Assembly: GCA_023259135.1 (NCBI GenBank)
Contig: JAHFQX010000025.1
Location: 1-40,595 of the forward strand
DNA: 40,595 nucleotides
From: Betaproteobacteria bacterium
GTDB lineage: Bacteria > Pseudomonadota > Gammaproteobacteria > Burkholderiales > JAHFQX01
Reading direction: 5' to 3'
In this document: positions 1-40,595 of the stretch, in pieces
Layout: the number at the start of each line of letters is the position of its first letter
Position numbering within the stretch: position 1 is the first letter of the stretch
The notes under the pieces: generated by a model
Seen by the model: the letters and a program-made list of their open reading frames with translations, nothing else
The model's database searches: none
Told to the model about the DNA's origin: nothing
Translations under genes and position numbers: made by a program

Positions 1-12
1 GCCCGGGTTTTC

Positions 13-23
13 GGGGGGGGGGG
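13..23. other. G11 homopolymer near window edge
   Basis: Eleven consecutive G residues lie in the first 25 bases. The rest of positions 1-101, downstream of the last gene of the minus-strand propeller operon, holds no gene and no clear terminator that I can see. The run could be real or a sequencing or assembly artefact at a contig edge. Confidence 0.6.
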
Positions 24-101
24 CAGCATGGCGAACGATCTGCTGGGTTCGGCTCCGTGTTGGGGCGGGATCCGGGATTTCAGCATCCCCCGGCAGAGGG
101 T

Positions 102-1379
102 CTATCGGCGCAGATGGGTGACTCCGCCGAAACTTCCGATCCACAGGTCACCGCGGGATCCGGTGTCCATGGAAAAAATCGTGTCTGAAAATAAGCCGTC
201 GGCGGTGGTCAAAATCTTGAATTTCCCGTTTTCCATCCAGGCCAGTCCTTTGTTGGTGCCGATCCAAAGCCGGCCGCCTTGGTCGATGTGCAGCATGAAC
301 ACATGGTTGCCGGGAAGGCCCTCGGCAACAGTGTAGTGCTTCCACCCGGATCCGTCGAAGCGGGATAGGCCGCCACCCCACGTGCCCGCCCATACCCTCC
401 CCCGGCCATCGATGGCCAGGGACACAATGTAATTCGGGTTGTAGGCCACGTCCACCCCCTGCAGCCCCATTTCCTCTTTTTGGCGGGCGTGATGTGCCGA
501 CTGCTTGGCCGGATCGTTTTTGAACTCGATGGAATCCTTAACTTTCTCGTAGGGAGCCCCCAGGCCCTTTGCGTGGTTCCAGTTGTCCCATCTGCCGTTG
601 CGGTAGCGGGCAAGGCCGCCTTCGGTGGCCATCCAGACCTCGCCGTTCATTCCCTCGGCCAGTCCGTAAACCCAGTCGTTGGGCAGCCCGCCTTGAGTGT
701 TTTCGACAGTGAACAAATCCCATTGGGAGCGGTCGTCGAGCGCCCCGCCCCGTACCCGGTTTACTCCGGACCAAGTAGCGATCCATACATCGCCCGACTG
801 GGTCTTCAGCACATCGTAAACGAATGCGTCCCCCAGCCCATCGGGAACGTTGTAGTTTTTCCATGCCTGCTTAGCGGGATCCAGGATCGACAAGCCGCCG
901 CCGTAGGTGCCGATCGCGATACGGCCGTCGAGCTTGCTGATGTGGAACACGCCGTTCGACAGCAATCCGGTCTTGTTGTCCCACAATCGGTACTCGTCGG
1001 TGGCCGTATCGTAACGGATCACCCCGCCCGACGTGCCGATCCAAACCACCTTACCGTCCACCAGGATGTCCTTGACGTTTCGGTTCCCTACCCGGAAGTG
1101 GGAGAAGCGCGTGTTCGGGTCGGGTGTTGTTACCTTGCCTTGCCGTTCCGGTTCCGGCCCGGCCACTTGATTTTGAGTGATCTGCGGATGGCTCGGCGGA
1201 ACCGGCATGCCGGACCCCAGGGGGCTCGCCATGGGCCGATTTAGGTCCGCCGGCGGGACCGAGGCCTCGCCGGCGCGACTTCTTTTCTGGTTGAGGTTGG
1301 CGCCCAGCATATATCCCCCGGCCACCAGACCTCCGGCAACGATCGTCAGTACCGCTCCCCACTTGAGGTTGAACCGCAC
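102..1379 (-). CDS. Membrane-anchored seven-bladed Reg_prop beta-propeller protein
   Basis: This 425-residue protein has one N-terminal hydrophobic segment (about residues 8-28) followed by a Lys/Arg patch and a Pro-rich linker, so it is probably anchored in the inner membrane with its body in the periplasm. The rest is seven repeats of the two-component-regulator propeller type, each with a core like VWIGTSGG, VWMATEGG or VWAGTWGGG and usually followed by GLP/GLS and an aromatic-rich strand. Such propellers normally form the periplasmic sensor of hybrid histidine kinases, but here no kinase domain is attached. It is a paralogue of the next gene upstream (shared YNPNY, WAGTWGGG and GTNKG blocks), which ends 33 nt before this start. 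It is the last gene of the operon starting at the kinase. The ligand is unknown. Confidence 0.88.
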   Translation of the reverse strand: MRFNLKWGAVLTIVAGGLVAGGYMLGANLNQKRSRAGEASVPPADLNRPMASPLGSGMPVPPSHPQITQNQVAGPEPERQGKVTTPDPNTRFSHFRVGNRNVKDILVDGKVVWIGTSGGVIRYDTATDEYRLWDNKTGLLSNGVFHISKLDGRIAIGTYGGGLSILDPAKQAWKNYNVPDGLGDAFVYDVLKTQSGDVWIATWSGVNRVRGGALDDRSQWDLFTVENTQGGLPNDWVYGLAEGMNGEVWMATEGGLARYRNGRWDNWNHAKGLGAPYEKVKDSIEFKNDPAKQSAHHARQKEEMGLQGVDVAYNPNYIVSLAIDGRGRVWAGTWGGGLSRFDGSGWKHYTVAEGLPGNHVFMLHIDQGGRLWIGTNKGLAWMENGKFKILTTADGLFSDTIFSMDTGSRGDLWIGSFGGVTHLRR

Positions 1380-1412
1380 TTTTTGCTCCTTTGTCGATTC
1401 GGCGGCTCTGAA

Positions 1413-2504
1413 TCAGCGCCCGATGCGCGCCGCGCCACGCTTGGTTCCGGCCCATACCGTGCCGTCCGGGGCGACCGCCAGGGCGTACACATGCTCATCC
1501 AGCAATCCCTCCTTGCGGGAAATAGTCTGCCAGCTTTTGCCGTCGTATCGGGATACGCCTTTGTTGGTGCCGAACCAAAATACCCCGCGGGAATCCTGCG
1601 TCATGCTATACACGATGTTGCCGGCGAGGCCTTGTTTTTCGGTGAAGTTCATCCATTTCGCGCCGTCGAACCGGCTGACCCCTCCACCCCAGGTTCCGGC
1701 CCACACCGATTGGTCCTGGGCCACATGAACCGCGAAGACGTAATTGGGGTTATAGGTGGCCACTCCCCCGGCGCTTACCGACAGGTCGTGACGGTTCTGG
1801 GTGCCGAGCCCGGTATTGCCGCTGGGTTTCAGGTCGCCGGTATTGGGAGCGCCCAAACCCTCCCGGTGGGTCCAGGATTTCCAGCGTTTGCCGTCGAACA
1901 TGGATACGCCTCCCTCGGTGCCGAACCACACCCGGTCCTTGCCGTCCACCGCGATCCCGTAAACCCACTCATTGACCAGCTCTTTCACATAGGTTGTGAA
2001 TTTTCCGGTTTTCAGGTCATAGCGGTTGGCGCCGGCCCAGGTGCCGATCCACAAAGTTCCGTCCCGTTGGTTGGCAAACGCGTAGACCCAATAATCGGCG
2101 AGTCCGTGCATCGGAAAAAACGTTTTCCACTTGCCGTCGCGATAGCGGGACACGCCGCCGGCGTTGGTACCGAACCACTTATAGCCTTGCTGGTCTATCC
2201 CGACCGCAAAGACATACTCGTTGGCCAGTCCGTGGTCACGGGTAAAGCTGTTCCTCGCCTTTTGGGTCGAGAGGTCCACCTCATGCACTCCGGCGGAGGT
2301 GCCAACCCAGAGGGTGTTGCGCTGCGGTTCCACTTTGAGGGCGCGGACATAGACGTTGGGGCCGACGTCAAACGTCTCCAGCACTCGCTCCGCGCCGCCT
2401 GGGGCTCTATTGAGGAGGAGCGGGGGTTGCGGTTGGGCGTGGCACGGGAAAAGGGAAACGGCAACCCACAGGGCGACCGCCAGGGACCATGGGCAGCGTT
2501 TCAT
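1413..2504 (-). CDS. Exported seven-bladed Reg_prop beta-propeller protein
   Basis: This 363-residue protein starts with a clear signal peptide (MKRC, hydrophobic core, cleavage expected near residues 22-24 after the CHAQ region), so the mature protein should be periplasmic. Seven blade motifs follow: LWVGTSAG, KWFGTNAGG, LWIGTWAG, VWFGTEGG, VWAGTWGGG, FWFGTNKG and VWAGTKRG. Between blades four and five there is a longer loop starting GLGAP and ending YNPNY, also found at the same place in the downstream paralogue. The ATG overlaps the stop of the cytochrome c gene (4 nt, ATGA), which points to coupled translation. By family knowledge it should bind a ligand or partner and feed a two-component system. 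The natural candidate is the kinase encoded at 4930-6477, but that link is inference. Confidence 0.88.
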   Translation of the reverse strand: MKRCPWSLAVALWVAVSLFPCHAQPQPPLLLNRAPGGAERVLETFDVGPNVYVRALKVEPQRNTLWVGTSAGVHEVDLSTQKARNSFTRDHGLANEYVFAVGIDQQGYKWFGTNAGGVSRYRDGKWKTFFPMHGLADYWVYAFANQRDGTLWIGTWAGANRYDLKTGKFTTYVKELVNEWVYGIAVDGKDRVWFGTEGGVSMFDGKRWKSWTHREGLGAPNTGDLKPSGNTGLGTQNRHDLSVSAGGVATYNPNYVFAVHVAQDQSVWAGTWGGGVSRFDGAKWMNFTEKQGLAGNIVYSMTQDSRGVFWFGTNKGVSRYDGKSWQTISRKEGLLDEHVYALAVAPDGTVWAGTKRGAARIGR

Positions 2505-2839
2505 CGGGAAAGCGTCCTCAGATGGGCGATAATATCCAGAATCTCATGGTCTTTCAGGATCCCCTGAAAAGCGGGCATCGCATTCCTGCCCATTTTGATC
2601 GACGGGATGAGCGTCATGTCGGGCTGCAACAACCGCTCCCCTCGGGAAAAATTGGGAGCCCCCGGCATCACGCTCTGGCCGGTGGGGCCATGGCAGCCGA
2701 CGCAATAAGTGGCGTATAAACGCCCGCCGTTGGCCGTGTCCGCGGCCAGCGCCGGATGCGCGATCATCCAAGACGCCAGCAGTGCCGCAACGGCGCTTCC
2801 CGCGGCGGGCTTGGTTGGGGGTTTGCGGATCGGGTTCAT
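2501..2839 (-). CDS. Small periplasmic c-type cytochrome
   Basis: The protein has 112 residues. An N-terminal signal peptide (about residues 1-33, ending PALAAD) is followed by one haem-attachment site CVGCH (Cys46, Cys49, His50) and a likely distal ligand Met88 in RNAMPAF, which is the layout of a class I cytochrome c domain of the CBB3 or CccA type. I chose the ATG at 2839 over a longer upstream reading because it begins the signal peptide and overlaps the stop of the Sel1 gene by 4 nt (ATGA). The gene sits inside a signalling operon between a Sel1-repeat protein and two propellers, with no oxidase or dehydrogenase beside it. Redox sensing, or electron delivery to a propeller-bound partner, is therefore possible but unproven. 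Confidence 0.9.
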   Translation of the reverse strand: MNPIRKPPTKPAAGSAVAALLASWMIAHPALAADTANGGRLYATYCVGCHGPTGQSVMPGAPNFSRGERLLQPDMTLIPSIKMGRNAMPAFQGILKDHEILDIIAHLRTLSR

Positions 2840-3504
2840 TTTTTCGGCTCCTGACGGAGATTTTTGGTCGGGGAGGTCACCAGTTTCTTCGCCCGCTCTT
2901 CCCAGGCCAGCGCTTGTTCCGGGTCCGGGGCCAAGCCAAGCAGTCCGCGGCGATAGGCGACGGCCATGGCTTGGATCGATGCGACGTCGTTGTTTTCCGC
3001 TGCCCGCTTGATCCAGCGCAGCGCCTCTTCCGGGGGGGGCTTGGCGGCGGCGTCCAAACCCAGCGTTGTGCGCCAGTAAGCTTGGGCCAGAGCCAAAATG
3101 GCCGGAACGTGGTTCTGTTCCGCCGCCCGATGGAACCACTTGAGCGCTTCCGCGGGGTCCTTCTTTACCCCTTCCCCCACCGAGTATAAAGTCCCGAGCC
3201 CGTACTGGGCTTCCGCATGGCCTTGATTGGCGGCCAAGCGGTAATATTTGAGGGCCTCCTCATTCTCGTCCGAGATGTCGAGGATATACCCAAGCAGCGT
3301 TTGGGCGCCGGCATGCCCGATGTCCGCGGCTTTGCGCAGCAGTGCCATGGCATTCGCCATGTCGCCGCCCTGAAATGCTTTGCGCCCCGCCTGATAATCA
3401 TCCTCCGGCGCCGGGAAGGCGGCCGACGTTACCGCGATGCCAAGCGCCGCGCCCAGAATCCACCGGCGCCATCCGATGGCGCCGGTCAAGCTTGTTCGTT
3501 GCAT
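2836..3504 (-). CDS. Exported Sel1-repeat (TPR-like) protein
   Basis: This 222-residue protein carries an N-terminal signal sequence (about residues 1-32, hydrophobic core WILGAALGIAVTSAA) and then at least four Sel1-like helical repeats with patterns such as AMALLRKAADIGHAGAQTLLG, ALKYYRLAANQGHAEAQYGLG, ALKWFHRAAEQNHVPAILALA and ALRWIKRAAENNDVASIQAMA. Such repeats act as protein-binding scaffolds, so a periplasmic adaptor for the cytochrome, propellers or kinase is a reasonable guess. The ATG at 3504 gives a normal signal peptide 19 nt after the regulator gene. In-frame ATGs at 3534 and 3546 are alternatives. Its stop overlaps the cytochrome start by 4 nt. Confidence 0.85.
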   Translation of the reverse strand: MQRTSLTGAIGWRRWILGAALGIAVTSAAFPAPEDDYQAGRKAFQGGDMANAMALLRKAADIGHAGAQTLLGYILDISDENEEALKYYRLAANQGHAEAQYGLGTLYSVGEGVKKDPAEALKWFHRAAEQNHVPAILALAQAYWRTTLGLDAAAKPPPEEALRWIKRAAENNDVASIQAMAVAYRRGLLGLAPDPEQALAWEERAKKLVTSPTKNLRQEPKK

Positions 3505-3523
3505 TCCGCAACCCCGGAAAAAG

Positions 3524-4936
3524 TCATGGAACATGGTCTTGCCCATTTTCGCCGCCCTGCCCGAGAGGCCACCCCAACTGTTCGAATTCCTCCAGTTTAC
3601 GATAAAGGCTGGATAAGCCGACGTCCAGCTTTTCCGCCGCGGCCTTGCGGTTGCCGCCAGCCTCCTCCAGGCTGCGCAGGATGATCCGCCATTCCATGCG
3701 GCGCAATTGCTCGCGCAGGCTGCCGGCCGTATTGGAGGGCGGGCCTTTGCCGTCGGCGGGGCGGGAAGTCTTAGTGATTCCGGGGGGCAGGTCCGCCAGG
3801 GTGATGCGGCCATCGTCGGCCAGAATCATCGCCCGGTCGAGAACATTTTCCAATTCTCTCATGTTGCCCGGCCAGCCATACCCAAGGAAGATTTCCTCGA
3901 CTTCGGGGTCGATGGTTATTTTTTGCTCCATGCCCGGCTGCCGGGAGTTTCGGGCCAGCAACCGTTGGATGAGCCCCGGGATGTCTTCGCGCCGCTCGCG
4001 CAGCGGCGGCAGATCGATATGGAACACACTGATGCGGAAGTAAAGATCTTCCCGGAATCGCCCCTCTGCAACCATGTTTGTAAGGTTCCGATTGGTGGCC
4101 GCAATGATACGGACGTCGACGCGGCGCGCCTGCTCGCTGCCGACCGGGCGGACATGCTTGTCGTCGATTACGTGCAGCAACTTGGTTTGCAGCGAGAGCG
4201 GCAACTCGCCGATCTCGTCCAGGAACAGAGTGCCTTTGTCCGCTTCCAGGAACAACCCCTTGCGGGCCTTGTCGGCGCCGGTGAACGCGCCCTTGGTGTG
4301 CCCGAAAAATTCACTCTCCAGCAGGTTCTCCGGTATCGCTCCGCAGTTAACGTTGACAAAGGTCCCCGCCGCCCGCCGGCTTTGCCGGTGGATGGTGCGG
4401 GCCACAACCCCCTTTCCGGTTCCGCTCTCCCCGGTGATCAGAACGGTGCTGTCGGTGGGGGCCACCTTGGAGATCAGCCGATCGATGGCTTGCATCGCCG
4501 GACAAATAAAGCGGTAAGCTTGTTCTTCCCGCCCCCAAACGATGCTGCGCAGCCTGCTGTTCTCGTCGCGCAGTTTCCGCAGGTCGGCAATCTGCGCCAG
4601 CCGGTGCAACAACTCATCGTTGCGCAGGGGTTTGATCATGAAGTCAAGAGCGCCGGCCTTCATTGCCTCGATTGCGGTATCGACCGAGGCGTACGCGGTT
4701 ATCATGATGAACGAGGTGTCGATGCCGTTGCTGCGGGCTTGCTTGATGATGTCGATGCCGCTCATGACCGGCATGCTGATATCGCACAGGGCCACGTCCA
4801 CGTCGCCCTTGGCCAGGCGCTCCAGACCCAGCATGCCGTTGGCCGCCTGCTCCACCGAATGACCGGCCTTGGTGAGAACCGCCGACAGGACTTGGCGAAT
4901 CGCCGGCTCGTCATCGATTACCAGCACGTTTAGCAC
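3524..4936 (-). CDS. NtrC-family sigma54-dependent response regulator
   Basis: This 470-residue protein has the full NtrC layout. The receiver domain (1-120) carries acidic Asp8/Asp9, phospho-acceptor Asp52 and Lys102. The AAA+ domain (about 140-370) has Walker A GESGTGKG at 169-176, the sigma54-contact motif GAFTGA at 216-221 and Walker B TLFLDE near 236-241. A Fis-type helix-turn-helix (GGNRKAAAEKLDVGLSSLYRKLEE) lies near the C-terminus. It starts at GTG, overlapping the end of the kinase gene by 7 nt, so kinase and regulator form a pair. It should activate sigma54 promoters when phosphorylated. I looked for a GG-N10-GC promoter upstream of the operon at 6478-6588 and did not see one, so its targets may lie elsewhere. 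Confidence 0.95.
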   Translation of the reverse strand: MLNVLVIDDEPAIRQVLSAVLTKAGHSVEQAANGMLGLERLAKGDVDVALCDISMPVMSGIDIIKQARSNGIDTSFIMITAYASVDTAIEAMKAGALDFMIKPLRNDELLHRLAQIADLRKLRDENSRLRSIVWGREEQAYRFICPAMQAIDRLISKVAPTDSTVLITGESGTGKGVVARTIHRQSRRAAGTFVNVNCGAIPENLLESEFFGHTKGAFTGADKARKGLFLEADKGTLFLDEIGELPLSLQTKLLHVIDDKHVRPVGSEQARRVDVRIIAATNRNLTNMVAEGRFREDLYFRISVFHIDLPPLRERREDIPGLIQRLLARNSRQPGMEQKITIDPEVEEIFLGYGWPGNMRELENVLDRAMILADDGRITLADLPPGITKTSRPADGKGPPSNTAGSLREQLRRMEWRIILRSLEEAGGNRKAAAEKLDVGLSSLYRKLEEFEQLGWPLGQGGENGQDHVP

Positions 4937-6477
4937 GCCGATTCAACCTCGATGTTGCTCTTTGCCGTCCGCGGCAAAAGAAAGTGAACTCGGGTGCCTT
5001 GGCCTGGCAGAGAGCTGATCTCCAGGCGCCCTTGGTGGTTTTCCGCGATGGACCGGCACAGCGCCAGTCCGAGGCCGGTCCCCTTTCCCGCGGGCTTGGT
5101 GGTAAAAAACGGCTCGGCGACGCGCCTCAGCGTATCTTCCTCCATCCCACAACCGTTATCCTCAATTTCGATCCGGGCGTAGCCATCCTCGAATCGGGTC
5201 GAGACCGTGATCCGGCGGTCGTGTTCCATTACCCCTTCCAGGGCATCCGCGGCGTTGATCAGCAGATTCATGATGACTTGGGTGACCTGGTCTCCAACGC
5301 AAGGAACCGCCGGGAGTTGATGGTCCAAATTGAGCGCTAGTCCCACCTTGTTGAACCGCTCATCGTAGCGCATCAGACTGACCGTTGCCCGGATCAGCCC
5401 GTTCAAATCCACCAAGTCCCACTCTGCGGCACGCGGGCTGGCGAAGTCGGAGATTTCCCGGACAATTCCCGCCAGGCGGGTGGCCTGGGCGAGGATGATT
5501 TCCGGACTACAATCTTCTCCGGGGTTCGGGCAAGCGCCGCTGGCCCGGGCTTCGTGTATGGCCTGCGCCACGCCGGAGATGGCCGCGAGGGGATTGCCGA
5601 TCTCGTGGGCCACTCCGGCCGCCAGAGAGCCGATGGCGGCCATTTTTTCCTGATGGAAATATTTCCGTCGCTCGATGGCCAACTGCTTTTCCCGCTCATC
5701 GAGATCGACCGCCATCCGGTTAACGGCTTCCATAAGCTGTCCGACTTCGTCGCGACGGGCGAGGGCCAGCGGGGCCCCCCGATAGCCGCCGACAATCTCG
5801 GCAGATCGGCGTTGCACCGAGTGCAAGTCGGCAATGAGTCTGCTAAAAAACAGGCTCAGGGCGGCTCCGAACAAGCCCAGGCCCAAGGACCCGAGAGCCA
5901 GCGCCGTTACCATGGCCGAATGGTTCGTCAATTCGTATTCGTTGGCGAGGAAACCGGCTCTGATCCTGAGGGCTTCGCCGTATTTCTCCAGGGCGGCGGC
6001 TAACCGACCCAGGGCCGACACAAGTTCCACCACCTTGTCCCGGGAAGGATCGTTGATTGCTTGAGTAAAGAGCCGGTCAACCGTTTCCCGATTTTCCAGT
6101 GACGGGAATCCCGCGGCAAGCTCCGGGCTAGACTTCCAAGCGAGGGCACGCATGCGCTCCAACTCCCTCGATATCGATGGGCCGGAGGTGGCGTAGCCCG
6201 TGCGTTCCACCAGCATGGCGGTGTCGATCAGCAGGGTGTGGGCTCCCGCGAGGGCGGCCTCCTGCCGGCGGATGTTTTTGATCTCATGCATCTGTTCCGC
6301 GGCCTGGTTGCGATGATGCAAGACGATCATACCGATGGTGACCGCGTAGCCGATAAGCAGGAAAAACGCGAGCAACCCCTTGGTACGGAGGGAAATCCAA
6401 TTGTCCTGGGCTATTCCGCGCAGGCCACGCCGCGCTTCCCGGATCCAATTGGAAGAATAGCTGCTATAGGTCGTCAT
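4930..6477 (-). CDS. Membrane sensor histidine kinase (NtrB/ZraS-like)
   Basis: This 515-residue inner-membrane kinase has TM1 at about 35-53, a mainly helical periplasmic segment of roughly 130 residues, TM2 at about 188-211, a HAMP region (about 212-265) and a HisKA dimerisation helix with phospho-acceptor His291 in AHEIGNPL. The ATPase domain shows an N box (MNLLINAADAL), G1 (DNGCGM), F box (FFTTK) and G2 (GTGLGL). A short insertion with two cysteines follows the H box (GACPNPGEDC). It is the first gene of the operon and is coupled to the regulator by a 7-nt overlap. The periplasmic domain is small and of no type I recognise, so the exported cytochrome, Sel1 and propeller products may supply the actual sensing surface (inference). 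Confidence 0.95.
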   Translation of the reverse strand: MTTYSSYSSNWIREARRGLRGIAQDNWISLRTKGLLAFFLLIGYAVTIGMIVLHHRNQAAEQMHEIKNIRRQEAALAGAHTLLIDTAMLVERTGYATSGPSISRELERMRALAWKSSPELAAGFPSLENRETVDRLFTQAINDPSRDKVVELVSALGRLAAALEKYGEALRIRAGFLANEYELTNHSAMVTALALGSLGLGLFGAALSLFFSRLIADLHSVQRRSAEIVGGYRGAPLALARRDEVGQLMEAVNRMAVDLDEREKQLAIERRKYFHQEKMAAIGSLAAGVAHEIGNPLAAISGVAQAIHEARASGACPNPGEDCSPEIILAQATRLAGIVREISDFASPRAAEWDLVDLNGLIRATVSLMRYDERFNKVGLALNLDHQLPAVPCVGDQVTQVIMNLLINAADALEGVMEHDRRITVSTRFEDGYARIEIEDNGCGMEEDTLRRVAEPFFTTKPAGKGTGLGLALCRSIAENHQGRLEISSLPGQGTRVHFLLPRTAKSNIEVESAC

Positions 6478-6588
6478 CGTGATTGGAAATGATAGCCGCT
6501 CAAAAATCTTATCAAAAAAATTGCCCTGGGCCGGGGGTGAATCTCAATTTTGCCACCGGCCCCGATCCACGCTTCGACCGTAATCAGC

Positions 6589-7620
6589 CTACTCGAAGAA
6601 CGGCTTGATCTGGTCCCGCTGTTGCTCCGGCCGGAACATGGAGAAAGGCTCGTTGTAGAGGTGCCGCAGCGTGCCCACGTCGGCCGCGCCGATGGCCGGG
6701 TTGAAACTCAGGCGGGGGCTGACCAAGCCGTGGGTCCAAAAATTATCCTGGCCCCGCGCCCCCGGATAGAGCGCCAGATTGAAGCTGTGGATGCCCAGGC
6801 TGTCCAAATAACGGAACAGGCGTTGCAGCCCACCCACCATATCCGATAGATCCTCGGGCAGCAGATCCCAGGAGGAGGCCCGGCGGGGAAAGAGGAATAG
6901 AATGTCCCCCATGGCGCCGAAGGGCGTGTAATGCGTCAGCCATTCTACATTGCCGGTGCGGCCGATATAGCGCTCGCCGAGCCGGGTTTCCTCGGCCAGG
7001 AAATCGGCCCAGAAATTGCGGCCGGTTTTTTCGCGGTAAGCGCGGCTGCCGTTGATGAGGTCGGCATGGTGGTTGCCAGGAGTGGAGGTGGCGAATACTT
7101 GAAGGTGAGTGTGAACCTGAGTCGCCGCGGCGTAGGGCATGTAATTCCAGTTCACCAGGGCATACTCGGCCTCGGGATCGCCCTTGGCGGTGCGCTCGAA
7201 ATACTGGAAGGCCGCGCTGAAGGCATCGTTCAACTGCTGGGCGGAAAGCTCCAGCAAGGGCACATAATGTTCGCGGGTGACCACCGCCACCGCGCTATGC
7301 TTGTCGTAGGGGGACAAATTGGGAAATATCACCGTTTCGCCCAGCTTCAAGCGACCTTCCGGAATCATGTCGGCGGGGAATCGGGGAGTAATGGCTTCCA
7401 CCGTCTCGGCGCAGAAAGGGCAGGTTTTGCGGGTGGCCTCGGCCAAGGGTTTGAGATCGGTCTTGGGAAAACCCTGGAAAGTGGCGAAGTGGGCGATGCG
7501 GGCGGTGCGGCCCGTCAAGGGATGAAACCGGATTTCGCTTTCCACCTGGATTTCCCGGTAGTTGTCGCGGGGATCCAACAGCCGGGTGTATTTTTTGATA
7601 CTCTTGAATTCTAAAGGCAT
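6589..7620 (-). CDS. galT: GalT-like HIT-superfamily nucleotidyltransferase
   Basis: This 343-residue cytoplasmic protein resembles galactose-1-phosphate uridylyltransferase. It has a zinc-type CPFC pair at 67-70 and a histidine motif HTHLQ at 170-174 in the place of the HPHGQ nucleophile of classical GalT. The family transfers a nucleotide between UDP-glucose and a hexose-1-phosphate by way of a nucleotidyl-His intermediate. Some relatives act on other sugar phosphates, so the exact substrate is open. The gene has its own promoter (7654-7683) divergent from the hydrogenase operon and lies 111 nt before the kinase gene on the same strand, so read-through into the signalling operon is possible. 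No other galactose-pathway gene is in the window. Confidence 0.7.
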   Translation of the reverse strand: MPLEFKSIKKYTRLLDPRDNYREIQVESEIRFHPLTGRTARIAHFATFQGFPKTDLKPLAEATRKTCPFCAETVEAITPRFPADMIPEGRLKLGETVIFPNLSPYDKHSAVAVVTREHYVPLLELSAQQLNDAFSAAFQYFERTAKGDPEAEYALVNWNYMPYAAATQVHTHLQVFATSTPGNHHADLINGSRAYREKTGRNFWADFLAEETRLGERYIGRTGNVEWLTHYTPFGAMGDILFLFPRRASSWDLLPEDLSDMVGGLQRLFRYLDSLGIHSFNLALYPGARGQDNFWTHGLVSPRLSFNPAIGAADVGTLRHLYNEPFSMFRPEQQRDQIKPFFE

Positions 7621-7653
7621 GGCAAGGTCTCCGGTGGGAATTTCTGGCGCCCG

Positions 7654-7683
7654 ATTATACGCCTAGGGCCGGCTGGCTGTTGA
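7654..7683 (-). promoter_or_regulatory. Sigma70-type promoter of the galT-like gene
   Basis: On the minus strand a perfect -10 box TATAAT (7654-7659) lies 18 nt downstream of TCAACA (7678-7683), a four-of-six match to the -35 consensus. The start of transcription would fall near 7647, giving a leader of about 27 nt. A GGAG-like ribosome site precedes the ATG at 7620. I see no equally good promoter for the divergent hydrogenase operon in the same 127-nt gap. Confidence 0.55.
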
Positions 7684-7747
7684 GGGGGGAATCCAGGTCC
7701 CATGGCTTTGCCAATCGGCGGCGCATGATGGCGGGGGAAGCTCATAA

Positions 7748-8872
7748 ATGACGGAACACGGTTCGATAAGCGGCGGTCCCGGTTTTCTTGCGCGTGACCG
7801 GCTACAAGCCTTGATCGACGGGATTTTGGCGGCGGGCTATGCCTGCCTCGGCCCCAAGGTTCGCGACGGCGCCATTCTGTACGAGCCGCTCGACAATGCG
7901 GCCGAGTTGCCGGTCGGCGTTCGCGATCGCCAAATCCCGGGGCAATACCGCCTGGAGTGCGGTGACGGCCCGCGCTGTTTCGCTTGGGCCACCGGTCCTC
8001 AGGCGCTGAAGCCCCATCTGTTCGCGCCGCGGGAAGTGCTGTGGCGCGCCGAGCGGGGCCCGGATGGCCGCATCGTTTTCAGCGACCCCCAAGCAGGCGT
8101 GAAGCCCGTCGCCCTCTTCGGCGCCCGGGCCTGCGACCTGGCCGCCTTGCGCTTGCAGGACCGGCACTTTCTGGAGGGGCCGTATCCCGACCCGCATTAC
8201 GCGGCGCGCCGCCGCAAGCTCCTGGTCGTCGCCGTCAATTGCAGCCACCCGGCCCAAACCTGCTTTTGCGCCTCCACCGGAGATGGTCCCCATGCCTCCG
8301 CGGGCTATGATCTGGCCTTGACCGAATTCGATGACGGTTTCGTGATCCACGCGGGCAGCGCAACAGGCGCCCGGCTGGTGGAGCCGTTGCGGCTTTCCGC
8401 GGCCACCCCGGCTCAGCGCGAGGCCCAAGCTCGGCAGGCGGAGCAGGCCGCCCAATCTCAATCCAGGAGCTTGCCGAGCCGAAACTTGCGCTCTGCTTTG
8501 TTCGCCAACCTGGAGCATCCGCGCTGGAGCGACGTCGCCGAGCGATGCCTGTCCTGTGGCAACTGCACCTCGGTCTGTCCGACCTGTTTTTGCCACAGCG
8601 AGGCGGAGGAGCTTGATCTAGGGGGCGCGCGTTCGGAACACGTCCGCCAATGGGATTCTTGTTTCACCGCGGGCCACGGATATATGAATGGCCATCAAGT
8701 CCGGCCCGATACCCGCACCCGCTATCGCCAGTGGCTGACCCATAAACTGGGCGGCTGGCACGATCAGTACGGCCGCAGCGGCTGCGTCGGCTGCGGCCGC
8801 TGCATCGCCTGGTGCCCGGCGGAAATCGATCTCACCGAAGAAGCCGCGGCCATTTGCGGAGCATCGGCATGA
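7748..8872 (+). CDS. hydB: Group 3b [NiFe] hydrogenase beta subunit, iron-sulfur electron-transfer protein
   Basis: This 374-residue protein carries two [4Fe-4S] ferredoxin-type motifs near its C-terminus: CLSCGNCTSVCP (Cys267, 270, 273, 277) and CVGCGRCIAWCP (Cys346, 349, 352, 356). The upstream domain resembles AsrA of anaerobic sulfite reductase and HydB of the soluble sulfhydrogenases. It should pass electrons between the hydrogenase module and the flavin subunit HydG. A GGGGGAAG stretch precedes the ATG by about 8 nt. The ATGA overlap with the next gene and the order B-G-D-A match bidirectional NADP-linked group 3b hydrogenases. Additional Cys pairs (C172-C174, C279 and C282) could bind another cluster. 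Confidence 0.92.
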   Translation: MTEHGSISGGPGFLARDRLQALIDGILAAGYACLGPKVRDGAILYEPLDNAAELPVGVRDRQIPGQYRLECGDGPRCFAWATGPQALKPHLFAPREVLWRAERGPDGRIVFSDPQAGVKPVALFGARACDLAALRLQDRHFLEGPYPDPHYAARRRKLLVVAVNCSHPAQTCFCASTGDGPHASAGYDLALTEFDDGFVIHAGSATGARLVEPLRLSAATPAQREAQARQAEQAAQSQSRSLPSRNLRSALFANLEHPRWSDVAERCLSCGNCTSVCPTCFCHSEAEELDLGGARSEHVRQWDSCFTAGHGYMNGHQVRPDTRTRYRQWLTHKLGGWHDQYGRSGCVGCGRCIAWCPAEIDLTEEAAAICGASA

Positions 8873-9744
8873 GCCAGGGCCGACACACGGCACCGGAAAG
8901 CCTTGCGGCGTTTCCCAACCCCTATCGGCCCTGGGAGGCCGAGGTGGCGGAGCGCATCCAGGAATCGCCCAGCATTTTCACCTTATGGCTGCGCCTGACC
9001 GATGGCGCTGTGCGGACCGGATACCGGTTCGCGCCCGGCCAGTTCAACATGCTCTATCTCTACGGCGTGGGCGAGGTGGCCATTTCCATCGTTTCCGACC
9101 CCCACGAGGAAAAATTGATCGGGCATACCCTGCGCGCCGTCGGGCGGGTGACCCAGGGGCTCGCCCAATTGAAGCCGGGCGACCGCTTGGGGCTGCGCGG
9201 GCCCTATGGCCGCGGCTGGCCGCTTGACGCCGCGGAGGGGCGCGACGTGCTGCTGGTGACCGGCGGCCTGGGCTGCGCCCCGGTGGTGGCGGTGATCAAC
9301 TATGTGCTGCTGCGCCGCGAGCGCTTCGGCCGTCTCACCCTCATTCAAGGCGTCAAGCACGCCGACGAGCTTATTTGGCGGGAGCGCTACGCCTATTGGC
9401 GGTCCTTGCCCAATACCCAGGTGCTGCTCGCCGCGGACCACGGCGGTCCGCTCTGGCCCTGGCATGTGGGCTTGGTCACCGAGGTGTTCGATCGAGCGGA
9501 AATCGTGCCGGAGCACAGCTTCGTGATGATGTGCGGCCCGGAAGGCATGCTGCGCGCCGGGGCGCGGCAACTGGCGGAGCGCGGGGTGGCGGAGGAGCGC
9601 ATCTACCTGAGCATGGAACGCAACATGCGCTGCGCGGTGCGGCACTGCGGCCACTGTCAGTTCGGCGCCCGGTTCGTGTGCCGCGACGGGCCGGTGTTCG
9701 CCTACCCCGAGGTGAAGGAACTGCTCGGCGTGCGGGGATTTTAG
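8869..9744 (+). CDS. hydG: Group 3b hydrogenase gamma subunit, FAD/NAD(P)-binding reductase
   Basis: This 291-residue member of the ferredoxin-NADP reductase superfamily has a flavin-binding region (APGQFNMLYLYGVGEVAISIVS, about 55-76) and an NAD(P)-binding domain with GGLGCAPV at 132-139 and CGPEGML near 222. The C-terminal cysteine set (Cys255, 260, 263, 271) is typical of [2Fe-2S] binding in the PyrK/AsrB/HydG group. It is the site where NAD(P) exchanges electrons with the hydrogenase. The ATG at 8869 is chosen because it overlaps the hydB stop by 4 nt; an upstream in-frame start at 8812 would only read over hydB. The next gene starts on the base after its stop codon. Confidence 0.93.
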   Translation: MSQGRHTAPESLAAFPNPYRPWEAEVAERIQESPSIFTLWLRLTDGAVRTGYRFAPGQFNMLYLYGVGEVAISIVSDPHEEKLIGHTLRAVGRVTQGLAQLKPGDRLGLRGPYGRGWPLDAAEGRDVLLVTGGLGCAPVVAVINYVLLRRERFGRLTLIQGVKHADELIWRERYAYWRSLPNTQVLLAADHGGPLWPWHVGLVTEVFDRAEIVPEHSFVMMCGPEGMLRAGARQLAERGVAEERIYLSMERNMRCAVRHCGHCQFGARFVCRDGPVFAYPEVKELLGVRGF

Positions 9745-10530
9745 ATGGCGGACAAGCCCACGGTCGCGGTGCACAAGTTCGCTTCCTGCGACGGTTGCCA
9801 ATTGGCCTTCCTCAATCTGGGCGCGAACCTGCTGCCGCTGGCCGAACGCATCGACCTCGTCCATTTCGCCGAGGCCGGCCCCGTCAACCTGGACGCCCGA
9901 GTAGATATCGCTTTCGTGGAGGGCAGCATCTCGACTCCGGAAGACCTGCAGCGCATCCGGCGGATTCGCGCCAGCACCGGCTATCTGGTGAGCATCGGCG
10001 CCTGCGCCACGACGGGCGGCATCCAGGCCTTGCGCAACGGCGCCCACAGCGCCGAGTGGCTGCGGCAGATCTACGCGAGCCCGGAATACATCCACAGCCT
10101 GGCGACCTCCACACCCATCGCCGAGCACGTCAAGGTGGATTTCGAGTTGTGGGGATGTCCGGTGACCGGCCGCCAAATCGTGGCGGCGGTGAATGCCTTG
10201 CTGCTCGGAGTCGCCCCGCGGGATGATGCCGACAAAGTCTGCATGGAATGCAAGCGGCGCAATACGGTGTGCGTGCTGGTGGCCAAGGGCGAAGCGTGCA
10301 TGGGGCCGGTTACCCGCAACGGCTGCGGCGCCTTGTGCCCCAGCTTTGGCCGGGATTGCTACGCTTGCTACGGGCCCGCCGAGAATCCCGCCACCGATGC
10401 CTTGGCACGGCGCTTTAAGGGGCTGGGCTTGATGCCCGAGGACATCGCCCGGCGTTTTCTTTTCATCAACAACCAGGCTCCCGCATTCTATGCCGCGGGG
10501 CACAAGGCACGGGGCACGGGCCATGACTGA
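9745..10530 (+). CDS. hydD: Group 3b [NiFe] hydrogenase small (delta) subunit
   Basis: This 261-residue protein lacks a twin-arginine signal, so the enzyme is cytoplasmic. The proximal [4Fe-4S] ligands are visible as CDGC (Cys15, Cys18), Cys87 in GACATTGG and Cys138 in WGCPVTGRQ. A second cysteine-rich region (Cys166, 169, 176, 185, 194, 198, 205, 208) provides ligands for two further clusters. It relays electrons from the NiFe site in HydA toward HydB and HydG. It starts directly after the hydG stop and overlaps hydA by 8 nt. Confidence 0.94.
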   Translation: MADKPTVAVHKFASCDGCQLAFLNLGANLLPLAERIDLVHFAEAGPVNLDARVDIAFVEGSISTPEDLQRIRRIRASTGYLVSIGACATTGGIQALRNGAHSAEWLRQIYASPEYIHSLATSTPIAEHVKVDFELWGCPVTGRQIVAAVNALLLGVAPRDDADKVCMECKRRNTVCVLVAKGEACMGPVTRNGCGALCPSFGRDCYACYGPAENPATDALARRFKGLGLMPEDIARRFLFINNQAPAFYAAGHKARGTGHD

Positions 10531-11878
10531 CTCCGGCAAAAAGAAACCGGGCCGTCGCCCTCCCCGCGCCAAGGCCGGCGCCGGGACGGAAAAAACCGTG
10601 TCGATCCACGTGCCGGTGCTGGCGCGGGTCGAGGGAGAGGGGGCGCTGCATTTGCGCATTCGCGGCGACGCCATCGAGGAATTGAAATTGCGGATCTTCG
10701 AGCCGCCCCGGCTATTCGAAAAATTCCTCGAGGGCCGCTCCTGCGATGAGGTGCCCGACATGGTGGCGCGCATCTGCGGCATTTGCCCGGTGGCCTACCA
10801 GATGAGCGCCGTGAACGCCCTGGAAAGCCTGTTCGGCACCGAACCGGGGCCCTGGGTTCGCGCCATGCGGCGGGTGTTGTATTGCGGCGAATGGATAGAA
10901 AGCCATTGCCTGCATATTCATTTGCTCGCCGCGCCGGATTTTTTCGGCTACGACAGCGCCATCTCGATGGCCCGGGATCATCCCGAAGTCATCCGCCGCG
11001 GCCTGGCGTTGCAAGGCTTGGGCAACGAACTCATGGGGCTGCTGGGGGGCCGCTCGGTGCACCCGGTGGGGGTTCGCATCGGCGGATTTTATCGCGCCCC
11101 GTCGCAGGCCGAGGCCGACGCCATGCGGGACAAGCTGGAGGCGGCGTTGCCCGAGGCCGAGGCGCTGGTGCGCTGGATAGCGGCCGTAAAAGTGCCCCAA
11201 GACCCCCAGCAATTCACTTGCGTGGCCCTGCGGCATCAGCGGGAATATCCCATGAACGAAGGGCGGATCGTCTCCAGCGACGGGCTGGCCATCGGGGTGG
11301 AAGAGTACGAACGGCATTTCGCCGAACATCAGGAGCCGCATTCCACGGCGCTCTACAGCACTTTGCAAGGACGGCCTTATCTGGTGGGCCCCCTGGCCCG
11401 GCTCAACCTCAATCTCGACCGGCTTCCCGCTCAAGCGCGGGACCTGCTTGCCGACACTGGCATCCGCTGGCCCAGCGGCAATATGTTCCATAGCGCCGTC
11501 GCCCGCGCCGTGGAAGTGTATTACGCGTTGCTCGAAGCCATCCGGCTGCTCGCCGCTTATGCCGTTCCGGAAGCGCCGGCCGCAGCGGTCGTTCCCCGCG
11601 CCGGGATCGGCTATGGATGCAGCGAAGCGCCCCGCGGCATCCTCTGGCACCGTTATGCAGTCGATGCCCAGGGCCGCATTCTGAGCGCGCGCATCGTCCC
11701 GCCCACCAGCCAGAATCAGGCCCGCATCGAAGAAGACCTGCACAGCTCGCTGCGGGTTTTTGGGCTGCACCACAGCGATACGGCGTTGCGCTCGCATTGC
11801 GAAAAAGTGATCCGCAACTACGATCCTTGCATCTCCTGCGCCACCCATTTCCTGCAAATGCAGGTAGAGCGGATATGA
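10523..11878 (+). CDS. hydA: Group 3b [NiFe] hydrogenase large (alpha) subunit
   Basis: This 451-residue catalytic subunit holds the NiFe centre through two motifs: RICGICPVAY near the N-terminus (Cys85, Cys88) and DPCISCATH at the C-terminus (Cys436, Cys439, His442). The RxCGICPxA form and the company of hydB, hydG and hydD place it in the cytoplasmic NAD(P)-linked group 3b. A nine-residue tail after His442 is the expected peptide removed by the maturation protease encoded next. The ATG at 10523 is taken because it overlaps the end of hydD; it leaves a basic N-terminal extension of about 25 residues (KKKPGRRPPRAK). No hyp genes for NiFe(CN)2CO assembly are in the window, so they must lie elsewhere if the enzyme is active. 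Confidence 0.95.
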   Translation: MTDSGKKKPGRRPPRAKAGAGTEKTVSIHVPVLARVEGEGALHLRIRGDAIEELKLRIFEPPRLFEKFLEGRSCDEVPDMVARICGICPVAYQMSAVNALESLFGTEPGPWVRAMRRVLYCGEWIESHCLHIHLLAAPDFFGYDSAISMARDHPEVIRRGLALQGLGNELMGLLGGRSVHPVGVRIGGFYRAPSQAEADAMRDKLEAALPEAEALVRWIAAVKVPQDPQQFTCVALRHQREYPMNEGRIVSSDGLAIGVEEYERHFAEHQEPHSTALYSTLQGRPYLVGPLARLNLNLDRLPAQARDLLADTGIRWPSGNMFHSAVARAVEVYYALLEAIRLLAAYAVPEAPAAAVVPRAGIGYGCSEAPRGILWHRYAVDAQGRILSARIVPPTSQNQARIEEDLHSSLRVFGLHHSDTALRSHCEKVIRNYDPCISCATHFLQMQVERI

Positions 11879-12342
11879 CCCGTATCCAGGTGCTGGGGAT
11901 CGGTTCGCCCTTCGGCGACGACCGGGCCGGCTGGCGGGCGGTCGAAGCCCTGCGGCAATCGGCGGCGTTGGAGGGCTTGCCGCGGGGCGCGCTGGCCCTG
12001 CACATCCTCGACCGCCCCGGCGTAAATTTGATACGTTATTTGGCAGGGGCCGAACGGGTCATCATTGTGGATGCCGCCCGGGGAAGCGGACCGCCCGGCA
12101 CCTTGCGCCGCTGGGATGGAGCGGCCTTGCTTGACCCGGGAGAGATCTTCTCCAGCCATGGCGCGGGAGTCGCGGCGGCGCTGCGGCTGGCGGCCGCCCT
12201 CGGACCGCTACCCGATATCGCTGTGCATGGCATCGAGGTCGCCGATGTGGGCATGGAAGCCGCCCTCAGCCAGCCTGTTGCCGCCGCCTTGCCCAGGTTG
12301 ATCAGACGCATCGAAACGGAAATCCGGGAGGCCATCGCATGA
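11875..12342 (+). CDS. Hydrogenase maturation protease (HycI/HyaD family)
   Basis: This 155-residue cytoplasmic endopeptidase has the family opening VLGIGSPFGDDRAGWRAVE with the paired Asp residues expected to sense nickel, a central VDAARG strand and the SSHGAG region. It should cut the C-terminal tail of HydA after His442 once nickel is inserted. The ATG overlaps the hydA stop (ATGA), as is usual for a dedicated protease, and its stop overlaps the start of the following hydrolase in the same way. Confidence 0.9.
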   Translation: MTRIQVLGIGSPFGDDRAGWRAVEALRQSAALEGLPRGALALHILDRPGVNLIRYLAGAERVIIVDAARGSGPPGTLRRWDGAALLDPGEIFSSHGAGVAAALRLAAALGPLPDIAVHGIEVADVGMEAALSQPVAAALPRLIRRIETEIREAIA

Positions 12343-13037
12343 AGACTTATGTTCTGGTGCACGGGGCGTGGCACGGCGGCTGGTGCTGGAAAAAAGTGAA
12401 GCCCTTGCTGCAAGCCGCCGGTCGGGAGGTTTATACCCCCACCCTCACCGGCCTCGGCGAGCGGGCTCATCTGCTCTCCCGGCAGGTCGGCCTGGACACC
12501 CATGTCCAGGACGTGGTCGGCGTGTTGGAGTGGGAAGACTTGCAAGACGTGGTGCTGGTGGGCCACAGCTACGGAGGCATGGTCATCGCCGGCGTCGCCG
12601 ACCGGGTGGCCGAGCGGCTGGCGCACCTGGTGTATCTGGATAGCGCGGTGCCCTCGGACGGACAAGCGCTGTTGGATTGCGTGGGCGACCGATTCCGGGC
12701 CGACATGGCCGAAGCGGCCCGCAGTCGGGGAGAGGGCTGGCGGGTGCCGCCCTGGTCGGCGGAGCGCTTGGGCTTGGTGGATAATGCGGACGCGGCCTGG
12801 GTGATTCCCAAGCTGGTGCCCCAGCCCTATAAAACTTTCCAGGACCCGGTGCGATTCCGCAGCCCGACCGCCTTGGCCCTGCCGCGCACCTATATTCACT
12901 GTGTCGGCCAACCCCCGTCCGCAAGGGAAAGGCCCCCGTTCACCGCGGCCATGGATTACTACCGGCTGGCCGCCGGGCACAACGCCATGGTCACGGCGCC
13001 GGAGGAACTGGCGGACTTGCTCCTGAGGCTTGGGTAG
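12339..13037 (+). CDS. Alpha/beta hydrolase (EstC / salicylate-esterase-like)
   Basis: This 232-residue cytoplasmic protein has the alpha/beta-hydrolase fold of the plant-type esterase and hydroxynitrile-lyase branch. The oxyanion motif is HGAWHGGWCW (residues 8-17), the nucleophile is Ser77 in GHSYGGM, and the catalytic His is likely His214 in AAGHNAM near the C-terminus. It is translationally coupled to the hydrogenase protease by an ATGA overlap and is the last gene before the operon terminator. Its substrate is unknown. Five tightly packed hydrogenase genes in front suggest co-expression with hydrogen metabolism rather than chance proximity, but no role in hydrogenase function can be stated. 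Confidence 0.85.
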   Translation: MKTYVLVHGAWHGGWCWKKVKPLLQAAGREVYTPTLTGLGERAHLLSRQVGLDTHVQDVVGVLEWEDLQDVVLVGHSYGGMVIAGVADRVAERLAHLVYLDSAVPSDGQALLDCVGDRFRADMAEAARSRGEGWRVPPWSAERLGLVDNADAAWVIPKLVPQPYKTFQDPVRFRSPTALALPRTYIHCVGQPPSARERPPFTAAMDYYRLAAGHNAMVTAPEELADLLLRLG

Positions 13038-13094
13038 CCGCTTGGCGAGACGCCCTGGGCTCCGGTGTTGCGGACGGGCGCGCTGGAAAGACAC

Positions 13095-13120
13095 AGGCCA
13101 GAGGTTTTCTCTGGCCTTTT
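13095..13120 (+). terminator. Rho-independent terminator of the hydrogenase operon
   Basis: A perfect 9-bp stem (AGGCCAGAG, 13095-13103, with CTCTGGCCT, 13109-13117) closes a 5-nt loop and runs into TTT. It lies 58 nt after the last operon gene. On the opposite strand the same hairpin follows the tRNA 3' end with a weaker T-rich tail (GTGTCTTT), so it may also stop the rpoD-tRNA transcript. Confidence 0.85.
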
Positions 13121-13127
13121 GTATGGG

Positions 13128-13455
13128 TGGGCCCCCTGGGAGTCGAACCCAGCACCAACGGATTATGCGTACCACTACGACTTTCGCCGCCCCTTTCGGG
13201 TTTGTGGTCTGGACTCTATCTTGCCTTTACGGCCTTCCCGTCGAGTCTCTACACGTTCCCCCGGGGTTCAGGGGCTTCGCTCGGTATCGGCGTGGCGCAA
13301 AGGCCGCGTTAGCTTTCACCGAATTTGAGAAGTTCTACCCAGGATCAGAGTGAACTTAACCCTGGGCAACCCACAGGAAGTCACCATGCATCCCGAGGAT
13401 GTTTAGGTTTCTTCCGCCAAGTCCGCTGCTCTAACCATGCATGAGCTAGAGGCCC
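13128..13455 (-). tRNA. tRNA-Ile2 (CAU anticodon), interrupted by a group I intron
   Basis: Two exons make a 76-nt cloverleaf. The 5' exon (13420-13455) supplies acceptor strand GGGCCTC, D stem GCTC/GAGC and half of the anticodon arm (GCGGA-CT). The 3' exon (13128-13167) begins with anticodon CAT, then AA, stem TCCGT, T arm CTGGG-TTCGACT-CCCAG, acceptor strand GGGGCCC and discriminator A. Acceptor pairing is complete with one G-U pair. The discriminator is followed by CCC, so CCA would be added after transcription. The CTCATAA loop with a GGA/TCC stem and the site after rpoD favour the lysidine-modified Ile2 tRNA over Met tRNAs, which share the CAU anticodon. The 252-nt intron lies between U33 and C34. 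Confidence 0.93.
13168..13419 (-). ncRNA. Group I intron in the tRNA anticodon loop (likely subgroup IC3)
   Basis: Conserved core elements appear in order on the minus strand. A P/P4-like block AATTCGGTGAAAGCTAACG lies at 13307-13325, an R-like block GTGTAGAGACTCGACGG at 13238-13254 and an S-like block AAGATAGAGTCC at 13211-13222. GACTC (13243-13247) and GAGTC (13212-13216) pair perfectly as P7. The 3' part folds as P9-type hairpins with two GAAA tetraloops (CCC-GAAA-GGG and CGGC-GAAA-GTCG) inside ACCAC/GTGGT. The last intron base is G, as required. At the 5' site exon GACU can pair with GGUU in the intron, giving the usual U-G wobble. The core closely resembles the known Azoarcus tRNA-Ile intron as I recall it. 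There is no room for a homing endonuclease. Confidence 0.92.
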
Positions 13456-13485
13456 GAAAAACCGTTTCTCCGCCGCGGCGGAATG

Positions 13486-15543
13486 CTATTCATTGTCGAG
13501 GAAACTGCGCAGCCGCTCGGAACGGGACGGATGGCGCAGCTTACGCAGCGCCTTGGCCTCGATTTGACGGATCCGCTCCCGGGTCACGTCGAATTGCTTG
13601 CCGACTTCCTCCAGGGTGTGATCGGTGTTCATCTCGATGCCGAAGCGCATCCGGAGGACCTTGGCCTCCCTCGGGGTGAGCGAGTCCAGCACATCGTCGG
13701 TGGCATTCTGCAGGCTGGCGTAGACCGCCGCCTCCGCGGGGGCCATGGTGGCGGCATCCTCGATGAAGTCTCCCAGATGGGAGTCGTCGTCGTCGCCGAT
13801 GGGCGTCTCCATGGAGATCGGCTCCTTGGCGATTTTCAAAATCTTGCGGATTTTTTCCTCGGGCATTTCCATGCGCTTGGCGAGTTCCGCGGGATCGGGC
13901 TCTTGACCGGTCTCCTGGAGAATCTGGCGGGAGATGCGGTTCATCTTGTTGATGGTCTCGATCATGTGCACCGGAATGCGGATGGTGCGGGCCTGATCGG
14001 CGATGGAGCGGGTAATGGCCTGCCGAATCCACCACGTGGCGTAAGTGGAGAATTTATATCCGCGCCGATATTCGAATTTGTCCACCGCTTTCATCAGCCC
14101 GATGTTGCCCTCCTGGATCAAATCCAGGAATTGCAGGCCACGATTGGTGTATTTCTTGGCGATGGAAATGACCAAGCGCAGATTGGCTTCGGTCATTTCC
14201 CGCTTGGCGCGCCGCGCCTTGGCTTCGCCGGTGGACATTTGCCGGTTGATTTCCTTGAGATCCCGCAGCGGAATGCCCACCTTTTGCTGGAGATCGATCA
14301 AGGTTTGCTGCAACTCGAAAATGGCCGGAGCATGGCGGGACAAGGCTTCGCTGTAGCTCTTGCGGGCGGCGATTTCTTTTTTTACCCACGCCGGATCCAC
14401 TTCGTTGCCGGGAAAAGCCTTGATGAAATGGGGCCGGGGCATGCCGGATTTCTTGACGCACAGATCCATGATCTTGCGCTCGTGCTGGCGCACCCGATCC
14501 ACTTGCTTGCGGACGCTGTCGCACAGGGCTTCCACCTGCTTGGCGCCGAAGCGGATGGTCATCAACTGGTTGGAGATTTGCTGCTGCAATTCCTTGTAGG
14601 ATTTGCTCTGCGGGCCGCTTCTCGCCAGCACTCGGCGCATTTTGTTGTGGGCTGCGCGGATAACGGCAAACCGTTTCAGGGCTTCGGTCTTGAGTTCCAG
14701 CAGATTGGCTAGGGCCGCGGCGCTGCCGTCGTCCTCGGCATCGCTTTCCTCGCTGTCCTCAACTTCATCGGTACTCATGGCCGCTTCGATCACTTGATCC
14801 TGCGCATCGGGGCCGATCAGCCCGTCAACGATTTCGTCAATCCGCAATTCATCCCGTTCCACCCGGTCGGCCAGGGCCAGGATTTCGGCGATGGTGGTGG
14901 GGCAGGCGGAAATGGCCTGGACCATGTGTTTGAGGCCGTCCTCGATGCGCTTGGCGATTTCGATTTCGCCTTCGCGGGTGAGCAGTTCCACCGAGCCCAT
15001 CTCCCGCATGTACATGCGGACCGGATCGGTGGTGCGGCCGAACTCGGAATCCACCGTGGACAGCGCGGCTTCGGCTTCCTCCACCACGTCCTCGTCGGCC
15101 GCCGGAGGCGGGGTTTCCGACATCAGCAGAGTCTCGGTATCCGGGGCCTCGTCATAGACCGAGATCCCCATGTCGTTGATCATGCTGATGATGTTTTCGA
15201 TCTGCTCGGCGTCCAGGTTTTCGTCGGGCAGGTGATCGTTGATTTCGGTGTAAGTCAGATAGCCCCGTTCCTTCCCCAGCACGATCAGATTCTTCAGGCG
15301 GATACGACGGGACTCGACATCGAGAAGCGAGGGCGGAGCCTTGGAAAGAGCGGCCGCCTTCTGCTCCTTGAGGCTCGGGACCCGCTTGTTGCCCTTAGCC
15401 GGGGCCGCAACGGGGACTTTCCCTTTCTCCTGAGCCTTGGGGCTGGCCGCTTTGGCGGGCGCCGGGCGTGGGACCGGCTTGCTGGTGCTCTTGGCGGCGG
15501 GCATGCGCTCGCCGGATTTGCTGGGGGTGGTTTTTTTGGCCAT
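13486..15543 (-). CDS. rpoD: RNA polymerase primary sigma factor sigma70
   Basis: This 685-residue sigma factor has region 1.1 after an unusual N-terminal extension, region 1.2 ([21 protein letters not shown], about 167-187), a long acidic non-conserved region, region 2 ([33 protein letters not shown], then [15 protein letters not shown], which melts and reads the -10 box), region 3 and region 4 with the -35-reading helix ([29 protein letters not shown]). It is about 70 residues longer than E. coli RpoD, mostly because of a Lys/Ala/Pro-rich stretch of about 60 residues at the start. It is the last protein gene of the rpsU-yqeY-dnaG-rpoD cluster, 50 nt after dnaG, and the tRNA gene follows 30 nt downstream. 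Confidence 0.98.
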
Positions 15544-15593
15544 GACCTCGATCTTCCGGAGGAAGGTTAGCGATAAAATAAGTTAAAAACCCG

Positions 15594-17366
15594 TCATTGT
15601 AAGTGAGATGGGGGGGGTGTTGGGGCGGTAGGTTTAGGGCCGGCCAACAGAGTGAGCAACTGCTGCATTTCGTCTCGCTCCGGTCCGGTGAGTTCAGCCA
15701 GAGACTTGGCGCGCAACTGGTCGAAACGCTTTCGGGCTCGAGCCTCCCGGAGCCGATCCAGTATGCCCTGCAATTCCGCGGTCCCGTCGAAATCCGCTTC
15801 CCAACTTAATACTGCCGCGGCTTCTTCCTGAAGCAGGGGCTGATGGGGGGTGTCGCGGAAATGGGTAAGCGCCAGGGGAACGAGCACATTGGGGGCCGGC
15901 AGCGGAACTTGATTGGCGACAAAATCCACCAGGCTGGCCACGGCCTCGCCTTCGGCGCCAGCCTGGGCCAGCAGAGCCTTATCCACTTGGAGGGCGGCTT
16001 CAGGGTGGTGGAGCAACACGCGAATCAACTTGCGACAGAGAGAAACGGGGGCCGAGCGTCGGGATCGTGGGACCCGGATTGCTGATCGGACCGTGTTGGA
16101 AGGAAACAGTTCATTCAGCTCCCGGTGGGCCAAGCCGGCCAGTTCCGCAAGGCGCTTTCTCAGGATCAAGCCCAGGACCGGCGCGGTGATTTTGTTCAGC
16201 AATGGCTTGGCTTCGGCCAGCAGCCGAGCCCGGCCTTCCTCGCTGGATAAATCCGTTTTGGCGGCCAAGGCATCCAAGAGAAACGTGCTCAACGGCACCG
16301 TCTCCCAGCGATCTTCGGCCGCGGCTTTTCTCACATAGGTGTCCGGGTCTTCCCCGGGCGGCAGAAACAGGAAACCGACCCGCTTGCTGTCGGTAATCAG
16401 CCCCAGGCTGTTTTCCAAGGCTCGCCAGGCCGCTTTCCGGCCGGCCTCGTCGCCATCGAAGCAGAAAATCACTTCGTCGGTGAGGCGGAACAGGGTTTGA
16501 ACGTGGGTTTCGGTGGTGGCAGTGCCGAGGGTGGCGATGGCGTATTCGACTCCGTGCTGGGCCAGGGCCAGCACGTCCATATAACCCTCCACCACCAGCG
16601 CCCGGCCCGCCTCCCGGATGGCCCGGCGGGCTTGATAGAGCCCGTAGAGTTCTCGCCCTTTGCTGAACACCGGGGTTTCCGGAGAGTTGAGGTACTTGGG
16701 CTCGCCGGAGCCCAAGATACGCCCGCCGAACCCGACCACCGTCCCTTCCCGGTTCAGAATCGGGAACATGATGCGCTCCCGGAATCGGTCGTAGCGGCCG
16801 CCGTTGGTCCCCTCGATCAGAAGGCCGGCTTCAGTCAGGACGGGAACGTTGTACTCGGGAAAGATGCTTTTGAGATTTTGCCAGCCGCCGGGAGCATAGC
16901 CGATGCCGAAACGGGCGGCGATCTCGCCGCTGACGCCTCTGTCTTTGAGATAGCCGATGGCGTCGTCGGCCTTTTTGAGCCGGGAGCGGTAATAATCGGC
17001 GGCTTGGCGCAGCACCGCGAAAATGTCCGCGGCCGCCTTGCGGCTTGCGGGGATGTCGGCATGGGCCGGATGCGACTCCTCGGGAACGCTCAGGCCGACC
17101 CCGGCGGCAAGCTCCCGAACGCTTTCCACAAAGTTAGCGCCGGAATACTCCATCAAAAATCGAATAGCATCTCCATGGGCTCCGCAGCCGAAACAATGAT
17201 AAAACTGCTTGGCCGAGCTCACGGTGAAGGAGGGAGTTTTTTCGACATGGAAGGGGCAGCGAGCGACATAATTCGCCCCGGCGCGCTTGAGAGGCACGTG
17301 GCGATCCACTACTGCGACGATGTCCACGCGGCCGAGCAATTCTTGGAGAAAAGCGGGGGAAATCAC
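15594..17366 (-). CDS. dnaG: DNA primase
   Basis: This 590-residue primase makes RNA primers for chromosome replication. It shows an N-terminal CHC2 zinc finger (Cys37, His40, Cys58, Cys61), the RNA-polymerase-like core and a Toprim domain (EGYMDVLALAQHG, then FCFDGDEAGRKAA), followed by a C-terminal DnaB-binding region with a Pro/Thr-rich tail. I start it at GTG 17366: this matches the family N-terminus (ISPAFLQELLGRVDIV) and has GAGGAGG about 10 nt upstream. Readings that begin further upstream run over yqeY and are not credible. E. coli DnaG is 581 residues, so the length is normal. Confidence 0.96.
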   Translation of the reverse strand: MISPAFLQELLGRVDIVAVVDRHVPLKRAGANYVARCPFHVEKTPSFTVSSAKQFYHCFGCGAHGDAIRFLMEYSGANFVESVRELAAGVGLSVPEESHPAHADIPASRKAAADIFAVLRQAADYYRSRLKKADDAIGYLKDRGVSGEIAARFGIGYAPGGWQNLKSIFPEYNVPVLTEAGLLIEGTNGGRYDRFRERIMFPILNREGTVVGFGGRILGSGEPKYLNSPETPVFSKGRELYGLYQARRAIREAGRALVVEGYMDVLALAQHGVEYAIATLGTATTETHVQTLFRLTDEVIFCFDGDEAGRKAAWRALENSLGLITDSKRVGFLFLPPGEDPDTYVRKAAAEDRWETVPLSTFLLDALAAKTDLSSEEGRARLLAEAKPLLNKITAPVLGLILRKRLAELAGLAHRELNELFPSNTVRSAIRVPRSRRSAPVSLCRKLIRVLLHHPEAALQVDKALLAQAGAEGEAVASLVDFVANQVPLPAPNVLVPLALTHFRDTPHQPLLQEEAAAVLSWEADFDGTAELQGILDRLREARARKRFDQLRAKSLAELTGPERDEMQQLLTLLAGPKPTAPTPPPSHLQ

Positions 17367-17421
17367 GGCGCTGCCTGGCCTCCTCGAGAAAAACCGCCCG
17401 GGGCCCGTCCCCCAGAAAACT

Positions 17422-17868
17422 TTAATTGCCGAGTCGGGACTTGACCTGGGCGGACACTTGGGCAAGATCGGCCCGTCCGGCCAACTGGGGCTTGAGCACG
17501 GCCATGACCTTGCCCATGTCCTTCGGGCCGGCGGCCCCGGCGGACCGGATGGCGCGGTCCACGGCCTCGGCAATTTCGGCGGCCGACAAGGCTGGAGGCA
17601 AATAGGCCTGGAGTACGCCGATCTCAAATTTCTCTCCTTCCGCCAAGTCGTTGCGCCCGGCGGATTCAAACTGAGCCGCCGCATCGCGGCGCTGCTTGAG
17701 GAGTTTGTCGACGACGGCCAGCACCTGGGGGTCGTCGAGAGTCGTGCGCTCGTCCACTTCCCGCTGCTGGATGGCGGCCAACAGCAGGCGCAAAGCCGAC
17801 AGCCTGCGCGCATCCTTGGCGCGCAGGGCGGCTTTCATGTCATCGCTGAGGCGGCTCTTGAGGCTCAA
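17422..17868 (-). CDS. yqeY: GatB/YqeY domain protein
   Basis: This 148-residue, mostly helical protein matches the GatB/YqeY family throughout: MSLKSRLSDDMKAALRAKD at the start, LRLLLAAIQQREVDER, a central FEIGVLQAYLPPALS hinge and MGKVMAVLKPQLAGRAD near the end. The domain is related to the tRNA-binding tail of the amidotransferase subunit GatB. The free-standing protein is widespread between rpsU and dnaG, but its function is not settled. It starts 7 nt after the rpsU stop. Confidence 0.95.
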   Translation of the reverse strand: MSLKSRLSDDMKAALRAKDARRLSALRLLLAAIQQREVDERTTLDDPQVLAVVDKLLKQRRDAAAQFESAGRNDLAEGEKFEIGVLQAYLPPALSAAEIAEAVDRAIRSAGAAGPKDMGKVMAVLKPQLAGRADLAQVSAQVKSRLGN

Positions 17869-17875
17869 GCGACGC

Positions 17876-18088
17876 TCAATACAGGCGAGGGGGCAGTGCC
17901 TGGCTGCGCAGGCGCTTGTGGTGGCGCTTGACGGCAGCGGCCAATTTGCGCTTGCGCGTCGTGGTGGGTTTTTCGTAGAATTCGCGGGCCCGCAGTTCGG
18001 TCAGCAGCCCAGTCTTTTCCACGGTCCGCTTGAAGCGGCGCAAGGCCACTTCGAAGGGTTCGTTCTCTTTGATTTTGACGTTCGGCAT
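17876..18088 (-). CDS. rpsU: 30S ribosomal protein bS21
   Basis: This 70-residue basic protein is the standard S21 length and sequence ([42 protein letters not shown]). It is a late-assembling small-subunit protein near the anti-Shine-Dalgarno region. It is the first gene of the macromolecular-synthesis cluster. AAGGA lies about 6 nt before the ATG, and a strong promoter lies at 18129-18156. The leader contains a short GCGGT/ACCGC hairpin. Confidence 0.97.
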
Positions 18089-18128
18089 CGTTTTCCTTCA
18101 CTGTTGCAATAGTGCGGTGGAACCGCCA

Positions 18129-18156
18129 AGTATATCCCAAAAGCCTTTCCTTTCAA
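18129..18156 (-). promoter_or_regulatory. Sigma70 promoter of rpsU-yqeY-dnaG-rpoD
   Basis: On the minus strand TTGAAA (18151-18156) and TATACT (18129-18134) are separated by 16 nt, each a near-consensus match. Transcription should start near 18122, about 35 nt before rpsU. The promoter sits within the 75-nt gap to the divergent tsaD gene. Confidence 0.75.
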
Positions 18157-18163
18157 AACGTAA

Positions 18164-19180
18164 ATGTTGATCCTGGGTATCGAGTCTTCCTGTGACGACA
18201 CCGGGGTGGCGTTTTATGACTCCGGCCGGGGACTGCTGGGCCATCGAGTCCATACCCAGTCCGATATCCATGCCGATTACGGCGGGGTGGTGCCGGAACT
18301 GGCGTCTCGGGATCATGTCCGGCGCCTGCTGCCATTGATCCGGGATTTGAGCCAGGCGTGCGGGGTCGGCTTGTCCGACCTGGACGGGATTGCCTATACC
18401 CAAGGTCCGGGATTGGCCGGAGCCTTGCTGGTGGGGGCCGCCACGGCTGTCGGCTTGAGCCGCGCCCTGGAAATTCCGGTGATGGGGGTGCATCACCTGG
18501 AGGGACACTTGCTCTCCCCCCTGCTGTCGGATCCGGCTCCGGGGTTTCCCTTTATTGCCCTGCTGGTATCTGGAGGACACACTCAGTTGATGGAAGTGGC
18601 CGGAGTCGGGTGTTACACCTTGCTGGGGGAAACGGTGGATGACGCCGCCGGGGAGGCTTTCGACAAGACCGCCCAATTGCTGGGGCTCGGTTATCCCGGC
18701 GGGGCAGCCCTGGCCGCCCTGGCTCAAGACGGCGACCCAGAACGTTTTCCTTTGCCCCGCCCGATGCTGGATAGTCCCGACCTCAATTTCAGCTTCAGCG
18801 GACTGAAGACCGCCGTGCGGCTGCTAATCCGGCAACGAGGAGAGGCTGATCGCCCCGATATCGCCGCCGCTTTCCAAGAAGCGGTGGCGGAGGTGTTGGC
18901 AGCCAAAGCGTCGCGCGCTTGGCGAGAAACGGGACATCGGCGGTTTGTGGTGGCGGGCGGAGTGGGCGCTAACCATCGCTTGCGGGAGCGGCTTTCCCAT
19001 GCCGCGGACCGGGAAGGCGTGCAGGTTTACTATCCGCCGCCGCAATTCTGCACCGATAACGGCGCCATGATCGCCTTAGCCGGCGCGCTGCGGCTGGAAC
19101 GGCAAAAGGCGGACGCGGCGGCGACCATAGGCGGAAGCTTTACGGTGCGGCCCCGCTGGCCTTTGGAGGAGCTGCGGTAG
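18164..19180 (+). CDS. tsaD: tRNA N6-threonylcarbamoyladenosine (t6A) transferase subunit TsaD
   Basis: This 338-residue ASKHA-fold enzyme transfers threonylcarbamoyl to A37 of tRNAs that read ANN codons, together with TsaB and TsaE. It has the family opening [14 protein letters not shown], metal ligands His111 and His115 in VHHLEGH, the phosphate motif SGGHTQL and the C-terminal CTDNGAMIA. Its length is normal. It diverges from rpsU, as in many gammaproteobacteria. Its stop lies only 3 nt from the stop of the convergent plsY gene. Confidence 0.97.
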
Positions 19181-19183
19181 GAA

Positions 19184-19804
19184 TCAAGTGGGCGGGGGAA
19201 TAGGCGGCTTCTTGCCGATGCCGCTTTCCGTGCCGGCCAGCAACTGGCGAATGTTGCCGCGGTGACGCCATACCAGCAGGGCCGAGATGCCCCATATCGT
19301 CAGGGCCCAGAGCTGGGTTTCCCAGAGGAGCGCCGAGCCGATGGCCGCCGCGGCGGTGGCGCCTAGGGCCGCCAGGGAAGACAGGCGGGACACGGCGAAT
19401 ATCGTGACCCACACCACCAGCACTCCCAGTCCCAGCAGCCCGTTCATGGCCAGCAATACTCCCAGGGCGGTGGCCACCCCCTTCCCGCCGCGGAACCGGA
19501 AAAACACCGGATACAGGTGGCCCAGGAATACCGCGGTAGCGGTGACGGCCACCCGGACCTCAATCTCTCCCAGGGGGGCATCCCAGTGGCGGGCCACCTC
19601 CACCGCCAGCCATCCTTTGGCGCAATCTCCCAGCAGAGTCAGCGCCGCCGCGGTTTTATTGCCACCGCGCAGCACATTGGTGGCGCCAGGATTCCCCGAT
19701 CCGTAGCCCCGAGGGTCTTGCAATCCCATGCAGCGACTGGTGATCACGGCAAAGGAAACCGATCCCAGGAGATAGGCCATGATGGCGAAAACGGTATTTT
19801 CCAA
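19184..19804 (-). CDS. plsY: Glycerol-3-phosphate acyltransferase PlsY
   Basis: This 206-residue inner-membrane protein transfers an acyl group from acyl-phosphate to glycerol-3-phosphate, the first step of phospholipid synthesis. The family motifs are present in several membrane helices: [24 protein letters not shown] and [11 protein letters not shown], with the Gly-rich loops facing the cytoplasm. The apparent start is TTG at 19804 (GAA-AAT-ACC follows). An ATG eight codons inside (near 19780) is possible but would trim the first helix. It is convergent with tsaD, a common neighbour. Confidence 0.93.
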
Positions 19805-19864
19805 AAGTGATGGGCCAGTAGTTTGGGTTTGGATTATTGAGGATTAGAGGAGTAGGTGACACAC

Positions 19865-19901
19865 AAAACGGACCGTTCGCCCGCCGAAGGGCAACGGTCC
19901 G
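19865..19901 (-). terminator. Rho-independent terminator after the CbiB-like gene
   Basis: A near-perfect inverted repeat (CGGACCGTT, 19869-19877, with AACGGTCCG, 19893-19901), extended by four GCCC/GGGC pairs past one bulged base, runs on the minus strand into TTTTGTGTGT. It starts 16 nt after the stop at 19917 and separates that unit from plsY. Confidence 0.85.
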
Positions 19902-19916
19902 ATTCTCACCGGGGGC

Positions 19917-20843
19917 TTACCCGATCCAGCTGGCTACCGTTACCAATCCGATCAGCATCAGCCACAGCACCACCGCACGCCAGATCAGGCCCACCGCGCT
20001 TTGCAGGCAAGCCGGATCGGCTTCTTCTCCCATGCCCAGTTCGGGGCGGGCGCGGATCGTGCCATATTGGCGCAACGGCCCGCCCAGCTTCACTCCCAGC
20101 GCCCCGGCCCCGCTGGACAGCAGGATCCCCTGGTCCAGCGGGTTCCAGGTCGTCGCCTGAGAGCGCCAGCAATAAATCGCATCCTCGAAGTTGCCGACGA
20201 TGGCGAAAACGATGGCGGTCAGGCGCACGGGAGCCCAATCCATCCATTGAAACGCCTGGGCGGCGAAATCGCCGAAAAGATCCGGTTGCGCCTCGGCGGC
20301 CCGGGTTCCCCACTTGTTGTTCAGCATCGTCGCCAACCGATACAGGACCGCCCCGAGGGGGCCGGGAAGCAGCAGAAACCAGACGATGACGCCGAACACG
20401 TGCCGGTGGGAGCCCAACAAGCCCTCCTCGATGGCCAGCCGCGAAACTTCGCCTTCATCCAGCTCGGAGAGCGTTTCGCCGCGCCATCGGGACAGGGCGG
20501 CCCGGGCCTGGGGTAAGTCGCCGGCCCCGAGGGCTTCGAAGATGGCGGTGAAAGCGTGGCTGAATTGCCTGAATCCCATGGTCAGATAAAGCGCCGCCAC
20601 GTTGCAGGCCCACCCCAGGATCGGGTTGATCCAATACAGCAAGGCATAGACCGCGCCCACCGCCGCCAATACCGGGAGCACCACGACGCACCAGGCGATG
20701 ATGCCGTGATGGCGTTCGCCGGCGTCGAACCGGCGCTGGATAGCGTTAGCGTAGCGAATAAGCCAGCGCCATAGCGGGTTGCGGTTGTCGAGGGGCCGGA
20801 TTTGCTCGAGAGCCAGCGCGGCGATGAGGGAAAGCAGCGACAC
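19917..20843 (-). CDS. CobD/CbiB-family membrane protein
   Basis: This 308-residue multi-pass inner-membrane protein belongs to the CobD/CbiB (AmpE-related) family. Markers are the start SLLSLIAALALEQIRPL, the conserved ARAALSRWRGETLSELDEGEVSRLAIEEGLLGSHRH block and FVLLLPGP-like WFLLLPGPLGAVLYR. Classical CbiB attaches aminopropanol to cobyric acid, but stand-alone relatives in beta- and gammaproteobacteria lie away from cobalamin genes, as here, and their role is unclear. The start is GTG at 20843 with GAGG six bases upstream. It follows the patatin gene by 32 nt on the same strand. Confidence 0.82.
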   Translation of the reverse strand: MSLLSLIAALALEQIRPLDNRNPLWRWLIRYANAIQRRFDAGERHHGIIAWCVVVLPVLAAVGAVYALLYWINPILGWACNVAALYLTMGFRQFSHAFTAIFEALGAGDLPQARAALSRWRGETLSELDEGEVSRLAIEEGLLGSHRHVFGVIVWFLLLPGPLGAVLYRLATMLNNKWGTRAAEAQPDLFGDFAAQAFQWMDWAPVRLTAIVFAIVGNFEDAIYCWRSQATTWNPLDQGILLSSGAGALGVKLGGPLRQYGTIRARPELGMGEEADPACLQSAVGLIWRAVVLWLMLIGLVTVASWIG

Positions 20844-20875
20844 CGAAGCCTCGGGAAGTGAAGGAAGCCGATATT

Positions 20876-22147
20876 CTACGCGGATCGGGAGCCGGACGGC
20901 ATGTCGGCAAAATCGCCCCGGGAGGAAGGGACGTTTTCCGGAGACACCCGCAGGAACGCCGCGATCTCGTCCCGTCGCGCCAAGGCATCCCGGCGGCCCA
21001 GCCGGATCAAGGCTCGGCAATAAGCGCGCTCGAACAATAGATAGCTGGCCAGCGCCGAGCCGCTGCGGGCCGTGGCGCCGATGCCCCGCATCAGGTAGCG
21101 GATCGGCCGGGGCAGGTCTTCCACGTGCCGGGCGGCAATTTCTTCCAAGGGGGAACTGGGGGAGATCACCAGGCATTCGATGGGCCGCAAGGCGAGGCCC
21201 GTTTCGCGCATGGTTTCCGGAGGAATCAGGGCGGAGGTGACGTTGATGCGTTGCAGCCGTTCCAAATCCACTTCCAGATTGTCCAGAAAGATACCGTTCA
21301 GCGCATGCCCGGCGATTTGCGCGAGGGACGGATATTCGGCCGGCGGCGCCCGTTCCGGCGAGTTGTCCGCCTTGCGCCCGACCGAGATGACCAGCAGCCG
21401 GTCGGCCCCCAGATGCAGGGCGGGACTCAAGGGGGCGATCTGGCGCATGGAACCGTCGCCGAAATATTCCCGGTGAATCTTGACCGCCGGAAAAAAGAAA
21501 GGTATCGCCGCGGAAGCCATCAGATAAGGGGTGCAAATGCGGGTCGCCACCCCCAGGCGGCGGGCCCGCCGCCAAGGTTTCAAGGAGGGTGCCGCCTGGA
21601 AGAAGGAAACCGACTCTCCCGAAGTGTAGCCGGACGCCGTGACGCTCAGCGCCCGCAGGTCGCCGGCGCCGATGGCTCGCTCGATGGCGCCGAAATCCAA
21701 AGCGCTTTCCAAGAGCCTTTGGAGGGGAGCGTTGTCCAATAGCGAAGCCGGATTGTGCCTGCCGAGCCCCATGGCCATCATCGCCAGCAGCCACTTGGCG
21801 CCGCTAAGCGCTACTCCGAAGGGGTCGGAGCGATAGACTTGATGAGTGCGAAAGTTGCGCCAGACCGCCAGCAGCCGCCCGACCCCTTGCCGAAAATCGC
21901 CGGCATGGGCCGCCAACACCGTCGCGTTGATGGCTCCCGCCGAGGTGCCGCATACGATGGGGAACGGGGTGGGGGTTTGGGGTGCCGTCAGGGCGGCGAT
22001 GACTTGCAGCACGCCGACCTGGTAGGCGGCCCGGGCCCCGCCCCCCGACAGCACCAAGCCCGCCGGCCCGGGCGGGGGCGCTCCGGCTAGCGGATGGGCG
22101 TAGAATCGGGGCGATTGTGCCACGGCCCAGGAAGTGTTATGCTGCAA
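20876..22147 (-). CDS. Patatin-like phospholipase (RssA-type)
   Basis: This 423-residue lipid acyl hydrolase of the patatin fold has an oxyanion loop GGGARAAYQVG at 35-45, the nucleophile Ser69 in GTSAG and the catalytic Asp231 in DGS, so the Ser-Asp dyad is intact. No signal peptide is visible. The N-terminal 25 residues are Pro/Ala-rich, and the C-terminal 90 residues carry a helical, Arg-rich region that may contact membranes. Bacterial relatives hydrolyse phospholipids or other acyl esters; the substrate here is unknown. It probably forms a two-gene unit with the CbiB-like gene. Confidence 0.9.
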   Translation of the reverse strand: MQHNTSWAVAQSPRFYAHPLAGAPPPGPAGLVLSGGGARAAYQVGVLQVIAALTAPQTPTPFPIVCGTSAGAINATVLAAHAGDFRQGVGRLLAVWRNFRTHQVYRSDPFGVALSGAKWLLAMMAMGLGRHNPASLLDNAPLQRLLESALDFGAIERAIGAGDLRALSVTASGYTSGESVSFFQAAPSLKPWRRARRLGVATRICTPYLMASAAIPFFFPAVKIHREYFGDGSMRQIAPLSPALHLGADRLLVISVGRKADNSPERAPPAEYPSLAQIAGHALNGIFLDNLEVDLERLQRINVTSALIPPETMRETGLALRPIECLVISPSSPLEEIAARHVEDLPRPIRYLMRGIGATARSGSALASYLLFERAYCRALIRLGRRDALARRDEIAAFLRVSPENVPSSRGDFADMPSGSRSA

Positions 22148-22250
22148 CGCAACATTTTGCGGCGACGGGGGTCGAATGCTGGAATTGCAGAGTTTTAACG
22201 TAGCCCATCGAAAAAGTATACCGTGCCGTCCTTAATAAAGAGGCGTCAAC

Positions 22251-22760
22251 ATGTCCCATCACATCGTGCGCCGTCTGACGGCGCTGGCCAGAAACGGGGT
22301 ATTGACCCATTTTTTATCCTTGTCCGCCCAGGATATCTGGATGCGCTTCGGTCATGCCATTCAAGAGTCGGTTTTGAGGAATTACGTGTCGACAATGGAT
22401 TTCGACGCCGATGCCGTGTTCGGGGTGTATGACGGCGGTCTGGTGCCGGTGGGGGTGGCCCACATGGCCATTGCCGGGGATAGCGCCGAGGTGGGCTTGA
22501 GCGTGTTGGCGCGGGCCCGCAAGCAGGGAATCGGAGCGGCGATGCTGGAACAGGCGATCCGTCACGGCAAGTCTTTGGGCCTCAAGAAGATCACCGTGCT
22601 ATGCCTCCAGGAAAACAGCGGGATGCGCCGGCTGGCGGAAAAATTTTTCATGGAGACCACTTCCGAGGGCCGGGAAGTCGAGGCGGATCTGGAGTTGCTC
22701 CAATCTCCTTCGGATGCCGCCGGCCAACCCAGTCCGGGGACTGTGCCGCCTGTGCCCTGA
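22251..22760 (+). CDS. GNAT-family N-acetyltransferase
   Basis: This 169-residue protein has a single GNAT domain. The beta4 strand (AEVGLSVLARARKQGIGAAMLEQAI) contains the RKQGIG acetyl-CoA pyrophosphate loop, and a following helix and strand (LGLKKITVLCLQENSGMRRLAEK) complete the fold. The substrate is unknown. AGAGG lies about 8 nt before the ATG. A possible weak promoter (TTTAAC at 22194, TATACC at 22217) lies in the 103-nt gap after the divergent patatin gene. The tail after residue 150 is Pro/Ser-rich and disordered. Confidence 0.85.
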   Translation: MSHHIVRRLTALARNGVLTHFLSLSAQDIWMRFGHAIQESVLRNYVSTMDFDADAVFGVYDGGLVPVGVAHMAIAGDSAEVGLSVLARARKQGIGAAMLEQAIRHGKSLGLKKITVLCLQENSGMRRLAEKFFMETTSEGREVEADLELLQSPSDAAGQPSPGTVPPVP

Positions 22761-22784
22761 GCCCATCGGCTGCGCTTGAGGCAT

Positions 22785-24149
22785 TCAGCCCAGCAGCGGT
22801 TTTGCCAAGAGGAGCAGCATGCCCAGCAAGCCGCAACCGGCGATGACCGGGATGACGCCGACCCGATAGCGAAACAGCGCGACCGCCGCTCCCAAGCCGA
22901 GCACCGCCGCCGCCCACTCGAAGGATCCGCCGAAGCCGGCGGGCCAGAGCACATGGTAGGCGAAGAATACCGCCAGATTGACGATGACGCCGACCACCGC
23001 GGCGGTGATGCCGGTAAGTGGCGCGGTAAATTTCAGCTTGCCATGGGTCGCTTCCACCAGCGGGCCGCCCAATTGGATGAAGATGAAAGAGGGCAAAAAG
23101 GTAAAGAAGGCGACCACCGCGGCTGCCGTCGCGCCGGCCAAGAACAGGGAATCGGCGCCGAACAGCGCCTGGTTCCAGCCTCCGACGAAACCCACGAAAG
23201 CCACCACGATGATGAGCGGTCCGGGCGTCGTTTCCCCGAGAGCCAGGCCGTCCATCATCTGCTGGACCGACAGCCACTGATAATGCTCCACGGCGCCCTG
23301 GAATACGTAAGGCAGCACCGCGTAGGCGCCACCGAAAGTCAGCAGCGCCACCTTGGTGAAAAACCATCCCATTTGGACGAGGGCGCCGTCCCAGCCGTGG
23401 ACGCCGGCCAACGCCGCCAGCGCGGCGCTCCATAGCCCCAGGCCGACCATCAGCACGCGCCCGCAGCGGCCCCAGGCAAACAGCGCATGGGCCGGGGTCG
23501 GCGTGTAGTCGTCGATCAGAGCGGGGCCGAAGCGCTGGCCGGCTGCCTGGTGGCCTCCTCCAAGCTGAAATTGCTCCGGAGCGACGCGCCCGCCGAGGTA
23601 CCCGATCACTCCCGCCCCCAGCACGATGACCGGAAAGGGGACGTCAAAAGCGAAAATAGCCAGGAAGGCCACCGCCGCAAGCGACCAAAGCCAGCGGTTC
23701 CTCAGGGCTCGGGAGCCGATGCGATAGGCGGCGAAGATTACGATGGCGGTCACCGCGGGCTTGATGCCATAGAGGATGCCCAAGACCGCCGGAACGCCGC
23801 CGAAGGCCATGTAAATCCACGTCAGGCCGATGAGGATGAGCAGCGACGGCAGGACAAATAGGCCGCCGGCGACGAGACCCCCCGGGGTCCGGTGCATCAG
23901 CCAGCCGATGTAGGTAGCCAACTGCTGGGCTTCCGGCCCCGGCAGCGCCATGCAGTAGTTGAGGGCATGCAGAAAGCGCCGCTCGGAAATCCAGCGCTTC
24001 TTTTCCACCAGATCGGCATGCATGAGGGCGATCTGCCCGGCCGGACCACCGAAGCTGATGAAGCCGAGCTTGAGCCAGTAGCGGAACGCTTCCGGGAAAG
24101 AAGGGGGCGAAGGGGGGGCGAGCTCGTCGGGAGTGGGCGGGACGCTCAT
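22785..24149 (-). CDS. chrA: Chromate transporter ChrA (long-chain, two CHR domains)
   Basis: This protein of about 454 residues has two homologous CHR halves of several membrane helices each. The halves are marked by FISFGGPAGQIALMH and MALPGPEAQQLATYIG in the first, and LLTFGGAYAVLPYV and LALGETTPGPLIIVVAF in the second. ChrA exports chromate across the inner membrane using the proton-motive force. The start is set at ATG 24149 (SVPPTPDEL); an in-frame ATG at 24212 would add 21 residues, and neither has a convincing ribosome site. No chrB-type regulator is adjacent. It is convergent with the GNAT gene, leaving a 24-nt gap. Confidence 0.93.
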   Translation of the reverse strand: MSVPPTPDELAPPSPPSFPEAFRYWLKLGFISFGGPAGQIALMHADLVEKKRWISERRFLHALNYCMALPGPEAQQLATYIGWLMHRTPGGLVAGGLFVLPSLLILIGLTWIYMAFGGVPAVLGILYGIKPAVTAIVIFAAYRIGSRALRNRWLWSLAAVAFLAIFAFDVPFPVIVLGAGVIGYLGGRVAPEQFQLGGGHQAAGQRFGPALIDDYTPTPAHALFAWGRCGRVLMVGLGLWSAALAALAGVHGWDGALVQMGWFFTKVALLTFGGAYAVLPYVFQGAVEHYQWLSVQQMMDGLALGETTPGPLIIVVAFVGFVGGWNQALFGADSLFLAGATAAAVVAFFTFLPSFIFIQLGGPLVEATHGKLKFTAPLTGITAAVVGVIVNLAVFFAYHVLWPAGFGGSFEWAAAVLGLGAAVALFRYRVGVIPVIAGCGLLGMLLLLAKPLLG

Positions 24150-24252
24150 TGACGGTCGAAACAATCTGGTTGTCGCAGCGGCGTTCCGGTAGTCTACGAT
24201 ACATCCTTGCATCCGGGATTATTTTCCAAAACGCTTCGCATAGGACATGCCA

Positions 24253-25452
24253 ATGAACCCGAGCACCTCGACCCCATTGCTGTTTCAGCCGTTCCGGCTG
24301 CGCAACCTGACCCTCAAGAACCGCATCATGATTTCTCCCATGGGCATGTTCGCCGGGCGGGATGGCCAGGCCACGGCGTTTCATCTTGGCCATTACGGGC
24401 AATACGCCATCGGCGGCGCCGGGATGGTGATGGTGGAAGCCACCGCGGTGGAGCGGCGGGGCCGCATCGGCCACGGCGACCTGGGGCTGTGGGACGACAG
24501 CCAGATCGCGCCCTTGCGGCAGGTGGCCGACCTGCTGCGGGAGCTGGGCAGCGTTCCCGCCATCCAACTGGCCCACTCGGGGCACAAGGGCTCGTCCCAA
24601 AGTCCCTGGGACGGCTACGCAACCCTCACCGAGGCGGACGCGGCCCGAGGCGAAGCGCCCTGGCCGTGCGTGGCGCCCTCGGCGCTTCCCTACGCCGCGG
24701 GGCACCCGCTGCCCCATGCGCTGTCCTTGGAAGAAATCGAAATCGTGCTGGATGCCTGGGAGGCGGCGGCGCGCCGGGCGCGGACGGCGGGATTCGAGGT
24801 GGTCGAGATTCACGGCGCCCACGGCTATCTCATCCACGAGTTCCTCTCGCCGCTGACCAATTTCCGCGACGACCGCTACGGCGGCGACCTGCAGGGCCGC
24901 ATGCGCTTTGCCCTGGAAGTGGCGCGGCGGGTGCGGCGGGCGTGGCCCGAGGATCGGCCGGTGCTGTTCCGCGCCTCGGTGATCGACGGCGCCACCCAGG
25001 GCTGGACCCTGGAGGATTCGGCGCAACTGACCCGCCGGCTGCAAGCCCTGGGCATCGACATGCTGGCCTGCTCGTCCGGCGGCACCGCCGGGCTGGACCG
25101 CTCCCAAGCCCTGCCCCGCGAACCGGGATTTCAGGTGTTTCTGTCCAGCGGCATCAAGGCCCGCACCGGGGCGCTCACCGTGGCGGTGGGCCTCATCACC
25201 GAGGCCCGGCAGGCGGAGGAAATTTTGCAAAAAGGCGAGGCCGATCTCATCGCCATCGCCCGGATGGCGCTGTACGACCCTTATTGGCCGCTTCACGCCG
25301 CCCTCACCCTGGGGGTGGATCCGGGCTATGAAAAGTGGCCGCCGCAATACGGCTGGTGGCTGGAGCGCTGGGCCCGCACCGTCGCCAAGCACCCGGCCAC
25401 AGAAGGGCTGCTGACTCCGGTGCTCAGGGCGGTGGACAGCCGCCGGCCTTGA
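24253..25452 (+). CDS. Old Yellow Enzyme-family flavin oxidoreductase (YqjM-like)
   Basis: This FMN-dependent TIM-barrel ene-reductase of about 399 residues has LKNRIMISPMGMF near the N-terminus, substrate-binding His residues in HGAHGYLIHEFLSPLTNFRDDRYGG, and a C-terminal phosphate-binding region (GEADLIAIARMALYDP). The family reduces activated C=C bonds with NAD(P)H. The redox-tuning cysteine of YqjM-type enzymes (PMCMY) is Gly here (PMGMF). An insertion near residues 115-150 makes the protein longer than the usual 340-370. I take ATG 24253 because AGGA lies 7 nt upstream; ATG 24247 is too close to it. Its 3' end overlaps the convergent SPOR gene by 29 nt. Confidence 0.92.
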   Translation: MNPSTSTPLLFQPFRLRNLTLKNRIMISPMGMFAGRDGQATAFHLGHYGQYAIGGAGMVMVEATAVERRGRIGHGDLGLWDDSQIAPLRQVADLLRELGSVPAIQLAHSGHKGSSQSPWDGYATLTEADAARGEAPWPCVAPSALPYAAGHPLPHALSLEEIEIVLDAWEAAARRARTAGFEVVEIHGAHGYLIHEFLSPLTNFRDDRYGGDLQGRMRFALEVARRVRRAWPEDRPVLFRASVIDGATQGWTLEDSAQLTRRLQALGIDMLACSSGGTAGLDRSQALPREPGFQVFLSSGIKARTGALTVAVGLITEARQAEEILQKGEADLIAIARMALYDPYWPLHAALTLGVDPGYEKWPPQYGWWLERWARTVAKHPATEGLLTPVLRAVDSRRP

Positions 25453-26071
25453 GCTCGGCGTCGGGGAAAGCGGATTTCAGGGCGGCGAGTTTTTCCGCGG
25501 CGGCCTCGCCGGGGTCGCGGATGAACAGCGCGGCGGGCTTGCCTTCGTCGCGCCGGCCCGCCACCGCCGACCTGATGCCTTTCTTGCGCAACTCTTCCAC
25601 GTAGGCTTTGGCGGCGGCCTCGGTGCTGAACATTCCCAGGGAGATGGCGTTGCGCCAGGAGCTGTCGTCTTGGATCAAAAACAATTCCCCGGCGCCTCGC
25701 TTCTTGAGTTCCGCGGCTTTTTGCTCGGCCTCGGCCCTGGATTTGAGCGGCGGCACGTAAGCCCAATAGCCGGGCCCCTTGCGGGTATCCGGCGAGACCG
25801 CCTCGGTCAGTCCCTGCTGCCGCAAGGTCTGTGCGGCGAGGGCCCGGATCGGCCCGGCGAAGGGGCCCCACTCCAAGCAGGCCGCCGGGGCGGGGGCGCT
25901 CTTGGAGGGCGGCGCGGCTTCGGGGGCGGCAGGGCCCAGCAACCGCACCTGGTCGGCGTTCATCTCCAACTGGGCCGGCGAGCCGGCTTCCCGGCGCGCT
26001 GCCGGAGCGGAATAGAGATAGGCGGCGAGGGCCGCGTTGGCCAGCAGCAGTAACAGGAAAGCGCGGCGCAT
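25424..26071 (-). CDS. SPOR-domain membrane-anchored protein
   Basis: This 215-residue protein has an N-terminal hydrophobic helix (AFLLLLLANAALAAYLY, about 4-20), a Pro/Ala-rich linker, and a region (about 64-185) where CLEWGPFAGPIRALAAQ, YWAYVPPLKSRAEAEQKAAELKKRG and AISLGMFSTEAAAKAYVEELRKKG give the repeated strand-helix pattern of SPOR domains, which bind denuded peptidoglycan at division sites. It starts 3 nt after coaX ends, forming birA-coaX-SPOR, an order common in gammaproteobacteria. The exact role in the cell wall is not known. Confidence 0.85.
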   Translation of the reverse strand: MRRAFLLLLLANAALAAYLYSAPAARREAGSPAQLEMNADQVRLLGPAAPEAAPPSKSAPAPAACLEWGPFAGPIRALAAQTLRQQGLTEAVSPDTRKGPGYWAYVPPLKSRAEAEQKAAELKKRGAGELFLIQDDSSWRNAISLGMFSTEAAAKAYVEELRKKGIRSAVAGRRDEGKPAALFIRDPGEAAAEKLAALKSAFPDAELKAGGCPPP

Positions 26072-26074
26072 CGC

Positions 26075-26797
26075 TCAGTCCCTGGCCATGACGATCAAGC
26101 CTTCCAGCGCCAAATGCTCCACCCGCCGCACCGGCAGCCGCAAATGGGGCTCCAGCAAAGGCGCGCCGCCACCGCTCAGCAGGCAGAGGGCGGGCGGCGC
26201 GCCGGCCGTTTGCATGTGGCCGGCCATGCGCTCCACGGCGCCGCACAGGGCTTGGATCGCGCCGCTGGCGATGGCGTCCCCGGTGTTGCGCGGAAAGGGC
26301 TCGGCCCGGCCGTCCCGCAACCCCAGGGCGGCGGTATTGCCGGCCAGGCTGGTCCGCATCAGATCGAAACCCGGCACGATGATGCCGCCGAGAAACTCCC
26401 CTTGGGCGGTGAGCGCATCCACCGTCAAGGCGGTCCCCGAACTGACCACCAGACAGGATTGGGGGCAGAGCCGGCGGGCCGCCACCAGCGCCGCCCAGCG
26501 GTCGCTGCCCAGTTGCGCGGTGTCGTAGCGGCAGGTGATGCCGAAGCCTTGCGCTCGGGGCGCGATCCAGCGAACCCGCAGGCCGCGTCGTTCCAAAATT
26601 CCTTCCATGATTTGCCGGGCTCCCTCCCCGGCCACATTGCTGCCGATGACGGCGGTATCCGAGGGCAGGTAGCTCCAGGCCGGCTCTAAGCTGGGGGCTT
26701 CCGGCACGGCGACGGAACCCAGCGCCGCCCAGTTTTCTTCCTGGCGGACGCCCCACTTGATGCGGGTGTTGCCCGCGTCGATGGCCAGCAGCATCAT
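26075..26797 (-). CDS. coaX: Type III pantothenate kinase
   Basis: This 240-residue ASKHA kinase phosphorylates pantothenate, the first step of coenzyme A synthesis. Family motifs are the N-terminal phosphate loop LLAIDAGNTRIKWG, the central SSGTALTVDALT, GGIIVPGFDLM and the C-terminal LLSGGGAPLL. It starts at ATG 26797, overlapping the birA stop by 4 nt (ATGA); the following ATG codon is also in frame. CoaX enzymes need a monovalent cation and resist feedback by CoA. Confidence 0.94.
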   Translation of the reverse strand: MMLLAIDAGNTRIKWGVRQEENWAALGSVAVPEAPSLEPAWSYLPSDTAVIGSNVAGEGARQIMEGILERRGLRVRWIAPRAQGFGITCRYDTAQLGSDRWAALVAARRLCPQSCLVVSSGTALTVDALTAQGEFLGGIIVPGFDLMRTSLAGNTAALGLRDGRAEPFPRNTGDAIASGAIQALCGAVERMAGHMQTAGAPPALCLLSGGGAPLLEPHLRLPVRRVEHLALEGLIVMARD

Positions 26798-27771
26798 GAA
26801 CGCGGGGCAGCGGGAAATTCCATTTCGCCGGTTGGGTAACGGCGGAGACCGGCGGGGGCGCGCAGCAACAGCGAGCCGTCTTCCGCGACGCCCTCGCACA
26901 CTCCCGCGACCGTCTCGCCGGACGGCAGATTGAGATAAGTCTGCCGCCCCTGCCAGACATTGCGCTGCTGCCATTCGTCGCGGAAGGGGGCAAAGCCGTG
27001 GCGGCCGAAGGTTTCCAGGGTTTCGCCAAGAGCGGCCAGCACCGCGGCGAAGATTCGGCTGCGGTCCGTCGACCGGGGCAGAGCTTCGGCCAGATCGGCC
27101 ACCGGCTGGGCCACCTGGGCCCGCAGCGCGGCGGAGGCCCGCACGTTGAGGCCCACGCCGATGACGCAGGCGGTGGGCCCCAGCAGGTCTCCCCGGCTCT
27201 CGATGAGGATGCCCGCCAACTTGCCGCCCCGCCATAACACGTCGTTGGGCCATTTCAGCCCCACCTCCTCGGCCCCCAGCCGGTCGATGGCCCGGGCCAC
27301 CGCGCAGCCCGCGGCGAGGCTCAGGCCACCGAGAAAGCCCACGCCTTCGCGGAACCGCCACAGCAGCGAAAAGGCCAGCCCGCCCCCCAGTTCGCCTTGC
27401 CACGAGCGGCCCAGCCGGCCACGGCCCTGAGTTTGCAACTCGGCGGCGATAACCGTCCCGTGGGCAGCGCCAGCTTGGGCCCGTTCCAGCAGCAGCGAGT
27501 TGGTGGAGGGCGTCGTGTCGAGAATTTCCAACCGGAAAAGGGACTCTTGCGGTCCCAGCGCATCGAGAATCCGCCCCCGGTCCAGCCAATCGGGCGGGAC
27601 GGGCAGCCGGTAGCCCCGGCCGCGCACCGCGAACACTTCAACCCCGAATTGCCGGGCAGCCCGCAAGGCATTCCAGATCGTGCCCCGGGAAACTTGGATC
27701 TGCCGGGCCAGATCTGCCCCGGAATGAAACTCGCCGTCGGAAAGATGGCGCAACAAGGGAAAGGGGTCCAT
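26794..27771 (-). CDS. birA: Biotin-protein ligase / biotin operon repressor BirA
   Basis: This 325-residue protein has an N-terminal winged helix (HLSDGEFHSGADLARQIQVSRGTIWNALR), a catalytic domain with STNSLLLER and the biotinyl-adenylate loop GRGRLGRSW, KWPNDV and GLNV motifs, and a C-terminal SH3-like domain (TVAGVCEGVAEDGSLLLR). It activates biotin to biotinyl-AMP, attaches it to the acetyl-CoA carboxylase carrier protein and, because the DNA-binding domain is present, should also repress biotin synthesis genes. It leads the birA-coaX-SPOR unit. Confidence 0.96.
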   Translation of the reverse strand: MDPFPLLRHLSDGEFHSGADLARQIQVSRGTIWNALRAARQFGVEVFAVRGRGYRLPVPPDWLDRGRILDALGPQESLFRLEILDTTPSTNSLLLERAQAGAAHGTVIAAELQTQGRGRLGRSWQGELGGGLAFSLLWRFREGVGFLGGLSLAAGCAVARAIDRLGAEEVGLKWPNDVLWRGGKLAGILIESRGDLLGPTACVIGVGLNVRASAALRAQVAQPVADLAEALPRSTDRSRIFAAVLAALGETLETFGRHGFAPFRDEWQQRNVWQGRQTYLNLPSGETVAGVCEGVAEDGSLLLRAPAGLRRYPTGEMEFPAAPRS

Positions 27772-27852
27772 GGAGAAAATGCTAGCACACTCTTCCGCTC
27801 CCGCGGCTTAGAACCAGCGGGGGTCAATCAGGCGCCATGGCGGATGCGATAG

Positions 27853-28089
27853 GCCGAGTGGGTAACCGCGCTTAAGGCGCGCACCATCGCCATTGCCAAG
27901 GGTCAATACAAACCCCGTCCCGGCGAGCCAAAATTGTGGCTGACCTCTTTTAAGTCCTTGGCCAGCGCTCTCTCGGCAGAAAATCAGGAACTGCTCAAGC
28001 TCATCCGCGAGCAACAACCGGAATCCATCGCGCAGCTCACCCAAATCACCGGGCGCAAAACGAGCAACCTCTCGCGCACGCTCCCATAG
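27853..28089 (+). pseudogene. Remnant of an HVO_A0114/TumA-type HTH antitoxin or regulator
   Basis: An open stretch without a plausible start codon encodes AEWVTALKARTIAIAKG, then a PRPGEPKLWLTSFKSLA block and a helix-turn-helix (LIREQQPESIAQLTQITGRKTSNLSRTL). This is the conserved body of HVO_A0114-like winged-helix regulators, including antitoxins paired with TumE-type toxins. The N-terminus is cut off by a stop at 27850, and the C-terminus stops just after SRTL, where intact relatives continue with KTMERYG and a wing. Both ends are therefore missing. The flanking bases 27772-27852 hold nothing else that I can identify. Confidence 0.75.
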
Positions 28090-28115
28090 ACGGACGGCTT
28101 GCCGCGTCGGCTGGC

Positions 28116-28256
28116 TTGGCTGACGGTCAGAGCGTGCGCTACGAATACGATTTCGGCGACGACTGGGAGCATGAAATCAGAATCGAAAAAATCCTGGAAG
28201 CCGACCCGGCCGCGCACTACCCGCGCCGCGCCGCGGGCAAGCGTGCCTACCCGCAA
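28116..28256 (+). pseudogene. Fragment of a plasmid pRiA4b ORF-3-family protein fused to the toxin ORF
   Basis: Forty-seven codons starting at TTG read ADGQSVRYEYDFGDDWEHEI, then RIEKILEADPAAHYPR and AAGKRA. The YDFGDxWEHEI and YPR(C)xxGKRA signatures belong to the middle of pRiA4b ORF-3-like proteins. The start of that domain and the following CPPEDCGG part are absent. The frame runs without a stop into the ParE-type gene at 28257, so a fused reading of 146 residues (28116-28556) exists. I take it as a recombination scar rather than a designed fusion. Confidence 0.65.
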
Positions 28257-28556
28257 GTGAATTACACGGTTCGGTTTGCGCCTGCCGCCGCGAGAGATTT
28301 GCAACGTTTGTTCGATTTTCTCGCGGAGCGGGATGCGAAGGCCGCTAGGCGCCCCCGCTCGGCTATGGCAAAAGGCATCGAATTCTTGCGCACCTTTCCA
28401 TTCAGTTGCCGCAAGGCATCGCCGGAATATCCCCTGTTGCGTGAGTTGATTATCAGTTTTGGCGCAAATGGCTACATCGCGTTGTTTGAAATCGAGGACA
28501 GCCAGACCGTGACCGTGCTGGCCGTACGTCATCAGCGCGAAGAAGATTTCTTCTAG
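28257..28556 (+). CDS. RelE/ParE-superfamily toxin
   Basis: This protein has 99 residues if started at GTG 28257 (VNYTVRFAPAAARDLQRLFDFLAE). It shows the ParE pattern: a first strand, two long helices rich in Ala/Arg (ARDLQRLFDFLAERDAKAARR), then strands LRELIISFGANGYIALFEIE and VTVLAVRHQREEDFF. ParE toxins poison DNA gyrase; RelE relatives cut mRNA. No antitoxin gene of the ParD/CopG or RHH type is next to it, and the upstream DNA is a scrambled remnant, so it is an orphan that is either silent or relieved by an antitoxin elsewhere. It may also be made as a fusion from TTG 28116. Confidence 0.72.
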   Translation: MNYTVRFAPAAARDLQRLFDFLAERDAKAARRPRSAMAKGIEFLRTFPFSCRKASPEYPLLRELIISFGANGYIALFEIEDSQTVTVLAVRHQREEDFF

Positions 28557-28586
28557 AATTTTTCCATAGACGTAATCGAGCAGATC

Positions 28587-28615
28587 GTGTTCCCCCCACG
28601 CGTGGGAGCGAACCG
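28587..28615 (+). repeat. Solitary type I-E-like CRISPR repeat (orphan, degenerate)
   Basis: This 29-nt sequence begins GTGTTCCCC, has a perfect inverted repeat CCCACGCGTGGG at its centre and ends GAACCG. That is the shape and length of common type I-E CRISPR repeats of the GTGTTCCCCGC...GGGGATGAACCG kind, from which it differs at about four positions by eye. There is no second copy at spacer distance on either side and no cas gene in the window, so this is not an array. It could be a relic or a chance palindrome. Confidence 0.45.
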
Positions 28616-28699
28616 TCGCCCTGAAGAGCCTTCTCCTAACATTCTATGGGTCGGCCGGGGTCTTTGCTAAAATGGGCCTTTTCTTTTCGGGCTGGGGCC

Positions 28700-29785
28700 A
28701 TGGCGCTGCTGGAGATTCTGGACGTTTCCCGACGCTTCGGCGAATTCACCGCCGTCGACAACGTGAGCTTCGCCGTCGAGGCGGGAGAATTCTTCACCTT
28801 GCTGGGTCCTTCCGGTTGCGGCAAGACCACCCTGCTCCGAATGATCGCCGGCTTCGACCTGCCCGACGCCGGGCGGATTCTGCTGGATGGCCGGGATCTC
28901 GCCGACACGCCGCCGGAGCGACGGCCGATCCATACCGTGTTCCAAAGCTATGCGCTGTTTCCCCACCTGACGGTGGCGGAAAATGTCGCCTTTCCGCTGA
29001 AGATGGCGGGGCTGGCCGCTGCGGAGATCAAGCGCCGGACCGCCGAGGCGCTGGACGACGTGCGGCTGGCCGACAAGGGCGGGCGCTATCCCCACGAGCT
29101 CTCCGGGGGGCAGAAGCAGCGGGTGGCCCTGGCCCGGGGGCTGGTGAACCGGCCCCGGCTGCTGCTGCTGGACGAGCCGCTGGGGGCGCTGGACGCCAAA
29201 TTGCGGGAAGAGATGCAGTTGGAACTGATCAATCTGCAAAAGGAAGTCGGCGTCACCTTCGTGTTCGTCACCCACGCTCAGGCCGAAGCCCTGGCGCTGT
29301 CTCACCGCATCGCGGTGATGAACGAGGGGCGGGTGGAGCAGATGGACGAGCCCTCGAAGATTTACGGTTTTCCCAAGAACCGTTTCGTCGCCGACTTTAT
29401 CGGCAACATCAACATGATGCAGGCCAAAGTGGCGCGGGCCGAGGCCTCGCGGCTGCTGCTGGACGTGCCGGGGCTGGGGACGGTGGAGGCGCCGCCGCGC
29501 CCCGACGCGGCCCCTGGCGCCGCCGGGGTGTTCGCCATCCGTCCCGAGCAGGTGCGGATTTCCGCCGAAGACCACCCTGTCGAACTGAAGAACCGCTTCG
29601 TCGGCACCGTCCATGATCTGCTGTATATCGGCGACGTAACCACCTACATCGTGGATCTGCCCAATGGCGTCAAGGTCGAGGCGCTGCTGGCCAACTCGGC
29701 TCCCGGCCGCGCTCAGCTTTTCGAAGCGGGGGATCGGGTGGCGGTGGCATGGCGCCACGACGCGGGGATGTTCCTCCATGAGTAA
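28700..29785 (+). CDS. potA: Spermidine/putrescine ABC transporter ATPase
   Basis: This 361-residue ATPase has Walker A GPSGCGKTT at 36-44, a Q-loop Gln82, the signature LSGGQ at 134-138, Walker B LLLLDEP near 155-161 and the switch His in THAQAE, followed by a C-terminal TOBE-type regulatory domain (AIRPEQVRIS, then GDVTTYIVDLPNG). It powers polyamine uptake with PotB, PotC and PotD. ATG 28700 is chosen at the conserved family start; a longer in-frame reading from 28646 lacks support. A TAAAAT box at 28668 may serve as a -10, but no good -35 is visible. potB begins 8 nt before its end. Confidence 0.93.
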   Translation: MALLEILDVSRRFGEFTAVDNVSFAVEAGEFFTLLGPSGCGKTTLLRMIAGFDLPDAGRILLDGRDLADTPPERRPIHTVFQSYALFPHLTVAENVAFPLKMAGLAAAEIKRRTAEALDDVRLADKGGRYPHELSGGQKQRVALARGLVNRPRLLLLDEPLGALDAKLREEMQLELINLQKEVGVTFVFVTHAQAEALALSHRIAVMNEGRVEQMDEPSKIYGFPKNRFVADFIGNINMMQAKVARAEASRLLLDVPGLGTVEAPPRPDAAPGAAGVFAIRPEQVRISAEDHPVELKNRFVGTVHDLLYIGDVTTYIVDLPNGVKVEALLANSAPGRAQLFEAGDRVAVAWRHDAGMFLHE

Positions 29786-30626
29786 AGCCAAGGGGGAGGG
29801 CCTGACCCGGTGGTGGGTGATCGCCCCCCCCACCCTGTTCCTGCTGCTGTTTTTCGCCCTGCCCTCCCTCATCATGGTGCTGGCGTCGTTCCAGTATCCG
29901 GGGGAGTACGGCGGGCTGGCGCCGCTGTTCAAGGATCCGGCCCGGCCCGACGCCCTGGCCGGGCTGACCCTGGAAACCTACCGGTTTTTTTTCAGCGACA
30001 TCATTTATGTCGAGATCTTCGTCAGATCCTTCGGCGTGGCCCTCGCCACCACCCTGGTTTGCCTGGTGGCGGCCTACCCCCTGGCGCTGCTCATCGCCCG
30101 CAGCCCCAAGAAGCATCGCGACCTGATGGTGCTGCTGGTGGTGCTGCCCTTCGCCAGCAATTTCCTGATCCGGGTGTATTCGTGGATGATCATTCTCGGC
30201 CCCTTGGATTTATTGTTCTCTTCCTTCGCGGTGGTGGTGGGCATGGTGTACGTGCATCTGCCCTTCATGGTGCTGCCGCTTTACACCAATCTGGAAAAGC
30301 ATGATCCGGTGCTGCTGGATGCCGCCCAGGATTTAGGGGCCAACGCCTGGCAGCGCTTCTGGCGGGTGACTTTCCCGCTGTCGCTGCCGGGAATCTTCTC
30401 CGGAGCGGCCCTGGTGTTCATCCCGGTGCTGGGGATGTTCGCCATTCCGGAACTGCTGGGAGGCACCCGCGACATCCTCATCGGCAATCTCATCAAGGAG
30501 CAATTCCTGGGTTCCCGCGACTGGCCCTTTGGCGGCACCCTGTCCATCATGCTCACCGTCACGGTGCTGGCTTTCGCCGCGCTGGCGGCCGGGCTCGCCC
30601 GCGGCGGCGCGGCCCGGAGCGGCTAG
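29778..30626 (+). CDS. potB: Spermidine/putrescine ABC transporter permease PotB
   Basis: This 282-residue inner-membrane permease has about six transmembrane helices (first at about 12-35, WWVIAPPTLFLLLFFALPSLIMVL) and the EAA-type cytoplasmic loop (DAAQDLGANAWQRFWRVTFPLSLPGI) that contacts the ATPase. The start ATG 29778 overlaps potA by 8 nt, giving the family N-terminus MSKAKGEG. potC follows 2 nt after its stop. Confidence 0.94.
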   Translation: MSKAKGEGLTRWWVIAPPTLFLLLFFALPSLIMVLASFQYPGEYGGLAPLFKDPARPDALAGLTLETYRFFFSDIIYVEIFVRSFGVALATTLVCLVAAYPLALLIARSPKKHRDLMVLLVVLPFASNFLIRVYSWMIILGPLDLLFSSFAVVVGMVYVHLPFMVLPLYTNLEKHDPVLLDAAQDLGANAWQRFWRVTFPLSLPGIFSGAALVFIPVLGMFAIPELLGGTRDILIGNLIKEQFLGSRDWPFGGTLSIMLTVTVLAFAALAAGLARGGAARSG

Positions 30627-30628
30627 CC

Positions 30629-31405
30629 ATGCGGCGCGGACCCCTGCTGTGGGCGGCGGCGCTGTTGGCCTACGCTTTTCTCTACATCCCGCTCATCGTG
30701 GTGGTGGTGTTTTCCTTCAACGATTCCAAGCTGTCGGCCGCCTGGGTCGGCTTCACCACTCAGTGGTACGTGGCGCTGCTGCACAACGAGGCGATGCTGG
30801 GGGCGGCTTTCAACTCCCTGGTGATCGCCCTGCTGTCCAGCGCCTTCGCCACGCTGCTGGGCACCATGGCGGGGATTGCCATGCACCGCTACAAGCTTCG
30901 CTTCCTGCCCTTCCTGGTGATCACCCCGGTGGCCATGCCGGAGATCCTGCTGGGGGTGTCGCTGCTGCTGTTCTTCATCCAGGTGCTGCATCTGACCCTG
31001 GGCATGCTGTCCATCGTCATCGCCCACACGACTTTCTGCGTCGGCTTCGTCGCCATCGTGGTGCGGGCCCGGCTGGCGGGCATGGACGAGAGCCTTTTCG
31101 AGGCCGCCCGGGACCTGGGGGCGACGCCGTGGCAGACCTTCCGGCTGGTGACTTTTCCCCTCATCCTGCCCGCCGTCATCGCCGGGGCCTTGATGAGCTT
31201 CACTCTGTCGCTGGACGATTTCGTCATCACCTTCTTCACCGCCGGGGTGGGCGTGTCCACGCTGCCGCTGCAGATCTATTCCATGGTGAAGATCGCCGTC
31301 ACGCCGGAAGTCAACGCCGTATCCACGTTGCTGATGCTCATGACCCTGTCCCTCATCATCGCGGCGTCGCGCTTTTCCCCCCACCTGTTCAAGGCCAAGG
31401 CATGA
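30629..31405 (+). CDS. potC: Spermidine/putrescine ABC transporter permease PotC
   Basis: This 258-residue second permease of the transporter has about six membrane helices, starting with LLWAAALLAYAFLYIPLIVVVVFSFNDS. The EAA loop is FEAARDLGATPWQTFRLVTFPLILPAVIAG, and the conserved SLDDFVITFFTAG block is typical of PotC. Its stop overlaps the potD start by 4 nt (ATGA), so the four genes form one tight operon. Confidence 0.95.
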   Translation: MRRGPLLWAAALLAYAFLYIPLIVVVVFSFNDSKLSAAWVGFTTQWYVALLHNEAMLGAAFNSLVIALLSSAFATLLGTMAGIAMHRYKLRFLPFLVITPVAMPEILLGVSLLLFFIQVLHLTLGMLSIVIAHTTFCVGFVAIVVRARLAGMDESLFEAARDLGATPWQTFRLVTFPLILPAVIAGALMSFTLSLDDFVITFFTAGVGVSTLPLQIYSMVKIAVTPEVNAVSTLLMLMTLSLIIAASRFSPHLFKAKA

Positions 31406-32487
31406 AGGCGCCGCACGGGGGGGTGGTGGCGCTGCTGCTGGTATGGCTGCTGGGGACCGTGCCGGCCCTGGCCGGCGACAGGCTCTATCTCTACAACTGG
31501 AATAACTACATCTCCGAGGAAACCATCAAGCGCTTCGAAGCCTTCTGCGGCTGCGACCTGGTGCAGGACTATTATTCCGACAACGAGGAGATGCTGGCCA
31601 AGTTCGCCGCCGGGGCCAAGGGCTACGACCTGGTGGTGCCCACCGGCAACGCCGTCGACGCCCTCATCAAGCAAGGCGCGCTACTGCCGATTCGCAAGGA
31701 CCTGCTGCCCCATTTCGCCAACCTCAACCCGGCTTACCTCGACACCGAGTTCGATCCGGGCAACCGCTACTCGGTGCCCTACGCCTATTCCATCACCCTG
31801 CTGGGCTACAACGAACCGAAAATGCGCGAGCTGGGCATTCCCACCGACAGTTGGGCCGCGCTGTTCGAGCCCCAATACCTGGCCCGCATCAAGGGCAAGG
31901 TGACGGTGCTGGATTCCCAGCGGGAACTGATGGCCGCGGCGCTCAAGTACCTGGGTTATTCGGCCAACGCAACCGACGAGGCCAAGCTCCGGCAGGCCAA
32001 GGAGCTGATCCTGCGAGCCAAGCCGTACTGGGCGGCGTTCAACGCCTCCAGCTACATCAAGGAACTGACCCTGGGCAACATCTGGCTGGCCCACGGCTAT
32101 TCCAACGATATGTTCCAGGCCCAGCAGGATGCCAAGCGGGCCCAGCGGCCCTTCACCATCGGCTACTCCACCCCCAAGGAAGGCGCGGTGCTGGCGATTG
32201 ATTCCATGGTGCTGCACAAGGACGGCAAGAACCGCGACCATCCCGCCCTGGCCCACCGATTCATCGACTTCATGCTGGAGGGGCGCAACTCCGCGGATCT
32301 CACCAACCTCATCGGCTCCGGCAATCCCAACCGGGCGGCGGCCCCATACATCGACCCCGAAATCGCCGCCAACAAGGCCATCTTTCCCGATGCCGAACGG
32401 CTGAAACGCCTGGAAATGCTGCGGGACCTCAACGTCCGCCAGCGCCGGCTGCTCAATCGCCTCTGGACCGAGATCAAGCTGCGCTAG
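31402..32487 (+). CDS. potD: Periplasmic spermidine/putrescine-binding protein PotD
   Basis: This 361-residue solute-binding protein has a signal peptide (about 1-24, ending VPALAGD) and the family block LYLYNWNNYISEETIKRFE. The YDLVVPTGNAVDALIKQGAL, YSVPYAYSITLLGYN and WLAHGYSNDMFQAQ segments line the polyamine pocket, and an acidic-aromatic set (Trp33-like, Tyr, Glu, Asp) is expected to bind the amine groups. It delivers spermidine or putrescine to PotBC. The downstream gap 32488-32563 has a small CGAGCG/CGCTCG hairpin without a T run. Confidence 0.94.
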   Translation: MKAPHGGVVALLLVWLLGTVPALAGDRLYLYNWNNYISEETIKRFEAFCGCDLVQDYYSDNEEMLAKFAAGAKGYDLVVPTGNAVDALIKQGALLPIRKDLLPHFANLNPAYLDTEFDPGNRYSVPYAYSITLLGYNEPKMRELGIPTDSWAALFEPQYLARIKGKVTVLDSQRELMAAALKYLGYSANATDEAKLRQAKELILRAKPYWAAFNASSYIKELTLGNIWLAHGYSNDMFQAQQDAKRAQRPFTIGYSTPKEGAVLAIDSMVLHKDGKNRDHPALAHRFIDFMLEGRNSADLTNLIGSGNPNRAAAPYIDPEIAANKAIFPDAERLKRLEMLRDLNVRQRRLLNRLWTEIKLR

Positions 32488-32563
32488 TTCGATTTCCGCG
32501 CCCCATGCGCGACAACGGGAAAAGCCGAGCGGCAGCGCTCGCCCCGAGATCAGGAGGGAGTCC

Positions 32564-33004
32564 ATGGAATGCATCGCCTACAAGGCCGGCTATAAGTACC
32601 AACTCAAGGAAGAATACGTCGCCCGGATCGAGATCAAGCCCGGAGCGCTGATCGATACCGAGTATCTGGCGCTGACCCCGGAGGGAATGCTGACCGTGAG
32701 AAAAGGCTACGCCTGGGACGGCCCGTCCGGACCGACCATCGACACCTTGAATTTCATGCGGGGTTCCCTGGTTCATGACGCCCTGTACCAGCTGATGCGG
32801 GAACATCACCTGGACAAGGATCAGTACCGCGAGACGGTCGACCGGCTGCTGCAGAAAATCTGCCAGGAAGATGGCATGAGCGCGTTAAGGGCGTGGTGGG
32901 TCTACCAAGGAGTCCGGCTGGGCGGAGACCCGGCGGCGGACCCCGCCAACGACAAGCCGTTGATCCGGGCGCCTGAAACCTGCCGGCAAATAAGGCCCGA
33001 ATAA
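32564..33004 (+). CDS. DUF1353-family protein
   Basis: This 146-residue soluble protein has the features of DUF1353: a first beta-rich part (YKYQLKEEYVARIEIKPG, then ILTPEGMLTVRKGYAWDGPSG) and a helical part with FMRGSLVHDALYQLMREHHLDKDQYRETVDRLL. The VHDALYQL motif with a buried His-Asp pair is typical, and the function is unknown. The family is found in phages and in many proteobacterial chromosomes. A strong AGGAGGG ribosome site lies 5-8 nt before the ATG. It opens the accessory stretch that runs to the end of the window. Confidence 0.82.
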   Translation: MECIAYKAGYKYQLKEEYVARIEIKPGALIDTEYLALTPEGMLTVRKGYAWDGPSGPTIDTLNFMRGSLVHDALYQLMREHHLDKDQYRETVDRLLQKICQEDGMSALRAWWVYQGVRLGGDPAADPANDKPLIRAPETCRQIRPE

Positions 33005-33079
33005 GTGGCTGCGGCAGCGCATTGCGGCGTTGCACGGCGCGCGCTCCCCGGGGAACGGATAGCGCTATTTCAGGCCGAG

Positions 33080-33112
33080 CCGGATCCTGCCCGCATGCGC
33101 GGCAGGATCCGG
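33080..33112. repeat. Perfect 12-bp inverted repeat between DUF1353 and BON genes
   Basis: CCGGATCCTGCC (33080-33091) and GGCAGGATCCGG (33101-33112) are perfect complements around a nine-base, itself palindromic loop (CGCATGCGC). No T run follows on either strand, so it is not a standard intrinsic terminator. It lies in the 149-nt gap before the BON gene. Confidence 0.8.
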
Positions 33113-33153
33113 GAGCAGGAAATTCTGTTCATTTCACATTGGGAGCATCCATC

Positions 33154-33471
33154 ATGAAACAACAACTGAGCAAGTACCTATCCGCGCTATTCATGGCCTT
33201 CATGCTGGCGACCGCCGTCGGTTGTGCCTCGACACAGAAATAGGAAGGGACCGGCGAGTACATCGACGACAGCGTGCTGACGACGAAGGTGAAGGCGGCG
33301 ATCTTCAATGAGCCGACCCTGAAGTCTGCCGAGATCAATGTCGAGACCTTCAAGGGCGTGGTGCAGCTGAGCGGCTTTGTCAGCTCGCAGGCCGCCGCGA
33401 ACAAGGCAGGTGAAATCGCCCGCGGCATCAGCGGCGTGAAATCCGTCAAAAACGACATGCGCGTCAAGTAG
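33154..33471 (+). pseudogene. BON-domain lipoprotein gene interrupted by an in-frame TAG
   Basis: The reading begins at ATG 33154 with a lipoprotein signal peptide (KQQLSKYLSALFMAFMLATAVGCAS, lipobox Cys24). It meets TAG at 33241 after CASTQK and then continues in the same frame as EGTGEYIDDSVLTTKVKAAI, ending in a complete BON domain (VQLSGFVSSQAAANKAGEIARGISGVKSVKNDMRVK, stop at 33469). Apart from the TAG the protein would be 105 residues and normal. BON proteins sit at the envelope and bind phospholipid or partners under stress. A GTG at 33274 could start a short cytoplasmic BON piece. The TAG is either a true nonsense mutation or a base-call error. Confidence 0.8.
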
Positions 33472-33491
33472 CCAGACTGACAGTCATTCGA

Positions 33492-34581
33492 ATGCTTCGC
33501 TCCGGGCGAGGGTTGGCCACCATCATCCTCGCCTCGGTTACGGTGGTCTTTGCCTTGCGGTGGGCGCAGAGTCTGGTCATATCCCTGGTACTCGGGGTAC
33601 TGTTTGCCTACACCCTGAATCCCCTTGTTGCATGGTTGGAACGCATCAGAATTCACCGGGTGGCAGGTGCCATGATCGTGATGGTGAGTATCGTGTGTAC
33701 GCTGGGTATCGGCGTATCGGCGCTTACTCACTACGCGGGCAGATTCAGACCATTCTTGACCAGTTACCCGACGCCGCGAGCAAGATGTCTGCCGGACTGG
33801 ACAGCCTTCGCAAAGGTCAGGCCAGTACGATGCAGAAAGTGCAAACCGCCGCGAGCGAAATCGAAAAGGCGACAAGGCAGGCGACCGGAGAGGTTACGGC
33901 CCCCAGACAGCCGGTAACGCGTGTCGTCATCGATCCGCCTGGCTTCAAACTCGGTAACTCCCTTTGGGCGAACTCCATGGGCGTCGCAGCATTCATTGGG
34001 CAAGCCACCATGGTGCTTTTCCTGACCTTCTTTCTCCTTCTGTCCGGCGACACTTACAAGCGAAAGCTGGTACGGCTCACCGGACCATCGTTGTCGAGCA
34101 AGAAGGTCACCGTGCACATCCTGGATGACATCAACGAATCCATACAGCGTTATATGTTCATGCTGCTCGCAACCAACGTGCTGGTGGGACTGCTCACCTG
34201 GATTGCGCTGAGCTGGGGAGACTTGGAAAACGCCGGTGCTTGGGCCGTTGCCGCCGGATTGCTGCATGCCGTCCCGTATTTTGGCCCTGCTGTTACCGCT
34301 GCCGGGATTGGCATGGCGGCCTTCATGCAGTTCGATTCGCTAGCGGCGGCGCTTGCGGCCGCCGGGATTTCAGTGGTGATCGCCACGCTGGTTGGCACTT
34401 TTGTCACCACCTGGATGACAGGCAGGATGGCCCGGATGAACGCTACCGCGGTGTTTATCTCACTACATGGCTGTGGGGCTTCTGGGGCATACTGCTGGGC
34501 ATCCCGCTCACCGTCATCTTGAAAGTGGTGGCTGAACAAGTGGAACAACTGGAGCCGGTAGCTGAGTTGCTGGGTCAATAG
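33492..34581 (+). pseudogene. AI-2E-family permease gene with two frameshifts
   Basis: Three consecutive reading frames spell one protein of the AI-2E transporter family. The first (ATG 33492) gives two N-terminal membrane helices up to GIGVSAL near 33722. The second, from about 33722, gives YSLRGQIQTILDQLPDAASKM through GLLHAVPYFGPAVTAAGIGMAAF and ARMNATAVFISL, ending near 34465. The third, from about 34468, gives WLWGFWGILLGIPLTVILKVV and the normal C-terminus, stopping at 34581. Each shift equals loss of one base (or gain of two). The intact protein would be about 363 residues with 7-8 helices. The family exports or imports small molecules or ions; the substrate is unclear. Confidence 0.85.
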
Positions 34582-34645
34582 AAGGCCGGGCTTTGCAGGC
34601 GCAGGGATCGGTTGATGATTCCACTGTCCGGAAAGGACGTTTTAA

Positions 34646-37600
34646 TTGAATATTGCCGCAAAGCTTATCGAGTATCTGTCCTGCTGGAAGTCATCCATTC
34701 GTGGCAACGGGTGGCCGCGGATATTCCCTGACGAAGCTCTCCCGCTACGGTCGGAACTGCTTAGCGCCGACCAGATGGAGCAGTACGGCAAGACACTGGC
34801 GAATACGCACCAGTTGGCTGCCGGGCGTGCGCCGGATCAACTGCTGTCCCGGTTGTCTGAAAACGAAAGTGCGCTAGTGGAGGTGTGCAACCTGCTGACG
34901 ACGGAAGCCACGGCAAAGCGCCGGATTACTCCGGCCGGGGAATGGCTGCTCGACAACTTCTACCTGATCGAGGAGCAAATCCGCACCGCCAAGCGACATT
35001 TGCCCAAGGATTACAGCCGGGAACTCCCTCGCCTCGCCAGGGGAGCGTCCGCGCAATCGGCCGGATTCCCGCGTGTGTATGACATTGCGTTGGAAACGGT
35101 TGCGCACGGCGATGGACGCGTCGATCCGGAAACGCTCAGCCGCTTCGTGGCGGCCTATCAGACCGTCACCGCACTCAAGCTGGGCGAATTGTGGGCGATC
35201 CCGATCATGTTGCGACTGGCCGTCATCGAGAATCTGCGTCGCGTCGGCATGCGGATCGCCGCCGGCTGGCGCGAGCGTGACCTGGCGGATTCCTGGGCGG
35301 ACCGGATGGCGGAAACCGCCGAGAAGGATCCGAAGAGCCTGATTCTGGTGATCGCAGACATGGCGCGTTCGAATCCGCCGATGGTCAGCGCATTCGTGGC
35401 GGAGCTTGCCCGTCGTTTGCAGGGCAGAGGCCCCGCCCTGGCTTTGCCGCTGACATGGGTCGAGCAAAGGCTCGCGGAATCTGGGCAGACAATCGAGCAG
35501 TTGGTGCAGTCCGAAAACCAGCAGCAGGCGGCCGATCAGGTTTCCGTCAGCAACTGCATCGGCAGCCTGCGGGTGCTGGGCGCATTGGACTGGCGCAAGT
35601 TCGTCGAAACATTAAGCATCGTCGAACAGATACTGCATGCGGATCCGGGCGGCGTTTACGGCGCGATGGATTTTACCACCCGCGACCGCTATCGCCATGC
35701 CACGGAAAGAATCGCACGCAACGGCCAGCTAACGGAAAGTGCGGTGGCCGGCAAGGCGGTCGAACTGGCGCGCGCGGGTACGTCTCTCGACGCTGGCAGC
35801 GGAATCGCCGAACGCAGCCGACATGTCGGTTTCTATCTCGTCGATGCCGGCTTGCCGAAGCTGGAGCAGGTTGCCGGCGTGCGGCATTCCGGTGCCGCAC
35901 GCTTGCGCAGAGCGGCCGGTCGGCTCCCCCTGCCCCTGTATCTGGGAGGCATCGCGCTGTTAACGGCACTCATCGCAGGCGGGCTGCTGGGTCAGGCGCT
36001 TGCTCTTCCACTTTGGATACTGCTGCCGCTGGGCATCCTCGCGTTCCTGGCCGCCTCACAACTGGCCGTGGCCATGGTGAACTGGCTAGCAACCTTGCTG
36101 GTACAGCCGCAGCTGCTGCCCAAAATGGATTTCTCCGCGGGACTGCCAACAGCTTCGCGCACACTGGTGGTCGTCCCGACCATGCTCACGAGCGCCGCAA
36201 GCATCGAAGATCTGGTCGAGGCGCTGGAAGTCAGGTTTCTGGCGAATCGCGATGCGTGCCTGCACTTCGGCCTGCTCACCGATTTTCAGGATGCCCATCA
36301 GGAATCTTTGCCCACGGATGTCGCACTGGTACAACTTGCCCGGACACGCATCGAGGAGTTGAACCAGAAATATGCGGGTAGCGGAGACGACGCCACGCGC
36401 GACGCCTTCTTCCTCTTCCAGCGCCCGCGCTGCTGGAACGCCCAGGAAAAACTCTGGATGGGGTATGAGCGCAAGCGCGGCAAGCTGGCGGACCTGAACG
36501 CGCTGCTGCGCGATGATGCGAACAACAGCGCCAAGGATCGCTTTGCGCTCATCGTCGGTGACACCTCGGTTCTGTCCGGCATCCGGTACGTCATCACCCT
36601 GGATACGGACACGCAGCTACCACGCGATGCGGCACGGCAATTTGTCGGCGCCATGGCGCATCCCCTGAATCGACCCTGCTACGACGCAACGCAACAGCGT
36701 GTCGTCGCCGGCTACGGCATCCTGCAGCCGCGCGTGGCAATCAGCCTGCCAGGGACGAATCGCTCGCGCTATGCACGATTGTATGGGGGCGAACCGGGCA
36801 TCGATCCGTATACGCGTGCCGTCTCGGACGTCTATCAGGACGTGTTCGGCGAGGGCTCGTTCATCGGCAAGGGGATTTACGACGTCGACGCATTCGAGCA
36901 GGCCCTGGCTGGGCGCTTCCCGGAGAACCACATCCTCAGTCACGACCTTCTCGAAGGATGTTATGCGCGCTCGGCGCTCTTGAGCGATGTCGAGCTCTAT
37001 GAAGACTATCCCGCCCGCTATGCCGCCGACGTCAGCCGCCGCTACCGCTGGATTCGCGGCGATTGGCAGCTGGCGGGCTGGCTGTTGCGCCGCGTACCTG
37101 GCGCGCACAGGCAACGGCAGAAGAATCCGCTCTCCAAGCTGTCGCAATGGAAGCTGATCGACAATCTGCGGCGCAGCCTTGTGCCCGTGGCACTGACACT
37201 GCTGTTCCTGCTCGGATGGGCGCTCCTCGCGCCGCCGTCGTTATGGACCCTGTCGGTGATCGGCATCCTGCTGCTCCCCTCGCTGTACGTCACGCTCCTC
37301 GATCTGTTCCGCAAGCCGAATGAAGTCCTGTTGAAACAGCACCTCATTGCCGTCGCACGATCGGCCTGGCGGCGCCTGATGCAGTTCACCTTCGAGCTCG
37401 CCTGTCTTCCTTATGAAGCGTTCTACAGCCTGGACGCCATCGCGCACACGTCATGGCGCATGCTGGTGTCACACAAGCGGCTGCTCGAATGGAACCCGTC
37501 GAGCGAGGTCGACCGCGTCGCGACACGACCGGGCAACAATGCGCTTGCCACCAGTATCCGGTCGATGTGGGTGTCCCCCGCCATCGCTGCTACCGCAAGC

Positions 37601-40595
37601 ATTTATCTGGTGGTTGCCGCTCCCGAGGCATGGGTGGTGGCATGGCCCATATTGTTCCTCTGGTTTTCCTCACCCGTCCTCGCCTGGTGGATCAGCCGCC
37701 CGCTGGCGCGTCGCAAGGCCACCCTGACCGTGGAGCAGCGACTATTCCTGCGTGAGCTTTCACGGCGTACCTGGGTTTACTTCGACAAGTTCGTCGGCCC
37801 GGATGACCATTGGTTGCCACCCGACAACTATCAGGAGTATCGCGTTGCCGCGATCGCCCATCGCACCTCGCCCACCAACATGGGACTGGCATTGCTGGCC
37901 AATCTGTCCGCTTATGACTTCGGCTATCTGCACGGCGGCAGGCTCATCGAACGCACGGCGCAGACCCTGCGCACGATGAACGGACTCGAACGATACCGGG
38001 GGCATTTTTTCAACTGGTACGACACGCAAACACTTGCACCGCTGCCACCGCTGTATATCTCCACGGTGGACAGCGGAAACCTGGCAGGCCACTTGCTAAC
38101 CTTGCGCGCGGGTCTGCTGGCCATGGTCGATGACAAGATACTTCGACCTCGATGGTTCGATGGCTTGAGCGACACGCTTGAATTGCTTGCGAGCGATGTC
38201 GATGAAACCATGCAGGACTTGATCGAAGAGTTGCGGAGTGAACTGGCGTCAGTTTCGACCGTTCCGCAAGGCACCCTGGCGGCGGCACGCCTGACTCTCG
38301 CGCACCTCGCAACCCATGCCGACAAGCTGGCCGGCCAGGTTGCGGGCAAGCTCCCTGCCGGCGACGACAGCACATCCGAGGGGGACGCGGGCGAATGGGC
38401 ACGGGCGCTTGCCCGGCAAATTCACGAAGCGCTGGATGAACTGAACTTCCCGGGTGACGAGCAGCCCCCCATCGACAGCATTCCCAGCCTGCGCGAACTG
38501 GCCAGTGCCGGGAACACCCATGCCATTACCCGAATGGCGGACATCGAGGATCTGGCACGGCAATGCGGCGAACTCGCCGCCATGGAATACGACTTTCTGT
38601 TCGACAAGTCGCGCCATCTCCTGACCATCGGCTACAACGTGAGCGAACGCCGGGCGGATTCCAGTTTCTACGACCTGCTGGCCTCCGAGGCCCGCCTCAG
38701 CAGCTTTGTTGCCATTGCGCAGGGACAACTGCCGCAGGAAAGCTGGTTCGCCCTCGGGCGCCTGCTCACCGGAACCGGTGGCGACCCGGTGCTCCTGTCG
38801 TGGAGCGGTTCGATGTTCGAATACCTGATGCCGCTGCTGGTGATGCCGACTTACGACAACACCCTGCTCGACCAGACTTGCAAGGCGGCGGTGGCCAGAC
38901 AGATCGAGTATGGACGCCAGCGTAACGTACCCTGGGGCATTTCCGAATCCAGCTACAACACCGTCGATGCGCACCTCAATTACCAGTACCGTGCATTCGG
39001 CGTGCCGGGACTGGGCCTCAAGCGCGGCCTGGCCGAGGATCTGGTGATTGCGCCCTATGCATCAGTGCTCGCGCTGATGGTGGCACCCGAGAAGGCCTGC
39101 CTGAATCTGCAACGGCTTGCCGCCGAGGGGTTTGTCGGCAAGTACGGCTTCTTCGAAGCGATCGACTACACGCCCGCCCGCCAACGGCGCAGACAATCGA
39201 GCACGGTGGTGCATTCCTTCATGGCGCATCATCAGGGCATGAGCCTGCTCGCCCTGGCTTACCTGCTCCTCGACCGCCCAATGCAGCGGCGCTTCGAGTC
39301 GGACCGGCTGTTCCAGGCGGTCATGCCGCTGCTCCAGGAAAAGATCCCCAAGGCCACGGCATTGTTCACCCACACGGCACAACTCTCCGCGGTACGGCCG
39401 ACCTCGGTCGTGGCGGAAACGTCGACCCGGGTGTACACCACGCCTGACACGGCGATGCCAGAAGTCCAGTTGTTGTCGAACGGCCGCTATCACGTGATGA
39501 TCACCAACGCAGGCGGCGGCTCCAGTCGCTGGAAAGACCTCGCCGTAACCCGCTGGCGTGAAGATGTCACCTGCGACAACTGGGGGACGTTCTGCTATAT
39601 CCGCGAAGTGACGCGCGGAACGGGCGGAGCAACTGGCAAAGCCTGGTCGACGGCCTACCAGCCGACGCTCAGGCGGCCGCAGAGCTATGAAGCCATTTTC
39701 TCCGAAGGCCGCGCCGAGTTTCGCCGCAGCGATGCGGTTGCGGGCGGCGATGGCGATTTCGAGACGCATACCGAGATCGTCGTATCGCCCGAAGACGATA
39801 TCGAACTACGGCGGATTCGCATTACTAATCGCTCCCCACAGCGGCGCGAGATCGAGGTGACGAGTTATGCCGAAGTCGTGATTGCACCCGCGTCGACGGA
39901 CGCACTGCATCCGGCCTTCAGCAATCTGTTCGTGCAGACCGAAATCGTGCAGGAGCGCAACGCGCTCCTGTGCACACGCCGCCCTCGCTCCGGTGGGGAG
40001 CAGGCGCCGTGGATGCTGCATCTGATGGTGGTGCATGGCGCAGACGTGCGCGCAGTGTCCTACGAGACGGATCGCCTGCGTTTCATTGGCCGCACCCGAA
40101 GCGCCGCGGCACCGCTGGCGATGATGGCACCGGCGCCGCTTTCAGGTACCACGGGGTCAGTGCTCGATCCGATCGTTGCCATTCGCCATGTCCTTACGCT
40201 CGAGCCGGAACAGACCGCCACGATCGACATGGTATCGGGCATCGCCGAAACCCGTGACATGGCCCTGTTCCTGATCGACAAATACCAGGACCGTCATCTC
40301 GCCGACCGCGTTTTCGACCTGACATGGACCCACAGCCTGGTGGTATTGCGGCAGCTCAATGTCAGCGAGGCCGATGCGCAACTGCACGCACGACTTGCCG
40401 GTTCCATCATCTACGCCAACGCTGGCTTGCGCGCCGATCCAGCCCTTCTGATGCGCAATCGGCGTGGACAATCCGGGCTGTGGGGCTACGCCATCTCCGG
40501 CGATCTGCCGATCGTCCTGCTGCAAATCGGGGACGCGGCCAATATCGATCTGGTGCGCCAACTCGTCCAGGCGCATGCCTACTGGCGCCTGCGGG
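34646..40595 (+). CDS. ndvB: Cyclic beta-1,2-glucan synthase (NdvB type), 3'-truncated by the window
   Basis: An uninterrupted frame of 1,983 codons runs to the window end; full-length relatives have about 2,800 residues. The start is TTG 34646, directly after an in-frame TAA at 34643, with AAAGGA about 10 nt upstream. Membrane helices lie near 431-480, 845-890 and 971-1017. The GT84 glycosyltransferase domain has DTDTQ at 653-657, HDLLEG at 766-771 and RRYRWIRGDWQ near 798-808. A glycoamylase-like (GH189-type) domain starts near 1313 (MEYDFLFD), and the beta-sandwich start of the GH94 phosphorylase domain begins near 1595. The enzyme builds and cyclises beta-1,2-glucan at the inner membrane for the periplasm, with roles in osmotic adaptation and host contact. 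Confidence 0.93.
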   Translation, partial: MNIAAKLIEYLSCWKSSIRGNGWPRIFPDEALPLRSELLSADQMEQYGKTLANTHQLAAGRAPDQLLSRLSENESALVEVCNLLTTEATAKRRITPAGEWLLDNFYLIEEQIRTAKRHLPKDYSRELPRLARGASAQSAGFPRVYDIALETVAHGDGRVDPETLSRFVAAYQTVTALKLGELWAIPIMLRLAVIENLRRVGMRIAAGWRERDLADSWADRMAETAEKDPKSLILVIADMARSNPPMVSAFVAELARRLQGRGPALALPLTWVEQRLAESGQTIEQLVQSENQQQAADQVSVSNCIGSLRVLGALDWRKFVETLSIVEQILHADPGGVYGAMDFTTRDRYRHATERIARNGQLTESAVAGKAVELARAGTSLDAGSGIAERSRHVGFYLVDAGLPKLEQVAGVRHSGAARLRRAAGRLPLPLYLGGIALLTALIAGGLLGQALALPLWILLPLGILAFLAASQLAVAMVNWLATLLVQPQLLPKMDFSAGLPTASRTLVVVPTMLTSAASIEDLVEALEVRFLANRDACLHFGLLTDFQDAHQESLPTDVALVQLARTRIEELNQKYAGSGDDATRDAFFLFQRPRCWNAQEKLWMGYERKRGKLADLNALLRDDANNSAKDRFALIVGDTSVLSGIRYVITLDTDTQLPRDAARQFVGAMAHPLNRPCYDATQQRVVAGYGILQPRVAISLPGTNRSRYARLYGGEPGIDPYTRAVSDVYQDVFGEGSFIGKGIYDVDAFEQALAGRFPENHILSHDLLEGCYARSALLSDVELYEDYPARYAADVSRRYRWIRGDWQLAGWLLRRVPGAHRQRQKNPLSKLSQWKLIDNLRRSLVPVALTLLFLLGWALLAPPSLWTLSVIGILLLPSLYVTLLDLFRKPNEVLLKQHLIAVARSAWRRLMQFTFELACLPYEAFYSLDAIAHTSWRMLVSHKRLLEWNPSSEVDRVATRPGNNALATSIRSMWVSPAIAATASIYLVVAAPEAWVVAWPILFLWFSSPVLAWWISRPLARRKATLTVEQRLFLRELSRRTWVYFDKFVGPDDHWLPPDNYQEYRVAAIAHRTSPTNMGLALLANLSAYDFGYLHGGRLIERTAQTLRTMNGLERYRGHFFNWYDTQTLAPLPPLYISTVDSGNLAGHLLTLRAGLLAMVDDKILRPRWFDGLSDTLELLASDVDETMQDLIEELRSELASVSTVPQGTLAAARLTLAHLATHADKLAGQVAGKLPAGDDSTSEGDAGEWARALARQIHEALDELNFPGDEQPPIDSIPSLRELASAGNTHAITRMADIEDLARQCGELAAMEYDFLFDKSRHLLTIGYNVSERRADSSFYDLLASEARLSSFVAIAQGQLPQESWFALGRLLTGTGGDPVLLSWSGSMFEYLMPLLVMPTYDNTLLDQTCKAAVARQIEYGRQRNVPWGISESSYNTVDAHLNYQYRAFGVPGLGLKRGLAEDLVIAPYASVLALMVAPEKACLNLQRLAAEGFVGKYGFFEAIDYTPARQRRRQSSTVVHSFMAHHQGMSLLALAYLLLDRPMQRRFESDRLFQAVMPLLQEKIPKATALFTHTAQLSAVRPTSVVAETSTRVYTTPDTAMPEVQLLSNGRYHVMITNAGGGSSRWKDLAVTRWREDVTCDNWGTFCYIREVTRGTGGATGKAWSTAYQPTLRRPQSYEAIFSEGRAEFRRSDAVAGGDGDFETHTEIVVSPEDDIELRRIRITNRSPQRREIEVTSYAEVVIAPASTDALHPAFSNLFVQTEIVQERNALLCTRRPRSGGEQAPWMLHLMVVHGADVRAVSYETDRLRFIGRTRSAAAPLAMMAPAPLSGTTGSVLDPIVAIRHVLTLEPEQTATIDMVSGIAETRDMALFLIDKYQDRHLADRVFDLTWTHSLVVLRQLNVSEADAQLHARLAGSIIYANAGLRADPALLMRNRRGQSGLWGYAISGDLPIVLLQIGDAANIDLVRQLVQAHAYWRLR

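Follow-up and report, generated by a model that had tools for sequence, protein, structure and literature searches.

A small group I intron between U33 and C34 of the tRNA-Ile2(CAU) gene downstream of rpoD in a betaproteobacterial genome

The stretch of DNA analysed here (40,595 nt, hereafter called the window) contains a complete tRNA-Ile2(CAU) gene on the minus strand at 13128-13455, interrupted by a group I intron of 252 nt (Table 1). We are confident that the tRNA-Ile2(CAU) gene of the cell lies here, split at U33|C34 by an IC3-like group I intron which would be spliced out of the precursor. The initial annotation had proposed that a group I intron splits this gene downstream of rpoD; a covariance model, covariation, relatives with an intron at the same site and empty sites in other genomes all agree with it, and the anatomy described there (coordinates, 76-nt cloverleaf, 252 nt, 5-bp P7, two GAAA-capped hairpins and terminal G) was exact. 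The intron is of a known kind, the tRNA-Ile2 introns, and belongs to a site class other than that of Azoarcus.

The interrupted gene and the intron structure

Table 1 Features of the tRNA-Ile2(CAU) locus and its neighbourhood, in window coordinates
Feature	Position	Strand	Remarks
tsaD	18164-19180	+	beyond dnaG; Pfam
dnaG	15594-17813	-	beyond rpoD; Pfam
rpoD	13486..15543	-	Pfam; upstream of the tRNA gene, which starts 30 nt past the rpoD stop codon
5' exon, tRNA-Ile2(CAU) nucleotides 1-33	13455-13420	-	36 nt, last bases GGACU (U33)
Group I intron	13419-13168	-	252 nt, between U33 and C34, terminal G (13168); model R1 178.9 bits, same-site introns in relatives, ARAGORN intron placement
P1-loop extension hairpin	13376..13415	-	GGAAG/CUUCC, ACC/GGU, CAUCC/GGAUG; variable among relatives
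Internal guide 5'-GUGGGUU-3'	13368..13374	-	P1 and P10 strands
P10 (possible)	13374-13372	-	guide GUG with 3' exon CAU; 83 % of cells paired
P1	13371-13368	-	guide GGUU with exon GACU, U33-G wobble; pairs in 100 % of cells, 43 sequences
P2	13338..13366	-	13366-13359 with 13345-13338; 83 % of cells paired
P3 5' strand CUUCUC	13327..13332	-	partner GGGAAG 13239-13234; compensatory changes, 99-100 % of cells paired
P4	13281..13322	-	13322-13318 with 13285-13281, enclosing P5 and P5a
P5	13313-13312 with 13291-13290	-	within P4
P5a	13307-13305 with 13297-13295	-	within P4
P6	13253..13280	-	13280-13278 with 13255-13253; GCG/CGU swaps with GCC/GGU among relatives
P6a	13274-13271 with 13261-13258	-	
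P7 5' strand GACUC, R element	13243..13247	-	predicted guanosine-binding site; five perfect pairs (13247-13243 with 13216-13212), 98 % of cells paired, last pair compensatory
P3 3' strand and P8	13223..13239	-	P3 13239-13234; P8 13233-13231 with 13225-13223
P7 3' strand GAGUC, S element	13212..13216	-	
P9 with P9a and P9b	13171..13208	-	P9 13208-13204 with 13175-13171; P9a and P9b both GAAA-capped
3' exon, tRNA-Ile2(CAU)	13167-13128	-	40 nt, starts with the anticodon CAU (C34), to discriminator A73
Terminator-like hairpin	13095..13117	-	after the tRNA gene; consensus scan, weak; terminator-like also for a + strand gene

The 5' exon has 97-100 % identity with the uninterrupted genes of relatives, and the split point U33|C34 is unambiguous in the window gene. 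The joined exons (36 + 40 = 76 nt, plus CCA) gave a full cloverleaf with the anticodon CAU in ARAGORN. With introns permitted, the same programme independently predicted an intron at position 37 of the precursor, 252 nt long; an ordinary tRNA scan gave no match at the locus. CCA is absent from the gene, A73 being followed by ACCC. The gene has the CAU anticodon, the pairs C4-G69 and C5-G68, which we take to be the identity rule for tRNA-Ile2(CAU), and a position near rpoD like that of ileX, and the genome encodes TilS. The E. coli gene order is tsaD-rpsU-dnaG-rpoD-mug-ileX, and the window order tsaD, dnaG, rpoD, tRNA-Ile2 thus corresponds to the ileX setting, which supports the identity of the tRNA. 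On the opposite strand, a row of genes (7748-12342, plus strand) encoding iron-sulfur, NAD-binding, NADH:ubiquinone oxidoreductase 20 kDa-type and nickel-hydrogenase proteins and a hydrogenase maturation protease (HycI family) ends near the tRNA gene.

The intron has a P3-P8 core with the guanosine site in P7, the elements P, Q, R and S in that order, an exon U before the 5' splice site opposite a guide G, and a terminal G, as expected of group I introns. Its small size and tRNA location, the lack of P5abc, the GAAA loops of P9 and R and S elements of the tRNA-Leu/Azoarcus type point, by sequence and structure, to subgroup IC3, and model matches also favour the small IC3-like type that had been suggested. 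A protein-spliced (bulge-helix-bulge) intron and a group II intron were both ruled out on structure.

A common structure, P1 to P10, was drawn from the window and counted on 43 introns at U33|C34. Standard pairs occupied 95.3 % of cells, a percentage which leans towards the window because the structure was drawn on it; the changes on both sides seen in 33 of the 58 pairs are independent of that. The covariation score was 0.427, compared with 0.144 for shuffled and at most 0.086 for slid alignments. Compensatory swaps occurred in P3, P6, P7, P8 (GCC/GGC with GUC/GAC) and P9b, and all eight pairs of P2 had changed on both sides among relatives. This covariation supports the predicted helices P3-P9.

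P1 is short, consisting of four pairs of which two are G-U, and its exon strand was invariant across the 43 sequences, alongside its complete pairing; U33 lay opposite the G of the guide GGUU in all 42 sequences that cover this position. The anticodon stem makes use of two of the four P1 exon bases as well, and P1 and the stem would therefore have to exchange. The guide GGUU is conserved in nearly all U33|C34 introns, with one GGUC variant, and the three bases before it are AUG in 26 of 51 introns and GUG in the window. The GGUC variant comes from a Phycisphaerae MAG (L101), whose U33|C34 intron has a very divergent core and where the guide gives a full G-C pair at the position of the G-U pair of the others.

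A core covariance model built from 37 relatives, with the window excluded (model R1), scored 178.9 bits on the window (E 1.4e-56 in 168 kb), and the match ended exactly at the terminal G of the intron. A chance match is excluded by this score. The initial annotation had named the Rfam model Intron_gpI (RF00028) as a check, and this part of its expectation failed, no group I match being found on the window at gathering or permissive thresholds, whereas the match expected of a covariance model was obtained with R1. In a control, RF00028 gave 87-96 bits for two cyanobacterial tRNA-Leu introns (cut-off 50); two Azoarcus-site introns (37-41 bits) and three U33|C34 introns (28-32 bits) remained under the cut-off. 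These scores attribute the miss to insensitivity of the model, the cut-off of which is a detection threshold and not a defining feature of group I introns. Nawrocki and colleagues doubted that the single RF00028 model captures group I diversity (PMC6125680). Weak Rfam matches on the window to mascRNA and HTT-AS1_3 were far under cut-off and were discarded. Model R1 also found most Azoarcus-site introns (66-92 bits) and tRNA-Leu introns. Group I introns also occur in tRNA-Leu(UAA) genes of other same-order genomes (L043, L045 and L049; G044, G028 and G021).

In the proposed splicing path the tRNA would be transcribed, perhaps together with rpoD (no promoter match was found in the 30-nt gap between them), after which the intron would fold into its P3-P9 core. 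A guanosine bound in P7 would attack after U33, and the freed U33 would attack after the terminal G, joining the exons, which may be aligned by P10 between guide GUG and exon CAU. The ligated exons would be expected to read GGACUCAUAAUCC, and the spliced tRNA would then be modified by TilS and read AUA. From the sequence we infer that the intron splices, and that it does so unaided.

Host and number of tRNA-Ile2 genes

The genome had been described as gammaproteobacterial in character, which does not hold: in the RpoD tree the window sequence clustered with Betaproteobacteria, and a branch of 1.21 (support 100 %) divided this group from E. coli and Pseudomonas. The tree does not settle the exact position of the window RpoD within Betaproteobacteria; it places a same-order relative (G024) inside Methylophilaceae. 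The traditional Betaproteobacteria form the order Burkholderiales in GTDB, where the class is Gammaproteobacteria. The host being betaproteobacterial (GTDB Burkholderiales), the intron does not extend the range of its kind, contrary to what had been supposed. Such introns are common in the order, with model matches in 47 of the 300 genomes sampled across it, and the tRNAscan-SE 2.0 paper (PMC8450103) had already reported tRNA-Ile2 genes with group I introns from Acidovorax and Burkholderia. True gammaproteobacteria (Pseudomonas, Halotalea, Dokdonella) have the same intron class.

The host assembly is 99 % complete, and 38 tRNAs were detected in it. The sole other CAU tRNA has the acceptor GGCGAAT and lacks C4-G69/C5-G68; from its Met-type acceptor it is taken as elongator Met. 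No second tRNA-Ile2 was found in the assembly, in line with the earlier claim that this gene provides the only tRNA for AUA, although the absence is not proof, since fMet, Ile(GAU) and Ala(UGC) tRNAs were likewise undetected in the assembly (G000). The tRNA genes for Ile(GAU) and Ala(UGC) are usually found in rRNA operons, and those two may be missing through assembly gaps. For an intron hidden in the missing fMet gene, neither a pattern nor an fMet sequence used as query gave convincing evidence. A TilS gene is present in the genome (171 bits), and seven ATA codons occur in five of the nine window genes checked. A pattern search of 17 genomes with U33|C34 introns revealed no intact second Ile2; its two matches in Pseudomonas are truncated copies. 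Because the interrupted gene is the sole Ile2 found, TilS is present and AUA is used, splicing of the window intron is probably essential for the reading of AUA.

It is most improbable that the locus is a dead relic, with an inactive intron and another gene supplying the tRNA. Splicing of the window intron is predicted, and some relatives do have broken Ile2 halves beside other copies, but those broken copies are truncated and the window copy is not: its exons and all core helices are intact, it scores like conserved members of the family, and it is without a second Ile2 in the 99 %-complete assembly.

Two insertion sites in the anticodon loop

The same intron was found by sequence search at the same site in 3 of 60 same-order genomes (G057, G009 and G041), and the site was empty in at least eight others. 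Across 84,980 named species, a pattern combining the R element and the 3' exon matched at least 120 stretches. Introns after U36 of tRNA-Ile2 (CAU|AAUCC, the Azoarcus site) numbered at least 58, of about 201-224 nt, and introns at the window site, U33|C34, at least 54, mostly of 241-266 nt, both counts being those of a sample shaped by the scan pattern and the matches listed. Among the matches listed, the U33|C34 class was mostly from Betaproteobacteria; it also occurred in Pseudomonas cerasi, Pseudomonas sp. ICMP 561, Halotalea alkalilenta, Dokdonella and a Lysobacteraceae MAG, and in a few putatively placed planctomycete and acidobacterial MAGs. The loci from Paracidovorax (L115), Burkholderia (L087, L165) and Paraburkholderia all had the U33|C34 site. 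The introns reported for Acidovorax and Burkholderia are very probably of the class of the window intron; the sentence of that paper which names them gives no site, structure, distribution or island context (PMC8450103).

The parallel drawn earlier with the intron of Azoarcus BH72 pre-tRNA-Ile(CAU) was misplaced in its closeness. The two share the tRNA gene, a small IC3-type core, the lack of an ORF and the terminal G. The Azoarcus intron, of about 205 nt and from a different clade, lies after U36 with a guide GUG on exon CAU; its pre-tRNA splices after CAU, which is also the triplet in vivo (PMC6274277). The window intron differs in its splice point after U33, before CAU, its guide GGUU and its P1-loop extension hairpin. 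A tree of 79 cores placed the U36|A37 introns in one clade (100/97) with the window intron outside it. A single clade of all Ile2 introns was rejected (p-AU 0.005); for the U33|C34 class alone, a single clade was neither demonstrated nor rejected (p-AU 0.475). The window intron fell in a clade of ten members with Halotalea, Dokdonella, Comamonadaceae and others (99/98). The window intron is thus very unlikely to be the Azoarcus intron as such, inherited at that site and similar to it through common descent within the gene: the common tRNA and rpoD-linked locus, the similar core and the detection of most Azoarcus-site introns by model R1 would fit such descent, but the insertion sites are 3 nt apart (33|34 and 36|37; PMC6274277) and the tree topology speaks against it.

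The cyanobacterial and plastid tRNA-Leu(UAA) introns have in common with the window intron the IC3 core, the R and S elements and an insertion in the anticodon loop. They differ in the tRNA, in the site (U34|A35) and in their recognition by Rfam, at 87-96 bits compared with no match for the window.

Broken tRNA-Ile2 genes and islands in relatives

Beside many intron-bearing genes of relatives there is a 5' half of a further tRNA-Ile2 that breaks off after CTCATAA and gives way to unrelated sequence containing short repeats. Among loci with 400 nt or more of sequence upstream, such a broken resident tRNA-Ile2 was found upstream in 30 of 97 intron-bearing relatives, compared with none of 37 intact-gene controls; by class, the U36|A37 loci had remnants in 21 of 46 cases and the U33|C34 loci in 9 of 51, these nine including two Pseudomonas copies cut in the T loop. 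Most of the remnant-bearing genomes examined also had the corresponding 3' half, and in seven genomes a 5' half, the intron-bearing gene and a 3' half were read in that order, in one orientation and over about 3 to 35 kb. A tyrosine integrase lies inside the islands of Pseudomonas ICMP 561 and G041 and an integrase-like protein inside that of a Comamonas MAG; none was identified among the proteins scanned in the other four. A similarity search with five integrases gave a nearby match at 10 of 75 intron loci and at none of 38 intact loci.

The tRNA-Ile2 islands at L297, L298, L299, L300, L301 and L236 code for restriction-modification (HindVP type, Type I) or for a toxin-antitoxin pair of RES and Xre type and are small defence islands. 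In Pseudomonas sp. ICMP 561 (L224/L238) and Pseudomonas cerasi (L223), a T-loop-truncated resident tRNA-Ile2 lies about 100 nt upstream of the intron-bearing copy, the exons of which differ from it; in the former the missing 3' end is found about 9 kb further, past the integrase, and this is a gene replacement by an island. At one locus (L034/L236/L237, G041:C4) two tandem broken 5' halves precede the intron-bearing copy and the 3' half is about 35 kb away, so that successive islands seem to have inserted into one another at this tRNA.

At either site the intron interrupts CTCATAA, the 7-bp core common to the broken halves (CT|CATAA or CTCAT|AA), and consequently no intron-bearing gene keeps an intact junction. 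The intron may therefore conceal the replacement copy from the integrase. Ordinarily an island restores the tRNA into which it integrates (PMC4383910). In tRNA-dependent lysogeny an element breaks the host tRNA and brings its own copy, tRNA-Ile2-CAT being among the tRNAs concerned (Guerrero-Bustamante and Hatfull 2024, PMC10865867); as in the islands of the relatives, the host tRNA is broken at a core of about 10 bp. That system is one of actinobacterial phages, for whose copy no intron is reported (PMC10865867), and the likeness is to the islands in relatives, not to the window. The presence of an intron in the copy brought in, with both sites within CTCATAA, appears to be new; no prior description of an intron-bearing replacement tRNA or a split core was found in the papers searched, which is no proof of novelty.

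Tentatively, then, Ile2 group I introns could be shields of replacement tRNAs, the islands using the anticodon-loop core CTCATAA as attachment site, destroying the resident gene and supplying a whole copy, and the integrase being blocked by the split core, with the window intron as a settled descendant; the evidence for a shield, which comes from relatives, is correlational. In the window itself, the arrangement present in relatives, with halves on either side of the gene and an integrase between them, is absent: no half-gene remnant was found in the window and no integrase on its contig. An origin of the window's own copy beside a broken half was dismissed, there being no remnants. It is rather unlikely that the intron-bearing gene came to its place beside rpoD as a replacement tRNA on an integrative island since lost, and not by intron insertion into a resident gene. 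The broken residents upstream of intron-bearing relatives and the islands bounded by two halves in seven genomes argue for such an arrival; besides the missing remnant and integrase, the rpoD gap of just 30 nt and the resemblance of the window exons to those of intronless relatives with rpoD adjacent argue against it. The window copy may be a settled island descendant, a recombination product with an island copy or the result of direct intron insertion.

The window adds a member to a family missed by the general model of Rfam, and since that model misses the family, many betaproteobacterial genomes can seem to lack an essential tRNA. The U33|C34 family has occupied this anticodon loop separately, at a distance of 3 nt from the textbook site of Azoarcus. 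How small introns without a homing endonuclease persist and move between bacteria is an old question, and a testable answer is offered by the relatives, in which the intron-bearing tRNA often serves as rescue copy of an integrative island. If the shield explanation is true, repeated rounds of islands would explain both the spread of introns without homing endonucleases between genera and their place in the anticodon loop.
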